From the NCBI GenBank assembly GCA_001769275.1, contig MEOQ01000026.1:1-64000 (forward strand): a stretch of 64,000 nt of DNA, given 5' to 3'. How positions within the stretch are numbered: the stretch's first letter is position 1; each line of letters opens with the position of its first letter. The DNA is from Bacteroidetes bacterium GWF2_43_63. Lineage in GTDB: Bacteria > Bacteroidota > Bacteroidia > Bacteroidales > DTU049. Shown piece by piece: positions 1-64,000 of the stretch. Below the pieces are notes generated by a model. It was not told where the DNA came from. It worked only from the letters and a program-made list of their open reading frames with translations, and did no database searches. Position numbers and translations under genes: made by a program.

Positions 1-450
1 TGTACCCGAAATTGCTGCAGTGGTCGCATTGGTGGCGGTGAACGCCGGAATATTTCCCGTACCGCTGGCACCAAGGCCAATGGCTGTATTGCTGTTTGTC
101 CAGGCAAATGTCACTCCGGCGGGAGTTCCTGCCAATGTGTTTATCGGAACCGCTGCTCCTGCACAATAGGTCTGAGCAGCCTCAGCAGTTACAATCGGGG
201 TTGGATTTACCGTTATGGTGTATGTTATTGGTGTACCAAGGCATCCGTTTGCTACTGGAGTGACGGTTATTGTTGATGTAATCGGAGCTGTAGTGGCGTT
301 TGTTGCAGTAAAACCCGGTATTGATGCGACGCCTGTTCCGCTTGCAGCAAGGCCTATGGCTGTATTGCTGTTAGTCCAGTTGAAAGTAACACCGGCAGGT
401 GTACCTGTAAGACCATTGGCCGGCGCAGCTGCACCAGCGCAATAAGTAAG
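1..450. repeat. Tandem PKD-like coding repeats
   Basis: Two successive repeat units of the large protein, about 1-190 and 215-450, share strings such as the codons for VTFxWTNSNTAIGL and for FTATNATTA. They are recognisable at DNA level as well as protein level, which suggests fairly recent duplication or homogenisation. The first unit is cut by the window edge. Confidence 0.7.
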
Positions 451-3400
451 GTTTGTTTCTGCATTGGCTGTCGGTATAGGATGTACTGTAACCAAAACTG
501 TCGCAGTCCCGGTACATCCCGCAGCAGTGCCCGTTACCGTATAGGTAGTAGTCGCAATCGGTGAAACTGAAACCGGAGATCCGGTTAAGCCACCAGGATT
601 CCATGCATATGTTGCTCCCGCAACACTACTTCCACCTGTTAATGATGAAGAAGCACCGTTACAGATAGCCACTGGGCTGGCTGTTGCTGTAATCGTCGGA
701 TTCGGATTGACAACAACCGTCGTTGTCACCGGCGCGCTAGCCACGCCACCAACAGTAATTACTAAGGAATAAACACCGGCATCAACCGTCTGAATATTCG
801 TATGAGACGGGTTCATGGCTGTTGAAGAAAAGCTATGAGGTCCTGTCCAGGCATAAGTGGCTCCGGAAACAGGATTCGCAACCGTTAAGTTCAACGTTTG
901 TCCAACACATAATGGACCGTTGTTTGAAATCGGTGGTGCTACGATCGAACAATCTGTTGTCCCGGTTCCACCTGTTTGGGAGAATTCGATATTGGTGGGT
1001 AAATCTTTGAAATTTGTAATAAGCAACACATAAATCTCTCCAACTAAAGCATTCGGGATGACAGCTGTCTCTGTTGCATTAATCGAATAACTGCAACTAA
1101 TTCCAGAATTACTCATCAAATCCGAAGCACAGGCCGCAGTCAAAGATGTAAATGGTCCCCAGCAAATAAAGTCAACATCATAATCAGATTGAATAAAAAT
1201 GCTCAGGTCTCCATCATTAGCGATCTGCAAATAATACCATGCAGGATTGGGGGTTGTTAACAAGCAGCCCACTGAACCCATATCCGGGACACCAACAGCT
1301 GCCGGATAATTATAAGTAGTACCAGTACAGAAAGGTTCGGAAGCATCGCAGGGTGTTGGAGGAGCACAACTTACTTCGGCTGACCAACCCGTACTTACTC
1401 CGCTACTTGTCGATGTAAAAACAAAAGTCAGGCAACCGTTTGAAGAAGCCACCACTCCCGGAGAAGTTGTACCAGAATAGGTTCCCATAACAGGAGAAGA
1501 TGTATTCGGCCCATCATATATGGTAAGAATGTCGCCGGTTGCCGTAGAAAAAGTTGTGAAATCAACAATCATCTGTTCTCCTGCGTTGGCAGAACAATAA
1601 GTCATTGTGTAATTCTCATTATTTGCATAACTGCCTAACCCGGCACCACTATCATAAAAATAACCGCTGCAGGTTGTAACGGTTCCGTTATTTCCCATAT
1701 TGGTGCCAGGCGGCGGAGCAATACAGGCAATATTTGCAGACCATCCTGCTTCCTGAATCGTTCCGTCAGAGGTAAAGGCAAATGTCAGACAGGATCCTGT
1801 AGAAGTCACTGTGCCAGGAGAGGTAGTTCCACTATAGGTCCCAATAATTGGAGAAGAAGTATTCGGTCCATCATAAATTATCAGGTCATCAATACTTTCA
1901 GTTTCAAAGGCTGTGAAATCCATCTCCATCAAATATCCTGCAGGAGTAGCACAATAAGTCACTACATAATTTGAGTTGGCAGCATAATCACTGTTGCCTC
2001 CATTATCCTGAAATTTGCCAGTACAGGTGCCGCTATATGTTGTATGTGGCACTGTTCCGATGCAAAGATCAAATGTTGATGTCTGGCCAGTTGTAGATGT
2101 CCATGTATAAACCCTGATATAATAGGTCTGACCGATTGTTAGCCCATTAACTGTATTTGAGTTCCCATCGCTGCAAAGAATATTGGTCAATGAAGCACAG
2201 GTGCCGCTGTAAACAGCAAAATTCATGTCGGTTGTTGAGCCGGCAACATTCAATAAATCAATCTCATGAGATGTTTCGGTTGCAACAAATGAAAACCAGA
2301 CATCATCGTCATCTGTACCAAAGCAGGAATTTGTATTTGCCGAAGCAGTGGCTCCAGCTACAGTTCCAGAAGTTGTACTGCCGCAGTTCAAATCAGGATT
2401 AACTGTCACAGGAATTGCTGTAGCACATTCGTCGTTGGTGGCCGGCATGATGGGATATGTACAAATATCGAAAGTTGATGTTTGACCCGTAGTGGCAGTC
2501 CATGTATAGACCCTAACATAGTAAGTCTGGCCAATAGTCAGGCCTGTAAGGGTTCCGGAATTGTTATCACTGCATAAAAGCTCAGTTAGAGAAGCACAAG
2601 TGCCGCTGTAAACAGCAAAATACATGTCGATCGTTGACCCAGCTATATTCGTAAGACTAACAACATGTATAGTACTTTGAGCGACAAAAGAATACCAGAC
2701 ATCATCATTTGGAATGGCTCCGCACGCACTGGCCTGAGCCGATTGTGTCGATTGAAACACCGTTCCGCTGACTGAATTTGTACAACTGCCCGAAGGATTG
2801 ACAGGTAAAAGTACCGCATTTGCACATTCATTATTGGCAGGCGGCGGTGCTACACAACTGATGTTGGCTGCCCATCCGGGTGTACTTGCATTGTTGTTAT
2901 CTGTTGTCCAGACAAAAGTAAGACAAGTGCCCGATGATACTACCGTGCCGGGGCCTGTGGTCTGACTGTAAGTTCCCAATAATGGAGAAGCTGTATTTGG
3001 GCCATCATAAATTTTCAGGTTATCTGCGGCTTCATTGGTCTCAAAAACAGTGAATAAAAACTGCAACGATTGTGCAGTACCAGAGCAAAATGTCATTGTT
3101 CTGGTGCCGTTATTATCTATGTAATTGGTAGTGCTGCCCTGAGGATCGGAGAAAACACCCGAACAGGTTGTTACTGTGGAGCCGGTAACCAAAGGATATT
3201 GCGTAGGCGGTGCAACACAACTAATGGAGGCAATCCAGCCAATGTCTGCAACCGAAGCATCCGATTGCCAGACAAAGGTGAGCTGACCGGTTGGATTGGT
3301 TGCCGTAATTGTTCCCGGACCAGTGGTTCCGCCCCATGTCCCAAGCAACGGAGAAGCAGTCGATGGACCGTCGTATATTTTAAGAAAGTCATATGTGATG

Positions 3401-3627
3401 CTTTCAGTGTCAAAAGTTGTGAAGATAAATCGTAGCATCTGCCCGGCCGTCGAAGGCGTAAAGGTCATTTCAAACGATTCACTTAGGGCATAGTTTGCCG
3501 TTCCACCTGCATCATAAAAAGTGCCTGCGCAGGTCGTCTGATCCGTATTGGACATGTTGTAAGTCTGTCCTATACTTAAAATTGAAAAGAAAAATAACGA
3601 AAAAATGGGTAGAAATATCTTTTTCAT
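1..3627 (-). CDS. Very large secreted CUB / Ig-PKD-like repeat protein, 3' end outside window
   Basis: The frame is open from ATG at 3627 to the left edge (at least 1209 codons, no stop), so the C-terminus is missing. A signal peptide covers about residues 1-20, ending at a Gln. Then come two CUB-like domains (about 33-137 and 146-257; pattern TCxGxFxDxGG, then LxIYDGP, then GWxAxISC), two NDECA-type repeats (about 261-386 and 396-521), two more CUB-like domains (531-634, 647-752), a Cys-containing module starting CDASEPFCTG (761-889), an Ig/PKD-like domain, and PKD-like repeats with a TYCAGAAxP signature running off the edge. Such mosaics in Bacteroidota are usually T9SS-secreted surface or adhesin-like proteins; here that is inferred because the sorting domain would lie outside. 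It lies 42 bp downstream of another CUB protein and is probably co-transcribed with it. Ligand unknown. Confidence 0.88.
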   Translation of the reverse strand, partial: MKKIFLPIFSLFFFSILSIGQTYNMSNTDQTTCAGTFYDAGGTANYALSESFEMTFTPSTAGQMLRFIFTTFDTESITYDFLKIYDGPSTASPLLGTWGGTTGPGTITATNPTGQLTFVWQSDASVADIGWIASISCVAPPTQYPLVTGSTVTTCSGVFSDPQGSTTNYIDNNGTRTMTFCSGTAQSLQFLFTVFETNEAADNLKIYDGPNTASPLLGTYSQTTGPGTVVSSGTCLTFVWTTDNNNASTPGWAANISCVAPPPANNECANAVLLPVNPSGSCTNSVSGTVFQSTQSAQASACGAIPNDDVWYSFVAQSTIHVVSLTNIAGSTIDMYFAVYSGTCASLTELLCSDNNSGTLTGLTIGQTYYVRVYTWTATTGQTSTFDICTYPIMPATNDECATAIPVTVNPDLNCGSTTSGTVAGATASANTNSCFGTDDDDVWFSFVATETSHEIDLLNVAGSTTDMNFAVYSGTCASLTNILCSDGNSNTVNGLTIGQTYYIRVYTWTSTTGQTSTFDLCIGTVPHTTYSGTCTGKFQDNGGNSDYAANSNYVVTYCATPAGYLMEMDFTAFETESIDDLIIYDGPNTSSPIIGTYSGTTSPGTVTSTGSCLTFAFTSDGTIQEAGWSANIACIAPPPGTNMGNNGTVTTCSGYFYDSGAGLGSYANNENYTMTYCSANAGEQMIVDFTTFSTATGDILTIYDGPNTSSPVMGTYSGTTSPGVVASSNGCLTFVFTSTSSGVSTGWSAEVSCAPPTPCDASEPFCTGTTYNYPAAVGVPDMGSVGCLLTTPNPAWYYLQIANDGDLSIFIQSDYDVDFICWGPFTSLTAACASDLMSNSGISCSYSINATETAVIPNALVGEIYVLLITNFKDLPTNIEFSQTGGTGTTDCSIVAPPISNNGPLCVGQTLNLTVANPVSGATYAWTGPHSFSSTAMNPSHTNIQTVDAGVYSLVITVGGVASAPVTTTVVVNPNPTITATASPVAICNGASSSLTGGSSVAGATYAWNPGGLTGSPVSVSPIATTTYTVTGTAAGCTGTATVLVTVHPIPTANAETNLTYCAGAAAPANGLTGTPAGVTFNWTNSNTAIGLAASGTGVASIPGFTATNATTAPITSTITVTPVANGCLGTPITYTITVNPTPIVTAEAAQTYCAGAAVPINTLAGTPAGVTFAWTNSNTAIGLGASGTGNIPAFTATNATTAAISGT
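2060..2850. repeat. Duplicated NDECA-module coding repeats
   Basis: Two copies of about 375 bp, roughly 2065-2440 and 2470-2845, lie inside the large CUB protein. Stretches around 2200-2250 and 2595-2645 are close to identical (both contain gtgccgctgtaaacagcaaa), as are the stretches around 2090-2150 and 2495-2550. The encoded modules both read CASLTxLLCSDxNS then GLTIGQTYYxRVYTW. Confidence 0.75.
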
Positions 3628-3669
3628 TGTGATGTCAGGTTTTAAATTAATTCAATCAAAGAATTGTTC

Positions 3670-4371
3670 TTATTGTTTTTTTTCGTCGCTACTCACAAAA
3701 TCAACCGAATACTCGTACCCGAACTCCTTTTGCGAAGAGAGTAACACGCTCTTGATTTCGTCCACGTAAGAAAATTCCTTCACTCTAACCCAAAGTATCT
3801 CTTTTTCAAAATACGCCGAAGTCTCCACAATGTATTCCTCCTGCTTCAACTTTTTCTCCAGCAATGCAAAATCGGCTTCAGATTTCACTCCTCGAACCGA
3901 ATATGTGAGCAGAACGCCAGGTCCTTTCTTAGGGATATTCCTTGCCTGCGCAGAGAGTTCCTCTTTTTCACAAAGCACTCTGGCTTCCCATCCGGCCTCA
4001 AAACTTTCGGCTCCCGAATGGAACACAAAAGTCAGCGTTCCTGAAGCTGATTTTATATTTTCTTTTATTGAATTTGTACTGGTGTACGTGTCAATTAAAT
4101 TTGTTTCGGAATAATCACCATCATACACTGCAAGCCAGTCTTCACTGTTTAGTCTGAATAAATTAAACTGAACCATCAGTTTTGCATCTGCAGAACCGGA
4201 ATTGAGTGTAAAGACATAATCCTCACCAGTTGAGTAGTTTCCTTCTTTTCCGCCAGAATCATAAAAATAACCGGAACAGGTTTGCTCCGAACCGTTTTTA
4301 ATGGTGAATGATTGCCCGTTTACCCCCTGTAAACATAACAAACCCAGCAGTGTGAGAATTGTAATTTTCAT
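3670..4371 (-). CDS. Secreted CUB-domain protein with a ferredoxin-like C-terminal domain
   Basis: 233 residues. A signal peptide of about 19 residues ends at NGQ. A single CUB-like domain (about 25-134) has the same landmarks as the CUB units of the downstream giant protein: TCSGYFYDSGG, a VYDGD turn, and GWEARVLC. The last 90 residues (about 145-230) alternate strands and helices (VLLTYSVRGVKSEADFALLE, then WVRVKEF, then YEYSVDF), resembling the beta-alpha-beta-beta-alpha-beta layout of heavy-metal-associated domains, but there is no CxxC metal motif. This fold call is inference from the pattern only. The gene is first of a probable two-gene unit with the giant CUB protein. Function unknown; probably periplasmic or cell-surface. 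Confidence 0.82.
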   Translation of the reverse strand: MKITILTLLGLLCLQGVNGQSFTIKNGSEQTCSGYFYDSGGKEGNYSTGEDYVFTLNSGSADAKLMVQFNLFRLNSEDWLAVYDGDYSETNLIDTYTSTNSIKENIKSASGTLTFVFHSGAESFEAGWEARVLCEKEELSAQARNIPKKGPGVLLTYSVRGVKSEADFALLEKKLKQEEYIVETSAYFEKEILWVRVKEFSYVDEIKSVLLSSQKEFGYEYSVDFVSSDEKKQ

Positions 4372-4712
4372 ATTATTTTTTATTTGTTCCCCTTAAAAAA
4401 AAACAAGCCAAACCTGATAACCCCCCCCAGGATTACGCAGATATGGCCTCAAAATCACCGCAGCTGAAATCGTTATCTGTATAAAAGATTGAAAAAAAAC
4501 AGGAAAGCTGAATCAGTTTTTGCTTTTTCACGCCTCTCACTCAAATTATTCATTCAGTTTTGGAAAATTTACCCCTAAGACCTTGCTAAAGTTTGAAAGT
4601 TTAATTTAAAATGAAAAATAATTAGCTGAATTATCAACAATGGTTGACAACTGGGGTTAATTCTTCTATAGAATCGCTACAACAACCTATTAATATAGTG
4701 AATATCAAGACC
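4372..4712. other. Intergenic spacer, nothing clear
   Basis: Spacer between the CUB protein start and the ABC-F stop. It has A-rich tracts and a run of eight or nine C near 4423. No ORF, RNA gene or clear hairpin terminator was recognised. It should contain the promoter for the CUB genes, but I cannot place a good TAnnTTTG element. Confidence 0.5.
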
Positions 4713-6638
4713 TTACAAATTGGTCAATTCTTCGTGCATATTTTCCCATCCATGCATGGTTTGCTCCAATTGTTTTTTCAGATTGGTGTATTGTGCAGCT
4801 AATTTGCTGTAATCCTGACTATTACCAATTTCTTCAGGGCTATTCAACTGATTTTCAATAATCAACATGGCAGATTCAATTTGGCTGATTGACTCTTCGG
4901 CCTCGGCAATTTGCTTTTCGATTTTTCGCTTCTGACGATCTTTCTCTTTGTTGTCGAGATATTGTTGCTTCGAGGCGCTGATTTCTTTTTCTGCTGAAGT
5001 GCCTTTTTGCGAGCGCTGCGCGTCGGCCTGCTCCTGATCACGGATCTCCATCAGCTCATTTATGTCATAGTCAAGCTGACGGATCTGATGGTCGCGAAAT
5101 TCAAAAATTCGGGTAGTAAGCCCCGACAAAAAATCACGGTCGTGCGAAACCACTATCAGCGTACCATTAAAATGCAGCAAAGCACTCTTCAAAACGTCTT
5201 TGGCTGCCATGTCCAGGTGGTTGGTGGGTTCATCAAGCACCAGAAAATTGATGGGTTGCAACAGCATCTTGGCTAGTGCCAGCCGCGTTTTTTCACCGCC
5301 AGAAAGAACACTCACTTTTTTCTCAACATCTTCGCCACTGAACAAAAAACTGCCAAGAATATTCCGTAGCTTAGGCCTGGTATCATTATCCGCAACATCC
5401 TCCAGCGTCTCGAACAAGGTTTTATTCCGGTCGAGCATTTCCGTCTGATTCTGCGCGAAATATCCAATCTGAACATTGTGTCCCAGTTTCAGCTGCCCGC
5501 CAAAATCGATGGCGCTCATGATCATTTTCACTAAAGTCGATTTCCCCTGCCCGTTCTGTCCGACAAAAGCTATTCGCTCGTTACGCGCTATGATGAAATC
5601 GGAAGATTTTATCACCAGCTTTTCGCCATAAGACTTGGTTACCTGTTCCGCTTCAACCACAATTTTTCCACTCTCTTTGGCAGGAGCAAAACGGAAAGCC
5701 ATTCGTGAGTGATCGGTCTCTTCGATTGAAATATCCTCGTATTTTTCAAGCCGCTTCACGCGCGACTGCACTTGTTTGGCTTTCGACGCCTTATAGCGAA
5801 ATCGCTCAACAAAAGATTCTATCTGTGCAATTTCGCGCTGTTGGTTTTTCAGTTCGGCACTTTGTTGCTCAATACGTTCCTGCCTCAGTTCCACATAATC
5901 GGAATAGTTGGCCGGATAATCATATAGTTTTCCTTGTTGTATCTCAATGGTGCGTGTGGTCACATTATCGAGCAATACACGGTCGTGCGAAACCAGCATT
6001 ACAGCACCGGGATAATTCTGCAAAAATCCTTCAAGCCAGCGAATACTCTCAATATCGAGGTGGTTGGTCGGTTCATCGAGCAACAACAGATCGGGGCGCT
6101 TCAACAACAATTTAGCAAGTTCTACGCGCATCTGCCAGCCACCGCTGAATTCCGCCATAGGCCTGAACATCTCTTCCCGTGCGAATCCCAGCCCTTTCAG
6201 CACTTTCTCGATTTCTTCCTGATAATTGCTTCCGCCCGTCAAATGGAGTCTTTCAGTAATTTCGTGCAACTTTTCGGACAAAGCCAGATACGAATCCGAC
6301 TCATAGTCCTGACGTTCGGTGAGATCCTTTGTTAATCTGTCAGTTTCAGCAATCAGTTTTTGAACTGCTTCGAAGGCTGATTCAGCCTCTTCATATACGG
6401 TTTTAACCGATGTAAAACTGCGCTCCTGAACAAGATAGCCAACTGTTTTATCTTTTGGGAACCCAAGATGGCCGCTGTAGCTTGTATCCAAGCCCGCAAT
6501 AATTTTCAGCAACGTTGATTTACCAGCCCCATTGCGGCCTACAAGTCCTATGCGATCACGCGAATTCACTACAAACCCGATGCGATCGAACAACACACGC
6601 CCCGGAAACTCTACCAGCAAATCATTGATTGAATACAT
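4713..6638 (-). CDS. ABC-F family ATPase
   Basis: 641 residues with two ABC ATPase domains and no membrane segment, the layout of ABC-F proteins that act on the ribosome (translation factors and ribosome-protection proteins). Domain 1 has Walker A GRNGAGKST (about 34-42), signature FSGGWQMR and Walker B LLLLDEPTNHLD. Domain 2 has GQNGQGKST (about 355), signature LSGGEKTR and LVLDEPTNHLD. Between them lies the charged inter-domain linker (PtIM). The C-terminal 100 residues are Lys/Glu/Gln-rich and probably coiled coil, as in Uup-type proteins. All ATPase motifs are intact. Uup/YdiF-like is the best subfamily guess; antibiotic resistance cannot be inferred. A TATTTTTG element sits only four bases before the ATG. 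Confidence 0.93.
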   Translation of the reverse strand: MYSINDLLVEFPGRVLFDRIGFVVNSRDRIGLVGRNGAGKSTLLKIIAGLDTSYSGHLGFPKDKTVGYLVQERSFTSVKTVYEEAESAFEAVQKLIAETDRLTKDLTERQDYESDSYLALSEKLHEITERLHLTGGSNYQEEIEKVLKGLGFAREEMFRPMAEFSGGWQMRVELAKLLLKRPDLLLLDEPTNHLDIESIRWLEGFLQNYPGAVMLVSHDRVLLDNVTTRTIEIQQGKLYDYPANYSDYVELRQERIEQQSAELKNQQREIAQIESFVERFRYKASKAKQVQSRVKRLEKYEDISIEETDHSRMAFRFAPAKESGKIVVEAEQVTKSYGEKLVIKSSDFIIARNERIAFVGQNGQGKSTLVKMIMSAIDFGGQLKLGHNVQIGYFAQNQTEMLDRNKTLFETLEDVADNDTRPKLRNILGSFLFSGEDVEKKVSVLSGGEKTRLALAKMLLQPINFLVLDEPTNHLDMAAKDVLKSALLHFNGTLIVVSHDRDFLSGLTTRIFEFRDHQIRQLDYDINELMEIRDQEQADAQRSQKGTSAEKEISASKQQYLDNKEKDRQKRKIEKQIAEAEESISQIESAMLIIENQLNSPEEIGNSQDYSKLAAQYTNLKKQLEQTMHGWENMHEELTNL

Positions 6639-6642
6639 GGTG

Positions 6643-6650
6643 CAAAAATA
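6643..6650 (-). promoter_or_regulatory. Probable -7 element of the ABC-F gene
   Basis: TATTTTTG on the minus strand matches the Bacteroidota TAnnTTTG consensus. It ends four bases before the ATG at 6638, implying a nearly leaderless transcript. No TTG at the standard 19-bp spacing was found. Confidence 0.45.
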
Positions 6651-6727
6651 AGAAGAAAGATAACACAGTGGTCAGTAGCCAGCAGGATCGACGCATTAAA
6701 CTCCACAAAAATCTGCAGGAATCGTAG

Positions 6728-6952
6728 GATCACAGAGTTCCACAGAGGTATCACAGAGTATCACAGAGTGACAAAATAGCAAAAGCCGGTTAACAGTGTA
6801 CACAACGAGTTGTGTAAATCAATTACAGCACATCGAATTCTGAAAGCGCTCTTTCAGATTCACTTTGCTGTAATTGATACCGGCTTTTGCCGCGTAAATT
6901 CAACTCCGTGTGACTCCGTGTGTACTCCTTCAAACTCTGTGTAACAAAGGTT
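6728..6952. repeat. Nested inverted-repeat element in intergenic region
   Basis: Core: gcaaaagccggt (6779-6790) pairs with 6879-6890; tcaattacagca (6819-6830) pairs with 6866-6877; ctgaaag (6840-6846) pairs with 6851-6857; a small side hairpin cacaa/ttgtg lies at 6801-6814. The second and first right arms are separated by one base, so the stems could stack into one long branched structure. Outside the core, repeats of cacagagt (about 6730-6769) face actccgtg/actctgtg repeats (about 6902-6945), extending the inverted symmetry. No transposase is present. It could be a miniature mobile or REP-like element or a structured RNA. Confidence 0.7.
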
Positions 6953-7163
6953 ATAAAGGCATGACATTGTACGCTTGAAGTCGGCATCGGATGCATTAAT
7001 CAGAAGTATATACAGGCATTTAAATGCGTTGGCCCTGCAGTAGCCAGTGCCCAATAGCGAGTATATTTGTAACAATTGTAAAGTGTTATGTCTTTAAGTC
7101 GTAACGTCTGTAACGAAAGATTTATCTCACAACTGGCTATTAACAACTGAAAACTAAAATTAT

Positions 7164-7171
7164 TATCTTTG
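7164..7171 (+). promoter_or_regulatory. -7 element of the aspartate aminotransferase gene
   Basis: TATCTTTG matches TAnnTTTG exactly. It overlaps the most upstream possible start (TTG at 7169), so translation must begin further down, most likely at GTG 7196. Confidence 0.6.
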
Positions 7172-7195
7172 CTGCATCATCAAAAAATAATAGTC

Positions 7196-8404
7196 GTGAA
7201 AAATACATTCCTGTCCGAACGCATCACAAAAATGAGTGAGTCAGCCACACTGGCAATGACCAAGAAAAGTCGTGAAATGAAAGCTACCGGCATTGATGTT
7301 ATCAACCTTAGCATCGGCGAGCCCGATTTTTTCGTTCCTGATTTTATTAAAGCTGCCGCCAAAAAAGCAGTCGATGACAACTTCTCATTTTATCCACCAG
7401 TTGCTGGTTACCCGCAACTGCGTCAGGCCATTTCAAACAAACTTAAACGTGACAATAATCTTGAATACGCACCTGAACAAATCGTCGTTTCAACTGGTGC
7501 CAAGCAGGCAATCTGTAACGTTTTTCTGGCTTGTCTCGATCCGGGCGACGAGGTAATCGTGCCTGCACCTTACTGGGTGAGCTATACCGAACTGATTAAA
7601 CTCGCAGGCGGAGTTCCAGTCTATATTCCGACCACCATTGAAGATGATTTCAAAGTCACTCCGGAGCAGATCGAAAAAATGATTACGCCAAAAACAAAAG
7701 CATTCATTTTTTGTGCACCCAACAATCCTTCGGGAATGCTCTACACCCTTGATGAACTCAAGGCGCTGGCCGTTATGTTTGGCAAACATCCAGAAATCCT
7801 CATCATCTCGGATGAAATTTATGAGCTGATCAATTTCGATGGAAAAACATACAGCATTGGTATTTTCCCTGAAGTGAAAGACCGCACTGTGACTATCAAT
7901 GGCCTTTCAAAAGCTTTTGCCATGCCGGGCTGGCGTATTGGCTACAGCGCTGCACCACTCGATATTTCAAAAGCCATCGAAAAAGTGCAGGGACAGGTAA
8001 CTTCCGCAGCCAATGCCATCGCACAGATTGCCGGCGTTACGGCACTTCAGGTCGATCCCGCTCAGTGCGAAGATCTGCAGAAAATGAAACAGGCTTTCCT
8101 CCAACGTCGCGATTACGTTGTAAAACGTCTGGGCGATATTCCTGGCTTCAAACCAAATGTTCCAATGGGCGCATTTTATGTGTTTCCCAATGTTCAGCAA
8201 TTGTACGGAAAATCCGACGGCACCACGGTTGTAAAAGACGACAGCGACCTGTGTATTTACATTCTCAACAAAGCGCATGTCGCACTGGTTCCCGGTTCTG
8301 CTTTCGGTGATCCCAACTGTATACGTTTCAGCTACGCAACCAGTATGGAAAACCTGACCAAAGCATTGGATTGGATTGAAAAAGCTATCAAAGAATTGAA
8401 ATAA
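7196..8404 (+). CDS. aspC: Pyridoxal-phosphate aminotransferase, aspartate aminotransferase type
   Basis: About 402 residues, class I/II fold-type I aminotransferase, expected to move the amino group between aspartate and 2-oxoglutarate in the cytoplasm. The start region SERITKMSESATLAM and INLSIGEPDF are typical of the bacterial Ib aspartate aminotransferase group. PNNPSGMLY is the conserved substrate-site loop. SDEIYELI supplies the PLP-ring Asp, and INGLSKAFAMPGWRIGY holds the Schiff-base Lys and the phosphate-binding Arg. The frame is open upstream to a TTG at 7169, but that lies inside the -7 promoter element, so GTG at 7196 (MKNTFLSER) is preferred; ATG at 7231 is a less likely alternative. 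Substrate range (Asp, prephenate, other) is not settled by sequence. Confidence 0.93.
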   Translation: MKNTFLSERITKMSESATLAMTKKSREMKATGIDVINLSIGEPDFFVPDFIKAAAKKAVDDNFSFYPPVAGYPQLRQAISNKLKRDNNLEYAPEQIVVSTGAKQAICNVFLACLDPGDEVIVPAPYWVSYTELIKLAGGVPVYIPTTIEDDFKVTPEQIEKMITPKTKAFIFCAPNNPSGMLYTLDELKALAVMFGKHPEILIISDEIYELINFDGKTYSIGIFPEVKDRTVTINGLSKAFAMPGWRIGYSAAPLDISKAIEKVQGQVTSAANAIAQIAGVTALQVDPAQCEDLQKMKQAFLQRRDYVVKRLGDIPGFKPNVPMGAFYVFPNVQQLYGKSDGTTVVKDDSDLCIYILNKAHVALVPGSAFGDPNCIRFSYATSMENLTKALDWIEKAIKELK

Positions 8405-8437
8405 ATTCATTTTTATTTTCAATCTTGTTATACCCTG

Positions 8438-8484
8438 AGCGCCGCTGTCATGCTGAGCGGAGTCGAAGCACAAACAGCGGCGCT
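8438..8484 (+). terminator. Hairpin after the aminotransferase gene, REP-like
   Basis: An 11-bp perfect stem, agcgccgctgt (8438-8448) with its complement at 8474-8484, follows the stop by 33 bp. Only a weak T-rich tract follows (tatttcttat). The loop carries catgctgagcggagtcgaag, a phrase typical of dispersed intergenic repeats, so it may be a repeat that serves as terminator. Confidence 0.5.
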
Positions 8485-8499
8485 TATTTCTTATAAAGC

Positions 8500-8578
8500 T
8501 ACTCTCGCTCTCATTCTCACTCTGATTTTCCGCTCTCGCTCTCATATACTCTCTTTCTCGCTCTCACTCTCACACTGT
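8500..8578. repeat. CTC-rich low-complexity tract
   Basis: About 80 bp of polypyrimidine sequence on the plus strand built from ctctcgctctcattctcact-like units, ending just before the NagB/PIG-L gene. Function unknown; the strand asymmetry could favour non-B DNA. Confidence 0.6.
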
Positions 8579-8606
8579 TGTTTCCGGGGGGAATTGACTT
8601 ATTAAA

Positions 8607-10796
8607 ATGTGTCCTATGGCCAAAAGCAAAGTCGAATCCTGGTTTCTGAATACTGTTCAGGACAATAAAAAAATCAGCGCGCACTGCCTGTTGAATCCTG
8701 TGGTTACTGACAATTATGTAACACTCGGACAACTCACAGCATTGCGTTTTCTTGAGTGGGTATGCGATCATCCCGGAGGTGTGATTGCACTTCCGACTGG
8801 AAAAACACCAGAGTTTTTTATCAAATGGACACAGTTCTATCTCGAAAACTGGAGCCGTGAAATCAAAAAAGGCATATTGTCCGAAATTGGCTTCAAACCA
8901 AATGTGAAGCCCGATATGAAATCGCTGGAATTTTTTCAGCTCGATGAATTTTTTCCGATAGATCCGTCGCACGAACGCTCCTTCTCGCATTTCATCAATA
9001 CTTTTTACATCAAAGGTTTTGGCCTCGACCGTCGAAAAGCGCATCTGATCAACACTTGCGACATGCCCGACCGTAGTCGTATGAATCTTTGCGAACTTTT
9101 TTCGGATGGCGAAATTGATCTGAGTCTGCGCACACGTCAGGTGAAATCAGAAAAGGAACTGCACAAAAAAAGAGCCATTCAATACATCGATCAGATGTGT
9201 GCCGAATACGAAGAATCCATCCGAAAAGCAGGCGGTATCGGCTTTTTCCTTGGGGGCATTGGGCCGGATGGTCACATTGCATTCAATATTCGTGGCAGCC
9301 GTCACGACTCGGTCACACGTCTCGATCACATCAATTACGAAACGCAGGCAGCCGCTGCATCCGATCTGGGTGGAATCGAAAATGTACGCCGCAAAGCTGT
9401 TGTTACCATGGGTCTGCAAACCATTACTGCCAATCCCGATTGTACTGCCATTATAATTGCTGCAGGCGCCTCAAAATCAAAAGTAGTGGCCGATGCTATA
9501 TTGCATGAACCTTTACCGGAATTCCCGGCAACCAGCCTTCAGAAATTAAAGAATGCGCGCATGTTCATTACCCGAAGTGCCGCAGCAGGACTGATTGAGG
9601 AGAAATTTCCGGCATCGGCCGTTTCCGATCAGGCCATCAAAAACAAGATCCAGCGCGGACTTGATCTGCCTAAAGGGAAAGTGATCATGCACACCGCACC
9701 GCACCACGACGACATTGAATTGGCCTATTTTCCTGCCATCCATCATCTCGTGCGAAGCGACAAAAATGAAAATCATTTCGTGTATTGCACCAGTGGATTT
9801 ACGGCAGTAACAAACATCTACCTCGCTTCGGTACTCGAAGCAACGGCCGCTTTCCTCAGTAGTAGCGACATTCAGGACAAAGCATCCGAAATAAAATTAT
9901 TCGATATTTCATCCGGGAACTATGATATCACGGGCTATCTAAATGGTATCGCGCAGCAGCAAAAAGAAATTCAACTTTTACATATTGCCTGTCGCATGGT
10001 TCGCAATGTGGCTTCGCACCTGAATTCGCGCAGCTGGGAGAAAATAAAAAAATTCATTGAATCGATTTCAAACATCATTGCATCTCTCGAACCTGGCAGT
10101 AAAGAACCGGATGAAATCCATCTGGCCAAAGGCTGGGTGCGCGAATTCGAGGCCGAACTTGCCTGGGCGCATTTCGGATTGCCTGATTCCTACACGCATC
10201 ACATGCGATTGAAATTTTACTCGGCCGATATTTTTCCGGAGTATCCTAACTACAACGAAGATGTGCTGCCGATTTTCAATCTGATGAAAAAAATAAAACC
10301 CGATGTAATTACACTGGCCATCGATCCCGAAGGAAGTGGACCTGATACACATTATAAATCGCTCATGGCAATTTCGACAGCCATCGACGAATATGTAAAG
10401 AAAACCGGACGCACCGATATCCGCATCTGGGGCTACCGCAACGTGTGGTCGCATTTCAAACTCGGCGAAGTAAATACCATCATTCCTGTTTCATTAAACT
10501 CGCTGGCAGTGTTACACAATATGTTCAACACCTGCTTCCTGAGCCAGCGCTCCGCCTCGTTTCCGAGCTATGAATTCGATGGGACCTTCAGCGAACTCGC
10601 ACAGAAAATATGGGTTCAACAATTCAATGAACTTCGCACAATTCTGGGCGACAACTATTTTTACGAAAGCACCAGTCGTATGTTGAACCGCGCTTACGGA
10701 GCCATTTACATGAGCGATATGAGTTATCAGGAATTCACTGAATATCTGGTGCCACTCCGCAGACTACTTGAGTCGAAATCAATGCTGGAGAAATAG
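8607..10796 (+). CDS. NagB-like / PIG-L deacetylase two-domain fusion (amino-sugar metabolism)
   Basis: 729 residues. The N-terminal half (about 30-345) is a glucosamine-6-phosphate deaminase/isomerase-type domain: ALPTGKTPEF (61-70), LDEF (112-115) and GGIGPDGHIAFN (216-227), the latter the NagB signature. The C-terminal half (about 355-720) begins with TAPHHDDIELAYF (363-375), the metal-binding motif of PIG-L/LmbE N-acetylglucosaminyl deacetylases, with HH in place of the usual HP. Fused proteins of this type are known in Bacteroidota and are annotated as glucosamine-6-phosphate deaminase-like. A combined deacetylase plus deaminase acting on GlcNAc-phosphates is plausible but inferred. Longer than classic NagB (about 260). 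ATG 8607 is used; ATG 8616 is possible. Confidence 0.88.
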   Translation: MCPMAKSKVESWFLNTVQDNKKISAHCLLNPVVTDNYVTLGQLTALRFLEWVCDHPGGVIALPTGKTPEFFIKWTQFYLENWSREIKKGILSEIGFKPNVKPDMKSLEFFQLDEFFPIDPSHERSFSHFINTFYIKGFGLDRRKAHLINTCDMPDRSRMNLCELFSDGEIDLSLRTRQVKSEKELHKKRAIQYIDQMCAEYEESIRKAGGIGFFLGGIGPDGHIAFNIRGSRHDSVTRLDHINYETQAAAASDLGGIENVRRKAVVTMGLQTITANPDCTAIIIAAGASKSKVVADAILHEPLPEFPATSLQKLKNARMFITRSAAAGLIEEKFPASAVSDQAIKNKIQRGLDLPKGKVIMHTAPHHDDIELAYFPAIHHLVRSDKNENHFVYCTSGFTAVTNIYLASVLEATAAFLSSSDIQDKASEIKLFDISSGNYDITGYLNGIAQQQKEIQLLHIACRMVRNVASHLNSRSWEKIKKFIESISNIIASLEPGSKEPDEIHLAKGWVREFEAELAWAHFGLPDSYTHHMRLKFYSADIFPEYPNYNEDVLPIFNLMKKIKPDVITLAIDPEGSGPDTHYKSLMAISTAIDEYVKKTGRTDIRIWGYRNVWSHFKLGEVNTIIPVSLNSLAVLHNMFNTCFLSQRSASFPSYEFDGTFSELAQKIWVQQFNELRTILGDNYFYESTSRMLNRAYGAIYMSDMSYQEFTEYLVPLRRLLESKSMLEK

Positions 10797-10804
10797 CGGA
10801 ACGA

Positions 10805-10865
10805 GATACGAGATATGCATTAGGCATAAGTCATTAGGCGTAAGGCATAAGGCGTTGTGCGTTAA
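10805..10865. repeat. Short repeats of the ggcgtaaggcat type
   Basis: Runs of degenerate units (cattaggcataag, cattaggcgtaaggcat, aaggcgt) follow a gagatacgagatat stretch. The same two ingredients recur at about 57573-57690, marking a dispersed intergenic repeat family. Confidence 0.55.
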
Positions 10866-10929
10866 GCCATGGACCGCATGCCGCAAGCCTTCTCCAAAGC
10901 TCCTTGTCAGAGCTGATGGCTGACTACGC

Positions 10930-12303
10930 TTATTCCAGCCCGTACTTATCAATAAAATAAATCAGCGACGCCATTCCTGCGGCACCAAGCTGCATCTCAC
11001 GGCGCACAATTTTATCAAATGTGTCTTTGGCCGAATGATGATATTCGAAATATCGTTGCGAATCGCACACAATGCCCGCAAGTGCAGTAACGCTCCCTTT
11101 CAGAAAACCTACATCCACCCCGCTGCCACCTTTATACCACAAATAAAATCCATAGGGTTCCAGCAATTTTTTCCAGGAGGTGATTTTGTTGTAAGCCGCT
11201 TCCGGTGCGTCAATTGAGAAACCAGTTGGTAACGCAACCCCTCGATCGCTCTCCAATGCAAACAGGTGCTTTTCACTTTTCGCTAACGCTTCTTCTGCGT
11301 ATTTTTTTCCTCCGCGCTGATCCATTTCTTCATCAATGAACATTACCACACGCAAGGTATTATGCGGCTTGTAGCCAGTTTCAAAAAACAATCTTGCAAC
11401 TTCGAGCGATTGCATGCATCCACCACCATCATCATGCGCACCGGCAGAATTATACCACGAATCGAGATGTCCGCCTACAGTGATAATTCGCTCCGGATGC
11501 GATATTCCACGTATTTCACCAATCACATTTCCTTGCTCAACTTCTGGTAGTTCTTTGCACGAACTGCTTAAAAATACTTTTGCCTGCGGATATTTCATCA
11601 ACGCAGAATCAAGTTCTAATGCGTCTTTGGTGCTAATCGCAAATCCGGGAATTTTTATGTCAGTAGTTTTATAACGCATGATGCCGGTATGCGGGAAATC
11701 ATCAATCGCTGTATTGATCGACCGCACCAAAACAGCCACTGCACCCAGCTTCGAAGCTTCATCTGCGCCCAGCACACGCATTGAGGAATTCTCGCCATAC
11801 GCTCTGAAAGTATTCACGTATGTCTGATTCATTGGTCGGTTGAAATAAACAATCTTTCCATTTATGGTGGATGGATCTGCTTTCTTCATTTCATCCATAC
11901 TATTGAAAATCACTACCTGAGCGGTAATCCCGCCTTCTGGCGTCTGCACCGATCCGCCAAGAATATCAACAGTCAACGGAAATTTCTCTTTGTCATTCAA
12001 AGTGTACCATGCTGTATCCTGCCCGGGAAGCCATTGCCGCACCATGCAAGGCTGAATATAAACCGAATCAAATGGCATGCTTTTCATTATCTGCAACATG
12101 TATTGCATTGCATTATCCATGGCTGGCAAACCAGCAAGACGGCCCGGAGCAACATTGCATAGCCCTTCAAGATTTTTGTAGGAGACTTCGCTTTTCAACG
12201 CATTGTCAAAAACAGATTTTATCATCAGGGAGTCCGCATCCTGCGCTGTTGTACAAAAAGCTGATGCTAAAATTATAACTAAAAGAAATAATCCTTTTTT
12301 CAT
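10930..12303 (-). CDS. Exported M28-family zinc metallopeptidase (aminopeptidase / carboxypeptidase Q-like)
   Basis: 457 residues with a signal peptide (about 1-20, ending TTAQ), so periplasmic or secreted. A protease-associated insert (about 120-255) precedes the M28 catalytic core. Metal ligands fit the family: His279 in GGHLDSW, bridging Asp291 in GAHDDGGG, the general-base and ligand pair at DEE (324-326), Asp353 in ESDRG, and a C-terminal HH in FEYHHSAKDTFDKI. The family removes N-terminal residues from peptides or hydrolyses dipeptides using two zinc ions. The gene ends 18 bp before the CpsB start on the same strand, so it may be co-transcribed downstream... the order on the minus strand places it after cpsB. 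Physiological substrate unknown. Confidence 0.9.
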   Translation of the reverse strand: MKKGLFLLVIILASAFCTTAQDADSLMIKSVFDNALKSEVSYKNLEGLCNVAPGRLAGLPAMDNAMQYMLQIMKSMPFDSVYIQPCMVRQWLPGQDTAWYTLNDKEKFPLTVDILGGSVQTPEGGITAQVVIFNSMDEMKKADPSTINGKIVYFNRPMNQTYVNTFRAYGENSSMRVLGADEASKLGAVAVLVRSINTAIDDFPHTGIMRYKTTDIKIPGFAISTKDALELDSALMKYPQAKVFLSSSCKELPEVEQGNVIGEIRGISHPERIITVGGHLDSWYNSAGAHDDGGGCMQSLEVARLFFETGYKPHNTLRVVMFIDEEMDQRGGKKYAEEALAKSEKHLFALESDRGVALPTGFSIDAPEAAYNKITSWKKLLEPYGFYLWYKGGSGVDVGFLKGSVTALAGIVCDSQRYFEYHHSAKDTFDKIVRREMQLGAAGMASLIYFIDKYGLE

Positions 12304-12321
12304 AGATGTCGAGAAATTATA

Positions 12322-13062
12322 TCAGAATAATTCTGCATTCTTAAATACGCCACTTTTCAGAATACCCTGCAGCTTTTTATTGCCAAGACCATCAATGATT
12401 GCATTGGCGTAACGATCATTGTGGACATCGCTGCCAACTGCAGAAACAAATCCTTTCGCTATCAAATCAAACGCTCTCTGCCGGACTTCAGAACCATAAT
12501 AGCCACACAACGAAGGCAAATTAACCTGAAATACCACACCCGCTGAATGCAGATCAGCAAATATATTTTCATCAACCGGCCAGTAATTATAACGCTCCGG
12601 ATGCGCCAGGACAGGCGTGTATCCTTTCATCATCACATCCTGAAGCAAATTTTTGAACATCGGGTGAGGATTGTAATAAGATACCTCCACCAAAACATAT
12701 TTTTTTTCACCGAAAGAAATTAATCCTTCTTTGATGTGTTTTTCAAAACCATCATCAATCAGATATTCTGCAGCCACCTGCAATTCAAGTCCGGGTATTA
12801 AAGAAAATACAGATTTCTGCAACTTTTCAAAAACCGGAAAAATAGTTTCTATACCATTGCGATAATATTCAGCCTGCACATGAGGCGTGCAGACAATCTT
12901 CCGAAACCCGCATTCATACATACGTTTCAGAATATGCAATGACTCTTCTTCTGTCTTACAACCGTCATCTATGCCCGGAAGATAATGCGAGTGAATATCA
13001 GTCTTTAAAACTGAATAATCGACCAATTCAGGCTTTTGGAAAAAGTGACTAATCAAAGACAT
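12322..13062 (-). CDS. CpsB/YwqE-type PHP tyrosine phosphatase
   Basis: 246 residues of the PHP-fold, metal-dependent protein-tyrosine phosphatases that regulate capsule or exopolysaccharide synthesis by dephosphorylating a bacterial tyrosine kinase. Seen: DIHSHYLPGIDDG (22-34) gives the first metal ligands, CTPHV (58-62) the next His, HPERYNYW a further His, and GSDVHND near the C-terminus the last pair. Length matches YwqE/CpsB (about 245-255). The start overlaps the end of the upstream epimerase gene by 14 bp, so it is clearly in the same operon. No Wzc-like kinase or Wza-like exporter gene is in the window, so its partner must lie elsewhere. Confidence 0.88.
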   Translation of the reverse strand: MSLISHFFQKPELVDYSVLKTDIHSHYLPGIDDGCKTEEESLHILKRMYECGFRKIVCTPHVQAEYYRNGIETIFPVFEKLQKSVFSLIPGLELQVAAEYLIDDGFEKHIKEGLISFGEKKYVLVEVSYYNPHPMFKNLLQDVMMKGYTPVLAHPERYNYWPVDENIFADLHSAGVVFQVNLPSLCGYYGSEVRQRAFDLIAKGFVSAVGSDVHNDRYANAIIDGLGNKKLQGILKSGVFKNAELF

Positions 13063-14041
13063 TTTTATTTTTCTTAAACCATTCTATTGTTTTACGAAGA
13101 CCATTTTCAATTTCTGTATCAGGTTTGTATCCGATCAGATTCATGGCTTTGGCAATGCTCGCTGAAGATGAACGAATATCGCCCTGCCGCTCATTTTCAT
13201 ACACGACCTTCGATTTCCCACCACAAATTCCATTGACAACATTGAAAAGAGTATTCACTGAAGTTGAGCCACCACAGCCAATATTCATGACATTGTATCC
13301 AACCTGATCCAGCATGAACGCTGTGAGAATATTTGCATTGACAACATTGTCAACATATGTGAAATCACGGCTTTGCTCGCCATCACCAAATATTTTTGCA
13401 TTTTCTTTTTTCAGCGCATGATCTATGAATAAAGGAATCACGGCAGCATAAGCGCCTTTCGGATTCTGACGCGGACCAAACACGTTGAAATATCGTAAAC
13501 CTGTAATGCTCATGCCATAGAGATCGGTAAACACACTCGCATACAACTCATCTGTAACTTTACTAACAGCATAGGGCGACAATGGCTTCCCGGTTTTCTC
13601 TTCGGTCTTAGGTATCGTTGTGTCATCTCCATACACAGACGAAGACGAAGCAAAAACTACTTTTTTTACCTTATTAAGCCGACAAAGATGAAGTATATTT
13701 ACAAATCCGTGAACATTGTTTATATCAGTGGCAGGTGGATTCTCAACCGAACGTGGGACACTGCCCAGCGCGGCCTGATGAAACAAAACATCTGCTTTAA
13801 TGAAATGCGCCGCTATTGTATTGGCGTCATTAATATCTGCCTGCGCAAACGTGAATGCATCGTTGTCGAAATGATGCTTGATATTCTCAATGCTTCCTGT
13901 CAGCAAATTGTCGATGACAATAACGCGAGCAGCACCATGAGCCAGCAAAGCATCAGTTATATGCGAACCGATAAATCCTGCACCTCCGGTAACAATACAT
14001 TTCTTTCCTTTGATTTTTGAAAATATACTACCTGTTTTCAT
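13049..14041 (-). CDS. NAD-dependent sugar-nucleotide epimerase, WbpP/TviC-like (UDP-GlcNAc 4-epimerase)
   Basis: 330 residues, extended short-chain dehydrogenase. Rossmann motif TGGAGFIGSH (18-27), the serine-rich strand ASSSSVYG (131-138) and catalytic YAVSK (157-161). The stretch ALGSVPRSVENP (91-102) and the later FNVFGPRQNPKGAYAAVIP are characteristic of the WbpP/TviC/Gne group, which interconverts UDP-GlcNAc and UDP-GalNAc and often supports O-antigen or Vi-type polymers. It overlaps its upstream neighbour rfbB by 14 bp and its downstream neighbour cpsB by 14 bp. Substrate (acetylated versus uronic form) is inferred from motif resemblance. Confidence 0.87.
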   Translation of the reverse strand: MKTGSIFSKIKGKKCIVTGGAGFIGSHITDALLAHGAARVIVIDNLLTGSIENIKHHFDNDAFTFAQADINDANTIAAHFIKADVLFHQAALGSVPRSVENPPATDINNVHGFVNILHLCRLNKVKKVVFASSSSVYGDDTTIPKTEEKTGKPLSPYAVSKVTDELYASVFTDLYGMSITGLRYFNVFGPRQNPKGAYAAVIPLFIDHALKKENAKIFGDGEQSRDFTYVDNVVNANILTAFMLDQVGYNVMNIGCGGSTSVNTLFNVVNGICGGKSKVVYENERQGDIRSSSASIAKAMNLIGYKPDTEIENGLRKTIEWFKKNKNVFD

Positions 14042-15083
14042 ACATTTCTTTATAATAATTCATATAACTTCCTGATGTAATTCTATCCAGCCATTCCTGA
14101 TTTTTCAGATACCAGTCCACCGTTTTTTCAAGACCTTCTTCAAAGGTTACTGTTGGTTCCCAACCAAGCTCATTTTGAATTTTAGACGAATCAATGGCAT
14201 ATCGTAAATCGTGTCCAGCTCTGTCTTTTACATAGGTGATTAATTGTTCAGATGTGTGTGCTTCTCTTCCGAGCTTCGTATCCATTATACTACAAAGCAG
14301 CTTAACCAGATCAATATTTTTCCACTCGTTATTTCCACCTACATTGTAAGTTTCTCCAACTTTTCCTTCGTGAAAAACAAGATTAATAGCGGCGGCATGA
14401 TCTTCCACATAAAGCCAGTCGCGTACATTTAAACCCTGTCCGTAAACAGGAAGCGGCTTGTTATGAATGATATTGTTAATGATAAGCGGAATCAATTTTT
14501 CCGGAAAATGGTATGGACCGTAATTATTGCTGCAGTTCGTAATCACTGTAGGCAAGCCATATGTATGATGATACGCCATCACAAAATGATCGCTCGATGC
14601 TTTGGCCGCAGAATAAGGGCTGCGTGGATCATAGGATGTTTCTTCACTAAACAAGCCGGTTTCGCCAAGTGAACCAAACACCTCATCGGTAGAAATATGA
14701 TGGAATTTTTTACCATCCATGTTATCTTTCCAGAGATTCTTTGCGGCATTCAGAAGATTCACGGTTCCCATCACATTGGTCATGACAAACTCCGTTGGAT
14801 TGATTATACTTCTGTCAACATGCGATTCAGCCGCAAGATGCACAATCCCGTCTGGTTTGTATTCGCTGAAAATTTTATTGATGTGTTCGAAATCACAGAT
14901 GTCTGCTTTTATAAAAACATAATTGCTTTTTTTCTCAACATCGCGCAGATTATCTAGATTACCAGCATAAGTAAGTTTATCGAGATTAATAATTCTACAC
15001 TCCGGATATTTATTTACAAATAACCGAACTACGTGAGATCCGATAAAACCTGCTCCTCCGGTAACAATAATGGTTTTTTTCAT
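14028..15083 (-). CDS. rfbB: dTDP-glucose 4,6-dehydratase
   Basis: 351 residues, the usual length. It converts dTDP-glucose to dTDP-4-keto-6-deoxyglucose, the entry to dTDP-rhamnose and other deoxysugars. Seen: NAD motif TGGAGFIGSH (8-17), AAESHVDRSI (85-93), the diagnostic active site STDEVFG (131-137; Thr, Asp, Glu) and YSAAK (157-161), followed by NNYGPYHFPEKLIP. The RfbA, RfbC and RfbD partners are not in this window, so the rest of the pathway is encoded elsewhere or the intermediate feeds a different sugar. The start overlaps the stop of galE by four bases (ATGA), tight translational coupling. Confidence 0.94.
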   Translation of the reverse strand: MKKTIIVTGGAGFIGSHVVRLFVNKYPECRIINLDKLTYAGNLDNLRDVEKKSNYVFIKADICDFEHINKIFSEYKPDGIVHLAAESHVDRSIINPTEFVMTNVMGTVNLLNAAKNLWKDNMDGKKFHHISTDEVFGSLGETGLFSEETSYDPRSPYSAAKASSDHFVMAYHHTYGLPTVITNCSNNYGPYHFPEKLIPLIINNIIHNKPLPVYGQGLNVRDWLYVEDHAAAINLVFHEGKVGETYNVGGNNEWKNIDLVKLLCSIMDTKLGREAHTSEQLITYVKDRAGHDLRYAIDSSKIQNELGWEPTVTFEEGLEKTVDWYLKNQEWLDRITSGSYMNYYKEMYENR

Positions 15084-16105
15084 GATTTCTTTTCAATTTT
15101 ATTTCTGTAATTTTGTTCCCACTTCCATGCTGAAAGCGTTATTTCATCGAGTGTTCGGGTAGGCTTGAACCCCAAAACTTTTTCAGCTTTTGTGGTATCG
15201 GCCCATACTTTTTCTATATCACCCGGACGACGATCAACAATTTCATAAGGAAGTTTAAGCCCGCTGGTCTTTTCAAAACTCTGAATGACTTCAAGCACTG
15301 TAAAACCATGTCCACTGCCAAGATTAAACACTTCAATATGATTGTCATTCATTTTTTCGCAATATTCAAGCGACTTCACATGCGCCTGAGCAAGGTCCGA
15401 AACGTGGATGTAATCACGCACTGCGGTACCATCTTTCGTTTCATAATCACCACCAAAAACCTTCAGTTTGTCGCGCAAGCCAATAGCTGTTTGTGTAATA
15501 TATGGCATCAGATTATTCGGAACTCCGCGTGGCAACTCACCAATAAAAGACAATTCATGGGCTCCTGACGGATTGAAATATCTCAGCGAAACAATGCGCA
15601 TTCCCGGTTGTGACTTGATGAAATTCGCAATGATTTCTTCTCCTATTTGTTTTGTATGTCCGTAAGGCGACCATGCCGGACTAAAAGGCGTATCCTCGGT
15701 TACAGGAAGTACCTCACTCTGTCCGTACACAGTGCAAGAAGAAGAAAAAACAAACGATTTTATTTTTCGTTCCTTGCAAAAACCAAGAACACTCACTAAT
15801 GAGCCTACATTGTTTCGATAGTATTCAAGCGGATTTTCAACAGATTCACCAACACTTTTATACGCGGCAAAATGAATAACTCCATCAATATCATCCGGCA
15901 ATTTATTCAACTCTTCGCGGTTGCCAACATCCATTCTGTAAAATTCAGGACCAGTTCCGGTGATTAAGAAAATCCGCGCCAGCACAGACTCTTCGCTGTT
16001 TGATAAATCATCAGCAATCACAACATCCAGTCCGGCATTGATTAATTCAACAACAGTGTGCGAGCCGATATAGCCAAGTCCGCCTGTTACCAGAATTTTT
16101 TTCAT
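15080..16105 (-). CDS. galE: UDP-glucose 4-epimerase
   Basis: 341 residues, interconverts UDP-glucose and UDP-galactose. Rossmann GGLGYIGSH (8-16), HFAAYKSVGESVENPL (78-93), SSSCTVYG (121-128) and catalytic YGHTK (148-152) are typical GalE. LRYFNPSGAH and the C-terminal RRPGDIEKVWADTTKA complete the fit. It lies four bases after the nucleotide-sugar dehydrogenase and overlaps rfbB by four bases. In this operon it probably supplies UDP-Gal for surface polysaccharide rather than galactose catabolism, as no galK or galT is nearby. Confidence 0.94.
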   Translation of the reverse strand: MKKILVTGGLGYIGSHTVVELINAGLDVVIADDLSNSEESVLARIFLITGTGPEFYRMDVGNREELNKLPDDIDGVIHFAAYKSVGESVENPLEYYRNNVGSLVSVLGFCKERKIKSFVFSSSCTVYGQSEVLPVTEDTPFSPAWSPYGHTKQIGEEIIANFIKSQPGMRIVSLRYFNPSGAHELSFIGELPRGVPNNLMPYITQTAIGLRDKLKVFGGDYETKDGTAVRDYIHVSDLAQAHVKSLEYCEKMNDNHIEVFNLGSGHGFTVLEVIQSFEKTSGLKLPYEIVDRRPGDIEKVWADTTKAEKVLGFKPTRTLDEITLSAWKWEQNYRNKIEKKS

Positions 16106-16109
16106 ACTA

Positions 16110-17408
16110 CTATAAACTCCAGTAGGTTAAGTTCTTTATATTGTGTCGCAGAATGCCTTTCACATCAATCAGAACACCTTTATCATCGGTCAGCAACGAA
16201 GCTATTTTCTCTTCATTCAGATCCATGTAAGCGTCATGCATTACTGCAAGCACCACTGCATCGTATTTTCCCTGCGGTCCCGATGCCAGTGGCAATCCGT
16301 ATTCATGCTCAAACATTTTTGCATCGGCATGCGGATCGATCGCATCAACTTTCAATCCGTATGAAATTAGTTCATGGATTATATCAACTACTTTGCTGTT
16401 GCGGATGTCTGTAACGTTTTCCTTGAAGGTAACGCCCATTACAAGTACTTTGCTGTCGAGAATATTTCGACCTGCTTTGATGAGTTTTTTTACTAATTGT
16501 TTTGCCACATACGATCCCATACTGTCGTTCACAAAACGGCCTGCACGAATGATTTGCGGATGGTATTTATATTCCTGTGCTTTATGAACCAGATAATACG
16601 GATCAACTCCAATGCAATGTCCGCCAACAAGTCCCGGCTGAAATTTCAGAAAGTTCCACTTGGTGCCTGCTGCCTCAAGAACATCCAGTGTGTCAATTCC
16701 CATTCGTCCGAAAATAATTGAAAGCTCATTCATCAAACCAATGTTGATATCGCGCTGAGTGTTCTCAATGATTTTTGCAGCTTCAGCAACCTTAATGCTG
16801 GGCGCACGATGAACGCCGGCTTTGATCACAAGTTCGTAAATTTTTGCAACCTCTTCCAAAACTTCAGGGGTGTTCCCCGACACAATCTTTACAGTATTTG
16901 TGAGCGTATGCACTTTATCACCTGGATTGATGCGTTCCGGAGAATAACCAACATTGAAATCATGCGGAAATTTTAACCCGCTGAATTTCTCCATAATCGG
17001 AATGCAATCCTCTTCAGTTGCTCCCGGATAAACAGTTGATTCAAAAACAACCGTATCACCTTTTTTGAGAATCTTGCCAACCGTTTCACTTGCTTTCAAC
17101 AGCGGTGTCAGATCAGGCAAATTATGATTATCAATGGGTGTTGGCACCGCAACTATATGAAAGGATGCGGCTTTGAGGTCATCCGTGTTGCATGTGTATG
17201 TTATTCTTCTATTCAAAAATTCTTCTGAAGGGATTTCATCACTCGGGTCAATGTTATTCTTCATGAGTTCAACCCGGTCCGGCTTAATGTCGAATCCGAT
17301 AACATCGATGGTCCTTGCAAATTCAAGCGCAATGGGAAGACCTACATAACCGAGACCGATAACAGACAATTTTGTTTCGTGATTAAGTAGTTTTTCGTAA
17401 GTGTTCAT
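16110..17408 (-). CDS. UDP-N-acetyl-hexosamine 6-dehydrogenase (WbpO/TviB type)
   Basis: 432 residues, UDP-glucose/GDP-mannose dehydrogenase superfamily, NAD-dependent two-step oxidation of the C6 hydroxyl of a UDP-HexNAc to the uronic acid. Seen: GLGYVGLP (18-25), FESTVYPGATEEDC (122-135), YSPERINPGD (155-164), KVAEAAKIIENTQRD (206-220), and the catalytic Cys265 in VGGHCIGVDPYYL. TQRDINIGLMNEL and KWNFLKFQPGLVGGH resemble TviB/WbpO (UDP-GalNAc or UDP-GlcNAc) more than UDP-glucose dehydrogenases. In this operon it could provide the substrate of the WbpB/E/D enzymes next door or, with the WbpP-like epimerase, UDP-GalNAcA. Sequence alone does not decide. Confidence 0.88.
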   Translation of the reverse strand: MNTYEKLLNHETKLSVIGLGYVGLPIALEFARTIDVIGFDIKPDRVELMKNNIDPSDEIPSEEFLNRRITYTCNTDDLKAASFHIVAVPTPIDNHNLPDLTPLLKASETVGKILKKGDTVVFESTVYPGATEEDCIPIMEKFSGLKFPHDFNVGYSPERINPGDKVHTLTNTVKIVSGNTPEVLEEVAKIYELVIKAGVHRAPSIKVAEAAKIIENTQRDINIGLMNELSIIFGRMGIDTLDVLEAAGTKWNFLKFQPGLVGGHCIGVDPYYLVHKAQEYKYHPQIIRAGRFVNDSMGSYVAKQLVKKLIKAGRNILDSKVLVMGVTFKENVTDIRNSKVVDIIHELISYGLKVDAIDPHADAKMFEHEYGLPLASGPQGKYDAVVLAVMHDAYMDLNEEKIASLLTDDKGVLIDVKGILRHNIKNLTYWSL

Positions 17409-17419
17409 GGTTGCTTTTT

Positions 17420-18373
17420 TTATTTATTGATTGTATTCAAAATCGGGTGATATTCACCACTAAGAGGAGCAATGGCTGAATTTCGAATGTTATACACCAT
17501 TTCAATCGAGCGGCGTGCATCCTCAAGCCCAAAGCCATTTCCCGCAAGTATATGCCGGTAACTGTCAGTATGCAATTCAGTAAATCCCTCTGAAAATTCA
17601 AACTCAGAGCCATTCACACGAATTGAACGAAATGTCCTCTTTTGTCCTTTAACTTCTTCAGGAAGATCGTTCTCATCTATACTCAGAAACCAACGAACAT
17701 TGGCGTTTTTTAATTTGAAATATCCTGCTGCCTTTTGATTATTGTGCAAGTGAACAACAGACTGTTCCACATCGCCAAAAATCCATGTCAGCATGTCGAA
17801 AAAATGAATTCCGATATTGGTTGCCACACCACCACTCTTGCTCACATCGCCTTTCCAGGAATGCTGATACCAGTGACCGCGACTTGTGATGTATGTCAGA
17901 TCAACGTCGAAAAACTCATCTTTCTTTTGTTCAATATCTTCTTTCAATTTCCGGATTGAATCGTGAAGTCTGAGCTGAAGAATGTTGTTTATTTTCTTTC
18001 CGGTTTCGTTTTCGATTTCTGCAAGTGCATCAATGTTCCATGGGTTCAACACAAGCGGTTTTTCACAAATCACATCTGCCTGATTACGCATCGCCATGCG
18101 GATATGCGCATCGTGCAAATAGTTCGGAGAACAAATACTCACATAATCGATCTTGCTCTCGCCCGCTCTGCGAACTTTGTCGAGATGACGGTCGAATCGT
18201 TCCGACTCACTGAAGTAGTCTGCTTCCGGAAAAAAGGAATCGATTACACCAATTCCATCATAAGGGTCCAGCACCGCAGTCAGACGATGTCCGGTATCGC
18301 GGATGGCCTTCATATGTCGCGGCGCAATATAACCCGAAGCGCCAATCAGCGCAAAATTCAACGGCTTGCTCAT
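17420..18373 (-). CDS. wbpB: Gfo/Idh/MocA oxidoreductase, WbpB-type UDP-GlcNAcA 3-dehydrogenase
   Basis: 317 residues from ATG 18373 ([20 protein letters not shown]). The frame stays open upstream to 18433, but the chosen start overlaps the wbpD stop by four bases (ATGA), the usual coupling, and puts the Rossmann fold at the N-terminus. [19 protein letters not shown] and [18 protein letters not shown] are typical of WbpB/WlbA, which oxidises C3 of UDP-GlcNAcA to the 3-keto form. The EKPLVLNPW stretch holds the conserved catalytic Lys of the superfamily. The 3-keto product would be aminated by WbpE and acetylated by WbpD, both encoded immediately upstream, so context strongly supports the call. 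Confidence 0.88.
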
Positions 18374-18948
18374 TTTGTTTCTTTTGTTACGATGCCATTC
18401 CGCAAAATATATTTTTCCCCACTTTCGGGGCAATCGGCTGTTCCGTCTTCTCTGAAAATAAGGCGATGACCATATTCACTCACCCAACCCAGCTGCCTTC
18501 CCGGATTCCCAATCACCAAAGCAAATGGCAACACGTCTTTTGTCACAACAGTGCCGGCGCCAATCAGCGCGTATTCACCGATGGTATTACCGCAAACAAT
18601 GGTCGCATTTGCGCCTATCGAAGCGCCCTTCTTTACAAGCGTTTGTTCGTATTTTTCGCGCCGTATTATTGCACTACGCGGATTTGAAATATTAGTGAAC
18701 ACCATGCTGGGTCCCAGAAACACATCGTCTTCGCAAATAACTCCTGTGTAAATCGATACGTTGTTCTGAACCTTTACGTTGTTGCCCAAAATTACTCCTG
18801 GCGATACAACTACGTTCTGACCAATGTTGCAGCCATTTCCAAGTGTGCATCCCGACATGATGTGCGAAAAATGCCAGATCTTGCAGCCTTCGCCAATAGT
18901 GCAGTTTTCATCTATAACACTGGTTGGATGTGCAAAATAATCTGCCAT
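18370..18948 (-). CDS. wbpD: Left-handed beta-helix N-acetyltransferase, WbpD-type
   Basis: 192 residues, LbetaH hexapeptide-repeat acyltransferase: repeats such as [32 protein letters not shown] and [20 protein letters not shown] run through about residues 10-140. The C-terminal [17 protein letters not shown] is diagnostic of WbpD/WlbB, which uses acetyl-CoA to acetylate the 3-amino group of UDP-GlcNAc(3NH2)A. The gene sits two bases after wbpE and overlaps wbpB by four bases. A C-terminal tail of about 25 residues with C-PESGEKY may extend past the helix domain. Confidence 0.9.
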
Positions 18949-18950
18949 AA

Positions 18951-20081
18951 TTATTTATTTAAAAATTCAAGAACAGAATCAGTGATGAACTTCAACTGTT
19001 CTGCATCAAGCTCTGTGTGCATCGGCAATGAAAATACATTTTCAGAAAGCCATTCTGTATTCGGGAAATCACCCTGCTTATAGCGTGGATCGAGATAAGC
19101 TTTCTGCAAATGCAATGGAACAGGATAATAAATCATGCATGGAATGCCACGTTCCTGAAGGAATGTGATCAGACCGTTTCTGTCAACACCTTGCCCGATA
19201 AGCGTGTATTGATGGAAAACATGACGCGATTTTTTGTAACGGAATGGGGTGATAAGTTTCGGATTGCCTGCAAATGCTTTATCATAATAATCTGCAGCGG
19301 CAATGCGGGCATTTATATAGTCATCCAAATGTTTCAGTTTAATATCAAGCACGGCAGCCTGAATACTGTCAAGACGACTGTTGACCCCAATTTCGTCATG
19401 ATAATACCGGACTTTCATCCCGTGATTGACAACCACGCGCAGCTTTTCAGCAAGTGCATCATCGTTGGTAAACACAGCCCCACCATCACCAAAACAGCCA
19501 AGGTTTTTCGACGGAAAAAAGCTGGTACAGCCAAGATGTCCGATAGCACCGGTTTTCTTCGATGTTCCGTCTTCGAAATAATAATCAGACCCGATACTCT
19601 GGCAAGCATCTTCAATCACATACAGGTTGAATTCCTTCGCAATCGCCATTATCTCTTCCATTGGAGCGGACTGACCAAAAAGGTGTACTGGCACAATGGC
19701 TTTGGTTTTCGGAGTTATAGCCTTTCGTATAGCGTCAACTGATATGTTCATGGTGTCTTTCTCAACATCAACCAAAACTGGTGTCAGATGCAGCAGCGCT
19801 ACAACTTCAGCAGTTGCAATAAAGGTGAATGATGTTGTAATGACTTCATCGCCCGGCTCCAGCCCAAGCGCCATCATGCTTACCTGCAACGCATCGGTGC
19901 CATTGGCACAGGGAATTACGTGCTTAACACCAAGATATTGTTCGAGATTTTTCTGGAATCGCTGAACAGCAGGACCGTTGATGAATGCTGTACTTGTAAC
20001 AACTTCCATGATTGAGCTGTCTATTTCGCTCTTGATTTTTTCATACTGACCCTGAAGGTCAACCATTCTGATAGGCTTCAT
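18951..20081 (-). CDS. wbpE: DegT/DnrJ/EryC1 aminotransferase, WbpE-type UDP-3-keto-sugar aminotransferase
   Basis: 376 residues from ATG 20081 ([13 protein letters not shown]). The open frame extends to 20180, but a TAGCTTTG promoter element at 20096-20103 lies inside that extension, so the downstream ATG is right. PLP-dependent sugar aminotransferase: [10 protein letters not shown] near the N-terminus, [11 protein letters not shown] with the PLP-ring Asp, and [19 protein letters not shown] with the Schiff-base Lys. [15 protein letters not shown] and the INGPAVQRF segment match WbpE/WlbC, which aminates UDP-3-keto-GlcNAcA with glutamate as donor. First gene of the operon. The wbpEDB trio defines a route to UDP-GlcNAc(3NAc)A. 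Confidence 0.9.
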
Positions 20082-20095
20082 CCTCAATTTTTTTG

Positions 20096-20103
20096 CAAAG
20101 CTA
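20096..20103 (-). promoter_or_regulatory. -7 element of the nucleotide-sugar operon
   Basis: TAGCTTTG on the minus strand matches TAnnTTTG. The wbpE ATG lies 14 bases downstream, giving a short leader. It is the only recognisable promoter before the eight tightly packed genes down to 12322. Confidence 0.55.
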
Positions 20104-20139
20104 ATAAAAAGATGGTTTGCTTTATATAAGTGTATAGAA

Positions 20140-20182
20140 TCAAATGTCAGGGTTAAGGTCGAGGTCAAGATCGAGGTCAAGA
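20140..20182. repeat. Repeats of the gaggtcaag type
   Basis: Successive units cagggttaaggtcgaggtc, aagatcgaggtcaag. An inverted relative occurs at about 62525-62570 (cttgacttcaatcttgacct then ctatcttaaccttaacc), so this is a dispersed intergenic repeat. Confidence 0.55.
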
Positions 20183-20299
20183 AACATAGTCACACTACTG
20201 GCGCGGTCCCGATAACAATCGGGATGTAATCCGTGACAGTGGCTGTCTTCCGCTTAATGCCCCGACGTTTTGTGCATTGCGCTCTGCGCATCGAGCTAA

Positions 20300-20953
20300 C
20301 TAATACCTCACCACAACTCCGGTACTCGCACCATTTAAAATATCCTTCAGCGTGCTCTTGATCTCAACAATTTCCGGGTCATTTGTTTTTACAGCACGCA
20401 CGTTTTTTTTAATATTCTTCACTTCATGCGGAGTCTCTATAATCGTTTTCACATTAATCATCGAGGCCACATCAACGCCCATGAAATCCTGTTTCAGCGG
20501 GCTATTATCTTGCTTATTAATTTGTTTCGCTATCAGCGGTCCAATGTTCTTTTTGCTGAATCTATGCTTGCCTGCTTTCATGTATTTTGGAACAATAAAT
20601 CCATATTTCATTCCAGCCAGCTGCAACAGCGCTCTTTTAAAAACTTTGTGGTTTTTGAAACGAAACGATACCTGATAAATTCCCTTCTTCGTATCAGACT
20701 CAGCTTTAACATTGCTGATACCACTTACATTTTTCACCGCATTTTCAACCGTTTGCGGGAAATTCAGAATTTCATCAGATGGTTTAAACGCATCCATCCC
20801 TGTTTGCGATAGCGCGCTAAGATCAAGCTTCAGCGAATAATCTCCGCTTTTGTCAGGGTAAATAATAATCCTTTCCTCAAGCTCAATGCATGAGGTCAAA
20901 AGCAAAGCTGCCAGCGCAAGAAAAGCTGTTCGAAAATTATTGTACAATCGCAT
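20300..20953 (-). CDS. Predicted lipoprotein, unknown function
   Basis: 217 residues from ATG 20953 (MRLYNNF); the three codons upstream begin with TTG and are less likely. A signal sequence ends in LLLTSC, a good lipobox, so the mature protein is probably a lipoprotein. The early motif ERIIIYPDKSGDYSLKLDLSAL is reminiscent of small Bacteroidota lipoproteins that carry a beta-rich domain after the signal; no family can be named. Basic residues dominate the middle (KYMKAGKHRFSKKN). It overlaps the end of the DUF4197 gene by 17 bp, so the two are co-transcribed. Confidence 0.8.
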   Translation of the reverse strand: MRLYNNFRTAFLALAALLLTSCIELEERIIIYPDKSGDYSLKLDLSALSQTGMDAFKPSDEILNFPQTVENAVKNVSGISNVKAESDTKKGIYQVSFRFKNHKVFKRALLQLAGMKYGFIVPKYMKAGKHRFSKKNIGPLIAKQINKQDNSPLKQDFMGVDVASMINVKTIIETPHEVKNIKKNVRAVKTNDPEIVEIKSTLKDILNGASTGVVVRY

Positions 20954-21653
20954 TGGGGTCAAATACTTTTTTCAAAATGTCATTGATACGGGCTGCCGGA
21001 TCGGTGCGGATTTTCTTTTCTTCAACAGCAATCTGAGAGAATAAGGCTGCCAGTGCTTTTTCCGTCACATACTTCGACAAGTCAGTCTGAATCGGAGTTA
21101 CCAAAGGAATTTTATTGTAGGTGCTGGTAATGTCTGCCCAGTATTTGGTGCAATTCACAGCATCCAAAGCTTTAGTAATTTCCGGCTTAAACAAGGCGGT
21201 AAGTGATGCGGTGGTTTTCGATTTGAAATATTCAGTTGCTGCATTTTCAGATCCTTTCAGAATGTTGACAGCATCGGTAATGGTCATTGATGTAATGGCA
21301 TTCAGAAATATCGGACCAGCTTTGGCAACAGCGTTTTCAGCACCATGATTCATGGTTGCAATGAAATTATCGATCAACGTTTCCATCCCAAGTTGCTGTA
21401 GTTTTTCTTTTGCTTTTATAGCTTCCTGCGGGAATGGGATCAGGTACAGCGGATTTTTCAATATGCCGTCAGCTTTTCCAAGCATTCCAACAGCATTGTT
21501 TGTCCCTACGTTGAGTGCCTCTTTCAATCCATTTGCAACTTCACCTTCAGTGAGCACAACCGGCATGTTCGTAGGCAGATTCAGCTTGCCAAGGGTGTCG
21601 CAAGCAGTAAATAATACCAAAGCTGCAGCAAACGCAATAATGTATTTTTTCAT
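20937..21653 (-). CDS. DUF4197-family lipoprotein
   Basis: 238 residues. Signal sequence with lipobox ALVLFTAC (Cys18). The rest matches the all-helical DUF4197 family: LTEGEVANGLKEALNVGTNNAV near 34-55, a long helical core, and the C-terminal segment with VTEKALAALFSQIAVEEKKIRTDP. The family is common in Proteobacteria and Bacteroidota, is found in the envelope, and has no known function. First gene of a two-gene unit with the following lipoprotein. A TATTTTTG element lies two bases before the ATG, as in several genes here. Confidence 0.9.
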   Translation of the reverse strand: MKKYIIAFAAALVLFTACDTLGKLNLPTNMPVVLTEGEVANGLKEALNVGTNNAVGMLGKADGILKNPLYLIPFPQEAIKAKEKLQQLGMETLIDNFIATMNHGAENAVAKAGPIFLNAITSMTITDAVNILKGSENAATEYFKSKTTASLTALFKPEITKALDAVNCTKYWADITSTYNKIPLVTPIQTDLSKYVTEKALAALFSQIAVEEKKIRTDPAARINDILKKVFDPNAIVQ

Positions 21654-21655
21654 GG

Positions 21656-21663
21656 CAAAAATA
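21656..21663 (-). promoter_or_regulatory. -7-like element two bases before the DUF4197 start
   Basis: TATTTTTG on the minus strand, followed by CC and then the ATG at 21653. If used, the transcript would start at or inside the start codon. It could instead be fortuitous in this A/T-rich divergent promoter region. Confidence 0.35.
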
Positions 21664-21729
21664 TTTTCGTAAAGTTACAAAATCTGATTGATATTAATAA
21701 CTTTACAATCACAATCAATATTTCAATAA

Positions 21730-22863
21730 ATGGAAATGCCTCAGGGATCACTCATCAGCTACTTTAGTACGCTGGTAAAACAACACGGCGGAATCAATCT
21801 GGCACAAGGAATTCCAGGATTCAATCCACCACAGGAATTACTGGAAGAACTTAAAAATGTGGCTTTTGAAAACATTCATCAATATCCTCCTGGCATCGGG
21901 AACTTCGCGCTGACAGAGCAGCTGGTGAGCTTTTATTCTGAACAATATCCGCTGAAAAAAGAAAATATCATCATCCTGCAGGGCGCAACCGAAGCGCTGT
22001 GTCTGATTTTCATGTATGTTATGCGAAATAATAAAGGCCCTTTCACAACTTTATCATTTACTCCGCCTTACGAGTCGTACCGACAGCTGCCGAAGCAATT
22101 TGGAATGCCATTTATTGAGGTCGATCCCGATCAAAACGGAAATCTTCCACTCGAAAAAATTGCACAGCATATAGAAAAAGATAATGTGAAACTCATTTAT
22201 CTTGCATCGCCCGGAAACCCGCATGGATTGGTGTTTTCAAAAGGAGATGTTAATGCAATAGCCGAATTATGTCAGCAAAAAAAGTGTTATCTGGTTTTCG
22301 ATGCGGTTTACAGAACACTATATTATGAATCAAAACCCTACTCCCCTTTGTCAAAGCTGAATCCATATCTTTTTGTCGTCGACGGATTTTCGAAATGGTT
22401 TTCAATAACAGGCTGGCGGGTTGGTTTCCTCATGCACGATGAATCGCATTGTGCGGCATTACGCTCATTGCACGACTATACCGGACTCTGCACCAATTCA
22501 GTATTACAGGAAGCTCTGGCCAGATATATTTCAAAACATGATTTCGGAAAACAATACTCTGAAAAATTGAGAAACAGTCTCGCCGAAAATTATCGCTTTG
22601 CTTCTGAAAAACTCAACGGAATGGACTTTAACTGCAGAAAATCGGATGGAGGGTACTTCGTGTGGGCGGAGCTTCCACCGCGGTTTTCAAATGGGTTTGA
22701 TTTTGCCGTTGACTTTTTTGAAAAACAAAAAGTAGCCATTGTTCCGGGAATTCACTTCAGCGAAAAGGCAAATACTATTGTTCGGTTCAATATCGCACGG
22801 CCGCTCCCTGAGCTATCTTCAGGGATGGAATTGCTAAGCGTCTTTCTTCAGAAAAAGAGCTGA
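21730..22863 (+). CDS. Class I/II aminotransferase, methionine/kynurenine-type
   Basis: 377 residues, PLP-dependent. The opening GGINLAQGIPGFNPP and HQYPPGIGNFALTEQL are typical of the YbdL/kynurenine aminotransferase group, which transaminates methionine and aromatic amino acids. ASPGNPHGLVF is the substrate loop, FDAVYRTLYY carries the PLP Asp-Tyr pair, and DGFSKWFSITGWRVGF has the Schiff-base Lys and phosphate-binding Arg; a C-terminal IVRFNIAR carries the carboxylate-binding Arg. Transcribed divergently from the DUF4197 gene across a 76-bp A/T-rich gap, and convergent with the DUF4831 gene (16-bp gap). Substrate preference is inferred. Confidence 0.9.
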   Translation: MEMPQGSLISYFSTLVKQHGGINLAQGIPGFNPPQELLEELKNVAFENIHQYPPGIGNFALTEQLVSFYSEQYPLKKENIIILQGATEALCLIFMYVMRNNKGPFTTLSFTPPYESYRQLPKQFGMPFIEVDPDQNGNLPLEKIAQHIEKDNVKLIYLASPGNPHGLVFSKGDVNAIAELCQQKKCYLVFDAVYRTLYYESKPYSPLSKLNPYLFVVDGFSKWFSITGWRVGFLMHDESHCAALRSLHDYTGLCTNSVLQEALARYISKHDFGKQYSEKLRNSLAENYRFASEKLNGMDFNCRKSDGGYFVWAELPPRFSNGFDFAVDFFEKQKVAIVPGIHFSEKANTIVRFNIARPLPELSSGMELLSVFLQKKS

Positions 22864-22879
22864 CAAATAATCCGGAAAT

Positions 22880-24028
22880 TTATCGTTCAATATTCCTGAT
22901 CGAGCCGTTTTCAGGGTCGAACAAAATATGGCGCAAATCAACTGGTAAATAATTAATGATTCCAAGCTGGCTGACAGCGACCTTTTCAATCAGCACCACT
23001 TCTCCATTCCCATTCCTGATTATGAAAACACAATCTTCGGGAATGTTATATGCCAACCCTTTGTTCTTGTTCCTTTTCGTATTTCCCATCGCGGTAGTTA
23101 TCGCATCAGTACGGTCTTCTGATAATAACTGATAGTAATACATGCTCTCTGTGAACAAACTGTCTTCAACCGCTGATGCTCCTTCTGTTGTATAAAAGCT
23201 GAAGATAAAATTGTTTTCCACCGGTTTGTCAGGGTCAATATAAATTCGGTAATGTGTTGTGTATTCAACTGTTTTTCCAGTAAATAACGTCAGATACTCT
23301 TGCTGCATTTTATTGATTTCTCCCAGCATGGAATTAAAAGTATTCAAGTCGTAATCTACTTCCTGATAGCCTGAAATCAGATTCATTTTATTTTCTGAAA
23401 TCAAACTGATATAATCCGCTGCATCTTTAGCCTTGTCTTCAAGCGACTTTTCAATGATGCTGTGTTGCAAAATCTGCTTTTCGATTGTAACAGTATCAAG
23501 AATAATTTTCTCAATAATTGTATCGGTTTTCACTTGAGTATTGCCGGTAGCAAAATGCTCAAATCCAAAACTTAAAGGCTTTGCTGAAACACCCTTGTCA
23601 CTAATATGACTCGTACTCAATTCATTTTCCACTTCATCGGAAGTAGCATTCAGTGCCGTTATACAACCAAGCTCATTCAGAGTAAGCAGAAAATCTTCCT
23701 TGTTTTTCAACCCGCCTGTTTCAATATAAAAAAGTTTCGAAGTATCGGTTACAGCGAACGAATTCACCTGAATATTTTCAATGGAATAATCTGTTTTATT
23801 TTCAATTATAACATTGCTGATGCCGGTAAATTTCGCAGAATACTGCGCAAAAGGCCCTTTCAGATGATGGGTTTCCTTAACTGTTATATCGACTATTAAC
23901 CGGGTTTTTGGTAGATAATATAAAACACCTTCTTTTTTCAGCTTGGTGTCACTCTTAACTGGGATGACTCTAAAAGAATGACATGAGCTCAGGCCAATTA
24001 CCAATAATATGAGAATGCTTGTACGCAT
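22880..24028 (-). CDS. DUF4831-family lipoprotein
   Basis: 382 residues from ATG 24028 (MRTSILILLVIGLSSC). The frame also has an ATG at 24058, but starting at 24028 puts the signal sequence and lipobox (LSSC) at the N-terminus, and a TAATTTTG element lies between the two ATGs. The sequence GVLYYLPKTRLIVDITVKET and the LLSEDRTDAITTAMGNT region are typical of DUF4831, a Bacteroidota-only envelope family of unknown function. The middle has a long helical Glu/Lys-rich stretch. Convergent with the aminotransferase. Confidence 0.85.
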   Translation of the reverse strand: MRTSILILLVIGLSSCHSFRVIPVKSDTKLKKEGVLYYLPKTRLIVDITVKETHHLKGPFAQYSAKFTGISNVIIENKTDYSIENIQVNSFAVTDTSKLFYIETGGLKNKEDFLLTLNELGCITALNATSDEVENELSTSHISDKGVSAKPLSFGFEHFATGNTQVKTDTIIEKIILDTVTIEKQILQHSIIEKSLEDKAKDAADYISLISENKMNLISGYQEVDYDLNTFNSMLGEINKMQQEYLTLFTGKTVEYTTHYRIYIDPDKPVENNFIFSFYTTEGASAVEDSLFTESMYYYQLLSEDRTDAITTAMGNTKRNKNKGLAYNIPEDCVFIIRNGNGEVVLIEKVAVSQLGIINYLPVDLRHILFDPENGSIRNIER

Positions 24029-24039
24029 GGATTTTTTTT

Positions 24040-24047
24040 CAAAATTA
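24040..24047 (-). promoter_or_regulatory. -7-like element of the DUF4831 gene
   Basis: TAATTTTG on the minus strand matches TAnnTTTG and lies 11 bases before the preferred ATG at 24028. Confidence 0.4.
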
Positions 24048-24094
24048 ATGAATTTCATCGAACTAAATCTATTACGGTTAAAGATTAAAACCTT

Positions 24095-24102
24095 TACCTT
24101 TG
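24095..24102 (+). promoter_or_regulatory. -7 element of aroB
   Basis: TACCTTTG matches TAnnTTTG and lies seven bases before the ATG at 24110, again implying a very short leader. Confidence 0.5.
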
Positions 24103-24109
24103 CAGCGGT

Positions 24110-25201
24110 ATGAATACAAAATCAGCCATACGGCTCGGCAGCAATAAATCGCCTGTCATCATAAGCGAGAATCATGTAAAAGATTTCAGAAGGTGGTGGC
24201 AGCTCCGCATTGGAACACATAAAACAACTCCGGTAATTTTACTTATTGATGAGATTGTTTACGCCCTACATCATGACAAGATTGAAGACATTCTTAAAAA
24301 TATGCCTGTTTCAGTATCCGAAATAAGGCAAATTGCTGGAGGTGAGAACTGCAAACAATTCGAAAATGCAGGTCGCATTCTGACAGACTGGATTTCTGCG
24401 GGTATTACTAAGGACACGGTAATTATATGTATTGGAGGCGGCTCCCTCACCGATCTGGGTGGTTTTATGGCTGCTATTTACAAACGCGGTCTGCGCACTG
24501 TCTACATCCCCACGTCGCTTTTATCAATGACCGACGCCTCCCTGGGTGGGAAAAACGCCATCAATTGCGGTGAGGCCAAAAATCAACTGGGCACAATCCG
24601 CTTTCCTGAATTCACGTTCATCACAACGGCCTGGTTTACATCATTACCCCCATCCGAAATGAAATCAGGATATGCCGAAATTATGAAACATGCATTGCTC
24701 GACGGTCGCAGTTTTATAAAAACAATGCTTGGCATCAGAAATGCCGAAATCGCGCCTTCTGCCCAATTACTTATTCGGAGCATTCGTGTGAAAATGAAAA
24801 TTGTGACCGACGATCCATATGAAAAGCATGGAAGGCACTGGCTTAATCTTGGACACAGTTTTGGGCACGCCTACGAAAGTTATTTTAATTCTTTGGGCAA
24901 AAGTATTTCTCACGGACATGCCGTTGCTCTTGGCCTTGCAGAAGCATTGTGCTTTTCTGTAAAATTGTCAGGATTTCCTCCTGCTGTCGCAGCCGATATC
25001 ACAAAGTGGTTGAAAGAACAATTCGATTTTAATAATCTTCCGGGCTGGAACGATATCAGCGCCTATATTCTAAAAGATAAAAAAAATCTGTCCTCAGGAA
25101 TTCGTCTGGTGCTAATGAAATCGCCCGGCAAACCCGTTATTCAAGATATGGATGAAGCTGTTTGCAAAGACATTCATGCCGGTTTCCTGAGCCAATTGTA
25201 A
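24110..25201 (+). CDS. aroB: 3-dehydroquinate synthase
   Basis: 363 residues, usual length about 345-365. Second step of the shikimate pathway: DAHP to 3-dehydroquinate, needing NAD and a divalent metal. Seen: CIGGGSLTDLGGFMAAIYKRG (the NAD-binding GGGS motif and following helix), PTSLLSMTDASLGGKNAIN (active-site Asp and Lys), KSGYAEIMKHALL (metal-ligand Glu), LNLGHSFGHAYES (metal-ligand His plus catalytic His) and SHGHAVALGLAEA (third metal His). All key residues are intact, though the N-terminal third is divergent. Monocistronic as far as can be seen, ending at a bidirectional terminator. Confidence 0.93.
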   Translation: MNTKSAIRLGSNKSPVIISENHVKDFRRWWQLRIGTHKTTPVILLIDEIVYALHHDKIEDILKNMPVSVSEIRQIAGGENCKQFENAGRILTDWISAGITKDTVIICIGGGSLTDLGGFMAAIYKRGLRTVYIPTSLLSMTDASLGGKNAINCGEAKNQLGTIRFPEFTFITTAWFTSLPPSEMKSGYAEIMKHALLDGRSFIKTMLGIRNAEIAPSAQLLIRSIRVKMKIVTDDPYEKHGRHWLNLGHSFGHAYESYFNSLGKSISHGHAVALGLAEALCFSVKLSGFPPAVAADITKWLKEQFDFNNLPGWNDISAYILKDKKNLSSGIRLVLMKSPGKPVIQDMDEAVCKDIHAGFLSQL

Positions 25202-25213
25202 TTTATAGCGCAT

Positions 25214-25239
25214 AAAAAAAGTGAGCCGAAGCTCACTTT
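25214..25239. terminator. Bidirectional terminator between aroB and ppiD-like gene
   Basis: Perfect 9-bp stem aaagtgagc (25218-25226) with loop cgaa and complement at 25231-25239. An A-run upstream (25214-25220) gives a strong U-tract for minus-strand transcripts; the plus-strand side has a shorter T-tract. Confidence 0.8.
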
Positions 25240-25256
25240 ACTGAAATATCGTTTCT

Positions 25257-27401
25257 TTAGAAATATAGAATTCTATTGTCCTCAATATCAGCTTTTCGCT
25301 GCAAAGACTTGAACAACTCATAGTTTACTTTAGACTGGAAAAACTGCATTTTCTGAGCCATAATTGCTTTGGGATCAGCAGGCTGCGGTTCAACAACATC
25401 AAGCACCGTGTAAACAAAAATTCCCATTTCACCTTTGACCGCTTTTGAAAGCTTGCCTTTTGGTGATGCAGTAATGTTTCCAATAATATCTGGCTCCGGG
25501 CCATATCCCGGCAACGAATATGTTGAAAAAGTTACATCAAATGTATCGACATCTGCTTGTATTTTTGTTGCCAGAGCTTCAACGGTAGCGGTTCCATTCA
25601 GCGCACTGTTCATCTTTTCCATCAGCATCTGAGCTTTCTTCTCTTTTTTGGCAAAGGGTTCTATAAGAGTCTTCACATCTTCAAAAGGAGCTTGTCCTTT
25701 TTCAGTCCGTGATTTCAAAACAGCGATAACATACTTGGTTTCTGTGTCAAGTGAAAATACTGTTGAAATTGCACTTGGCTCAGTTTCTTCGTTATAAGCC
25801 CAACGAACCACTTCACGCCCTTCAGCAATTCCTGCTAAAGTAAAATCCGTTGTTTTCACTTTGTCTGCAACACGTTTTGTATAGCCTTTATCAACAATGT
25901 TCTTTTCGAATGCTTCCGCTGTCTGACTTTCTGCAGCGAACACATTGGCCAGATTGTATATTGAATCACTCGTTGCAGGGCTTGGCTCAACCGTACGCTG
26001 AATTGTGGCGATCTTAACCTTGTTGATTGGTTTCGTTTTATCGATTACTTTAATAACATGATATCCAAACACAGTTTCCACCACAGTATAAGAACCATTA
26101 GCTCCTTCTACACAAGCCTTGTTGAATTCAGGGACCATCATTCCTTCCTGGAACCAGTCGAAATATCCTGCATTCTGTTTTACTGAGGGGTCATTACTGT
26201 TTGCAATTGCCACCTGCGAGAAGAACACACTGTCTTTGCCTCTGACAACAGCCAAAAGACTATCTGCGACAAATTTCGCCTCTTCTTTTGTTCTGACAAC
26301 AGCCGAATCAGCATTAGCTGCACCCTGATAAGCAATCAGAATATGTGATGCTTTGAGTGAATCCGGAATCATTTTCCGATCAAGCAATTTGTGCATGTAA
26401 TAAATATTGTTTTCGATATAAGGCGCTACAAAAGTGCCAATGCCAGCTCCAAACAATGTGTCGGCTTTTACAGGGAGAACCTCACGACGCAAATATGAGC
26501 TATCCCATGTGAAATCAATGTCTGCATTTGAATTGATGAAAGCCAGAACATCTGTATTGGCCGTCTTTGTGAAACGGGAATAAATGGTGTCGACTTTTTC
26601 CTTCACTATTTTGTGATCTGTTACAGATGGCTTGACATCGAATATCACAAAATCAACAGCTGCTGTGGGTTCATCAAAGACAAAATCAAATTTGTGCTCT
26701 TCATAATATTTTTTCAATTCCTCGTCGGTAACCGAAATAGTAGAATCACTAATTGAAGCATATCTCAACCCGGTATAAGTAGTTACAAATTTTCTGTTGC
26801 GGTCAGCATTTTCACGGTCAATGAAAGCCTTTGGCAAGTAAAAAGCTTTGTTTACCAACGATACATACTTGGTTCTGATTCTTTCTTCAATAATCATTTT
26901 TTCATACATCCGCCAGTTCTGCTGTTCCTCTGGCGTGCGCTCCTCAATGCTTTCAACATAAGTTGCAACCTGGTTGGGGTCAAAAACACCAGTTTCGGGG
27001 TTGGTAAAAAGCTGCTTGATCAATGGATGAACATACTTTCCGGTGAAAAGCTCTCCAAGCTCAGCATCACTTACAGCCAAACCCAGCTTATCATATTCCT
27101 CTGCAAGGATAAGGCTTTCAACCATTTTGTCATACACTTCGTTACTTATCTGAAAGTTGTCCGAGGATGTAAACTGGATATCCTGTCCATATTGCATCAA
27201 ATATTGAGCTTTACGCTCTTCAACTTTTGCTGAAAAATCCTGATAATTGACTTTTTCACCAAAAACAACAGCCAGGGGTTCAACCGACTTTTTCCCTCCG
27301 CTTGATGTCATGAAATCGCTTAAAACAAAGAGTGCTAAAGCAACACCGATGATGCCGATGAGTAAACCCGAATGTTTCCGTATTTTTCCAATGGTAGCCA
27401 T
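25257..27401 (-). CDS. Membrane-anchored peptidyl-prolyl isomerase, PpiD/SurA-like
   Basis: 714 residues. A single N-terminal membrane segment (about 12-31, LLIGIIGVALALFVLSDF) anchors a large periplasmic part. A SurA/PpiD-type N-terminal chaperone region (about 40-250, with YDKMVESLILAEEYDKLGL) is followed by a parvulin domain (about 345-465: ASHILIAYQ, then DWFQEGMMVPEFNKA, then VFGYHVIKVIDK) and a C-terminal helical region. Parvulin-type foldases of this layout help exported and outer-membrane proteins fold. Last gene of the coaX-to-foldase cluster, but with its own TACCTTTG element at 27433-27440. Catalytic activity of the parvulin domain is not proven by sequence. Confidence 0.9.
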   Translation of the reverse strand: MATIGKIRKHSGLLIGIIGVALALFVLSDFMTSSGGKKSVEPLAVVFGEKVNYQDFSAKVEERKAQYLMQYGQDIQFTSSDNFQISNEVYDKMVESLILAEEYDKLGLAVSDAELGELFTGKYVHPLIKQLFTNPETGVFDPNQVATYVESIEERTPEEQQNWRMYEKMIIEERIRTKYVSLVNKAFYLPKAFIDRENADRNRKFVTTYTGLRYASISDSTISVTDEELKKYYEEHKFDFVFDEPTAAVDFVIFDVKPSVTDHKIVKEKVDTIYSRFTKTANTDVLAFINSNADIDFTWDSSYLRREVLPVKADTLFGAGIGTFVAPYIENNIYYMHKLLDRKMIPDSLKASHILIAYQGAANADSAVVRTKEEAKFVADSLLAVVRGKDSVFFSQVAIANSNDPSVKQNAGYFDWFQEGMMVPEFNKACVEGANGSYTVVETVFGYHVIKVIDKTKPINKVKIATIQRTVEPSPATSDSIYNLANVFAAESQTAEAFEKNIVDKGYTKRVADKVKTTDFTLAGIAEGREVVRWAYNEETEPSAISTVFSLDTETKYVIAVLKSRTEKGQAPFEDVKTLIEPFAKKEKKAQMLMEKMNSALNGTATVEALATKIQADVDTFDVTFSTYSLPGYGPEPDIIGNITASPKGKLSKAVKGEMGIFVYTVLDVVEPQPADPKAIMAQKMQFFQSKVNYELFKSLQRKADIEDNRILYF

Positions 27402-27432
27402 TCTTCTTATATTTTATTTAAAAAAACGAGTG

Positions 27433-27440
27433 CAAAGGTA
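27433..27440 (-). promoter_or_regulatory. -7 element of the PpiD-like gene
   Basis: TACCTTTG on the minus strand, about 31 bases before the ATG at 27401, a normal leader length. It suggests the foldase can be transcribed apart from lptC. Confidence 0.5.
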
Positions 27441-27460
27441 ATCATTTTGAACAAACAGTC

Positions 27461-28060
27461 CTATTCTGAGGCATTTTTATCGTCTTTAATTTCAATTTCC
27501 CCCTTGGGCCTCAGGATTCTGTACTGATCGAAACTTTCGTCCGATTCAAATCCATCACCCCAGATAATCTTGTCCGGAGTAATAATTTTTATAAAAACGT
27601 TGGAATAAACCCGGTTGGCCTTTTCATCCCAGATCAAATGGTCAGTATACATCTTTTCGGAATCTGCTGTAATGATAACAACATCATACTTGACCTCAAT
27701 GCGCTGCAATTCGTCGAAACGCTCTCCATACCTTGCAGTCAACACAGTCTCCTCTCGCCCGAGCGAATCGTAAAAAATCACTTTCAAACCATCCGTCAGT
27801 TTAAGAATGCCTTTCTGATCCTTGCTTTCATACCTCTTCGTCACCGGAGCGGTAAGACAGGCCTCAATGTGGCCGCTGTCGCTATAATACATGGTCACAT
27901 CCAATGCCTGTTCAACCGGAAGCGTGTCTTTGACGGCCACTTCCTGTATACTGTTCATGGAGTTGCCACATGAAAAAATCATTGTGACTGCAAAAGCAGC
28001 CACAATGATGATTTTTAATGATTTATAGTTGCGAACCACCGTATTATCGGCTTCTGACAA
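27461..28060 (-). CDS. lptC: LPS export protein LptC
   Basis: 199 residues. LptC links the LptBFG ABC transporter to the periplasmic LptA bridge for LPS transport. An N-terminal hydrophobic segment ends in MIFSC (Cys31), so it is a predicted lipoprotein, as usual in Bacteroidota. The core (about 60-180) has the beta-jellyroll pattern of the family: LTAPVTKRYES, GLKVIFYDSLG, LTARYGERFDE, VYSNVFIKIITPD, WGDGFESDESFDQYRI. There is no ATG at the front; TTG at 28060 overlaps the TPR gene by 17 bp, and GTG at 28039 is an alternative that falls just after that gene's stop. Confidence 0.9.
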   Translation of the reverse strand: MSEADNTVVRNYKSLKIIIVAAFAVTMIFSCGNSMNSIQEVAVKDTLPVEQALDVTMYYSDSGHIEACLTAPVTKRYESKDQKGILKLTDGLKVIFYDSLGREETVLTARYGERFDELQRIEVKYDVVIITADSEKMYTDHLIWDEKANRVYSNVFIKIITPDKIIWGDGFESDESFDQYRILRPKGEIEIKDDKNASE

Positions 28061-29477
28061 CGGTCGACTCAGTGTACCAGCATGATACTGTGTAGCTGGA
28101 TCCTACAGAGATATTTTCAAAAAACAGTTCTTCAGAGTTCGGAAATCCACCGTAGCAGGCATTGTAATTAGCATTTGCAGCATTAATGACGTTTTCGTCG
28201 GTCGAAACAGACTTGGCTTTTGCATATTTATCGGCGGCAGCCCAGTAGCCGGCTTTTTTGCTAACCGGAGTTTCGCCTCCGCAACTCGATGCCGTTGAAT
28301 AATATAAGTCACCAATTAATAAATAAGGCCTTCCATCATTTGGATTCAGACTGGCCGACTGCAAAGCAGCATTGCGAGCGTTGGCAAATTGATTCAAATT
28401 GCGGTATGCGTCTGCAAGATTGAGGTACGCTTCGGCTTTCTGAATCGGATCTTCGAGACCACCAACAGCTTCGCTCAGATATTTAACTGCACTACTGAAA
28501 TTCTTGATTTTCAAAAACGACTTTCCAAGAGCCAACGCGGAGGTAGGTGTTGGAGACTGTTTGTAGAGTTCTTCTGCAGCATTGAAATACAAGGGGTCTT
28601 CAGTGCAGCTTTTCTTTTCCATCAGCTGGGTTAGCTTCAGCAGCCAGTTCAGGTCTGATTTCTTTGTTTCAAATTTTGCACTATTGATGGCTATTATCTG
28701 CTCACAATTTGCCCATGGATCGAATAAGCTATTGATGTTGTTCTCAGCAATTTCGTAAATCTCAATTTTTCTATTGATTTTTACAGAATCTGCAGGATTG
28801 GCCTTGAGTTCCTGCCTGTAGATGTCCAGCTGATACTCTGCAACAGTCATTGCAACATCGTAATTTTCATAAATTATAGCAGTATCAAGCTTTCCGGCAC
28901 GAATCATTTCATCGGTCACTTTGTAGAAGATTGACAGTACTGCAGCTTCACTTTCATTGCCCTGAACCTTTATGGATTTCTCAAGGGTATAATAAATAAG
29001 CTCAATCTCTTGAGGGCGATAGGTGTACAAATCATACCCTTTTCTGCCGAGAACATAACCTTCGCCATACATTCTTGCACAGCCAAAAGCTTCAATATTG
29101 CGATCATACAACAACATCAGCGTATCAATGCATAATTCTTTTGCAGCACTGTCAGGAGCATTGTCAATCATGTATCCGACAATACGCACTCCATCAAGGT
29201 AAAGGTTCTGACTAATCAATGGGGTATTGTCGAAACAATATCTCCAGGGACCCAGGGTATATTTAATTGCTTCCCCTTTGTATTTGGAGTCTCTCCATTG
29301 TTTAAAATTCTCGCGATACAGAGAGAAATTTTTTACGCCATTAACGCTATCGATGCCGTATTTTGGACCTTTAATGCTGCACGACAAAGGAAATCGGATG
29401 CTATCCTGAGCATTCACTGACTGAAACAATGGTAACATCAGTGCAAAAACAAGAATGAAATTTAAAACGGTTTTCAT
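28044..29477 (-). CDS. Exported TPR-repeat protein, envelope-associated
   Basis: 477 residues with a signal peptide ending VNAQ (about 24). The C-terminal half has TPR-like helix pairs: ALALGKSFLKIKNFSSAVKY, AEAYLNLADAYRNLNQFANA, then NPNDGRPYLLIGDLYY. The N-terminal part (YTLGPWRYCFDNTP, then DAPDSAAKELCIDTLMLLYD) belongs to a Bacteroidota-conserved family of unknown role. The gene order coaX, barrel, TPR, lptC, foldase recurs in Bacteroidales, pointing to a job in outer-membrane or LPS assembly; this is inference. It overlaps lptC. Confidence 0.85.
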   Translation of the reverse strand: MKTVLNFILVFALMLPLFQSVNAQDSIRFPLSCSIKGPKYGIDSVNGVKNFSLYRENFKQWRDSKYKGEAIKYTLGPWRYCFDNTPLISQNLYLDGVRIVGYMIDNAPDSAAKELCIDTLMLLYDRNIEAFGCARMYGEGYVLGRKGYDLYTYRPQEIELIYYTLEKSIKVQGNESEAAVLSIFYKVTDEMIRAGKLDTAIIYENYDVAMTVAEYQLDIYRQELKANPADSVKINRKIEIYEIAENNINSLFDPWANCEQIIAINSAKFETKKSDLNWLLKLTQLMEKKSCTEDPLYFNAAEELYKQSPTPTSALALGKSFLKIKNFSSAVKYLSEAVGGLEDPIQKAEAYLNLADAYRNLNQFANARNAALQSASLNPNDGRPYLLIGDLYYSTASSCGGETPVSKKAGYWAAADKYAKAKSVSTDENVINAANANYNACYGGFPNSEELFFENISVGSSYTVSCWYTESTVVRSR

Positions 29478-29489
29478 GACTCTATAATT

Positions 29490-30797
29490 CTAATTGTACT
29501 TTTTCTTTTCAAACCAACGCTCTTTCAGAGAAATTCCCAAAACAAACCTTATGTAGTTTTCCTCTATCAGATTCTGGTTGGTGGTCCCCATTTTCCCAAA
29601 TTCAATGCCCGTTGTTATAACAGAACGTTGCAGTCGCGGATAAATGGATTTCAACGGCCAGGTGCAGCCAAAACTTATGCCAACTTTTGACAACTCCTCA
29701 CCCTTAAGCGATAAATAAGTCTGATCGTAGTGCACCCCACCATACCACGTCATTCTTTTAATATACTTTTTAGTCGCCAAATTGTCCGGCGTGTATGAAA
29801 ATCCGGCATTGACAGATAAACTGTTTTTCAATGAATCTGATTCGCCGAAAGCAGTGAATCCTGACCAGTCCTGCATTTTGAAATCAGCTCCGAATGACCA
29901 ATTCTGGTCTTTAGTCAATAAAAAGCCGCCAGAAATGCTCATTGGCAGAGAAACGGAACCCTTTACTCCATCATTGACACCCGTCGTATCAATAATAATC
30001 TCATTGCCACCGACAGAATAGTATCGCATGGCGAGCAGACTCTGCTTTGCATTGAGTTCGCCCGGAAGGCCAAAAGCAGCACCCAGGATAAGTCTTGTTT
30101 TCTGTGGTGTCACAGAATCTCTTCTCAGAATAATTTCATATTGCACTCCAGCGTCGAATGCAAAGTCGCCAACATATCTCGATGACATTGTTTTTGTGTT
30201 GTAATAGGCAGAAGTATCAAAGACAATTCTTCGGGTCTGCGATAATGATCCAAAAACGTATGAAACATTTGCGCCAATACTCAGGTTGTCGAAAAGTTCA
30301 ACTGCATGGCCCATCCAGAATTTGTTGAAGCCTCCACTCCCTTCATATTTCGCCGTATAATTTGCCAGCGAATCGATGGGAAACGTTGTCTCAAGATTGT
30401 ATCCTACAGAACTATAAGGCTGAAGACCAAAGGCCATTCCCCAGTTTTTTGCGGCCTTAAAGGCAAACGAGAAACTATTCAAAGAACCTGACATTCGGTT
30501 GGATGTCTGAGAAGCAGTATTCTGATTCGAATAATTGCCTTTAAAACCACCGTTGAAAAGCATGGGAAGCGAATCCTGATCATGCAACAAGATAGTATAA
30601 GAAGCAGGGTTGAACGAATTAATTGCGTAGCGGTCGCGGAAAGCTGCTGTCAGTCCACCCATGGAAAAAGAAATAGGCTCTGTGTTATTTTGTAACTCTC
30701 CAAGTCCGTATCTGGAATAAGGCGATACCACAAAGGACTGAGCCTTAATTTGGAAGGTGGAGATAAGTAAAATCAGTACGACAAAGTAAATTTTCAT
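29490..30797 (-). CDS. Predicted outer-membrane beta-barrel protein
   Basis: 435 residues. Signal peptide ends IKAQ (about 20). SPYSRYGLGELQ and SMGGLTAAFRD at the start, many alternating amphipathic strands with aromatic girdle residues, and a C-terminal IRFVLGISLKERWF strand fit a FadL/OmpP1-like barrel. No specific transport substrate can be named. It overlaps coaX by four bases (ATGA) and precedes the TPR gene by 12 bp. The same barrel gene follows coaX in many Bacteroidota. Confidence 0.8.
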   Translation of the reverse strand: MKIYFVVLILLISTFQIKAQSFVVSPYSRYGLGELQNNTEPISFSMGGLTAAFRDRYAINSFNPASYTILLHDQDSLPMLFNGGFKGNYSNQNTASQTSNRMSGSLNSFSFAFKAAKNWGMAFGLQPYSSVGYNLETTFPIDSLANYTAKYEGSGGFNKFWMGHAVELFDNLSIGANVSYVFGSLSQTRRIVFDTSAYYNTKTMSSRYVGDFAFDAGVQYEIILRRDSVTPQKTRLILGAAFGLPGELNAKQSLLAMRYYSVGGNEIIIDTTGVNDGVKGSVSLPMSISGGFLLTKDQNWSFGADFKMQDWSGFTAFGESDSLKNSLSVNAGFSYTPDNLATKKYIKRMTWYGGVHYDQTYLSLKGEELSKVGISFGCTWPLKSIYPRLQRSVITTGIEFGKMGTTNQNLIEENYIRFVLGISLKERWFEKKKYN

Positions 30798-31531
30798 GGA
30801 TTCAGGTTCAGCAAATGATTCAGTCCTACAAGAACAATTTTTGGGACTGCAAAGATGTGATTTTCATGGGAAATATCAAAATATCCGGCATCTCCCCCAC
30901 CTAAATAAACAGGGGCTTTGTTATCGTGTTCAACAAATTTGTCTATTCTGTATCGAATTTCAGCTAAACATCCATTCATTACACCACTCAGAATAGAATC
31001 TTTGGTCGACTTTCCCATTTCTTCGAATTTGTTCTCTGGCTCGATTAACGGCAGCTTTGCCGTAAAATTGTGCAGCGACCTCAACCGTAAACTGATTCCC
31101 GGACTGATGGCCCCGCCGGTATAATGTCCGTTGCTGTCAACATAATCAAATGTAATGGCAGTTCCAACCTGAATGACAAGAAAAGGAAATACACTTTTCG
31201 TTAGAAATGCTGCACCACAAACCGCGGCCCACCGATCTTCGCCCAAGGTTTCCATAGTCCTGTACTCAGACTTGACGGGAGCAATTTTACAATCCTTTAC
31301 TGAAACAAAAGCATTGGACTTAAAATAATCCGTTTCAGATTCAGAAAGTGCCGTAACCGACGAAAATATTCTGCGCGAAGCCGGGAATTTTTTCAAAAGT
31401 GCTTCAATAAACTCAATCGAAAAAGATTCAGCGCCGGATTCCAGGATATTTTCACCTGAAAAAACAGCGTATTTACAGCGTGTATTCCCAATGTCGATGG
31501 TCAGATTCAAATTCACAGGGTAAAGGTACAT
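30794..31531 (-). CDS. coaX: Type III pantothenate kinase
   Basis: 245 residues from ATG 31531; one codon upstream is a TTG. First step of CoA synthesis, phosphorylating pantothenate, with the CoaX fold (ASKHA superfamily). Seen: LTIDIGNTRCKYAVF (phosphate-1 motif with Asp), LGEDRWAAVCGA, VIQVGTAITFDYVDSNGHYTGGAISPG (phosphate-2 and the GGxIxPG motif). First gene of the envelope operon that follows; the coupling of coaX with these genes is a conserved but unexplained habit of the phylum. Confidence 0.95.
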   Translation of the reverse strand: MYLYPVNLNLTIDIGNTRCKYAVFSGENILESGAESFSIEFIEALLKKFPASRRIFSSVTALSESETDYFKSNAFVSVKDCKIAPVKSEYRTMETLGEDRWAAVCGAAFLTKSVFPFLVIQVGTAITFDYVDSNGHYTGGAISPGISLRLRSLHNFTAKLPLIEPENKFEEMGKSTKDSILSGVMNGCLAEIRYRIDKFVEHDNKAPVYLGGGDAGYFDISHENHIFAVPKIVLVGLNHLLNLNP

Positions 31532-31541
31532 CAAAAAAATT

Positions 31542-31571
31542 TTGTCAGATAAAAATATCGTTATATATTTG
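31542..31571 (+). promoter_or_regulatory. Bacteroidota promoter of tRNA-Phe
   Basis: TTG at 31542-31544, exactly 19 bases, then TATATTTG at 31564-31571. This is a full match to TTG-N19-TAnnTTTG. The tRNA begins 16 bases downstream. Confidence 0.85.
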
Positions 31572-31586
31572 CACTCCCAAAAAGGA

Positions 31587-31659
31587 GGCGTCGTAGCTCA
31601 GTAGGTAGAGCAGCGGACTGAAAATCCGTGTGTCACTGGTTCAATTCCAGTCGATGCCA
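31587..31659 (+). tRNA. tRNA-Phe (anticodon GAA)
   Basis: Cloverleaf: acceptor GGCGTCG pairs with CGATGCC (31652-31658, one G-U pair), D arm GCTC/GAGC, anticodon arm gcgga/tccgt with loop CTGAAAA (anticodon GAA at 31620-31622), and T arm ACTGG/CCAGT with loop TTCAATT. Discriminator base A. The 3' CCA is not encoded (ACA follows). It has its own promoter and terminator, so it is a single-gene unit. Confidence 0.97.
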
Positions 31660-31661
31660 CA

Positions 31662-31689
31662 AAAAAAGCCGGATTATTCCGGCTTTTTT
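31662..31689. terminator. Bidirectional terminator after tRNA-Phe
   Basis: 12-bp perfect stem: aaaaaagccgga (31662-31673), loop of four, complement 31678-31689. A-run and T-run flank it, so it serves the tRNA and the convergent DUF4476 gene. Confidence 0.9.
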
Positions 31690-31706
31690 CATTTGAGTCA
31701 GGTTTT

Positions 31707-32474
31707 TCACCAGACACCGATATAGCGATAGAATTCATCAGCATTTGAGTTGAAAGTAAAAGCGTCGTTGATGAGAAAAATATTTCCTTTATCGATAACA
31801 AACATGTAAGCAGTTTTAGCCAGTTTCAGACGGTTGGAGTCAAAGGTAAGCATCAACATGAGTTCGCGCAGCTGAGCTGAAGTGACCCCGCTGACAGAAA
31901 TTGCGGTGTAGGCCATTCTAACCCGGGTTTCATCAAATGCTTCACGACGCATCGAAGAAAGCAGCATCCCAAAAGCATCGGGCGACATACCCATCGGAAC
32001 ATATCCGGTATTGCCATAAGAGTAACCACTGTAGTATCCACTGCTGCTTCCATAACTATCTCCATGTCCATTTCCATGCCCGTTTCCGTGTCCATTTCCG
32101 TGTCCATAACCGTTTCCGTTGCTGTAACCAGATACGGGATTGAGGTTTTCGGTACGAAGAATTACAAATACACCGAATCGGTCGATGGTGCCATAAATTC
32201 TTTTATTGGGCATGATGTCGACGGATCCTCTGAATAAGCGATCAACCATCAAACCACTCAGGGTCATTGATTCGCGGAAAACTTCCATGCCGTGGCGTCC
32301 GTGATCCAGCCGTGAAATAATAACTGAGCCAGCGTAACTATCATACTGACGACCGTCAATGACAACATAGAAATCGGCGTTTTCGTTGATTGTGATGGTC
32401 AATTCCGAATAAGCTGTTGCGAACATAGCCGGCATAAAGGCCATCAGGGCGAGTAAGAGTGTAAATTTTTTCAT
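31707..32474 (-). CDS. Exported DUF4476 protein with Gly/His/Asn repeat
   Basis: 255 residues. Signal peptide of about 20 residues (AMFATA). N-terminal beta-rich part (about 25-110: LTITINENADFYVVIDGRQYD). A central low-complexity segment (about 118-150) is made of GHGNGHGNGHGN-type repeats followed by SGYYSGYSYGN. The C-terminal 90 residues (MSPDAFGMLLSSMRREAFDE, then FDSNRLKLAKTAYMFVID) are a DUF4476 domain, helical and of unknown function, frequent in Bacteroidota and myxobacteria. The His-rich linker could bind metal, but that is speculation. Terminated by the hairpin shared with the tRNA. Confidence 0.88.
   Translation of the reverse strand: MKKFTLLLALMAFMPAMFATAYSELTITINENADFYVVIDGRQYDSYAGSVIISRLDHGRHGMEVFRESMTLSGLMVDRLFRGSVDIMPNKRIYGTIDRFGVFVILRTENLNPVSGYSNGNGYGHGNGHGNGHGNGHGDSYGSSSGYYSGYSYGNTGYVPMGMSPDAFGMLLSSMRREAFDETRVRMAYTAISVSGVTSAQLRELMLMLTFDSNRLKLAKTAYMFVIDKGNIFLINDAFTFNSNADEFYRYIGVW
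32035..32112. repeat. Short tandem repeat coding Gly-His/Asn linker
   Basis: About six degenerate 12-bp units (tccatgtccatt, tccatgcccgtt, tccgtgtccatt and so on, plus-strand reading) encode the GHGN repeats of the DUF4476 protein. Such units are prone to length change. Confidence 0.7.
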
Positions 32475-32536
32475 GGCTTGTTCCTCCTTAAATTTTTATG
32501 AACGAATTCAAAATTCATTTTCAAAGGTTGTGCCAT

Positions 32537-32565
32537 AAAAAAGGGGAGTCGAAAAACAACTCCCC
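32537..32565 (-). terminator. Terminator of the T9SS type B protein gene
   Basis: Stem ggggagt (32543-32549) with complement actcccc (32559-32565). On the minus strand it is followed by a T-run (plus-strand A-run 32537-32542). It lies 26 bp past the stop of the gene ending at 32591. Confidence 0.75.
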
Positions 32566-32590
32566 AAATAGTATTTAGTAAAAGCTCAGG

Positions 32591-34780
32591 TTATTCTAAA
32601 ATGATTACTCTGCCATTAAAGACATGCCATAAACCGTCGCCGTATTTCACTTCGATGCGGTATGAATAAACACCGGGCGCTGATTTTGAACCATTTACCT
32701 TCCCGTCCCAGCCATCTTCAATATCCGCAGACTTGAAAACAAGCTTGCCCCAGCGATCAAAAATATGCATTGTATATGTGCTTTCATCCAGCCCGATTCC
32801 TATGCCAGAGGGCTTAAATACATCATTAAGACCATCTTCGTTGTAAGGCGAAAAGGCATTTGGAATATAGAAAGCAATATTCAGTTCAACATGAATAATT
32901 GTGTAACTTTTATCACTGCACCCATGATCAGAATAAACAGTCTGCCAAACAATGTAATCGCCTGCTTTAGAGAAAGAATGAGCAGGATTGGCCTCCGAAG
33001 AATAATTGCTGGAGCTTGTGAAATCGCTAAAGTCCCAGTAATAGGTGGCTGCAAGCGAGCTTAAATCGGTAAAAGTTACAACCGGATTGTCCATCGTAAC
33101 CCAGGATGTGTCAGCAGTAAAATTTGACACGGGCAGCGCATAAACATCAACAATACCCATTTCGGATTTTATGTTCTCACAACCATGAATACTTATTACA
33201 CCAAGAGTTGCATCGTATTTTCCGGGATTTGTAAACACCTTGGAAGGCATGGGCTGAGTTGAAGTCGTTCCATCGCTAAAAGACCAGTTATAAAAAGCAG
33301 CAGCCGGATTCACATTAGCAGAAAACTGCACATTCAAATCCTCACATCCATCAGCTGGTGAGGCATACAATTGAATATTTGGAATTTCATTCACTGTCAC
33401 AATGGTCTCTGCTGTACCCGTACACCCATGAACATCGGTACCAGTTACCGAATAGGTTGTTGTTGCAGCAGGAGCAACCATCACCAATCCGACACTATCC
33501 GGCAATTGAGCCCAAACGTAGTCTTGAGCGCCTATGGCTTCGAGCTGAGTTGAATCTCCGCTACATATCTGAGGCGGGTTAGCCACTATCTGTACTATTG
33601 GTGTTGGGTTCACCGTTATATAAATTGAATCTGTCGAAGTACAGGCTCCCATATATGTTCCTGTAACCGAATAGTAACCGGAGGCAATTGGGAAAATCGT
33701 TGTTGAAGGAGATGTTGATCCATCACTCCAAACATAGAGATCAGCACCTGAAGCTGTAAGTGTAGTTGATTCGCCAAGACACAGGACTGAATCAGAGGTT
33801 GAAATTTCAACATCCTGCGTATTTACAAAAACTTTTACCGTGTCGCGGCAAATGTACTGTGATCCATCGCAAAATTCATAAGATGCAATAGCAATAAAAG
33901 TATCTGGCTGACTAATAAAAACAGTTTCCTGAGGATTATACCCTACCAGCGTTGAATTATTAAACCACGAAACGGTATAAGCAGGAGCCCCATTAGGCTT
34001 GAAACGCCAGGCCTCGTTGGCAGCTGTCCAATTCCCTGTGTTACGGCCGGGAGGCCAAAACGCCATTGATGCATTTGCGTTCTGTATTCCAAGAACACAA
34101 TTGCCATTGTTAAAAGTGTAACATGTCGGTTTATTCAGGATATAAAACTCAATGACATTTGTTCCTTCATACAGGACTATTTGCATGGTCGTTTGCAACC
34201 CCGGACAATCATAATGGCACACATGATCGAAATTAAGAACAAACGTTCTGCAGGGATAACTTCCTAAAACACCATAACGAAGATTGCCACAACCACCTCC
34301 TCCAATATTTGGGTTGAAATTGATGTCATGCCATGCAAAAATAGCGTTCATCCACAATGCAGAACTGGGGAGACTAGCTGGAACCTGATAACCAGATGGA
34401 GAGTTTGCTTCAGTGAGATCAAATGTTATAATGCCATTGGTGCCAACTACGCATTGATTGTATGATTGTCCAAAAAAACAAAAAGCAAAAGGAAGGTTAA
34501 TAATTCCCAGATATTCATCGTCGACATTACTTGGAATGGCAATGCCAGCGGTAAACGGAAATGGCGGAGCATAAGGAATACTTGATACAGTGTATGTATT
34601 GGTATGACCAACATTCAATACATTGGCCGTCAATGTAAGGTTTGTAGGACTACAAATGGTTGTATCGCCGGTGGTGAAAGTCGGGGACGGGCCGGCTTCG
34701 AGGGAAGGGCAACCCGGAGCCTGTGCCAGAGCGGCAAATGGTAAAAGCAACAGGGCAAGAAGGAGTGTTTTGTGTTTCAT
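32591..34780 (-). CDS. T9SS type B cargo: PKD-domain surface protein with gliding-motility C-terminal domain
   Basis: 729 residues. Signal peptide ends ALAQ (about 19). The N-terminal third (about 60-280) is a beta-rich domain with DEYLGIINLPFAFCFFGQSY and FVLNFDHVCHYDCPG. Then come several Ig/PKD-like domains, each with a Cys pair and lines such as TTYSVTGTDVHGCTGTAET; a true PKD unit contains FYNWSFSDGTTS. The last about 90 residues (FYIPNAFSPYNEDGLNDVFK, then HIFDRWGKLVF, then WDGKVNGSKSAPGVYSYRIE) are the CHU_C / type B sorting domain read by the type IX secretion system. Expected on the cell surface or released. Ligand unknown. Own promoter TATATTTG at 34797-34804. Confidence 0.93.
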   Translation of the reverse strand: MKHKTLLLALLLLPFAALAQAPGCPSLEAGPSPTFTTGDTTICSPTNLTLTANVLNVGHTNTYTVSSIPYAPPFPFTAGIAIPSNVDDEYLGIINLPFAFCFFGQSYNQCVVGTNGIITFDLTEANSPSGYQVPASLPSSALWMNAIFAWHDINFNPNIGGGGCGNLRYGVLGSYPCRTFVLNFDHVCHYDCPGLQTTMQIVLYEGTNVIEFYILNKPTCYTFNNGNCVLGIQNANASMAFWPPGRNTGNWTAANEAWRFKPNGAPAYTVSWFNNSTLVGYNPQETVFISQPDTFIAIASYEFCDGSQYICRDTVKVFVNTQDVEISTSDSVLCLGESTTLTASGADLYVWSDGSTSPSTTIFPIASGYYSVTGTYMGACTSTDSIYITVNPTPIVQIVANPPQICSGDSTQLEAIGAQDYVWAQLPDSVGLVMVAPAATTTYSVTGTDVHGCTGTAETIVTVNEIPNIQLYASPADGCEDLNVQFSANVNPAAAFYNWSFSDGTTSTQPMPSKVFTNPGKYDATLGVISIHGCENIKSEMGIVDVYALPVSNFTADTSWVTMDNPVVTFTDLSSLAATYYWDFSDFTSSSNYSSEANPAHSFSKAGDYIVWQTVYSDHGCSDKSYTIIHVELNIAFYIPNAFSPYNEDGLNDVFKPSGIGIGLDESTYTMHIFDRWGKLVFKSADIEDGWDGKVNGSKSAPGVYSYRIEVKYGDGLWHVFNGRVIILE

Positions 34781-34796
34781 GATATTTGAAAGTCTG

Positions 34797-34804
34797 CAAA
34801 TATA
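34797..34804 (-). promoter_or_regulatory. -7 element of the T9SS type B gene
   Basis: TATATTTG on the minus strand, 16 bases before the ATG at 34780. A similar TATCTTTA lies on the plus strand close by (34817-34824) for the divergent flavin-binding protein. Confidence 0.5.
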
Positions 34805-34854
34805 GAAAAATCTTACTATCTTTAGACAGTAAAATCAGCATAAGGTATATACGT

Positions 34855-35319
34855 ATGAGACAAAAAATTGTTGCACAAAAAAGCGAATTATTACAGATAA
34901 TTTCGGGGTCAAAAACATGCTTCGTTGCTATGGTAGATTCAGAGGGGAAACCGTACAATTTGCCGTTCAATTTCGGATTTGACGAAGATTACATTTATCT
35001 GCACAGCGGCACTGAAGGAAAGAAAATGACGATTCTTCGCTCCAATCCAAATGTTTGTATTGCTTTTTCAAACAGCGAAGAGATAGCTTATCAAAGTGCC
35101 GATGTGGCCTGCAGCCATTTTATGAAATACAAAAGTGTACTGGTCTGGGGGCCGGTCGAGTTTATTGATGACCCTGCAGAAAAAATCGCAGTCATGAATA
35201 AATTTATGAAACACTACACCGGCCGCGAGGATTTCAAATACAATATGCCCGCAATCAACAATGTACAAGTGTATCGTGTTTCAACCAAAAATATCAGCGG
35301 GAAAACGTACGGATTTTAA
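34855..35319 (+). CDS. Pyridoxamine 5'-phosphate oxidase-like flavin-binding protein
   Basis: 154 residues from ATG 34855 (MRQKIVAQKSELL). The frame is open back to 34786, but that region overlaps the promoter zone, so the shorter form is preferred. Split-barrel FMN-binding fold: CFVAMVDSEGKPYNLPFNFGF near the N-terminus, YIYLHSGTEGKKM, NPNVCIAFS, then YKSVLVWGPVEFIDD. NimA-like and other small members of this family reduce or bind flavin-dependent substrates; the exact reaction cannot be told. Convergent with the PAP2 gene. Confidence 0.85.
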   Translation: MRQKIVAQKSELLQIISGSKTCFVAMVDSEGKPYNLPFNFGFDEDYIYLHSGTEGKKMTILRSNPNVCIAFSNSEEIAYQSADVACSHFMKYKSVLVWGPVEFIDDPAEKIAVMNKFMKHYTGREDFKYNMPAINNVQVYRVSTKNISGKTYGF

Positions 35320-35350
35320 AAATCGTTTTTATAAAACCAGAGATTGCAAA

Positions 35351-35923
35351 TTACTTTTTTTGATGCAGAAAAAACCTGTGCATCAAATAGTAAAACAATG
35401 CCCCGAATGATATTCCGACCAGCGCTCCAACAGCCACGTCGGCGGGATAATGAGCGCCGAGATAAATTCTGCTGTAAGCAACCATTCCTGCGAAACCAAC
35501 AAACAGAATCCAGAACCAATAGCGGTAATTATGGCGAAGGATAAGCCATGTAAACGTTGCCAGGCCAAAACTGTTGGCTGCATGCGAAGAAATAAAACCA
35601 TACTTTCCGCCACAGTAGCCATTTACAAGATGCACTGTTTCTTGCAGATCAAGATTATGACAGGGGCGATACCGAAGAAAAACATTTTTAAACAAATGAA
35701 CGGAGGCCTGATCAGTAGCGGCTACAAGCAGCGGAACAAAGATGAGTAAAAGCCACCATTTGTTTTTCAGCACGCGGATACTGAGCACCAGCAGCAGAAT
35801 ATAAAACGGAATCCAGGTGTATTTATAACTTACCCAATAATAGAAAAAATCGGCCGCATCGGAGTGAGCTCCATTGATAAGGAGAAACAACTTCCGGTCG
35901 ATATTTTCAAGAAATTCAATCAT
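35351..35923 (-). CDS. PAP2-family membrane phosphatase
   Basis: 190 residues, five or six membrane segments. The three PAP2 motifs are present: KNVFLRYRP (K-x6-RP), SSHAANS (PSGH-like, here SSHA), and SRIYLGAHYPADV (SRxxxxxHxxxD). Family members remove phosphate from undecaprenyl diphosphate, lipid A or phosphatidylglycerol phosphate. Undecaprenyl-diphosphate or lipid A phosphatase is most likely in this envelope-rich setting, but not decided. Five bp after obg on the same strand, so possibly co-transcribed with it. Confidence 0.88.
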   Translation of the reverse strand: MIEFLENIDRKLFLLINGAHSDAADFFYYWVSYKYTWIPFYILLLVLSIRVLKNKWWLLLIFVPLLVAATDQASVHLFKNVFLRYRPCHNLDLQETVHLVNGYCGGKYGFISSHAANSFGLATFTWLILRHNYRYWFWILFVGFAGMVAYSRIYLGAHYPADVAVGALVGISFGALFYYLMHRFFLHQKK

Positions 35924-35928
35924 CCGAT

Positions 35929-36927
35929 TTATTCTTCAGATTTATTCATCAGATTCCAAATGGCATCCTTCAGCTCAGGAATACCTATACCTGTTGCAGA
36001 TGAAAAGAAAACAGGGTGATGATTTTTCAATTTCGTGGCAATTTTTTTCTTCTGAGCATCATCAATCAAATCGCATTTCGAAACGGAGACAATTTTGTCT
36101 TTCTGCATCAGTTGCGGATTGTAGAGTTTCAGTTCGTTGAGTAGAATTTTGTATTCCTTCAGCGCATCCTCGGAATCGGCCGGTATAAGAAATAATAAAA
36201 TACTATTGCGTTCGATGTGGCGCAGGAAGCGGAGCCCAAGTCCCCTGCCCTCATGAGCCCCTTCAATAATTCCGGGAATATCGGCCATAACGAAAGAACG
36301 GTCGTCGCGATAAGGAACAACCCCCAAATTGGGAACCAGTGTGGTAAATGGATAATCTGCAATTTCAGGTTTGGCTGCAGAGACTACCGAAAGCAAGGTT
36401 GATTTCCCGGCATTGGGAAAACCAACCAGACCGACATCGGCCAGCAGCTTTAGTTCGAAGACGGTCCAACTTTCAAGAAAAGGTTCGCCCGGCTGAGAAA
36501 ACCGCGGAGCCTGCATAGTTGCGGTTTTGAAAAAATCATTTCCTTTACCTCCGCGACCACCCTGGAGCAAAATAACTTCTTCGCCATGTTTGGTAATTTC
36601 GAAGAGTACTTCTTCGGTTTCGGAATCACGTGCAACAGTGCCAAGCGGAACGTCGATGTACACGTCTTTCCCATCGCGGCCTGTCTTGCGGTTTTCGCTT
36701 CCATTCTGGCCGTCTTCGGAATGAACATGTTTGGTATATTTCAAATGGAGCAATGTCCATAACTGCGAATTACCGCGAATAATAATATGACCGCCTCTGC
36801 CGCCGTTGCCACCGTCTGGTCCGCCCAAAGGTGTTACTTTAGAACGATAAAAATGCGCGGAACCAGCTCCACCCTTACCGCTTCGGCAGTAGATTTTCAC
36901 ATAATCGATAAAATTGCTTTCTGCCAT
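35929..36927 (-). CDS. obg: Obg GTPase (CgtA)
   Basis: 332 residues, ribosome-associated GTPase for 50S assembly and stringent control. The Obg glycine-rich N-terminal domain (1-158: [35 protein letters not shown]) is followed by the G domain: G1 GFPNAGKS (169-176), G2 within DYPFTT, G3 DIPG (216-219), G4 SKCD in place of NKxD, G5 SSATG. The C-terminal OCT domain of some Obg proteins is absent, normal in this phylum. Directly downstream of adk, the usual Bacteroidota order. Confidence 0.96.
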
Positions 36928-36938
36928 GGTTTTTTTGT

Positions 36939-37511
36939 TTACATGTGGTTTCGGATGGTTTTGTCGATAGCTGCAGCAACCGAATCGATATGCTGATTAC
37001 CGTCAACCGACACCAAACGTTTTGTTTTGCGATAGTATTCAATAACCGGCTGAGTCTGACTAAAATAAATCATCATGCGGTTATTCATAATTGATTCATT
37101 GTCATCGCTGCGTCCCGACGTTTTTCCACGTTCGAGCACACGATTCATTAATTCTTCTTCCGGAACAACGATTGAGACCACCAGCCCAATTTTCATTTTT
37201 CTCTTATCAAAAATACGGTCTAGCATCTGTGCCTGATACAGCGTTCGCGGAAAGCCGTCGAAAATAATTCCTATCGCGTTGCTGTGTTTAAGCGCATAGC
37301 GATATAATTCTTTGAGTATAATCTGATCGGGCACCAGCATGCCGCGACTGATAAATTTGTTGTAGAGTTCACCCATGGCAGATCCAGAGCTGATTTCGCG
37401 ACGAATCAAGTCGCCGGTTGAAATATGCAAAAAACCGTGATTCTGCACAATTCTGGCAGCCTGAGTACCTTTTCCGCAGCCCGGAGGGCCAAAAATCACC
37501 ATGTTGAACAT
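36939..37511 (-). CDS. adk: Adenylate kinase, single-domain
   Basis: 190 residues, the short (lidless) form. Interconverts ATP plus AMP and two ADP. P-loop GPPGCGKGT (8-16), AMP-site [16 protein letters not shown] (the Asp/Arg pair present), [11 protein letters not shown] with the Arg and Asp residues of the phosphate-transfer site, and [11 protein letters not shown]. All signature residues are intact, so this looks like the housekeeping enzyme. It sits three bases downstream of a gene for two more adenylate-kinase domains, which is not usual. Confidence 0.94.
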
Positions 37512-37514
37512 AAG

Positions 37515-38687
37515 CTACCTCAGATTTTTAAAGGCGCGTTCAATTTCCGATTTCAGTCGCTGGTGCACCTCTTCTGCGTCGCCAGTGGCATCAATCTGCT
37601 TCAGAAGGTTTTTTCCTGAATAATAATCATATAAAGCGGCAGTGCGCTGTTCGTACACTTCAAGTCGATGAATTATTATGTCGAGGCTTCGGTCATATGA
37701 GCGGGCATTTTCCGTCTCCGCGCGCTTTGAAAGTCGTTTGATATTCTGCAGCGTAGGCGATTGAAATGAGTACACTTGTGTTACCTTTCCACCCATTTTT
37801 CGAAGTACACCGTCGAGAATATAGGCCTGAGCAATGGTAAGTGGAAATCCCTTGAAAATATATCCCTTTGCGTCAGGGTGCTTATTTATTTGCTCTTCAA
37901 TCAGTTTGATAGCGATTTCATCAGGAACAATTTCACCACTGTCAACATATTCCTTTGCCATTCGGCCCAGTTCAGTGTTCATTTCAATTTCGTGGCGAAG
38001 CATGGAACCGGTAGAAACATACACCAGATTAAGCTCTTGTGCAATCCGTTTCGCCTGCGTCCCTTTTCCGGATCCAGGAGGGCCAAACACAATGAAATTG
38101 AACCAAATGCTATCGAGCGCTTTCTGAATAATTGTGTCAATTCGTTCAAAAACCAAATCCAATTCACCATTGCCATCCACCGAATGGAACTTCTGCATAC
38201 TCATGTAGAATTCAGCAACAGGTCTGGTTTTATCCTCGTATTCTTTGAGCCGGTAATTAATTACATCCATGCTTTTGTCATCGGAGCGGTTTTCCCGCGA
38301 GGCACGATCTGAAAGTCGCTCCACGAGAACATTTCGCGGAACTTCTAGACAAATCATAGAAGTCAAAGATGAATTCATTCGCAGCATAAGACCTTCGAGA
38401 ATATAGGCCTGAACAACAGTACGCGGAAATCCATCGAACAAATACCCGTTGGATTCAGGATTCATTTTGATTTTATTTTCGATGATCTGGACAATGATGT
38501 CATCGTCAACCAGACCGCCCTTTTCAATCACTTCCTTTGCCTGACGACCGAGCGCTGAATCGTTGGCAATTTCTTCGCGAAGCATATCTCCGGTAGAGAT
38601 ATACGTCAGCTTGTATTTTTCAAGCAGCTTTTTCGATTGGGTTCCTTTACCGCAGCCGGGGGGGCCGAACAAAGCAATATTGATCAT
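37515..38687 (-). CDS. Tandem two-domain adenylate-kinase protein, second domain degenerate
   Basis: 390 residues made of two full adenylate-kinase domains (1-190 and about 195-390). Domain 1 is canonical: P-loop GPPGCGKGT (8-16), STGDMLREEI (31-40), DGFPRT (85-90), SRENRSDD (130-137). Domain 2 keeps P-loop GPPGSGKGT (202-210) and STGSMLRHEI (225-234), but the DGFPRT equivalent reads KGFPLT (279-284), losing the Asp and the AMP-binding Arg, and RSDD reads RSYD (329-332). Domain 2 is therefore probably inactive on AMP, altered in specificity, or regulatory. The gene is three bp from hpt and three bp from the single-domain adk, between hpt and obg where one adk is normally found, so local duplication and fusion is the likely origin. 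Confidence 0.9.
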   Translation of the reverse strand: MINIALFGPPGCGKGTQSKKLLEKYKLTYISTGDMLREEIANDSALGRQAKEVIEKGGLVDDDIIVQIIENKIKMNPESNGYLFDGFPRTVVQAYILEGLMLRMNSSLTSMICLEVPRNVLVERLSDRASRENRSDDKSMDVINYRLKEYEDKTRPVAEFYMSMQKFHSVDGNGELDLVFERIDTIIQKALDSIWFNFIVFGPPGSGKGTQAKRIAQELNLVYVSTGSMLRHEIEMNTELGRMAKEYVDSGEIVPDEIAIKLIEEQINKHPDAKGYIFKGFPLTIAQAYILDGVLRKMGGKVTQVYSFQSPTLQNIKRLSKRAETENARSYDRSLDIIIHRLEVYEQRTAALYDYYSGKNLLKQIDATGDAEEVHQRLKSEIERAFKNLR

Positions 38688-38690
38688 AAC

Positions 38691-39227
38691 TTATTCTGCA
38701 ATTTTGTAAATGTCGCGCAGATTGCGGCCTTTACCATCATAGTCGAGACCAAAACCGATAATAAAATCGTTGGGGATCTCAATGCCGACATAGTGAATAT
38801 AATAGTTGTGTTTGAAAGCCTTTGGCTTGTAGAGCAATGTTGCAATGAATACATCCTTTGCACCTGCCGCTTTGAGTTTGTCTTTGGCCATCAGCATGGT
38901 GAGTCCGGTATCGATAATATCCTCAATAATAACAATGGTGCGGTCTTCCACATCTTCGTTGAGGCTCATGAGTTCACGTACCGAATTTGAACTCGAGGTG
39001 CCTTCATAGCTGGCAAGTCGAACGAACGTAACGTCACAATCACCATTGAAGCGAGTGATCAATTCAGAAGCAAAAACAAATGCGCCATTCAGAACAACAA
39101 TGAACAAAGGATTTTTCCCTTTCAGGTCCTCATTCATTTTTGCAGCCAGTTTTTCGATGGAAGAAATGATCTCTTCATTTTTCAAATACAGATTGAACTG
39201 GCGATTGTGTACGGTAACAGAATTCAT
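38691..39227 (-). CDS. hpt: Hypoxanthine phosphoribosyltransferase
   Basis: 178 residues, purine salvage: hypoxanthine or guanine plus PRPP to IMP or GMP. FIVVLNGAFVFASELITRF near the N-terminus, the flexible loop around LASYEGTSSS, the PRPP motif TIVIIEDIIDTGLTM (about 92-106), and the base-recognition segment KAFKHNYYIHYVGIEIPNDF. Length and motifs are standard. First gene of the hpt, AK-AK, adk, obg, PAP2 run, all within a few bases of each other, linking purine nucleotide balance to Obg. Confidence 0.95.
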   Translation of the reverse strand: MNSVTVHNRQFNLYLKNEEIISSIEKLAAKMNEDLKGKNPLFIVVLNGAFVFASELITRFNGDCDVTFVRLASYEGTSSSNSVRELMSLNEDVEDRTIVIIEDIIDTGLTMLMAKDKLKAAGAKDVFIATLLYKPKAFKHNYYIHYVGIEIPNDFIIGFGLDYDGKGRNLRDIYKIAE

Positions 39228-39371
39228 GATCTTGAATTAAGGTGCAAATTTAGTGAATTTGTCCGGATTAAGAAGGCTTTTTCCTGTCGAACTAAAAACC
39301 CTCTACAGCGACAAAATAATTGCTCCGATTATGAGTAAACAAATAGAGTACTATCATTGCAAAATTATTCT

Positions 39372-39379
39372 TATGTTTG
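39372..39379 (+). promoter_or_regulatory. -7 element of purE
   Basis: TATGTTTG matches TAnnTTTG, 19 bases before the purE ATG at 39399. It lies inside the longer open frame that starts at 39357, which supports the downstream start. Confidence 0.5.
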
Positions 39380-39398
39380 TAGGTTAAAACGAAATAGA

Positions 39399-39905
39399 AT
39401 GGAAGCAAAAGTCAGCATTATAATGGGAAGTATGTCGGATTGGCCGGTTATGGAAAAAGCCGCGCAGTTTTTCGAAGAAAATATGATCCCATTTGAGATA
39501 CATGCATTATCGGCCCACCGCACTCCAGAGCAAGTTGAAGCATTTGCAAAAGGAGCTGCCGGCAAGGGAATTAAAGTAATTATTGCAGCAGCAGGAATGG
39601 CCGCACATTTACCCGGAGTAATAGCGTCCATGACTTCAGCCCCGGTTATTGGCGTTCCCATTAAAAGTTCATTTGATGGACTTGATGCCCTTTTGGCAAT
39701 TGTACAGATGCCTCCGGGAATTCCAGTTGCCACTGTTGGGGTCAATGGAGCTCTCAATGCAGCCATTCTGGCTGGTCAGATTCTTTCAGTCGCCGATGCT
39801 GAACTTGCCACAAGAATGATCACATACAAAGACAACCTTAAATCGAAAGTAATTCAGGCTAATGAAGAGCTTAAGCAAATAAACTTTAAGTTCAAGACAA
39901 ATTAA
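39399..39905 (+). CDS. purE: N5-carboxyaminoimidazole ribonucleotide mutase
   Basis: 168 residues from ATG 39399 (MEAKVSIIMGSMSDWPVM). De novo purine synthesis step 6. Motifs GSMSDWPVMEKAA (phosphate-binding), SAHRTPE (catalytic His), AAAGMAAHLPGVIAS (second catalytic His), GVPIKSS and QMPPGIPVATV are all present, as in class I PurE. The longer start at 39357 would overlap the promoter element. Adjacent but divergent to hpt, so purine salvage and synthesis genes face each other. Confidence 0.95.
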   Translation: MEAKVSIIMGSMSDWPVMEKAAQFFEENMIPFEIHALSAHRTPEQVEAFAKGAAGKGIKVIIAAAGMAAHLPGVIASMTSAPVIGVPIKSSFDGLDALLAIVQMPPGIPVATVGVNGALNAAILAGQILSVADAELATRMITYKDNLKSKVIQANEELKQINFKFKTN

Positions 39906-39975
39906 TCAGGCCAATATCCTGAATTTCTTTCGGATCGATAGTATCAATGCGTATTACAAATTTCATCTCAGCAAT

Positions 39976-40800
39976 ATGAAAAAGGCACTTTTAATATCTG
40001 TTTTCACTTTGTTTGCAGTTGCAGCAAATGCTCAGTACAACACATTCAACGCATCGCTTGCAGGCATGGGAGGAAGCGGAGTTGCGATTGATGAATTTCA
40101 GGCCGGCATGAACAATCAGGCTGCCTGGGGAGGTCTTGACAAAATTCATGTTGGACTCGGCTACAACTCAAGATTCATGCTTAAAGAGCTTTCGGATCGA
40201 TATCTTTCTTTTGCAATGCCACTTGGAAAAGACAAGGGTGTGTTGGGATTAAACCTGAGTCAATTTGGCTATTCTCAGTTTAATATTACAAAAGCAGGAC
40301 TCGGATTTGCAAGAAAGTTTGGACCCGATTTTTCTGTCGGATTGCAATTCGACGCCATTCATGCAGGAACAGCTGACGAAATGTATGGCAACACGACCGT
40401 ATTTACATTTGAGGGAGGATTTCAATACCGGCTGAATGATAAAATTTCGCTGGGGACCGCTATCTTCAACCCCGTTCAGGTTGAATTAAATGAGAACACC
40501 GGCGAACAGCTGCCGGCCTCCATAAGTCTGGGGATGACATTCAGACCCGACAAAGTACTTATGCTTTCAGCCGATGTGGTGAAAGAGCAATATGAGCCAG
40601 CTTCGCTGCGTGCAGGATTCCTTTATTCTATAGGTGAGACTTTCTGCCTTCGCGCGGGGTTTTCAACCGGACCTTTCACGGTTTCAGGCGGAGCCGGACT
40701 GAAATTCAATAACCTAATGATTGACATTTCAACCTCATACCATCAGGTTTTGGGTATATCGCCGGCAATTACACTCTCATACTCATTTGAGACAAAATAA
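39976..40800 (+). CDS. Predicted outer-membrane beta-barrel protein, PorV/PorQ-like
   Basis: 274 residues, signal peptide ends ANAQ (about 20). SLAGMGGSGVAIDEFQAGMNNQAAWGG resembles the N-terminus of PorQ/PorV-type and other FadL-like barrels, which begin with a small Gly-rich plug. Alternating strands follow and the last residues are LSYSFETK. In T9SS organisms such barrels can shuttle cargo at the cell surface, but this one could as well be a general porin-like protein. Two bases separate it from the next gene, so the two are co-transcribed. Confidence 0.78.
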   Translation: MKKALLISVFTLFAVAANAQYNTFNASLAGMGGSGVAIDEFQAGMNNQAAWGGLDKIHVGLGYNSRFMLKELSDRYLSFAMPLGKDKGVLGLNLSQFGYSQFNITKAGLGFARKFGPDFSVGLQFDAIHAGTADEMYGNTTVFTFEGGFQYRLNDKISLGTAIFNPVQVELNENTGEQLPASISLGMTFRPDKVLMLSADVVKEQYEPASLRAGFLYSIGETFCLRAGFSTGPFTVSGGAGLKFNNLMIDISTSYHQVLGISPAITLSYSFETK

Positions 40801-40802
40801 TT

Positions 40803-42890
40803 ATGAATATCACTAGAAACCTGATATTGCTGTTAATGCTTTGTGCATTTCCTGCTGCAGTTTTTGCCCAGGAGCCCATTGACAGCACCAACGAAAATTC
40901 AGTGGAAGACCGCATCGAAACAATTGCGGAGAATACTGATGCAGAAATTGATTATTCAAGTCTTACGGAAACACTGAAATATTTCAGAAAACATCCGATC
41001 AACCTGAATCGAACAGACCAGGCTGAATTGGAAGAACTTGGCCTTCTGAATGACATTCAGATTGACAATTTACTGCGACACATTGAAAAAAATGGCGCTC
41101 TGATTTCGTTGTATGAGTTGCAAAGTATCGACGGATTTGATCTGCCGACAATCTATTCTATTTTACCTTATGTGAAAATTACGGGCGACAGCAACCGCAA
41201 GACATGGAATTTCAACGAGATTCTTAATCAATCCAAAAGCACATTGTTTGTCAGATACACCAATATTTTACAACAGCAGACCGGGTATTCCCCCATCACC
41301 GACAGCGCCCTTGCAGAAAGTCCAAACTCAAGGTATCTTGGAAGCGATTACAAGCTCTATACCCGCTACAAGTTTGCTTATTACAATATGCTGAGTTTTG
41401 GTGTTACGGCTGAAAAAGATTATGGCGAAGAATTCTTCAAAGGCAGCCAGAAACAAGGGTTTGATTTCTACAGTGCGCATTTTTTCATCAAAGACATTGG
41501 TCCCCTGAGAGCACTGGCAGTAGGTGACTATGCGCTTCAATTTGGACAGGGACTAACGTTTTGGTCCGGATTATCTTACGGAAAATCGGCCGAGGCCATC
41601 AATATCAAAAAGAGCGGCCGAGGCATAGTTCCCTACAGTTCTGTCAATGAGAACTTATTTTTGCGTGGAGCTGCAGCCCAGTTTGATCTAAAACCTTTTT
41701 CGTTCTATGCCTGGGTGAGCCGGAAAATGCTGGATGCGAATGTCCAGGGCGGAGATTCGATGAATACAGAAGAGTTTGTTATCACCAGTCTTCAGGAATC
41801 AGGTCTCCACAATACGCAATCGACCATTGAGGATAAAGATCAGATTAGTGAACTTATTGTCGGAGGCCGCATGGAAGCGACAATTCGTAGAGTCAAAATT
41901 GGCACGACTGGTTACTACACCCGATTCGGACAATCAATAGCCCCTGGAGATCAGCTATACGAATATTACAACTTTTCAGGCAACGAGAATCTGAATTTTG
42001 GGCTGGACTACAGCTGGATCATAAAAAATGCAAACTTTTTCGGCGAAGCCGCTATAAGTAAAAGCGGAGGAAAGGCTTTTATTAATGGAATTATGCTCTC
42101 CCCCGACAGGTTATTTACCGTTTCGGTGCTGCACCGATATCTGGAACCCGACTACCATGTAATTTATGCCACAGCGCTCCAGGAAGCTTCAACTATTAAG
42201 AACGAGCATGGATTCTATTTTGGAAATGAGTTGAAATTCTCGCGCAAATGGCGCTTTAATTCGTACGTTGACTTATTTTCCTTTCCATGGCTGCGTTATG
42301 GAGTTGATGCACCTTCCAATGGCATTGAAATGCTGGCCCAAATAAATTTCAGACCAACAAAAAGAGCTGAATTCTACGCGCGCTTCCGTCAGGAAAACAA
42401 GGAAATGAGTGTCACTCAGGAACATATATCGGTGCTTGAACCAACTATCAAACGTTCGTACCGCATCAATGCTTCATTTCCAGTTTCAGAAAGTGTGACA
42501 TTGAAATCACGTGCCGAATATCTGACCTATCAGGAAGGCACCGGAGAGCAGCGCGACGGTTTTCTTATTTATCAGGATGTCAACTTTCGCCACCCCGGCA
42601 GTACTATTTCGTTTAATGCGCGATATGCATTATTCGATACCGATACATACGACGAGCGTATTTATGCATATGAAAACGACGTATTATACGGCTATTCAAT
42701 ACCCGGGTTCTACAGCAAGGGGAGCCGCATGTATCTGACAGTTAGATGGTCAGCAACAAAGCATCTGGATTTCTGGGCGCGCATTGCTCAAACCACCTAT
42801 GTAAATAAGGACGTAGTTGGCAGTGGGTTGGAAGAAATACAAGGACCCTCGAAAACCGAATTGAAGTTGCAAATGCGCATAACGTTTTAA
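40803..42890 (+). CDS. Outer-membrane protein with N-terminal helix-hairpin-helix domain
   Basis: 695 residues. Signal peptide ends VFAQ (about 23). An HHH/ComEA-like region (about 55-125: KHPINLNRTDQAELEELGLL, then HIEKNGALISLYELQSIDGF) precedes about 550 residues of alternating strands, e.g. ALAVGDYALQFGQGLTFWSGL, ending LKLQMRITF, as expected for a large outer-membrane barrel. HHH folds usually bind DNA; on an exported protein the role is unclear, perhaps DNA uptake or simply a structural fold. Partner of the barrel gene two bp upstream. Confidence 0.8.
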   Translation: MNITRNLILLLMLCAFPAAVFAQEPIDSTNENSVEDRIETIAENTDAEIDYSSLTETLKYFRKHPINLNRTDQAELEELGLLNDIQIDNLLRHIEKNGALISLYELQSIDGFDLPTIYSILPYVKITGDSNRKTWNFNEILNQSKSTLFVRYTNILQQQTGYSPITDSALAESPNSRYLGSDYKLYTRYKFAYYNMLSFGVTAEKDYGEEFFKGSQKQGFDFYSAHFFIKDIGPLRALAVGDYALQFGQGLTFWSGLSYGKSAEAINIKKSGRGIVPYSSVNENLFLRGAAAQFDLKPFSFYAWVSRKMLDANVQGGDSMNTEEFVITSLQESGLHNTQSTIEDKDQISELIVGGRMEATIRRVKIGTTGYYTRFGQSIAPGDQLYEYYNFSGNENLNFGLDYSWIIKNANFFGEAAISKSGGKAFINGIMLSPDRLFTVSVLHRYLEPDYHVIYATALQEASTIKNEHGFYFGNELKFSRKWRFNSYVDLFSFPWLRYGVDAPSNGIEMLAQINFRPTKRAEFYARFRQENKEMSVTQEHISVLEPTIKRSYRINASFPVSESVTLKSRAEYLTYQEGTGEQRDGFLIYQDVNFRHPGSTISFNARYALFDTDTYDERIYAYENDVLYGYSIPGFYSKGSRMYLTVRWSATKHLDFWARIAQTTYVNKDVVGSGLEEIQGPSKTELKLQMRITF

Positions 42891-42909
42891 GTTCTTTCGA
42901 AAATTGTTC

Positions 42910-42917
42910 TATTTTTG
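42910..42917 (+). promoter_or_regulatory. -7 element of the POT transporter gene
   Basis: TATTTTTG matches TAnnTTTG, 30 bases before the ATG at 42948. Confidence 0.5.
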
Positions 42918-42947
42918 CCGAAGAAAATTCACTAAACCTTTCAAAAT

Positions 42948-44480
42948 ATGTTCAAAAATCATCCTAAAGGACTACTCGCAGCTGCATTGGCAAACATGGG
43001 CGAACGATTCGGGTTCTACACAATGATGGCCATTCTGGTTTTGTTTCTCCAGGCAAAGTTTGGACTCTCAGGACCTAATGCCGGAATCATTTACTCGATT
43101 TTTTACTTTTCCATTTACATTCTGGCTTTTGTTGGCGGTCTTATTGCCGATAAAACTAAAAACTTCAAGGGTACCATCCTCGTCGGACTTATTCTGATGG
43201 CGATTGGTTATTTCCTCATTGCCATTCCAACAGAGACCCCGGTTCCTCAGGGCTCTTTTGTTACGTTGCTTGCTATGACCTGTTTTGGTCTTTTTGTTAT
43301 TGCTTTTGGTAATGGTTTGTTCAAAGGAAACCTGCAGGCACTGGTCGGACAGATGTACGATAATGAGCAGTATGGAAAAATGCGCGACTCTGGTTTTTCA
43401 TTATTCTATATGTTCATCAATGTTGGGGCAATCTTTGCACCTCTGGCAGCGGTAGGAGTAAGAAACTGGTGGGTTAGTTCCCATGGTTTTGCCTATAACT
43501 CAGACCTTCCAGGCCTTTGCCACTCGCACCTTGATCAAACAATTTCAGCCGACGGAGCCACAAAGCTCGTTGACCTCGCTTCAAAAGCTGGTTTCACGGG
43601 TACAGACATGACTACCTTTGCCAATGAGTATTTGAATGTCTTCGCAACTGGTTTTCACTATGCTTTCGCTGTTGCTATTGGCGCTATGCTGATTTCGCTG
43701 GTCATTTATCTGACCAATAAAAAGAAATTCCCAAATCCGAAAACAAAGCAAGAAATTGCAGCCGGAGTTCAGGCTGGCGAAATGGATATCAAGGAAGTTA
43801 AACAACGCCTTTATGCACTATTTGCAGTATTTGCGGTTGTTATCTTCTTCTGGTTTTCGTTCCATCAGAACGGACTAACGCTGACCTATTTTGCCAAAGA
43901 CTATACTGACCTGAGTCAGATAAACATCAATCTTGGCTTCACAAATTTAGTTGGGGCCGAGTTGTTTCAGTCAATCAATCCGTTCTTTGTCGTATTCCTT
44001 ACTCCTGTAATTCTGGCTGTTTTTGCCGCTTTGCGCGCCAGAGGCAAAGAGCCTTCAACACCAAAGAAAATTGCCATCGGTATGGGTATTGCAGCATCTG
44101 CATATGTGCTAATGGCTGTTGGTTCGATGGGTGTTCCTACCAAAGAAGCTATCACTGAAATGGGTGGACTTCCCGATGCACAACGCATTACACCGTTGCT
44201 TCTGATTGGCACTTATTTTATTCTTACAGTGGCAGAGCTCTTCATTTCGCCATTGGGAATTTCATTCGTATCAAAAGTTGCCCCACCTAAATATCAGGGT
44301 ATGATGCAGGGTCTTTGGCTTTGCGCAACTGCAATCGGTAATTCGCTCTTATTTATCGGTGCCATTTTATATGAGAACATTCCAATTTCTATGACATGGA
44401 CCGTTTTCATCGTCGCATGCTGTATCTCAATGGGAACAATGTTCTTCATGCTGAGGTGGCTTGAACGGGTATCGAAATAA
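42948..44480 (+). CDS. POT/PTR2-family proton-coupled peptide transporter
   Basis: 510 residues, twelve to fourteen membrane segments of the major facilitator fold. The family signature MGERFGFYTMM (about 17-27, ExxERFxYY-like) couples proton and peptide binding. FGNGLFKGNLQALVGQMY and FSLFYMFINVGAIFAPL match the PTR2 signatures. Imports di- and tripeptides into the cytoplasm. A loop of about 60 residues at 175-235 (with SHGFAYNSDLPGLCHSH) is longer than in E. coli DtpA. Own promoter and strong terminator, so monocistronic. Confidence 0.93.
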   Translation: MFKNHPKGLLAAALANMGERFGFYTMMAILVLFLQAKFGLSGPNAGIIYSIFYFSIYILAFVGGLIADKTKNFKGTILVGLILMAIGYFLIAIPTETPVPQGSFVTLLAMTCFGLFVIAFGNGLFKGNLQALVGQMYDNEQYGKMRDSGFSLFYMFINVGAIFAPLAAVGVRNWWVSSHGFAYNSDLPGLCHSHLDQTISADGATKLVDLASKAGFTGTDMTTFANEYLNVFATGFHYAFAVAIGAMLISLVIYLTNKKKFPNPKTKQEIAAGVQAGEMDIKEVKQRLYALFAVFAVVIFFWFSFHQNGLTLTYFAKDYTDLSQININLGFTNLVGAELFQSINPFFVVFLTPVILAVFAALRARGKEPSTPKKIAIGMGIAASAYVLMAVGSMGVPTKEAITEMGGLPDAQRITPLLLIGTYFILTVAELFISPLGISFVSKVAPPKYQGMMQGLWLCATAIGNSLLFIGAILYENIPISMTWTVFIVACCISMGTMFFMLRWLERVSK

Positions 44481-44502
44481 ATCATTTGACTGTACTATTA
44501 AG

Positions 44503-44532
44503 GGAGTTGCTTCTTGGCAGCTCCTTTTTTTT
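44503..44532 (+). terminator. Terminator of the POT transporter gene
   Basis: Stem ggagttgc (44503-44510) with gcagctcc (44517-44524), one G-U pair, loop of six, followed by eight T. Confidence 0.88.
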
Positions 44533-44540
44533 AAATAATT

Positions 44541-45470
44541 ATGCACCAGAAAGCATTTACCCTTCTTTCGGAATATCTGAAGGAAAAACACGGCGGTCGA
44601 CTGCAAAAAGTGAGTGTTGATGCTGGTTTCACATGCCCAAACCGCGATGGATCTGCCGGAACAGGCGGCTGCACGTATTGCGATAATTCAGCTTTTAATC
44701 CATCCTATTGCTCGCCGGCAAAATCAATCCGGCAGCAAGTGTTGGAAGGAATCGAATTTCACGCAAAGCGCTACAGGCGGGCACAGCAATTTCTGGTCTA
44801 TTTTCAGCCCTATTCCAACACGTATGCAGAAGTTAATAAGCTGCGGGCACTGTTTGCAGAAGCTTTAAATATTGAAGGAGTGGCGGGAATTTGCGTGAGC
44901 ACACGCCCGGATTGTTTCTGTCAGGAAACTGCTGAACTTTTAGCCGAAATTGCCGAAAATAAAGTGGTTATGCTGGAGCTTGGGGTTGAAAGTATCCGGG
45001 ACAAAACTTTGCAAAGAATAAACCGTGGACATGATTTTGCGGCAACAGAAGAAGCTTTTGAGCTGGCAAATTCGTTTAATCTTTTTGTCACCGGACATTA
45101 TATTATTGGATTACCTGGCGAAAGCCGCGAAGAAATTCTTTCAGATGCATCAGTGTTGAACAAACTTCCCATGAATGCCCTGAAGCTTCACCAATTGCAG
45201 ATAGTTCGCAATACAGCCATGGAAAAGGATTATCTGGATCATCCGGAAGACTATTTGCTGTTTGAATTGCCGGAATATGTCGATTTCATTGTTTCCTTTG
45301 CCGAGCGGCTGCGGCCGGATCTGTTGATTGATCGCTTTGCTGGAGAGGTTCCGCCATCCTTTTTGCGCGCACCCGACTGGGGCCTAGTCCGTTATGATCA
45401 GGTGCTGCAAATGATTGAAAAGAAATTTATTGAGCGAAATACGGTACAGGGCAGAGCCTGTGTGATATAA
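44541..45470 (+). CDS. Radical SAM protein, TIGR01212/YhcC type
   Basis: 309 residues. The 4Fe-4S cluster motif is C32-x11-C44-x2-C47 (TCPNRDG then GGCTYC), the unusual spacing of the YtqA/YhcC family. YFQPYSNTYA, GICVSTRPDCF and ELGVESIRDKTLQRINRGHD follow the radical SAM barrel, with GHYIIGLPGES. The family's reaction in cells is not firmly known. Starts eight bases after the T-run of the preceding terminator and has no clear promoter in that gap, so some read-through is possible. Confidence 0.9.
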   Translation: MHQKAFTLLSEYLKEKHGGRLQKVSVDAGFTCPNRDGSAGTGGCTYCDNSAFNPSYCSPAKSIRQQVLEGIEFHAKRYRRAQQFLVYFQPYSNTYAEVNKLRALFAEALNIEGVAGICVSTRPDCFCQETAELLAEIAENKVVMLELGVESIRDKTLQRINRGHDFAATEEAFELANSFNLFVTGHYIIGLPGESREEILSDASVLNKLPMNALKLHQLQIVRNTAMEKDYLDHPEDYLLFELPEYVDFIVSFAERLRPDLLIDRFAGEVPPSFLRAPDWGLVRYDQVLQMIEKKFIERNTVQGRACVI

Positions 45471-45631
45471 GATATAAGAAATGAGATATGTGATTTTTGA
45501 TTTGAGCTTTAATTTATGATAGACTGATTTAGCGATGGAGCATTCTTTAATTATATTCAATTTATAATCTGCAAATTATACTTATACCCCTTCCTTCAAA
45601 AATCAAATATCTTAAATAAAATATCTTAAAT

Positions 45632-45722
45632 AAAAAAAAGCCCCTTGCGGGGCTCACGTTATCTGTTATGATTTGGGGGGGCTTGTTTGAGTGAAAAGTA
45701 AATTTGTTTTCTCAACTTTCAC
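45632..45722 (-). ncRNA. Candidate small RNA with intrinsic terminator
   Basis: On the minus strand a TATCTTTG element (45727-45734) is followed by about 90 nt that end in a hairpin agcccc/ggggct (45639-45654) and eight T. Near the 5' end gtgaaagt and acttttcac can form another hairpin. A C-run (agccccccc) could compete for the terminator's ggggct, so alternative folds are possible. No Rfam family recognised. It might instead be the 3' end of a read-through transcript from nfeD. Confidence 0.4.
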
Positions 45723-45726
45723 GACA

Positions 45727-45734
45727 CAAAGATA
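45727..45734 (-). promoter_or_regulatory. -7-like element of candidate sRNA
   Basis: TATCTTTG on the minus strand. No TTG at 19-bp spacing. Confidence 0.4.
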
Positions 45735-45894
45735 TATCATGAAACAACACCTTTTTTTTCACTTATTCATGTTGCGGCAAATTGTGATAATCTACACCGA
45801 ATTGAAAAACAAAGGCATTAAGAATTGCTAATACAATCATGTAGATCATTGTTTCACTGACCATTATACCCCTCAATGTTGTGATTGTTAAAAA

Positions 45895-45912
45895 CATGGA
45901 AATTTTTCCATG
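45895..45912. promoter_or_regulatory. 18-bp perfect palindrome
   Basis: catggaaatttttccatg: arms of eight with a two-base centre. Could be an operator or a small hairpin beyond the nfeD stop. Confidence 0.35.
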
Positions 45913-46015
45913 CAAATTACGCGTCTTATCAAATTTGATATTAATTATTGCGGTTATTTATTTGCTTATCTGCAATTTACCGTTGCACTTTGACAAATAT
46001 TTTTTTCAATCCAGT

Positions 46016-47374
46016 TTAGGCCTTTCTGACAATCAACTGCATATTTTCATAGGCTACAACCCTTATTTTTTCATCTTTTTCAATAAAACCTATTTGTGCG
46101 GTTGCATCGTATTGATCACTGTCGATTTCAATCTTGCCAGCGGGACGAAGAATTGTAAGAGCCGTGCCGGTCTTGCCAATAAGCTCTTTATAAGTGCTTT
46201 CCGAAGCTGAATACCCATCTGATGACCGCAATTCGTCGCTTAATCCCAACGTTGAGCCACCCACTTTAATCCGTACAATTTTTGAGCTTAGATAAAAAGA
46301 TCCAACAAGTGCAGCCAAAATTGAAATGGAAACCAATGCAAAAGATCGGGCAACCGGCGTGTAGTCGCCATCAGGCATTGAAAGTCCGATATTTCCAACC
46401 AGTGCAAAAGTGAGTCCTCCAACAATCAGCACTATTCCTGAAACTCCGGCCACGCCGAAGCCAGGAATAACAAATACCTCTACCGCCAGTAATCCGATTC
46501 CTATAATGAATAAAAGAATTTCCCAGTTATTTGCCAGACCTTCAACGTATAATGGAGCAAAATAGAGCAATGCAGCAACAACGGATACCAATAAAGCAAA
46601 GCCAATACCAGGCGACTGCATTTCGAAGTATATACCGCCGATAATCAACATAATAAGCAACCCGCTAATGGCCGGATTGATCAGGAATCCAATGAATTTG
46701 TCCAGCGCAGAAATTTCCTGACGGACTATTTCATATTCTGAAATGCCATTCATTTTAATCACTTCTTCGATGCTTTCGGCCTGACCTTCGCAAAAGCCGT
46801 TGGCAATTGCTTCTTCGGTGGTAAATGTCAGCACTTTGCCTGAATCTACTACTCCTTCAATATAAACATCGGGATCAACCATCGCTTCGGCAATCATGGG
46901 GTCGCGGCCCTGGGCCTGGGCGGTGCTGCGCATCATCGAACGCATATAGCTCTGATACTTGTCGGGGGCGGCCTCCGAAGTTTCGGTAACAACAGTTGCT
47001 GCACCGATATTGGCTCCTTTACGCATATAAATGCTGTCGCAGGCTATGGAGATCAGCGCTCCCGCCGAAGCGGCGTTGTTGTCGATATAAACCCAAACCG
47101 GCTTTGGAAAATTCAGTAAGGCCGTCCGGATGCTGTCGGCTGCATCTACAAGCCCGCCGTAGGTATTGAGGTGAACCAAAACTATATCGGCATTTAAATC
47201 CCTGGCTTCCTGCAAGCCGTTTTTGGTCGTCCTCCACGAAGATGGGCCGATTTCATCGAAAATTTTCAGGACATAAATCTTGGTTTTGACACTATCCTGC
47301 GCAAAGGAACTGATGGTAAAAACCGGCAGGAATGCCAACAGAAGAAAAAGCAGTTTTTTATTGATAGTATTCAT
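46016..47374 (-). CDS. NfeD-family membrane serine protease
   Basis: 452 residues. Signal peptide or signal anchor (about 1-25). The N-terminal ClpP-like protease domain (about 30-230) has the catalytic Ser103 in NNAASAGALIS and probable catalytic Lys139 in APDKYQSY, as in the 1510-N protease. Next come four or five membrane segments (about 230-370) and a C-terminal NfeD OB-fold (about 385-450: IGKTGTALTILRPAGKIEID). The long form (NfeD1b) usually pairs with a stomatin/flotillin-type protein, which is not found in this window. Overlaps the upstream secreted-protein gene by 17 bp. Confidence 0.92.
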   Translation of the reverse strand: MNTINKKLLFLLLAFLPVFTISSFAQDSVKTKIYVLKIFDEIGPSSWRTTKNGLQEARDLNADIVLVHLNTYGGLVDAADSIRTALLNFPKPVWVYIDNNAASAGALISIACDSIYMRKGANIGAATVVTETSEAAPDKYQSYMRSMMRSTAQAQGRDPMIAEAMVDPDVYIEGVVDSGKVLTFTTEEAIANGFCEGQAESIEEVIKMNGISEYEIVRQEISALDKFIGFLINPAISGLLIMLIIGGIYFEMQSPGIGFALLVSVVAALLYFAPLYVEGLANNWEILLFIIGIGLLAVEVFVIPGFGVAGVSGIVLIVGGLTFALVGNIGLSMPDGDYTPVARSFALVSISILAALVGSFYLSSKIVRIKVGGSTLGLSDELRSSDGYSASESTYKELIGKTGTALTILRPAGKIEIDSDQYDATAQIGFIEKDEKIRVVAYENMQLIVRKA

Positions 47375-48107
47375 AGGTTACAAATGTTTTATTTGTCTGA
47401 CCATCCTGAGACCAACTAATCATAACGAGGCTGCCGTTCTGATCGTAGTTATAGTAATATGTTTCGCTAATTTCATACAAAGCATTGGTGAAAGAGAAGG
47501 AATCAAGATTTCCGCCAGCGTCAAAAACAAAGGATTTTGAGATTTCTCCAACTGAAGAAATTATTTCTCCTTCATTATGCGTGAATTTTTCTGTAGATGA
47601 TAATTCCAGCTCGTTTTCTCCAATTCCTTTTATGTGTTCGGCAGAACCCGAATACTCTTTAATTTCAAGCAGTTTTTTTTCGGCTGAATAAATGAAATGA
47701 GTCTCGGTAATCGTCCATCCTTTTTCAGTATTCCTGCTTACATATTGGGATACAAAGGAATTGTTTTTTTGGTTGAAGTTATACCTGACCGTATCCAAAG
47801 CATTTCCATAAGTATTAACCGCCATTTTCAGAAAACCATTGTTATCATATTGGAACGTATTTGCATATTTAAAGCCCGACTGATTCTCTTCTTTCACCAA
47901 ATTCCCCGACTGATCGAATGAGAGAACCACCTGCTTTTCAATCTGCGAATTGTCTGCTCCTACTGTTGCCAGCATGATCGTTTTCACCTTTTTTTCTTTC
48001 ACCTGCTGCAGATTGAGCCATGGATAGCTGAGCTCAACATAAGGATTCTGAGCATGCATGGAAGATAAAAGACATAAGGTAAAAGATAAAAGAAGAATAT
48101 GTTTCAT
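47358..48107 (-). CDS. Exported protein with YD/RHS-like repeats
   Basis: 249 residues, signal peptide ends MHAQ (about 20). The body has repeated short strands of the YDxxGxLxxM type: SFDQSGNLVKEE, QYDNNGFLKMAV, FDAGGNLDSFSF, NYDQNGSLVMIS. Such units form beta-sheet in YD-repeat proteins, but here only four or five occur. Function unknown. It overlaps nfeD by 17 bp and is the first gene of that pair, so may act with the NfeD protease. Confidence 0.8.
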   Translation of the reverse strand: MKHILLLSFTLCLLSSMHAQNPYVELSYPWLNLQQVKEKKVKTIMLATVGADNSQIEKQVVLSFDQSGNLVKEENQSGFKYANTFQYDNNGFLKMAVNTYGNALDTVRYNFNQKNNSFVSQYVSRNTEKGWTITETHFIYSAEKKLLEIKEYSGSAEHIKGIGENELELSSTEKFTHNEGEIISSVGEISKSFVFDAGGNLDSFSFTNALYEISETYYYNYDQNGSLVMISWSQDGQTNKTFVTYEYYQ

Positions 48108-48121
48108 AAGCGTAGAAATTT

Positions 48122-48130
48122 AAAAAAAAT
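48122..48130 (-). terminator. U-tract after rnpB
   Basis: A run of eight T on the minus strand follows directly after the P1 stem of rnpB, which itself can serve as the terminator stem. Confidence 0.55.
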
Positions 48131-48487
48131 AAGCTGTCCCATAAGCCGGATTCTGTGTTCTGCCGAAGCAGAATCTCATCATTTATCTGCGGTACATGTC
48201 GCCATGGACCTTTAGCAGCCTACCCCCCGGCATGGGCGAGCAGCCCTAAGCCGGTATACGTGGCTTTGCACCCCATGAGGTTTACCTTCTGCGGAGTCAC
48301 CTCCGGCAGCTGTGAGCTCTTACCTCACAATTTCACCCTTACCCCGGCACAAGGCCGTGGCGGTATAATTTCTGTTGCACTGGCTGTCCCGCCGAAGCGG
48401 GCCTTCCCGTTAGGAAGCATGGTGCTCTGTGGTGTCCGGACTTTCCTCCCTTTATTAAAAACAAAGAGCGATGAGAGGAACAGCTTA
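48131..48487 (-). ncRNA. rnpB: RNase P RNA (class A)
   Basis: About 357 nt. The conserved 5' block GAGGAAAGTCCGGAC is at 48434-48448 (minus strand) and the 3' block ACAGAATCCGGCTTAT at 48141-48156. P1 is made from the ends: aagctgt near 48480-48487 pairs with acagctt at 48131-48137. ACAGAAA near 48370 and GGGTAAGGGTGAAA follow the class A core. The transcript matures the 5' ends of tRNAs. A TATTTTTG promoter element lies just upstream and a run of T follows P1. Confidence 0.97.
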
Positions 48488-48490
48488 TCA

Positions 48491-48498
48491 CAAAAATA
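48491..48498 (-). promoter_or_regulatory. -7 element of rnpB
   Basis: TATTTTTG on the minus strand, four bases before the start of P1 at about 48487, the distance expected for initiation at the mature 5' end. Confidence 0.65.
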
Positions 48499-48572
48499 CA
48501 TCGTTTTTCCGACATTAATGCATTTGACTTTCACGAATTTAAGAGATATATGCATTTTCCCATCATGTCTGT

Positions 48573-48597
48573 GCCACAATTTTTGTATTATTGTGGC
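48573..48597. promoter_or_regulatory. Inverted repeat upstream of lipoprotein gene
   Basis: gccacaat (48573-48580) and attgtggc (48590-48597), perfect 8-bp arms around nine bases. It lies between rnpB and the gene at 48645. Could be an operator. Confidence 0.4.
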
Positions 48598-48644
48598 AAA
48601 ATAATTGAAAGGCCATCAGCCAAAACCCACTAAAACCTGCAGCC

Positions 48645-49802
48645 ATGAAAAAGATACTTTTACTACTGTTAGTTGCTGCATTTGCTGCTTCCTGCACAAG
48701 TTCGAGAAAATACCTTGAACGCCAGCAATTTGATTACGCGATACAGAAAAGTTCCAAAAAACTGATGAAAAATCCGGATAAGGACAAACAGCTCGATGTT
48801 CTCACCCGCGCGTGGAAAGCCGCTAATCAGCGCGACATAGAGCGGATCAACTACTTGAAAACAACCGGGCAACCCGAAATCTGGGACGAGATTTTCCAGA
48901 TCTTTAATCGCATGAAATGGAGACAAGATATTGTCCGTAACCTGCCACAGCCGGTTCTTTCATCGATCGGATACGTGTTTGTTGATTACACCAATGAAAC
49001 GGTGAATGCTCAGCGAAATGCAGCTGAATTCTACTATCAGAAAGCCATGGTTCTGATGGAAACCGGTGACCGATTTTCAGCCCGCCAGGCCTACGATCAA
49101 CTGTTGCAAACCAAACGTTTCTTTTCGACTTACAAAGATGTTGACCAGCAGATTCTGAAAGCTCAGGCCATGGGAACCGCCAATGTTCTTTTCATCTCGC
49201 GCAACAACTCGGGGCAGATGCTCCCTGAAGGTTTTCTCGATGAAATTCTTAAAGTATCTATGGGGGATTTAGAAGGTCGATTTGTACGGTATTTCAATAC
49301 TTTTGACACCTCGAGACAATATCATTACAGAACTGTTCTGAACCTGACTAAAGTGGATGTGTCGCCCGAAAGTGTGCGTGAGTTTTTCTACGAAGAATCG
49401 AAAGAAGTTCAGGATGGATGGAACTATGTGCTCGACAGCCACGGCAATGTGATGAAAGATAGCCTCGGAAATGATATTAAAATCCCGAAAATGGTTGAAA
49501 TCAGCTGCCAGGTTCACGAAACACAACTGCACAAACAGGCCATTGTCGGTGGCTATCTTGATATATATGACGCAGACAACACCCTTATAAAATCAGATCC
49601 TATCAACGCAGAAGTATTCTTTGACTATGCATTTGCCACTGCAAATGGCGACAAATCGATTCTGAAAGACGAAACCAAGCGCAAGCTCAATAATCCGCCA
49701 GCCGGTTTTCCAAACAGTTTTCAGATGATCTGGGACGCATCGGCCATTGTGAAAAATGTTGCGAAAGACATACTTGTACGTAACTCTTATATTTTCCAAT
49801 AG
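48645..49802 (+). CDS. Predicted lipoprotein, TPR-like helical, unknown function
   Basis: 385 residues. Lipobox AAFAASC (Cys17) after a typical signal. The first 170 residues are helical, with TPR-like pairs (QQFDYAIQKSSKKLMKNPDKD, then EFYYQKAMVLMETGDRFSARQAY). The second half is beta-rich: NVLFISRNNSGQMLPEGF, HYRTVLNLTKVDVSPESV, and GGYLDIYDADNTLIKSDP. No family is recognised, although similar lipoproteins are common in Bacteroidota. Single gene with the inverted repeat in front. Confidence 0.82.
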   Translation: MKKILLLLLVAAFAASCTSSRKYLERQQFDYAIQKSSKKLMKNPDKDKQLDVLTRAWKAANQRDIERINYLKTTGQPEIWDEIFQIFNRMKWRQDIVRNLPQPVLSSIGYVFVDYTNETVNAQRNAAEFYYQKAMVLMETGDRFSARQAYDQLLQTKRFFSTYKDVDQQILKAQAMGTANVLFISRNNSGQMLPEGFLDEILKVSMGDLEGRFVRYFNTFDTSRQYHYRTVLNLTKVDVSPESVREFFYEESKEVQDGWNYVLDSHGNVMKDSLGNDIKIPKMVEISCQVHETQLHKQAIVGGYLDIYDADNTLIKSDPINAEVFFDYAFATANGDKSILKDETKRKLNNPPAGFPNSFQMIWDASAIVKNVAKDILVRNSYIFQ

Positions 49803-49906
49803 TTGAAAGTATTTTCCGAAAGGTCTGAAGAAATTCAGGCCTTTTTTTATTTGCCAGACAACCTTGACTCCTTTGCAGTGTTCTAAGGTAAAGAAGAAAA
49901 ATCATT

Positions 49907-50488
49907 TTGGGCATTGAAGAAATCATACACGGTTGTCTGAATGGGAAACGCTCTGCACAGGAAGCGCTCTATAAGCTGTATGGAGGCAAACTGTATGGTG
50001 TCTCCATGCGATATACCCGAAATCAGATGGAGGCAGAAGATGTGCTGCAGGATGGCTTTGTCAAAGTGTTTAAAAACATACGTAGTTTCAGAGACCTGGG
50101 TGAAAATTCGCTGTTTAACTGGATGAAAAGAATCATTGTCAATACAGCCATCAACTATCTGCGCGACCAGAAAAAACATCGCTATCAGGCCGATATTGAT
50201 ACAATGGATGAAATTGCTGAAAACGACACGGAAGATAGTTTTTTTGATGAACTCCGCACGCTGGTATCGCAGGATGAGATTCTGGGCCTGATCCGCAATC
50301 TGCCCGAAGGGTACCGGATGGTTTTCAACCTTTTTGCGATGGAGGGTTTTTCGCATCAGGAAATAGCCGAAATGTTGGGGGTTTCGGTAAGTACCTCCAA
50401 AACACAGTTGTTTAAAGCCCGCCAACAGATTATTGCCGGTATCAGAGAAATTGCCAGAAACAGAATGACCGTCCGAAATGTAATATAA
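49907..50488 (+). CDS. ECF-type RNA polymerase sigma factor
   Basis: 193 residues, sigma-70 family group 4. Region 2 (about 20-90: AQEALYKLYGGKLYGVSMRY, then EDVLQDGFVKVFKNIRSF) and region 4 (about 125-185: LPEGYRMVFNLFAMEGFSHQ, then IAEMLGVSVSTSKTQLFKAR) are intact. No ATG fits; TTG at 49907 (MGIEEIIHGCLNGKRSAQ) matches the usual N-terminus of Bacteroidota ECF factors. The next gene begins six bases on and encodes a membrane protein with a short cytoplasmic N-terminus, the position of an anti-sigma factor. Confidence 0.92.
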   Translation: MGIEEIIHGCLNGKRSAQEALYKLYGGKLYGVSMRYTRNQMEAEDVLQDGFVKVFKNIRSFRDLGENSLFNWMKRIIVNTAINYLRDQKKHRYQADIDTMDEIAENDTEDSFFDELRTLVSQDEILGLIRNLPEGYRMVFNLFAMEGFSHQEIAEMLGVSVSTSKTQLFKARQQIIAGIREIARNRMTVRNVI

Positions 50489-50494
50489 GAAGCC

Positions 50495-51958
50495 ATGGAC
50501 AAGAATTTTTACAGAATTGATGAATTAAGCCGCGGAACGCTCGGCAATCTTGAAAAAGATCCGCCGCCGATGAGCTTTGACAAAATCCGCAAGCGTGTGT
50601 TCTGGTACTCCGTATGGAGCCTCGGAATCGGCTCTTTTTTGCGTCGTTTCTGGAGCATCCCGGTTGCAGCAGCAGTCGTAGCTGTCATTTTATACCAGAT
50701 TCCTTCAGCCGGATCTTCCAACCAGGTGGGGAATTCTGCCTATACCGATGACACTTCAATCCCTTCGCAATATTCTCAGCAGGTAAATTTCAACACCTCT
50801 ATATCTGGTCGTAATCAGAACGAAACCTTCAGTTATAATCCGACAAATAATGCATCTAAAAACAGCAACGACTTTTCATCCGCTGGCGAAAATCAGTATA
50901 TAAGCCAGAACTCAACGGGTTCAATCTCCGGAATAAATAATGGAAAAACAAATCCAGAACAGGCACTCACGACAAATGATGATGAATTGCAGAATCCGAT
51001 TACACAAAACAATGGGAATTCATTTTTCGATGATAATACAATTAAAACAATTGAGGATTTTTCTGCCGAAGTTTTTAATGCTCCTGAAAAAATGCCGGTG
51101 CGACATAATATCATTCCGTTTCAACATCAATCAATTCAGGCTCCATTCATAGTTGCAAAGATTAATAAATCAGGAAGTCAGATTAGCTGGTCAGGACTGG
51201 TTAAAACAGGAGTATTATATTCAGGACCGATGTTTTCCCCTGCATCTGAAAACAGACTGGATATCAACCGGAATTTTTCGCTTTCGACCCATTTCGGTTT
51301 AGAAGCCCGGGCCGATTTCGGAAAATGGTTCATTGCTGCGGGAGTGCAACAATCGACTTTTGACAACCGCTACGCTTCGGATCATTTACTGTACAATGCA
51401 CGAACGGAGAATGTGCAAAATCTGACAAATCAATTCTGGCTGACCGATAGCATTGGCTACTGGCATTTTACATATGTGTCAGATACTACCATTCATGTAT
51501 TGGATTCAGTCTGGGCCTGGGAAATTGACTCTGCATTGGTTCAGGAATTTGACACCATTAGTATCGCAAAATACGACACCTTGCAAAATGCCCGCTGGAA
51601 ACGAAATATAAGATATCTGGAATTACCGGTAATGATCGGAAAAACAATTTCCGTAAGCCGGCTCACATTCGGACTTTCTGGAGGATTTGGATTCGGTATT
51701 CTGTATAATTCAGAAGGCGAATATTATTTAGGTGCCGAAAGTGGACAGGTGTTTTCAGTAATGGCGGCAGAAACGAAAAAAATCTGTTTTTCGTTTCTGG
51801 CAGCGGGTTCGGTATCCTATCTGCTGAATGAGCGGTGGGCCGTTGAAGTTGTGCCCTGGTACAGAAAAATGCTTACCCCTGTATTTTCAGGAGAAATGCA
51901 AGGAACTCAGAAACCGTGGTCAGCAGGGCTATCGGCCGGGATCCGGTATAATTTTTAA
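50495..51958 (+). CDS. Sigma-factor partner: inner-membrane segment joined to a predicted outer-membrane barrel
   Basis: 487 residues. About 50 cytoplasmic residues (MDKNFYRIDELSRGTLGNLE and onward) come first, then one membrane segment (about 52-69, RFWSIPVAAAVVAVILYQIP), then about 130 low-complexity residues rich in Asn, Ser and Gln (70-200), and a C-terminal half (about 230-487) of amphipathic strands ending in SAGLSAGIRYNF, typical of outer-membrane barrels (IRYLELPVMIG, LTFGLSGGFGFGILY). Encoded six bases after the ECF sigma factor, so the N-terminus probably binds it. If the prediction holds, one chain spans both membranes and could carry an envelope signal to RNA polymerase. The cytoplasmic part has no ZAS or FecR motif I recognise. 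Confidence 0.8.
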   Translation: MDKNFYRIDELSRGTLGNLEKDPPPMSFDKIRKRVFWYSVWSLGIGSFLRRFWSIPVAAAVVAVILYQIPSAGSSNQVGNSAYTDDTSIPSQYSQQVNFNTSISGRNQNETFSYNPTNNASKNSNDFSSAGENQYISQNSTGSISGINNGKTNPEQALTTNDDELQNPITQNNGNSFFDDNTIKTIEDFSAEVFNAPEKMPVRHNIIPFQHQSIQAPFIVAKINKSGSQISWSGLVKTGVLYSGPMFSPASENRLDINRNFSLSTHFGLEARADFGKWFIAAGVQQSTFDNRYASDHLLYNARTENVQNLTNQFWLTDSIGYWHFTYVSDTTIHVLDSVWAWEIDSALVQEFDTISIAKYDTLQNARWKRNIRYLELPVMIGKTISVSRLTFGLSGGFGFGILYNSEGEYYLGAESGQVFSVMAAETKKICFSFLAAGSVSYLLNERWAVEVVPWYRKMLTPVFSGEMQGTQKPWSAGLSAGIRYNF

Positions 51959-52019
51959 TCGGTCCGGGCAACCTGTCGTAAACAAGGTGTTATTACTACA
52001 GAACAAAAAACTAACTCTT

Positions 52020-53363
52020 ATGAAAAAACAATTATTCCTTTTGCTCTTTGGGCTGTTTTCACTCACAGCCTTTTCTCAGGGCCCGTGTCAGGCTGGGTTC
52101 TACACAACTCAGGATTCAACAAATCTGTATTTGTATGATAGTTCATTCAACACCGATTCGACAGCTATTAATGTCACCAACTGGCAATGGACCTTATCCG
52201 GGATGGGGCTCAGCTACACCTATTCTGTACAGGATCCCATCCAGCCATTGAACACTTTGCCAAATGGAAGTTATGCTGTGTGCTTGACCATTCAGACAGG
52301 GACCGGTTGCAGCAGCACTTATTGTGACAGCATTTTTGTCGGCCAGCAATCGGGTTGCCAGGCTAACTTCGGTTATTATAACACCGATAGTCTGTTCTAT
52401 TTTACTGACTATTCCTTCACGACCGGTGGAGGCAACATTGTTAGCTGGAACTGGACATTTAACGGTGGTACCCCCTCTGCTTCAACGCAGCAGAATCCAG
52501 TGATTACTTTCCCGAGTCCCAACACAACCTACACTGTAGCGCTCACCATTACAACGGACAACGGCTGCAGTGACACTTACCAATCATATGTGTATTATTC
52601 AGATTCAATGAGTTGTATTTATTACGTTGATGCGCTCACATACCCTGTCACAACGATTGGGGGCAGCGATGGAGCAATTGATGTAACAGTTCATGGTGGC
52701 ACCCCTCCCTATTATTTTCAATGGAATAACGGTGCAGCAACCGAAGATCTTTACGGTTTGCCATCCGGAACGTATACGGCAAATGTCTGGTCATCGGATA
52801 CCACATGCCCGGCTTTCACAATATCAGCCTATATTCCCGAACCATATGACAGTGGCAACGTGTATGTAGACACACTGTACGCCCCGGCTGTTGACAGTTG
52901 TCTGAATTTTATTCCGGACAGCTTTTACATCAGCGGCATCAGCACAACAGGCAGCAATGCGACTGTGACATGGATCTTCACTGGTGGAGGACAATCAGCA
53001 ACAGTAACCATAGATTATACTTTTACAAATTATGGGGCGCAGGTTGTTGTTGTCACCCTCAATTGCGATTCAAGCCGATACCAGTCAACCTACATGAGCT
53101 ACATTTTTATACACAGCGCTGTTGGAATCGAAGAAGAAACAAATCTGCCGGTTTACCCCAATCCTGCTACCGATGTACTAAATTTGCCTGATAACAGCCA
53201 GTATGATCTGATCAGAATCATTTCATCTAATGGCTCAGTAGTAAAGGAATTTGTTCATCCTGAAAATCAGATAGAAATAAATGATCTTCCGGCAGGAATA
53301 TACTATGTACAGGCTGTTTCGGCTAGCCAGATCATCTGCACCCAACTTTCAATACTCAAATAA
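52020..53363 (+). CDS. T9SS type A cargo: secreted PKD-domain protein
   Basis: 447 residues from ATG 52020 (MKKQLFLLLFGLFS); the open frame reaches back to 51828 inside the previous gene. Signal peptide ends FSQ (about 19). Two PKD-like domains (about 25-110 with NWQWTLSGMG, and 112-200 with VSWNWTFNGG) are followed by an SprB-type repeat (about 205-285: TTIGGSDGAIDVTVHGGTPP, PYYFQWNNGA) and another beta domain. The C-terminal 75 residues (VYPNPATDVLNLPD, IISSNGSVVKEF, LPAGIYYVQAVS) are a type A (Por secretion) sorting domain. Exported by T9SS and anchored or released at the surface. Same strand as the sigma-factor pair, 61 bp downstream, so possibly part of its regulon. Confidence 0.92.
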   Translation: MKKQLFLLLFGLFSLTAFSQGPCQAGFYTTQDSTNLYLYDSSFNTDSTAINVTNWQWTLSGMGLSYTYSVQDPIQPLNTLPNGSYAVCLTIQTGTGCSSTYCDSIFVGQQSGCQANFGYYNTDSLFYFTDYSFTTGGGNIVSWNWTFNGGTPSASTQQNPVITFPSPNTTYTVALTITTDNGCSDTYQSYVYYSDSMSCIYYVDALTYPVTTIGGSDGAIDVTVHGGTPPYYFQWNNGAATEDLYGLPSGTYTANVWSSDTTCPAFTISAYIPEPYDSGNVYVDTLYAPAVDSCLNFIPDSFYISGISTTGSNATVTWIFTGGGQSATVTIDYTFTNYGAQVVVVTLNCDSSRYQSTYMSYIFIHSAVGIEEETNLPVYPNPATDVLNLPDNSQYDLIRIISSNGSVVKEFVHPENQIEINDLPAGIYYVQAVSASQIICTQLSILK

Positions 53364-53381
53364 CCTTTCTGACTTTTCATT

Positions 53382-53413
53382 AAAAAGGCTGTCTTCTCAG
53401 GCAGCCTTTTTTT
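53382..53413. terminator. Bidirectional terminator between T9SS cargo and PBP1A
   Basis: Stem aaaaaggctg (53382-53391) with cagccttttt (53402-53411), loop of ten, A-run and T-run on the two sides. Confidence 0.85.
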
Positions 53414-53417
53414 GCTT

Positions 53418-55802
53418 TTATTGAAATGGATTAGATCCGTGCTTTACTATATTTTCCTCAGGATGGTCATCTGAGTATTTTTTGCAGTCGATTTCTACAG
53501 AAATCGGTTTCGAAGGTTTCTCGAAGTCTTTTGTGGAAAGATCAATTGATTTATCAGCATATACTTTTTGCATAAATAAAGCCCAGATGGGAAGTGCCAT
53601 ATTGGCGCCCTGACCCAGTCCCGTGCTGATGAAGTGAACCTGCATATCTTCGGCTCCAACCCAACAACCAGCAACCAACTCTGGTGTAAGCCCCATAAAC
53701 CAGCCATCACTATTGTCATCTGTTGTTCCGGTTTTACCGGCTATGGGGTGTTTGATATTATAAACGGATCTTATACGTCCAGATGTTCCTCCATCAACCA
53801 CACCCTTCATGAGTTCTATCATCAGATAAGCAGTCTCTTCGCTCATGGCTTCCTGGCGACGGGGTACAAAATTTGAAAGAATATTTCCATCTTTATCCTC
53901 AATGCGGGTAACAAAAATCGGTTCTGTATAAATTCCTTTGTTCACGTAGGTTGTCTGAGCACCTACCATTTCGTAAACTGTGAGCTCCGGAACTCCAAGA
54001 CAGATAGCATAAACAGCAGGAATCGGGCTGGTGACGCCCATTTTGCGGGCAAGGCGAATGACCGCTTCTGGCGAAGACCTTTTGATCAGGTATGCAGAGG
54101 CCCAGTTGATGGAGCCCGCCAACGCATAGCGCAAAGTAACCATTTCACCTTCCTTGATTTTGCCAGAGTTTTTTGGAGACCAGGTTTTCCCGTTACCTAA
54201 ATCGATGGTTACAGGAATCATTGGGATTTTTGTGCAGGGCGAAAACTGTCCGTCGGCCATGGCAACGGAATAAACAAAAGGCTTAAACGTGGATCCCACC
54301 TGACGACGGCTCAGACAAACATGATCGAACTTGAAATACTTATAATTTATTCCGCCAACATAAGCCTTCACGAAACCGGTTTGAGGTTCAACGGCCATAA
54401 ATCCGGCATGAAGGAACCATTTGTAGTACTTTATCGAATCCATGGGAGTCATAATCGTGTCGAACTCACCTTTCCAGCTGAAAAGCCGCATTGGGACCTT
54501 CTCGTTGAACACTTTGTTGATCTGGGCTTCAGAAAACCCGTCGTTTTTCATTGTAATGTAACGGTCCGAACGACGTTTGGATACTTCCATGATTTTATCC
54601 ACATCTTCCTGGCGGTAAAGACTTGTAAAAGGAGCTTGCCGTGCATGTTTCACTTCTTTGTAAAACTGAGGCTGCAGTGTTTTGCCGAGATGTTCTGCAA
54701 CGGCTTCTTCGGCATATACCTGCATACGCGAATCAATGGTCGTGTAAATCTTCAACCCATCCGTGTAGAGATTGTATTTTGTACCATCCGGCTTGGTGTT
54801 TTTATTACACCAGCCATACAATGGATTGTTGTCCCACTGGTTTCTGGCAATCTGATACTCTTCTTCACTGAGAAAGTCATTGCGCTTAGGCTCTGATTCA
54901 TTCATTGCTTTACGCAGGTACTCGCGAAAATAAGTAGCCATCCCTGATTTGTGATCCTGCAATTTATACTTGCCTGTGGATAGCGGAAGATCTTTGAGCG
55001 AGTCAAGTTGCACCATGGTGATAAAACCATATTTTGCCATCTGGCTCATTACAACAAACCTGCGTTTTACAGCATTTTCGGGATTCCGCACCGGGTTGAA
55101 TTTCGATGGAGCCTGAAGCATTCCCACCAGCATTGCGCTTTCCTGAATATTGAGCGAATCCGGGGCTTTATCAAAGTATGTTTTAGCTGCTGATTTAATT
55201 CCAAAAGACTGACTGCCGAAATCAACCGTGTTGAGATACATGGCAATAATTTCTTCCTTGGTATAGTTGCGCTCGAGTCTGATAGCGGTTACCCACTCCT
55301 TGAACTTCGTTTTTATAAGCTCAAGTTTTGACATATCCACATCACGTGGGAAAAGGTTTTTGGCCAGCTGCTGAGTGATGGTGCTACCGCCGCCACTGCT
55401 GCGGTTTCCCCCGGCAATGGTTTTTACAAATACGCGGAATAATCCACGGACATCGACTCCGGAATGTCGTTCGAAACGGACATCCTCTGTTGCAATGAGT
55501 GCCTGAACCAGAAAAGGAGAAAGTTGCTGATATTCTACATTGGTTCGGTTTTCAAAGTAAAATTTTCCAAGAAGCTCCTGATCGCTCGAGTAAATTTCAG
55601 AAGCGAGATTATTGCTTGGGTTTTCAAGTTGTTCAAAAGAAGGGATGGGGCCTAGCATTCCAAGCGACACGCCGATAAAAAACAGATAAAAGAAGGCTGC
55701 GGCAACAAAAAAAGTTCGCCACATCCGCCTGATATATCTGGCGAAATCAGGTGAAACATTTGAACCTTTGACCTTTGCTAAAAAGTTTCTGGTGGTTTTC
55801 AT
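53418..55802 (-). CDS. mrcA: Penicillin-binding protein 1A (bifunctional peptidoglycan synthase)
   Basis: 794 residues. One membrane segment (about 31-50). Glycosyltransferase 51 domain (about 70-245): catalytic Glu106 in ATEDVRFERH, GGGSTITQQLAKNLF (137-151) and ERNYTKEEIIAMYLN (177-191). Transpeptidase domain (about 470-740): SxxK as STFK (504-507), SxN as SIN (564-566), KTG at 690-692 in AGKTGTTDDNSD. All catalytic residues are present. Polymerises and cross-links peptidoglycan on the periplasmic side. Two bases downstream of gldH in the conserved holB, ricT, gldH, PBP1A order. Confidence 0.95.
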   Translation of the reverse strand: MKTTRNFLAKVKGSNVSPDFARYIRRMWRTFFVAAAFFYLFFIGVSLGMLGPIPSFEQLENPSNNLASEIYSSDQELLGKFYFENRTNVEYQQLSPFLVQALIATEDVRFERHSGVDVRGLFRVFVKTIAGGNRSSGGGSTITQQLAKNLFPRDVDMSKLELIKTKFKEWVTAIRLERNYTKEEIIAMYLNTVDFGSQSFGIKSAAKTYFDKAPDSLNIQESAMLVGMLQAPSKFNPVRNPENAVKRRFVVMSQMAKYGFITMVQLDSLKDLPLSTGKYKLQDHKSGMATYFREYLRKAMNESEPKRNDFLSEEEYQIARNQWDNNPLYGWCNKNTKPDGTKYNLYTDGLKIYTTIDSRMQVYAEEAVAEHLGKTLQPQFYKEVKHARQAPFTSLYRQEDVDKIMEVSKRRSDRYITMKNDGFSEAQINKVFNEKVPMRLFSWKGEFDTIMTPMDSIKYYKWFLHAGFMAVEPQTGFVKAYVGGINYKYFKFDHVCLSRRQVGSTFKPFVYSVAMADGQFSPCTKIPMIPVTIDLGNGKTWSPKNSGKIKEGEMVTLRYALAGSINWASAYLIKRSSPEAVIRLARKMGVTSPIPAVYAICLGVPELTVYEMVGAQTTYVNKGIYTEPIFVTRIEDKDGNILSNFVPRRQEAMSEETAYLMIELMKGVVDGGTSGRIRSVYNIKHPIAGKTGTTDDNSDGWFMGLTPELVAGCWVGAEDMQVHFISTGLGQGANMALPIWALFMQKVYADKSIDLSTKDFEKPSKPISVEIDCKKYSDDHPEENIVKHGSNPFQ

Positions 55803-55804
55803 GC

Positions 55805-56272
55805 CTAAAGTTTAGTCGGAGATATGCGAATGCCAATATCTGTAATGCCTTCAAGCACAGTATCGCGCATAGCTTGCTGAAATTCGAAAGAATACAATCC
55901 TGTTTTCGGGAACACAAATTTGCGGCTGATAAGCACTTCGTTGCTTCTGAGATAGCCACTGCCTTCGCCGATCCACCTGCCGTCAGGTTCTGCCAAAATG
56001 AACTCAATAGTGTCGCGCGTAATGCTGTCGCCCGGCATCGTTGTGGTGATAAATGTGAACAAATTACTGTGTGAATAATCGGTGTTATGACGAATAAGCA
56101 CATAGAAATCGTACATGCTTTTTGTATCTGAAACTTCAAAGTCGAATTTGGCCGGATAATTCATATCCCAGCGGGCATCTGGAATTTCCTTCATTTTATA
56201 ATACAGCGAATCGTCGCAGCTTGAAAGTACAATTGAAATAAATACAGCAGCAATTAACAACGATCTTTTCAT
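55805..56272 (-). CDS. gldH: Gliding motility lipoprotein GldH
   Basis: 155 residues, lipobox IVLSSC (Cys19). The mature part fits GldH: MKEIPDARWDMNYPAKFDFEV, YDFYVLIRHNTDYSHSNLFTF, ITTTMPGDSITRDTIEFILA, WIGEGSGYL and GLYSFEFQQAMRDTVL. GldH is needed for gliding in Flavobacterium but is conserved in many non-gliding Bacteroidota, so motility is not implied. The start overlaps the ricT stop by one base (TAATG). Confidence 0.93.
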   Translation of the reverse strand: MKRSLLIAAVFISIVLSSCDDSLYYKMKEIPDARWDMNYPAKFDFEVSDTKSMYDFYVLIRHNTDYSHSNLFTFITTTMPGDSITRDTIEFILAEPDGRWIGEGSGYLRSNEVLISRKFVFPKTGLYSFEFQQAMRDTVLEGITDIGIRISPTKL

Positions 56273-57372
56273 TAGTCAGCAAGTTTAGAAAAATCATCTC
56301 TCCCAACAACGCGGTCATCTTCCATTTTATTTTCAAGACTTATCGCAAATTCTTCAAGATTATCAGGTATCTGATTGGCTTTATTCATCTGCTGCACCTT
56401 GGCGACATTTTCAACAGGAACAGCCATCAGATTTCCCGGAGAGTTTGAATAAGAGTACCACATAAGGCTTTTGAAAATATCACTCTTGACATGAAATGCA
56501 AGGCCTTTTTTGGTTTTCAGCGCTACATTGTGATCAGGAAAAGACCTGAGAATTTCCTGGTAAACAGGGGTTTCGTAATTCAGACAACATTTGAGTTTGC
56601 CGCACAAGCCTGCCAATTTCTGTGGATTGAGCGATAGTTGCTGAATTCTAGCCGCATTGGTTGTGACCGATTGAAACTGATGAATAAAAGTGCTGCAGCA
56701 CAATTCGCGGCCGCAAGTCCCGATTCCGCCCAACTTTCCAGATTCCTGACGGGCTCCAATCTGGCGCATTTCAACACGGATTTTGAATTCATCCGCCATT
56801 AATTTGATCAGCTCGCGAAAATCGACACGGTCTTCGGCAGTATAATAGAAAATGGCTTTGGTATTGTCGCCCTGAAACTCAACATCATTTAGCTTCATGT
56901 TGATTCTCAATTCCTTGATAATAGCCAATGATCGACGCATGGTTGAAAATTCCCGCTCTATAGCCTGATACCATTTTTCGACATCTGCGGGTTTCGCCTT
57001 ACGATACACTTTTTTCATCTGAGCGTCGTCGGGATTGGCTTTTTTGCGTTTCATCTGACGCATAACCTCCGGGCCAGCCAGCGAAACTATCCCAATATCA
57101 TGTCCCGGAGATGCTTCAACGGCAACAACATCGCCTGCAGCAACCGATAAACCAGGGCTAAGACGGAAAAAATCTTTATGGTTATTTTTAAATCTGACTT
57201 CAATGCAATCGAATTGCAAAGCAGTTCCCATGTTTTTAATGCCATTAAAGGCCGTTTCAGCTGAAACCTTACAGCACCCCGATGAAAACTTCATCTCGCT
57301 GATATTGTCCTTTTGATGTACACAAAGCCCGCGGGCTATAAAATTCGGTATATGGCAGTTGTCTGTTTTCAT
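56272..57372 (-). CDS. ricT: PSP1-domain protein, RicT/YaaT-like
   Basis: 366 residues from ATG 57372 (MKTDNCHIPNFIARGLCVHQ). The frame is open to 57462, but a TACCTTTG element at 57386-57393 lies in that extension. The PSP1 domain (about 140-240: VYRKAKPADVEKWYQAIERE, MKLNDVEFQGDNTKAIFYYTAEDRVDFREL) is followed by TCGRELCCSTFI and LCGKLKCCLNYE, the Cys-rich motifs that in B. subtilis RicT help hold Fe-S clusters with RicA and RicF. Here no RicA/RicF gene is nearby. RicT promotes mRNA maturation and sporulation control there; the Bacteroidota role is unknown. Part of the holB-ricT-gldH order. Confidence 0.9.
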   Translation of the reverse strand: MKTDNCHIPNFIARGLCVHQKDNISEMKFSSGCCKVSAETAFNGIKNMGTALQFDCIEVRFKNNHKDFFRLSPGLSVAAGDVVAVEASPGHDIGIVSLAGPEVMRQMKRKKANPDDAQMKKVYRKAKPADVEKWYQAIEREFSTMRRSLAIIKELRINMKLNDVEFQGDNTKAIFYYTAEDRVDFRELIKLMADEFKIRVEMRQIGARQESGKLGGIGTCGRELCCSTFIHQFQSVTTNAARIQQLSLNPQKLAGLCGKLKCCLNYETPVYQEILRSFPDHNVALKTKKGLAFHVKSDIFKSLMWYSYSNSPGNLMAVPVENVAKVQQMNKANQIPDNLEEFAISLENKMEDDRVVGRDDFSKLAD

Positions 57373-57385
57373 AACATAAAGGGGG

Positions 57386-57393
57386 CAAAGGTA
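57386..57393 (-). promoter_or_regulatory. -7 element of ricT-gldH-PBP1A operon
   Basis: TACCTTTG on the minus strand, 13 bases before the ricT ATG. It fixes the start and suggests the operon is transcribed separately from holB. Confidence 0.5.
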
Positions 57394-57438
57394 CAATATA
57401 ATGTGGAAATGCCGAATAGGAATGTGAAAATGTGGGGC

Positions 57439-57572
57439 TTCGCCCATGTGAACCTTTGCCAATGTGAGAATATTAGATTGTCACTTTTGTCCCTTCGACA
57501 AGCTCACGACAGAGCTTTTTACTTTTGTCTTGTTACTTTTATCTTTTGTCTTGTTTAGGATGTGGGAATGTG
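57439..57572. repeat. 134-bp direct repeat, copy 1
   Basis: Starts ttcgcccatgtg and ends gatgtgggaatgtg. Copy 2 lies at 57740-57873 with roughly nine in ten bases the same by eye. Both include cccttcgaca, agagctttttacttttgtct and tatcttttgtcttgtttagg. Confidence 0.85.
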
Positions 57573-57720
57573 TTGATGCATCAGGCGTAAGGCGATAGGC
57601 ATCAGGCGTAAGGCATGCGGCTTAGAAGGATCACATGGAAAATGCGAAATCAGAAATACGAGACACGAAATACGAATGGCCGATGCGATGCGGTGATGCG
57701 GTGGTGTGAAGATTTGGGGC
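57573..57720. repeat. Short-unit repeats between the two long repeats
   Basis: catcaggcgtaaggc occurs twice (about 57577 and 57600), followed by cgaaatacgaga-type and gatgcgatgcggtgatgcgg units. Related units lie at 10805-10865. Confidence 0.6.
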
Positions 57721-57739
57721 TCAAGTGAAACGTGACATG

Positions 57740-57873
57740 TTCGCCCATGTGAGGATTTGCCAATGTGAGAATATTAGAATGTCACTTTTGTCCCTTCGAC
57801 AGGCTTAAGACAGAGCTTTTTACTTTTGTCTTTTTACTTTTATCTTTTGTCTTGTTTAGGATGTGGGGATGTG
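57740..57873. repeat. 134-bp direct repeat, copy 2
   Basis: Partner of 57439-57572, same orientation, offset 301 bp. It ends 31 bp before the holB stop. Confidence 0.85.
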
Positions 57874-57903
57874 TAACGTTTGTATCGAGTAACAAAAATA
57901 AAA

Positions 57904-59052
57904 TTACAACCTGAACATCCGGCCGATGTTAAAACTCAGATCGGTAAAAATCAGCTTCGGATTTCCGTTGCGTTCGATATGAAAAATGGCTTCATCAATA
58001 CTGGTGCGGAAAAAATCGAGATTATCCTTGTGTACGTAAGCCGCGAATTTGCTGAAGAATTTTTCGTCCTCAGGATTATAGAATTTGATCTTTTTCAGAT
58101 CGGCGCCCAATTGAAAAGTATTGGTCAGTTTTCGCGCACTCTCTGCAAAAATATGTTTCTGTTTCTCGCGTCCCAATGTGGAGAATTCGGCCGACATTTC
58201 AAAAATAGCTTTACCATTCAGCGCAAAACAAGTCCTCATCCAATTGCGGAAAAAATCAGAAACCATAATCATTTCATCGCGATTCTGCAAATAATCAAAC
58301 GCTTTTTCCAGATTTCCTTCACTATTATAGATGGCATCGAAAATATCATTTTCGGGACGGTCGCTAAAATGTTCGCGCAAAAAACCATAACTCTGTTGCG
58401 ATGTTGGAGCTTCGATTCGCGTTGTCTGAACGCGTGAAAGGATAGTCGGCAAAATCAGATCGTGGTTTTCGGCAATAAGCAAAAACAAAGTGTTGTCAGA
58501 TGGCTCCTCAAGTGTTTTGAGGATTTTTGGAGCTGCATTATACTGGATTTTTTCAACCATCCAGACAATAATCACCTTGATTTTTGCCTCATGATTCTTA
58601 TATTGCAGTCTTCCGATAATATCATTGATGTCATCAACAGAAATGAGACCCTGTTTGTTTTCAACCTGTATGTGCTCATACCAGGAATTCAAATTTACAA
58701 TGCCCGACTTGTTTTTGACAAAGGAACGCCAATCGGCCATGTAGTCGCGACTCAGTTCTCTTTTGTCTGCTTTCACTACCGGAAAAAGGAAATGCAGATC
58801 AGGGTGCTCCATCGATGCAAAACGCCTGCACGATGAACATTCGCCACAACTATCTGCTTTCAGGCCATCCGCGTCATCAAAATATTTCCGGTCAGTACAG
58901 TTCAGAAACTGGGCAAAAGCTAAGGCAACCATAAGTTTCCCGCTACCCGGAGGGCCAATAAACATCTGCGCATGGGCAATCCGCTGCTCTTCAGCTGATG
59001 TAATCAGCTTGTTGAGCACCTTAATATTGCCTGGTATATCTCTGAAAAGCAT
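57904..59052 (-). CDS. holB: DNA polymerase III clamp-loader delta-prime subunit
   Basis: 382 residues from ATG 59052 (MLFRDIPGNIKVLNKL). The open frame continues to 59232, but the extension has no family resemblance and crosses a terminator-like hairpin on the other strand. AAA+ core: GPPGSGKLMVALAFAQ (Walker A), the four-Cys zinc module DSCGECSSCRRFASMEHPDL, then KVIIVWMVEKIQYNAAPKIL and TLEEPSDNTLFLLI. The sensor/arginine-finger motif reads ILSRVQT instead of the usual SRC. With tau/gamma and delta it loads the sliding clamp. No neighbour on the 5' side on the same strand. Confidence 0.9.
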   Translation of the reverse strand: MLFRDIPGNIKVLNKLITSAEEQRIAHAQMFIGPPGSGKLMVALAFAQFLNCTDRKYFDDADGLKADSCGECSSCRRFASMEHPDLHFLFPVVKADKRELSRDYMADWRSFVKNKSGIVNLNSWYEHIQVENKQGLISVDDINDIIGRLQYKNHEAKIKVIIVWMVEKIQYNAAPKILKTLEEPSDNTLFLLIAENHDLILPTILSRVQTTRIEAPTSQQSYGFLREHFSDRPENDIFDAIYNSEGNLEKAFDYLQNRDEMIMVSDFFRNWMRTCFALNGKAIFEMSAEFSTLGREKQKHIFAESARKLTNTFQLGADLKKIKFYNPEDEKFFSKFAAYVHKDNLDFFRTSIDEAIFHIERNGNPKLIFTDLSFNIGRMFRL

Positions 59053-59103
59053 TCGGAAATTTTTTACGAAAATACGGCAAAAAAAATTATTTTCATTAAA
59101 AAA

Positions 59104-59111
59104 TACATTTG
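59104..59111 (+). promoter_or_regulatory. -7-like element of an orphan plus-strand unit
   Basis: TACATTTG matches TAnnTTTG; no gene on this strand other than the 51-codon frame lies between it and the hairpin at 59218. Confidence 0.35.
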
Positions 59112-59124
59112 GTAAAATATCCGC

Positions 59125-59280
59125 ATGCCAAAAGGCGTTATCAATAACAGAGTGAGTTCCAAAAACTGTTCTTTTCAAAATCCTTTTGTTTGGATAGCTC
59201 TCATGGTGGGTAATGTGATGCCCGGGGAACAACCCCGGGCATTTTTTATTGCCGGATTGGTCGGCACAATCGGTAGTTAA
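59125..59280 (+). CDS. Possible 51-residue small protein, or untranslated small RNA
   Basis: ATG at 59125, 14 bases after a -7-like element, opens a 51-codon frame (MPKGVINNRVSSKNCSFQ, then NPFVWIALMVGNVMPGEQ, then FFIAGLVGTIGS). The second half is hydrophobic and could be a membrane segment. Against it, the frame runs through a terminator-like hairpin with T-run (59218-59247), so the unit may be a non-coding RNA of about 130 nt instead. No homologue is recognised. Chance occurrence of a 51-codon frame is not rare. Confidence 0.25.
   Translation: MPKGVINNRVSSKNCSFQNPFVWIALMVGNVMPGEQPRAFFIAGLVGTIGS
59218..59247 (+). terminator. Strong hairpin with T-run
   Basis: Perfect 10-bp stem atgcccgggg (59218-59227), loop aacaa, complement 59233-59242, then a run of T. 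Oriented for plus-strand transcripts although no recognised gene precedes it on that strand. Confidence 0.75.
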
Positions 59281-59335
59281 GTATATATTTAAGGGTGATT
59301 TGCGGTTTTAACAATAGCCGCCCATTAAAATATTC

Positions 59336-59343
59336 TATTTTTG
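59336..59343 (+). promoter_or_regulatory. -7 element of the C1 peptidase gene
   Basis: TATTTTTG, 19 bases before the ATG at 59363. Confidence 0.55.
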
Positions 59344-59362
59344 TAACAATAAATAAACCGTC

Positions 59363-60544
59363 ATGAGAAAAATTTTTCTTTTAAGCTGGTTGTTCATCTT
59401 CGTTTTTGCAACAACCTCTGTAGCCCAGGATGAAGGGTATACATTCACCGACACCAAAACCGTAAAAGCAACTTCGGTAAAGGATCAGTACAGATCGGGC
59501 ACCTGCTGGAGCTTTTCGGCGCTGGGTTTTTACGAAGCTGAACTGCTCCGTCTTGGTAAAGGAGATTTTGATCTTTCCGAAGCTTTTGTGATTCGTCACT
59601 CTTATATTGACAAAGCTGAACGCTATCTTCGTTTCCGCGGAGCACTGAATTTCGGCGGGGGCGGCGCTTTTCACGATGTTACGAATGTCATGAAAACCTA
59701 TGGAATGGTTCCGGAAGCTGCTTACAAAGGATTAAACTATGGAACAGATAAATTCGACCACAGCGAACTCGATGCCGTGCTCAAAGGTTACATGGATGCC
59801 ATTGTGAAGAATGAATCTGCCACACCTACTACCGCATGGAAAGCCGGCTTCATTGCTATTCTCGATGCTTATCTCGGACCAGAACCTACTGAATTCGAAT
59901 ACAACGGAAAGAAATATACGCCAAAATCTTTTCAGGAAATGCTGGGCTTGAATTTCGATGATTATATCGAGGTTTCTTCTTTTACGCACCATCCTTTCTA
60001 TGAAGAATTTGTTCTTGAAGTTCCCGACAACTGGAGCCACGATATGTCATGGAATATTCAGATGAACGAACTTACTGAAATAATAGAGTATTCTATCAAC
60101 AACGGATACACCGTAGCGTGGGCAAGCGATGTTTCGGAAAAAGGCTTCAGCTGGACCAATGGGGTTGCTGTTGTTCCGGATGCAAAACGCGATGACCTTT
60201 CAGGTACTGAGCGCGAAAAATGGGAAAAGCTTACTACAAAAGAAAAATCAGCTCAGCTTTATTCATTCGAGAAACCAATGAAAGAAATTGAAGTTACCCA
60301 GGAAATGCGTCAGAATGAATTTAATAATTTCAAAACCACCGACGATCACGGAATGCTGCTCACTGGCATTGCCAAAGATCAGAACGGAACCGTATATTTC
60401 AAAGTAAAAAACAGCTGGGACGCAGTTGGAAAATACGAGGGGTATTTTTACGTTTCCAAAGCATTTGTTATGCTGAAAACCACTGATATGCTCATTCACA
60501 AAAAGGGTGTACCGCCAGCTATTCTGAAAAAGCTGAAACTGTAA
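59363..60544 (+). CDS. Exported C1-family cysteine peptidase (aminopeptidase C / bleomycin hydrolase type)
   Basis: 393 residues. Signal peptide ends SVAQ (about 22), so unlike cytoplasmic PepC or bleomycin hydrolase this one is exported. Catalytic residues fit papain-like enzymes: Gln42 and Cys48 in DQYRSGTCWSFSALGF, His329 in DDHGMLLTG, Asn350 in KNSWD. The ALNFGGGGAFHDV stretch and the C-terminal arrangement resemble the bleomycin hydrolase branch, which removes single residues from peptide N-termini. Own promoter and terminator. Might feed peptides to transporters such as the POT protein at 42948; that link is inference. Confidence 0.92.
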   Translation: MRKIFLLSWLFIFVFATTSVAQDEGYTFTDTKTVKATSVKDQYRSGTCWSFSALGFYEAELLRLGKGDFDLSEAFVIRHSYIDKAERYLRFRGALNFGGGGAFHDVTNVMKTYGMVPEAAYKGLNYGTDKFDHSELDAVLKGYMDAIVKNESATPTTAWKAGFIAILDAYLGPEPTEFEYNGKKYTPKSFQEMLGLNFDDYIEVSSFTHHPFYEEFVLEVPDNWSHDMSWNIQMNELTEIIEYSINNGYTVAWASDVSEKGFSWTNGVAVVPDAKRDDLSGTEREKWEKLTTKEKSAQLYSFEKPMKEIEVTQEMRQNEFNNFKTTDDHGMLLTGIAKDQNGTVYFKVKNSWDAVGKYEGYFYVSKAFVMLKTTDMLIHKKGVPPAILKKLKL

Positions 60545-60563
60545 TAGATTAATTTCAAAATAC

Positions 60564-60592
60564 AACCGGCCAGCGATCTTGGCCGGTTTTTT
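60564..60592 (+). terminator. Terminator of the C1 peptidase gene
   Basis: Stem aaccggcca (60564-60572) with tggccggtt (60580-60588), loop of seven, then T-run to 60592. Confidence 0.9.
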
Positions 60593-60694
60593 ATTGCCGA
60601 AAAATTTGGCCTACCCTATATTTTCATGACAAGCATCAATAAAAAACATTCCAACTTTCAAATGAATATTTCTCCTGAGCACTTTTTTTAATAT

Positions 60695-60702
60695 TATTTT
60701 TG
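60695..60702 (+). promoter_or_regulatory. -7 element of the saccharopine dehydrogenase gene
   Basis: TATTTTTG, 18 bases before the ATG at 60721. Confidence 0.5.
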
Positions 60703-60720
60703 CGCATAGATTAAAATGAC

Positions 60721-62055
60721 ATGAAAAACATACTCATTCTCGGAGCCGGTCTTTCGGCATCAACACTCATAAGATATCTTCTGCAAAAAAGCGAAGAGCA
60801 TCAGTGGACTGTTACTGTTGCCGACAGGGATCTGGCTACTGCAAAAAGAAAAACCGACGGTTACAAAAACGGAAAAGCAGTTTCATTCGACATAGCTGAT
60901 GAAGCCGAACTTGCAACCCTGATAAAGGAAAATGACCTTATCGTAAGCATGATGCCAGCCTTTTTTCATCCGGTGGTGGCCAAACAATGCCTCAACTTTT
61001 CGAAGCATCTTTTCACAGCTTCGTATGTGTCGCCGGAAATGAAATCCTTCAATGAAGAAGCTACGGCAAAAAACCTGATATTCTTTAATGAATGCGGCGT
61101 TGACCCGGGCATCGATCATATGTCGGCTATGAAAGTGATTGATGAAATCCGTGCAAATGGCGGAAAAATTACCGGATTTGAGTCAAACTGTGGCGGTCTG
61201 ATCGCACCGGAATTTGATACCAATCCATGGAATTACAAATTCACCTGGAACGCACGAAACGTAATTCTTGCCGGACAAGCCGGAGCACGCTTCCTGCATA
61301 ATGGGAAATATAAATACATCCCCTACACTCGGCTCTACGAACGCATTGACAAAACATCCGTTTTAAACTTCGGCGAATTTGAAATTTATGCAAACCGCGA
61401 TTCGCTGAGTTATAAAGAAGTGTACGGCCTCGAAGATGTTCAAACCATTGTACGCGGGACCATGCGCCGTCCGGGATATTGTACTGCATGGAATTGTTTT
61501 GTGCAACTCGGAGTCTGCGACGACACCTACGAATTGGAAAATCCGGAAAAGCTCACCTATCGCAGCTTTATTGAATCATTTCTTCCTGAAAAACATGGGG
61601 TCAGTGTTGAAGATAATTTCTGCCAGTATCTGAATATTGACAGGAATGGTGACATATTCAAAAAAATGGAATGGCTGGGATTGTTCACGGAAACTCCTGT
61701 AGGAGCCGGTTTCAAAACGCCTGCTCAAATTCTGCAAAGCATTATAGAGCCGAAATGGCAGCTCGAAAAAAACGATCTCGATCTTCTCGTAATACAACAT
61801 ACATTTGACTATGAGCTGAACGGAAAGAAATTCCGCCGCATGTCATCGATGGGAATCATTGGCACCGACACCGTTCACACAGCAATGTCAATCACTGTTG
61901 GAACACCTTTGGCCATTGCTATTGAATTATTCCTTACCGGAAAAATTACCGGTAAAGGTGTACAGATTCCGGTAAAACCTGAATACTACAATCCAATTCT
62001 TGATGGGCTGAAACCGTTTGGTGTCGAGTTCTTCGAAGAAGAGCAAGAGATTTGA
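60721..62055 (+). CDS. Saccharopine dehydrogenase-family oxidoreductase
   Basis: 444 residues. N-terminal Rossmann domain with ILGAGLSASTLIRYLL (5-20) and a following ADRDLATAKRK strand; the catalytic-type domain has NECGVDPGIDHMSAMKVIDE, FESNCGGLIAPEFDTNPWNYKFTW and the C-terminal VGTPLAIAIELFLTGKI. This is the LYS9-like glutamate-forming group, which acts at the C-alpha-N bond between aminoadipate semialdehyde and glutamate. In bacteria without the fungal lysine route it may serve lysine breakdown; the partner (LKR domain) is not present here. Monocistronic. Confidence 0.92.
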   Translation: MKNILILGAGLSASTLIRYLLQKSEEHQWTVTVADRDLATAKRKTDGYKNGKAVSFDIADEAELATLIKENDLIVSMMPAFFHPVVAKQCLNFSKHLFTASYVSPEMKSFNEEATAKNLIFFNECGVDPGIDHMSAMKVIDEIRANGGKITGFESNCGGLIAPEFDTNPWNYKFTWNARNVILAGQAGARFLHNGKYKYIPYTRLYERIDKTSVLNFGEFEIYANRDSLSYKEVYGLEDVQTIVRGTMRRPGYCTAWNCFVQLGVCDDTYELENPEKLTYRSFIESFLPEKHGVSVEDNFCQYLNIDRNGDIFKKMEWLGLFTETPVGAGFKTPAQILQSIIEPKWQLEKNDLDLLVIQHTFDYELNGKKFRRMSSMGIIGTDTVHTAMSITVGTPLAIAIELFLTGKITGKGVQIPVKPEYYNPILDGLKPFGVEFFEEEQEI

Positions 62056-62638
62056 GATATCAGATATTTGAATTTAGATTTTTGAAGTAAGTATAGCCCT
62101 ACGAAAGAGTTTGTTGGGCTACATCAATAATTACGATTGAGCTATGCCCAAAGCAAAGCTGCTTGTTTCTTCACTGCAAATGTCACAACTACTTTAATAA
62201 TTGAAAATCAACAGAAGCAAGTTTGAGTTCCCGGGCAAGCCTTAATCAGCTTCGAAAGGCAAATACTGCGCGACCCGGGATCTCATTCTATACTGCAGAC
62301 TTCTTCTGCTAATTTACGCTGTCTCCTTCGATACACCGCAAGCAGATATCTCGCAAAGAGCTACGAGTGCGGCACTCAGGATGACAGCAACTAAAAGTGT
62401 AATTTTTTATTTAGGTTGGAAAACGCGTTTTGCTGGTGCTTGTCGCGTAATGTCAGCATGACTGCACGCGGGTCTCAGGAAGACAGCGGAGACGCTGGGC
62501 GTAATCCCGATTAGAAAATCTGCGTGACCTTGACTTCAATCTTGACCTCTATCTTAACCTTAACCTGGGCGCGCGGCTCCTGCTTGCAGCAGCTTGCCAC
62601 GTTTTACATGGTTTTACGTTGACGCGTGCCCACTTATT
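62056..62638. other. Intergenic region made of repeat fragments
   Basis: About 580 bp with no gene. Contains gagatatcagatat units after the dehydrogenase stop, a REP-like fragment (gcggcactcaggatgacagc at about 62371 and aatgtcagcatgactgc at about 62448), and an inverted relative of the gaggtcaag repeats at 62525-62570. It separates two convergent genes. No ORF over 60 codons and no structured RNA recognised. Confidence 0.55.
62525..62570. repeat. Inverted copy of gaggtcaag-type repeats
   Basis: Successive units gaccttgacttcaatcttga, cctctatcttaaccttaacc. Related on the opposite strand to 20140-20182. Confidence 0.5.
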
Positions 62639-64000
62639 CTACTCCGCAAACTTCCGCAAATAGGCAGTCAAATCGGAAGCAATATCAAGCTTTAGTTTTT
62701 TTGAAAGCCGGTTCTTTTTTATTTTAATTGAGGCCTCCGAAATGCCCATCACATGCGCGATTTCCTTATTGCTGAGATTAATCAGAATATAAGCGCAGAG
62801 TTTTTGTTCGCCCTGTGTAACGTCGGGATGGGTTTCGGAAAGTATTTTAAAAAAACCGGGATAGACCTGTTCAAAATGATAGAAATAATTGTTCCAGACA
62901 GCTTCATCGCCTGCATTCATGCGGATAATGCTCTGTATTTTTTTAAGATTTGCCGAACCAGCAACTTCAGCATTTGTATCAATTAAAAGACTCACATTCT
63001 TATCAATTTCCTGCAGCGTTTCATTTTTTGTAACAATATGCATGGTCATCGATGTGAGTTGTCGCTCTTTGGTTTGCAGATCGTTGGTCAGTTTTTCATG
63101 TTCAAGTTGAGCAATGATGGCCTTACTTTCAAGCTCGTCAGCCAGTCTTCTTTTTTCGCTTTCGGCCAGTGCATGTTTCTGATCAAGCATTCGGGTACGA
63201 TTGCGAAAATAGATAAAAAGCAGAACAAAAAAGATCAAAGCTACTGCAATAATGGCAATTATAAGCCACTGAACACGGCTCTGGAGCTTCATCTGCCGGT
63301 CGAGCAACAGTTTTTCCTTTTGCCATTTATTCTGCTGCATCGATAAAATGAAATCGGCGAAATCACCTTCAGTTGTTTGAGCTTCGATTTTTTCGGTGAT
63401 GTCCTTGTACTTTTTCAAATACTCGTAGGCTTGTGTAATTTCGCCCTGCGATTCAAAATAATCAGAATACAATTTATAAATCTCAGGAAGCTGCGCCGAA
63501 GCACCACTTGACATGGCAAATCCGAGCGCAGAATCAAGACAAAGAGCTGCGTAATCATAATCTGAATTCCGCAGTAATGTTCTGCCAAGATTCGTATAAG
63601 TGAGTGATAGCTGCGATTCCGGGATGCTGTCTTTAAACAGAATTGATTCTTTATAATAATAAACAGCGCTGTCGGTCTGGCCTGAGTTTTCGAAAATAAC
63701 ACCTATGTTATTGAATGCCGTTGCTATTCCCACTTCGTAATCATTACGCACTGCAATACCGAGCGCTTCGCGATGCAACGACATTGCAGTATCGTACATC
63801 TGAAGCTTTTCATATAACGAACCAATATTGTTTTTAAGATCAACAATGTTTCTGAATTTATTGTCTCTGGTCTGAATTTTCAACGATTGATTAAAAAAGA
63901 AAATACTGTAATGGTATTTGCTTATAGAGTACGACACAACCCCCAGATTGTTGTATACAAGCGAGATTCCAATGGTATCATCCAACAGACGATAGTATTC
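62639..64000 (-). CDS. TPR sensor-regulator with membrane segment and LuxR-like HTH, N-terminus outside window
   Basis: At least 453 codons, open to the right edge with no start required inside, so the N-terminus is missing. TPR units cover the first about 200 residues (VYNNLGVVSYSISKYHYSIF, then AFNNIGVIFENSGQTDSAVY, then TYTNLGRTLLRNSDYDYAAL). Then one membrane segment (VQWLIIAIIAVALIFFVLLF), a coiled coil rich in Lys and Glu, and a C-terminal GerE/LuxR-like helix-turn-helix (QGEQKLCAYILINLSNKEIA, HVMGISEASIKIKKNRLSKK). This one-component layout, sensor part outside and DNA-binding part inside, is frequent in Bacteroidota. Target genes unknown; convergent with the saccharopine dehydrogenase. 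Confidence 0.9.
   Translation of the reverse strand, partial: EYYRLLDDTIGISLVYNNLGVVSYSISKYHYSIFFFNQSLKIQTRDNKFRNIVDLKNNIGSLYEKLQMYDTAMSLHREALGIAVRNDYEVGIATAFNNIGVIFENSGQTDSAVYYYKESILFKDSIPESQLSLTYTNLGRTLLRNSDYDYAALCLDSALGFAMSSGASAQLPEIYKLYSDYFESQGEITQAYEYLKKYKDITEKIEAQTTEGDFADFILSMQQNKWQKEKLLLDRQMKLQSRVQWLIIAIIAVALIFFVLLFIYFRNRTRMLDQKHALAESEKRRLADELESKAIIAQLEHEKLTNDLQTKERQLTSMTMHIVTKNETLQEIDKNVSLLIDTNAEVAGSANLKKIQSIIRMNAGDEAVWNNYFYHFEQVYPGFFKILSETHPDVTQGEQKLCAYILINLSNKEIAHVMGISEASIKIKKNRLSKKLKLDIASDLTAYLRKFAE

Follow-up and report, generated by a model that had tools for sequence, protein, structure and literature searches.

A two-domain adenylate kinase of Bacteroidales with a canonical first half and an altered, conserved second half

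Many Bacteroidales encode an adenylate kinase in which two domains are fused in one chain, and we think it probable that this tandem serves as the housekeeping enzyme in many of them, the first domain (T1) being catalytic and the second (T2) a disabled, conserved partner that stabilises or tunes the first. Textbooks present adenylate kinase as an essential enzyme of one domain, and it serves as a model in the study of protein dynamics; in one bacterial order, a sizeable share of the genomes encode this fusion of an active and an altered half, in some cases with no other PF00406 protein. The tandem is a ready-made case for asking how a core reaction is shaped by a pseudoenzyme half and which residues can stand in for Asp84, and it is open to testing, since isolates belonging to Marinifilum, Labilibaculum and Ancylomarina are among its carriers.

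The locus and the identity of its domains

The gene was encountered in a stretch of 64,000 nucleotides from Bacteroidetes bacterium GWF2_43_63 (hereafter the window), where the gene order on the minus strand is hpt, a tandem of 390 aa, a single adk of 190 aa and obg. The earlier note on this DNA had placed two genes with three complete adenylate kinase domains between hpt and obg, and open reading frames and PF00406 matches agree on this. A profile search of the source genome (3,983,146 bases, 98% complete) found these three PF00406 domains only. Residues are numbered as in E. coli adenylate kinase, for which the sequence used agreed with 1ake. The features are:

35929..36927, minus strand: obg GTPase, downstream neighbour (TIGR02729)
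36939..37511, minus strand: single canonical adk, 190 aa (NF001381; groups with singles in the tree)
37515..38687, minus strand: tandem adenylate kinase gene, 390 aa (open reading frame, PF00406, NCBIfam; same architecture in relatives)
37518..38111, minus strand: domain T2 (residues 193-390), altered adenylate kinase domain (model scores and modelled fold)
37692..37703, minus strand: T2 RSYD, Asp158 replaced by Tyr
37809..37823, minus strand: T2 tandem-specific helix motif YILDG (Tyr94-Ile95 conservation)
37836..37853, minus strand: T2 KGFPLT, Asp84 replaced by Lys and Arg88 by Leu
38055..38084, minus strand: T2 P-loop GPPGSGKGTQ, lysine retained (absent in the second tandem type)
38112..38687, minus strand: domain T1 (residues 1-192), canonical adenylate kinase, predicted catalytic half (model scores and catalytic residues)
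38277..38288, minus strand: T1 RSDD, canonical
38391..38405, minus strand: T1 tandem-specific helix motif YILEG (Tyr94-Ile95 conservation)
38418..38435, minus strand: T1 DGFPRT, canonical
38691..39227, minus strand: hpt (hypoxanthine phosphoribosyltransferase), upstream neighbour (TIGR01203)

Alignment to the E. coli numbering showed the first tandem domain to be intact and the second to carry KGFPLT and RSYD exactly as claimed, and the adjoining gene to be canonical as claimed, with all ten tested catalytic residues present (K13, R36, D84, R88, R119, R123, R156, D158, D159 and R167). T2 of the window keeps K13, R36, R119, R123, R156 and R167, and has Lys84, Leu88 and Tyr158. Asp84 organises Mg-bound water in adenylate kinase; T2 of the window lacks it together with Arg88 and Asp158, catalytic residues by which we would recognise an adenylate kinase. 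Arg88 positions AMP, Lys13 orients phosphates and Gln92 helps to set AMP specificity (PMC3369945).

Among NCBIfam models, T1 passes NF001381 (213.3 against a cut-off of 187) and TIGR01351 (188.9 against 168), and the single adk passes NF001381 (199.3 against 187). T2 falls just below both cut-offs (185.2 against 187 and 163.4 against 168, respectively) and scores above those of NF011105 (163.5 against 162) and NF011100 (161.7 against 154). No tandem-specific model was named among the best 25 of 40 matches to the tandem. The earlier note would have given way to a placement of all domains with UMP/CMP kinases, an identity that we rejected, as the adenylate kinase models outscore the UMP/CMP model TIGR01359 in each of the three domains. 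T1 (129.2), T2 (118.4) and the single adk (155.4) all lie below its cut-off of 207.6; the whole tandem sums to 242.8 against this model, an effect of having two domains, and less than its adenylate kinase score of 392.9.

AlphaFold models were obtained for the window tandem (pLDDT 88.6, pTM 0.69) and for one tandem of the second type, type B (pLDDT 88.6, pTM 0.65), with modelling confidence about equal in T2 and T1. Residues 195-385 of the modelled T2 superpose on adenylate kinase 5ycb_B (Z 27.3, rmsd 1.4 over 185), so that T2 is predicted to have the adenylate kinase fold and, with its catalytic motif lost and that fold apparently conserved, to qualify as a pseudoenzyme. All 50 crystal matches listed for the window model fall on T2, and we conclude nothing from them about T1; some of these crystals contain a ligand, a fact to which we attach no importance. 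The arrangement of T1 relative to T2 is uncertain in the models, since just two chains, from an axoneme structure, aligned with both halves among the 50 Foldseek matches listed, and these superposed poorly.

Three smaller observations concern the window and its immediate family. The TAG stop of the tandem and the next ATG lie in one frame, one codon apart (a 3-base gap); readthrough between tandem and single adk was considered and rejected, as the gap is 2 bases and out of frame in one relative (L034), and we read the shared frame as chance. Of the six family members with a tandem, four (L034, L035, L036 and L038) have a single adk that reads GFPRN where that of the window reads GFPRT. One tRNA-Phe gene, at 31587-31660, is the sole tRNA found in the window.

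Occurrence, gene neighbourhoods and origin of the tandem

PF00406 was searched in 59 genomes, comprising that of the window and those of relatives, and two-domain proteins were present in 16 besides the window's own, five from the same family and eleven from other families of the order. The five same-family relatives (G001-G005) are separate assemblies in which tandem, single adk and obg follow in the same order, with hpt in front in four and the hpt side cut by a contig end in the fifth (G005). This excludes a frameshift or assembly join at 37515-38687, which the earlier note had named as a possible undoing of its claim. That two adk genes were joined by a sequencing or assembly artefact is an explanation to which we give almost no credence, as nothing was found in its favour and many separate assemblies contain the tandem, some of them from isolates (Marinifilum, Labilibaculum, Ancylomarina and Balneicella). 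The tandem is not universal in the family: six further genomes, all of another genus (G006-G011), showed none in the PF00406 search, which matched a single adk in four of them and nothing in two. Across the 59 genomes, four had no PF00406 match (G008 and G010 from the window's family, G056 and G057), with completeness of 99% for G010 and 94% for G057; either contig gaps or a replaced enzyme would account for these.

A profile built from 17 tandems (A1) was then searched in 148 genomes of the order that were at least 90% complete. Among the matches listed, full or nearly full-length tandems occur in 38 genomes (the window's own included) from 30 family codes, which bears out the proposed check for the two-domain architecture elsewhere; the 45 tandem matches include two in each of seven genomes. 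In other orders of the phylum, A1 found a tandem in one of 147 sampled genomes (G282, from another class). This is a type B tandem (L135), accompanied elsewhere in the genome by a single adk of 217 aa, and looks like a transfer. Named genomes were also scanned with an alignment of T2 (A2), yielding 583 pattern matches, 545 of them encoding relatives; all 80 loci kept (the best 80 of 545) encode two-domain proteins. Carriers among these best 80 include isolates of Marinifilum, Labilibaculum, Ancylomarina, Balneicella and Perlabentimonas, as well as MAGs labelled Lentimicrobium and Draconibacterium, and several of the many tandem-bearing Bacteroidales are marine. Matches to plasmids (216 records) and phages (19 records) were all below 60% identity, and the places listed (eight for each) were of single-domain length.

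In a first sample of 30 loci from the PF00406 search, taken with 1.5-kb flanks, hpt is a neighbour of adk in 26, and 14 have hpt and obg together, which makes a single adk the usual occupant of this slot. The best 80 of 545 scan loci comprise 18 with the order hpt-tandem-obg, nine with hpt-tandem, six with hpt-tandem-single-obg, two with tandem-single-obg and 45 with neither hpt nor obg; the three-domain arrangement of the window is one layout among several. Tandems set between hpt and obg have as their commonest further neighbours an AIR carboxylase gene (41 loci) and a PAP2 gene (37 loci), both identified by scanning the window's members only. Twelve Marinifilum and Labilibaculum loci have one gene family directly downstream of the tandem, whose single scanned member (L166, locus 6679-9557) has FIST domains and is followed there by a histidine kinase gene. 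Among dispersed tandems, 19 loci share a gene whose single scanned member (L163) resembles ketoacyl synthase III. The neighbours of dispersed tandems are lineage-bound, and we draw nothing on function from any of the neighbours named here.

Two other architectures were seen at such loci. In seven (L055, at 2007-3119; L052, at 2122-3240; L100, L101, L103, L105 and L110), hpt and adk are fused in one open reading frame of 377-399 aa, a separate fusion of neighbours. At L056 (G046), residues 202-386 of a 511-aa open reading frame upstream of obg form one adenylate kinase domain, with more sequence on either side.

As the earlier note had proposed, a tree of the domains was built: a maximum-likelihood tree of 158 domains (53 T1, 53 T2 and a thinned set of 52 singles including E. 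coli), made by a quick method with SH-aLRT values and no bootstrap. Three groups resulted, one each for T1, T2 and the singles, with values of 85 for T1, 98 for T2 and 96 for T1 and T2 together against singles; removal of 16 trait columns gave 89, 96 and 82. Since T1 and T2 form clades that jointly exclude the singles, the tree shows one internal duplication to be the source of the tandem, predating the dispersal of the tandem among these families, be it vertical or horizontal. The single adk of the window groups with the five other singles that lie beside tandems of its family (99), and not with T1 or T2. The description of the locus as triplicated therefore fails: local triplication was rejected because singles are separate from T1 and T2 in both trees, and T1 and T2 go back to one older duplication.

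Conservation and the role of the second domain

Residues were compared in 53 tandems found by PF00406 or by profile A1, free of any filter on T2 motifs, and in 115 distinct tandems made up of these and the scan loci (99 of the larger type, type A, and 16 of type B). T1 is canonical throughout, with K13, R36, D84, R88, D158, D159 and RxDD in 115 of 115, and position 84 is Asp in 53/53 T1 and 77/77 singles. We infer from these intact residues, and from the genomes with no other PF00406 protein, that T1 catalyses ATP + AMP = 2 ADP.

Such genomes number 14 (G016, G031, G037, G042, G051, G059, G060, G087, G092, G119, G128, G155, G156 and G159); they are 93-100% complete, and in each the PF00406 matches are confined to a single type A tandem, one per half. 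Contamination is 6% in G159, and T2 of G092 keeps Asp84. The 38 tandem-bearing genomes divide into 14 with type A alone, ten with type A and a single adk, six with types A and B (including G071, where two partial matches on separate contigs were taken for one split tandem), two with all three, five with a single adk and type B, and one with type B alone. As adk is essential in E. coli and these 14 genomes have no other PF00406 protein, the tandem probably provides their adenylate kinase among proteins of that family, T1 being the half whose residues fit the task.

In the 53 tandems, T2 has Lys at position 84 in 49, Asn in two and Asp in two, and at position 158 Tyr in 52 and Cys in one; K13 is lost in 20, R36 in 17, R88 in 11 and R156 in 19. 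Leu88 occurs in six of the 53, all from the window's family, Arg being usual elsewhere, and Arg88 is absent from 24 of 115 T2. R119, R123, R167 and Q92 are retained in 115/115, and Lys84 is found in 111/115, a figure biased by the presence of the Lys motif in one of the two scan patterns. Some residues are common to both halves and rare or absent in singles: Tyr94-Ile95 (53/53 T1, 53/53 T2, 0/77 singles), Gly98 (51/53, 52/53 and 3/77) and Tyr28 (53/53, 46/53 and 1/77).

Non-synonymous change is low. Over ten pairs of five family genomes, G004 being left out, pN was 0.071-0.259 for T2, 0.052-0.186 for T1 and 0.031-0.264 for the single adk, with T2 pS of 0.70-0.84 in the same pairs; synonymous sites were mostly saturated, leaving dN/dS undefined in 20 of 30 cases and the ratios rough. 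T1, T2 and the single adk are all under constraint, which is about equally strong in T2 and in the single. The words 'partly degenerate', if they meant decay, do not survive this low rate and the recurrence of the same two replacements over 30 family codes. It is in our judgement very improbable that T2 is a passenger in slow decay after the duplication: it has evolved somewhat faster than T1 (mean pairwise identity in type A of 0.56 vs 0.66) and has lost several catalytic residues, yet the same replacements stand at both positions in nearly all of the 53, pN is low, and T1 accompanies T2 in 80/80 of the kept loci (best 80 of 545).

The 16 type B loci form one T2 clade (99). Their T2 has Arg (once Met) for the P-loop lysine and a replaced Arg36 (once by Lys), each in 16/16, and keeps Lys84 and Tyr158 in 16/16; position 159 is also Tyr in G088. 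By comparison, type A T2 keeps K13 in 95 of 99. Neither hpt nor obg was found near any of the 16 type B tandems within the 3.2-5.3 kb of fetched sequence, and in 15 of the 16 genomes a canonical single adk or a further tandem is present as well, the exception (G157) being a fragmented assembly. On the tree made free of trait columns, loss of the P-loop lysine needs two changes, position 84 two and position 158 one, and every T2 lacking the P-loop lysine has Lys84 (53 tandems). The two T2 with Asp84 (G092, G093) lie apart from the remaining 51, which group together with weak support (85); in these two, position 88 is Ser/Ile and position 158 Tyr/Cys, a hint that position 158 changed before position 84.

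A T2 that is a second active nucleotide kinase of altered chemistry, with Lys84 in place of the Mg-organising aspartate, could draw on the prevalence of Lys84, on a P-loop lysine in 33/53, on Gln92 in 115/115 and on the two adenylate kinase models that the window T2 passes. We rate it as quite improbable nonetheless, because Arg88 is gone from all six tandems of the window's family and from others besides, type B has lost R36, R156 and K13, and a Lys form would be a poor catalyst given the role of Asp84 in binding Mg-bound water. Residual catalysis by T2 is possible, since it passes those two models. The earlier note had also proposed a new nucleotide specificity, which is not supported, given the invariant Gln92 and the lower scores of the UMP/CMP model; its suggestion of a pseudo-enzyme or regulatory half is still the best reading, T2 being altered yet conserved.

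A purely structural T2, which would bind no ligand and serve T1 as an inbuilt dimer partner for stability or localisation, is unlikely, though worth serious consideration. Type B points that way, having kept Lys84, Tyr158 and a confidently modelled fold in spite of losing the P-loop lysine and Arg36, as does the Tyr94-Ile95 pair common to both halves; type A does not, as its P-loop lysine is nearly always kept and R119, R123, R167 and Q92 all are, a larger set of residues than a scaffold would call for. The need to fold or to stay soluble could by itself explain why T2 is conserved.

We accordingly prefer a disabled, conserved partner of T1. T2 arose by internal duplication from the same ancestor, as the tree shows, and would have been kept folded and catalytically disabled. 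With R119, R123, R167 and the adenine-reading Gln92 retained, and a lysine placed where Mg would be held, it would bind an adenine nucleotide or polyphosphate with neither Mg nor turnover. It may contact T1 directly, perhaps through the common YIL-x-G helix, and by that contact stabilise T1 or tune it to the adenylate ratio. Judging from sequence, we lean towards an effect of this kind, through direct contact, whether regulation or stabilisation. A more specific version strikes us as improbable: T2 as a locked, Mg-independent adenylate sensor, with Lys84 taking over phosphate binding and occupancy setting T1 activity. That role of Lys84 would have let the P-loop lysine be lost later, on two lineages that both already had Lys84, and one protein would then read and correct the energy charge.

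Comparison with known systems

We found no description of a bacterial tandem adenylate kinase with a disabled half in the open-licence literature, which is weak evidence of novelty. The nearest relatives are the bacterial short-LID adenylate kinases (PF00406, NF001381/TIGR01351), which T1 and the single adk resemble in length, residues and gene neighbourhood; the singles here have one domain, and the tandem adds a fused, altered second copy. The top fold match among those listed, 9fqr_G8, is a chain of 475 residues from a bovine sperm axoneme structure, presumably AK8 to judge from its length and source, and the whole tandem model superposes on it poorly (TMq 0.41, rmsd 16.5). WNK kinases, in which the catalytic lysine is relocated, offer an analogy only: type B T2 likewise lacks the P-loop lysine and has a lysine elsewhere in the site. 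Eukaryotic AK5 and AK8 likewise have two adenylate kinase domains per chain; AK8, like AK5, is reported to have two complete, active domains (PMC10056885), whereas T2 of the window tandem lacks Asp84, Arg88 and Asp158. The order of the halves recalls the D1/D2 pair of receptor tyrosine phosphatases, where an active domain is followed by an inactive copy (PMC7320164); the fold is unrelated, and the likeness is one of domain order alone.
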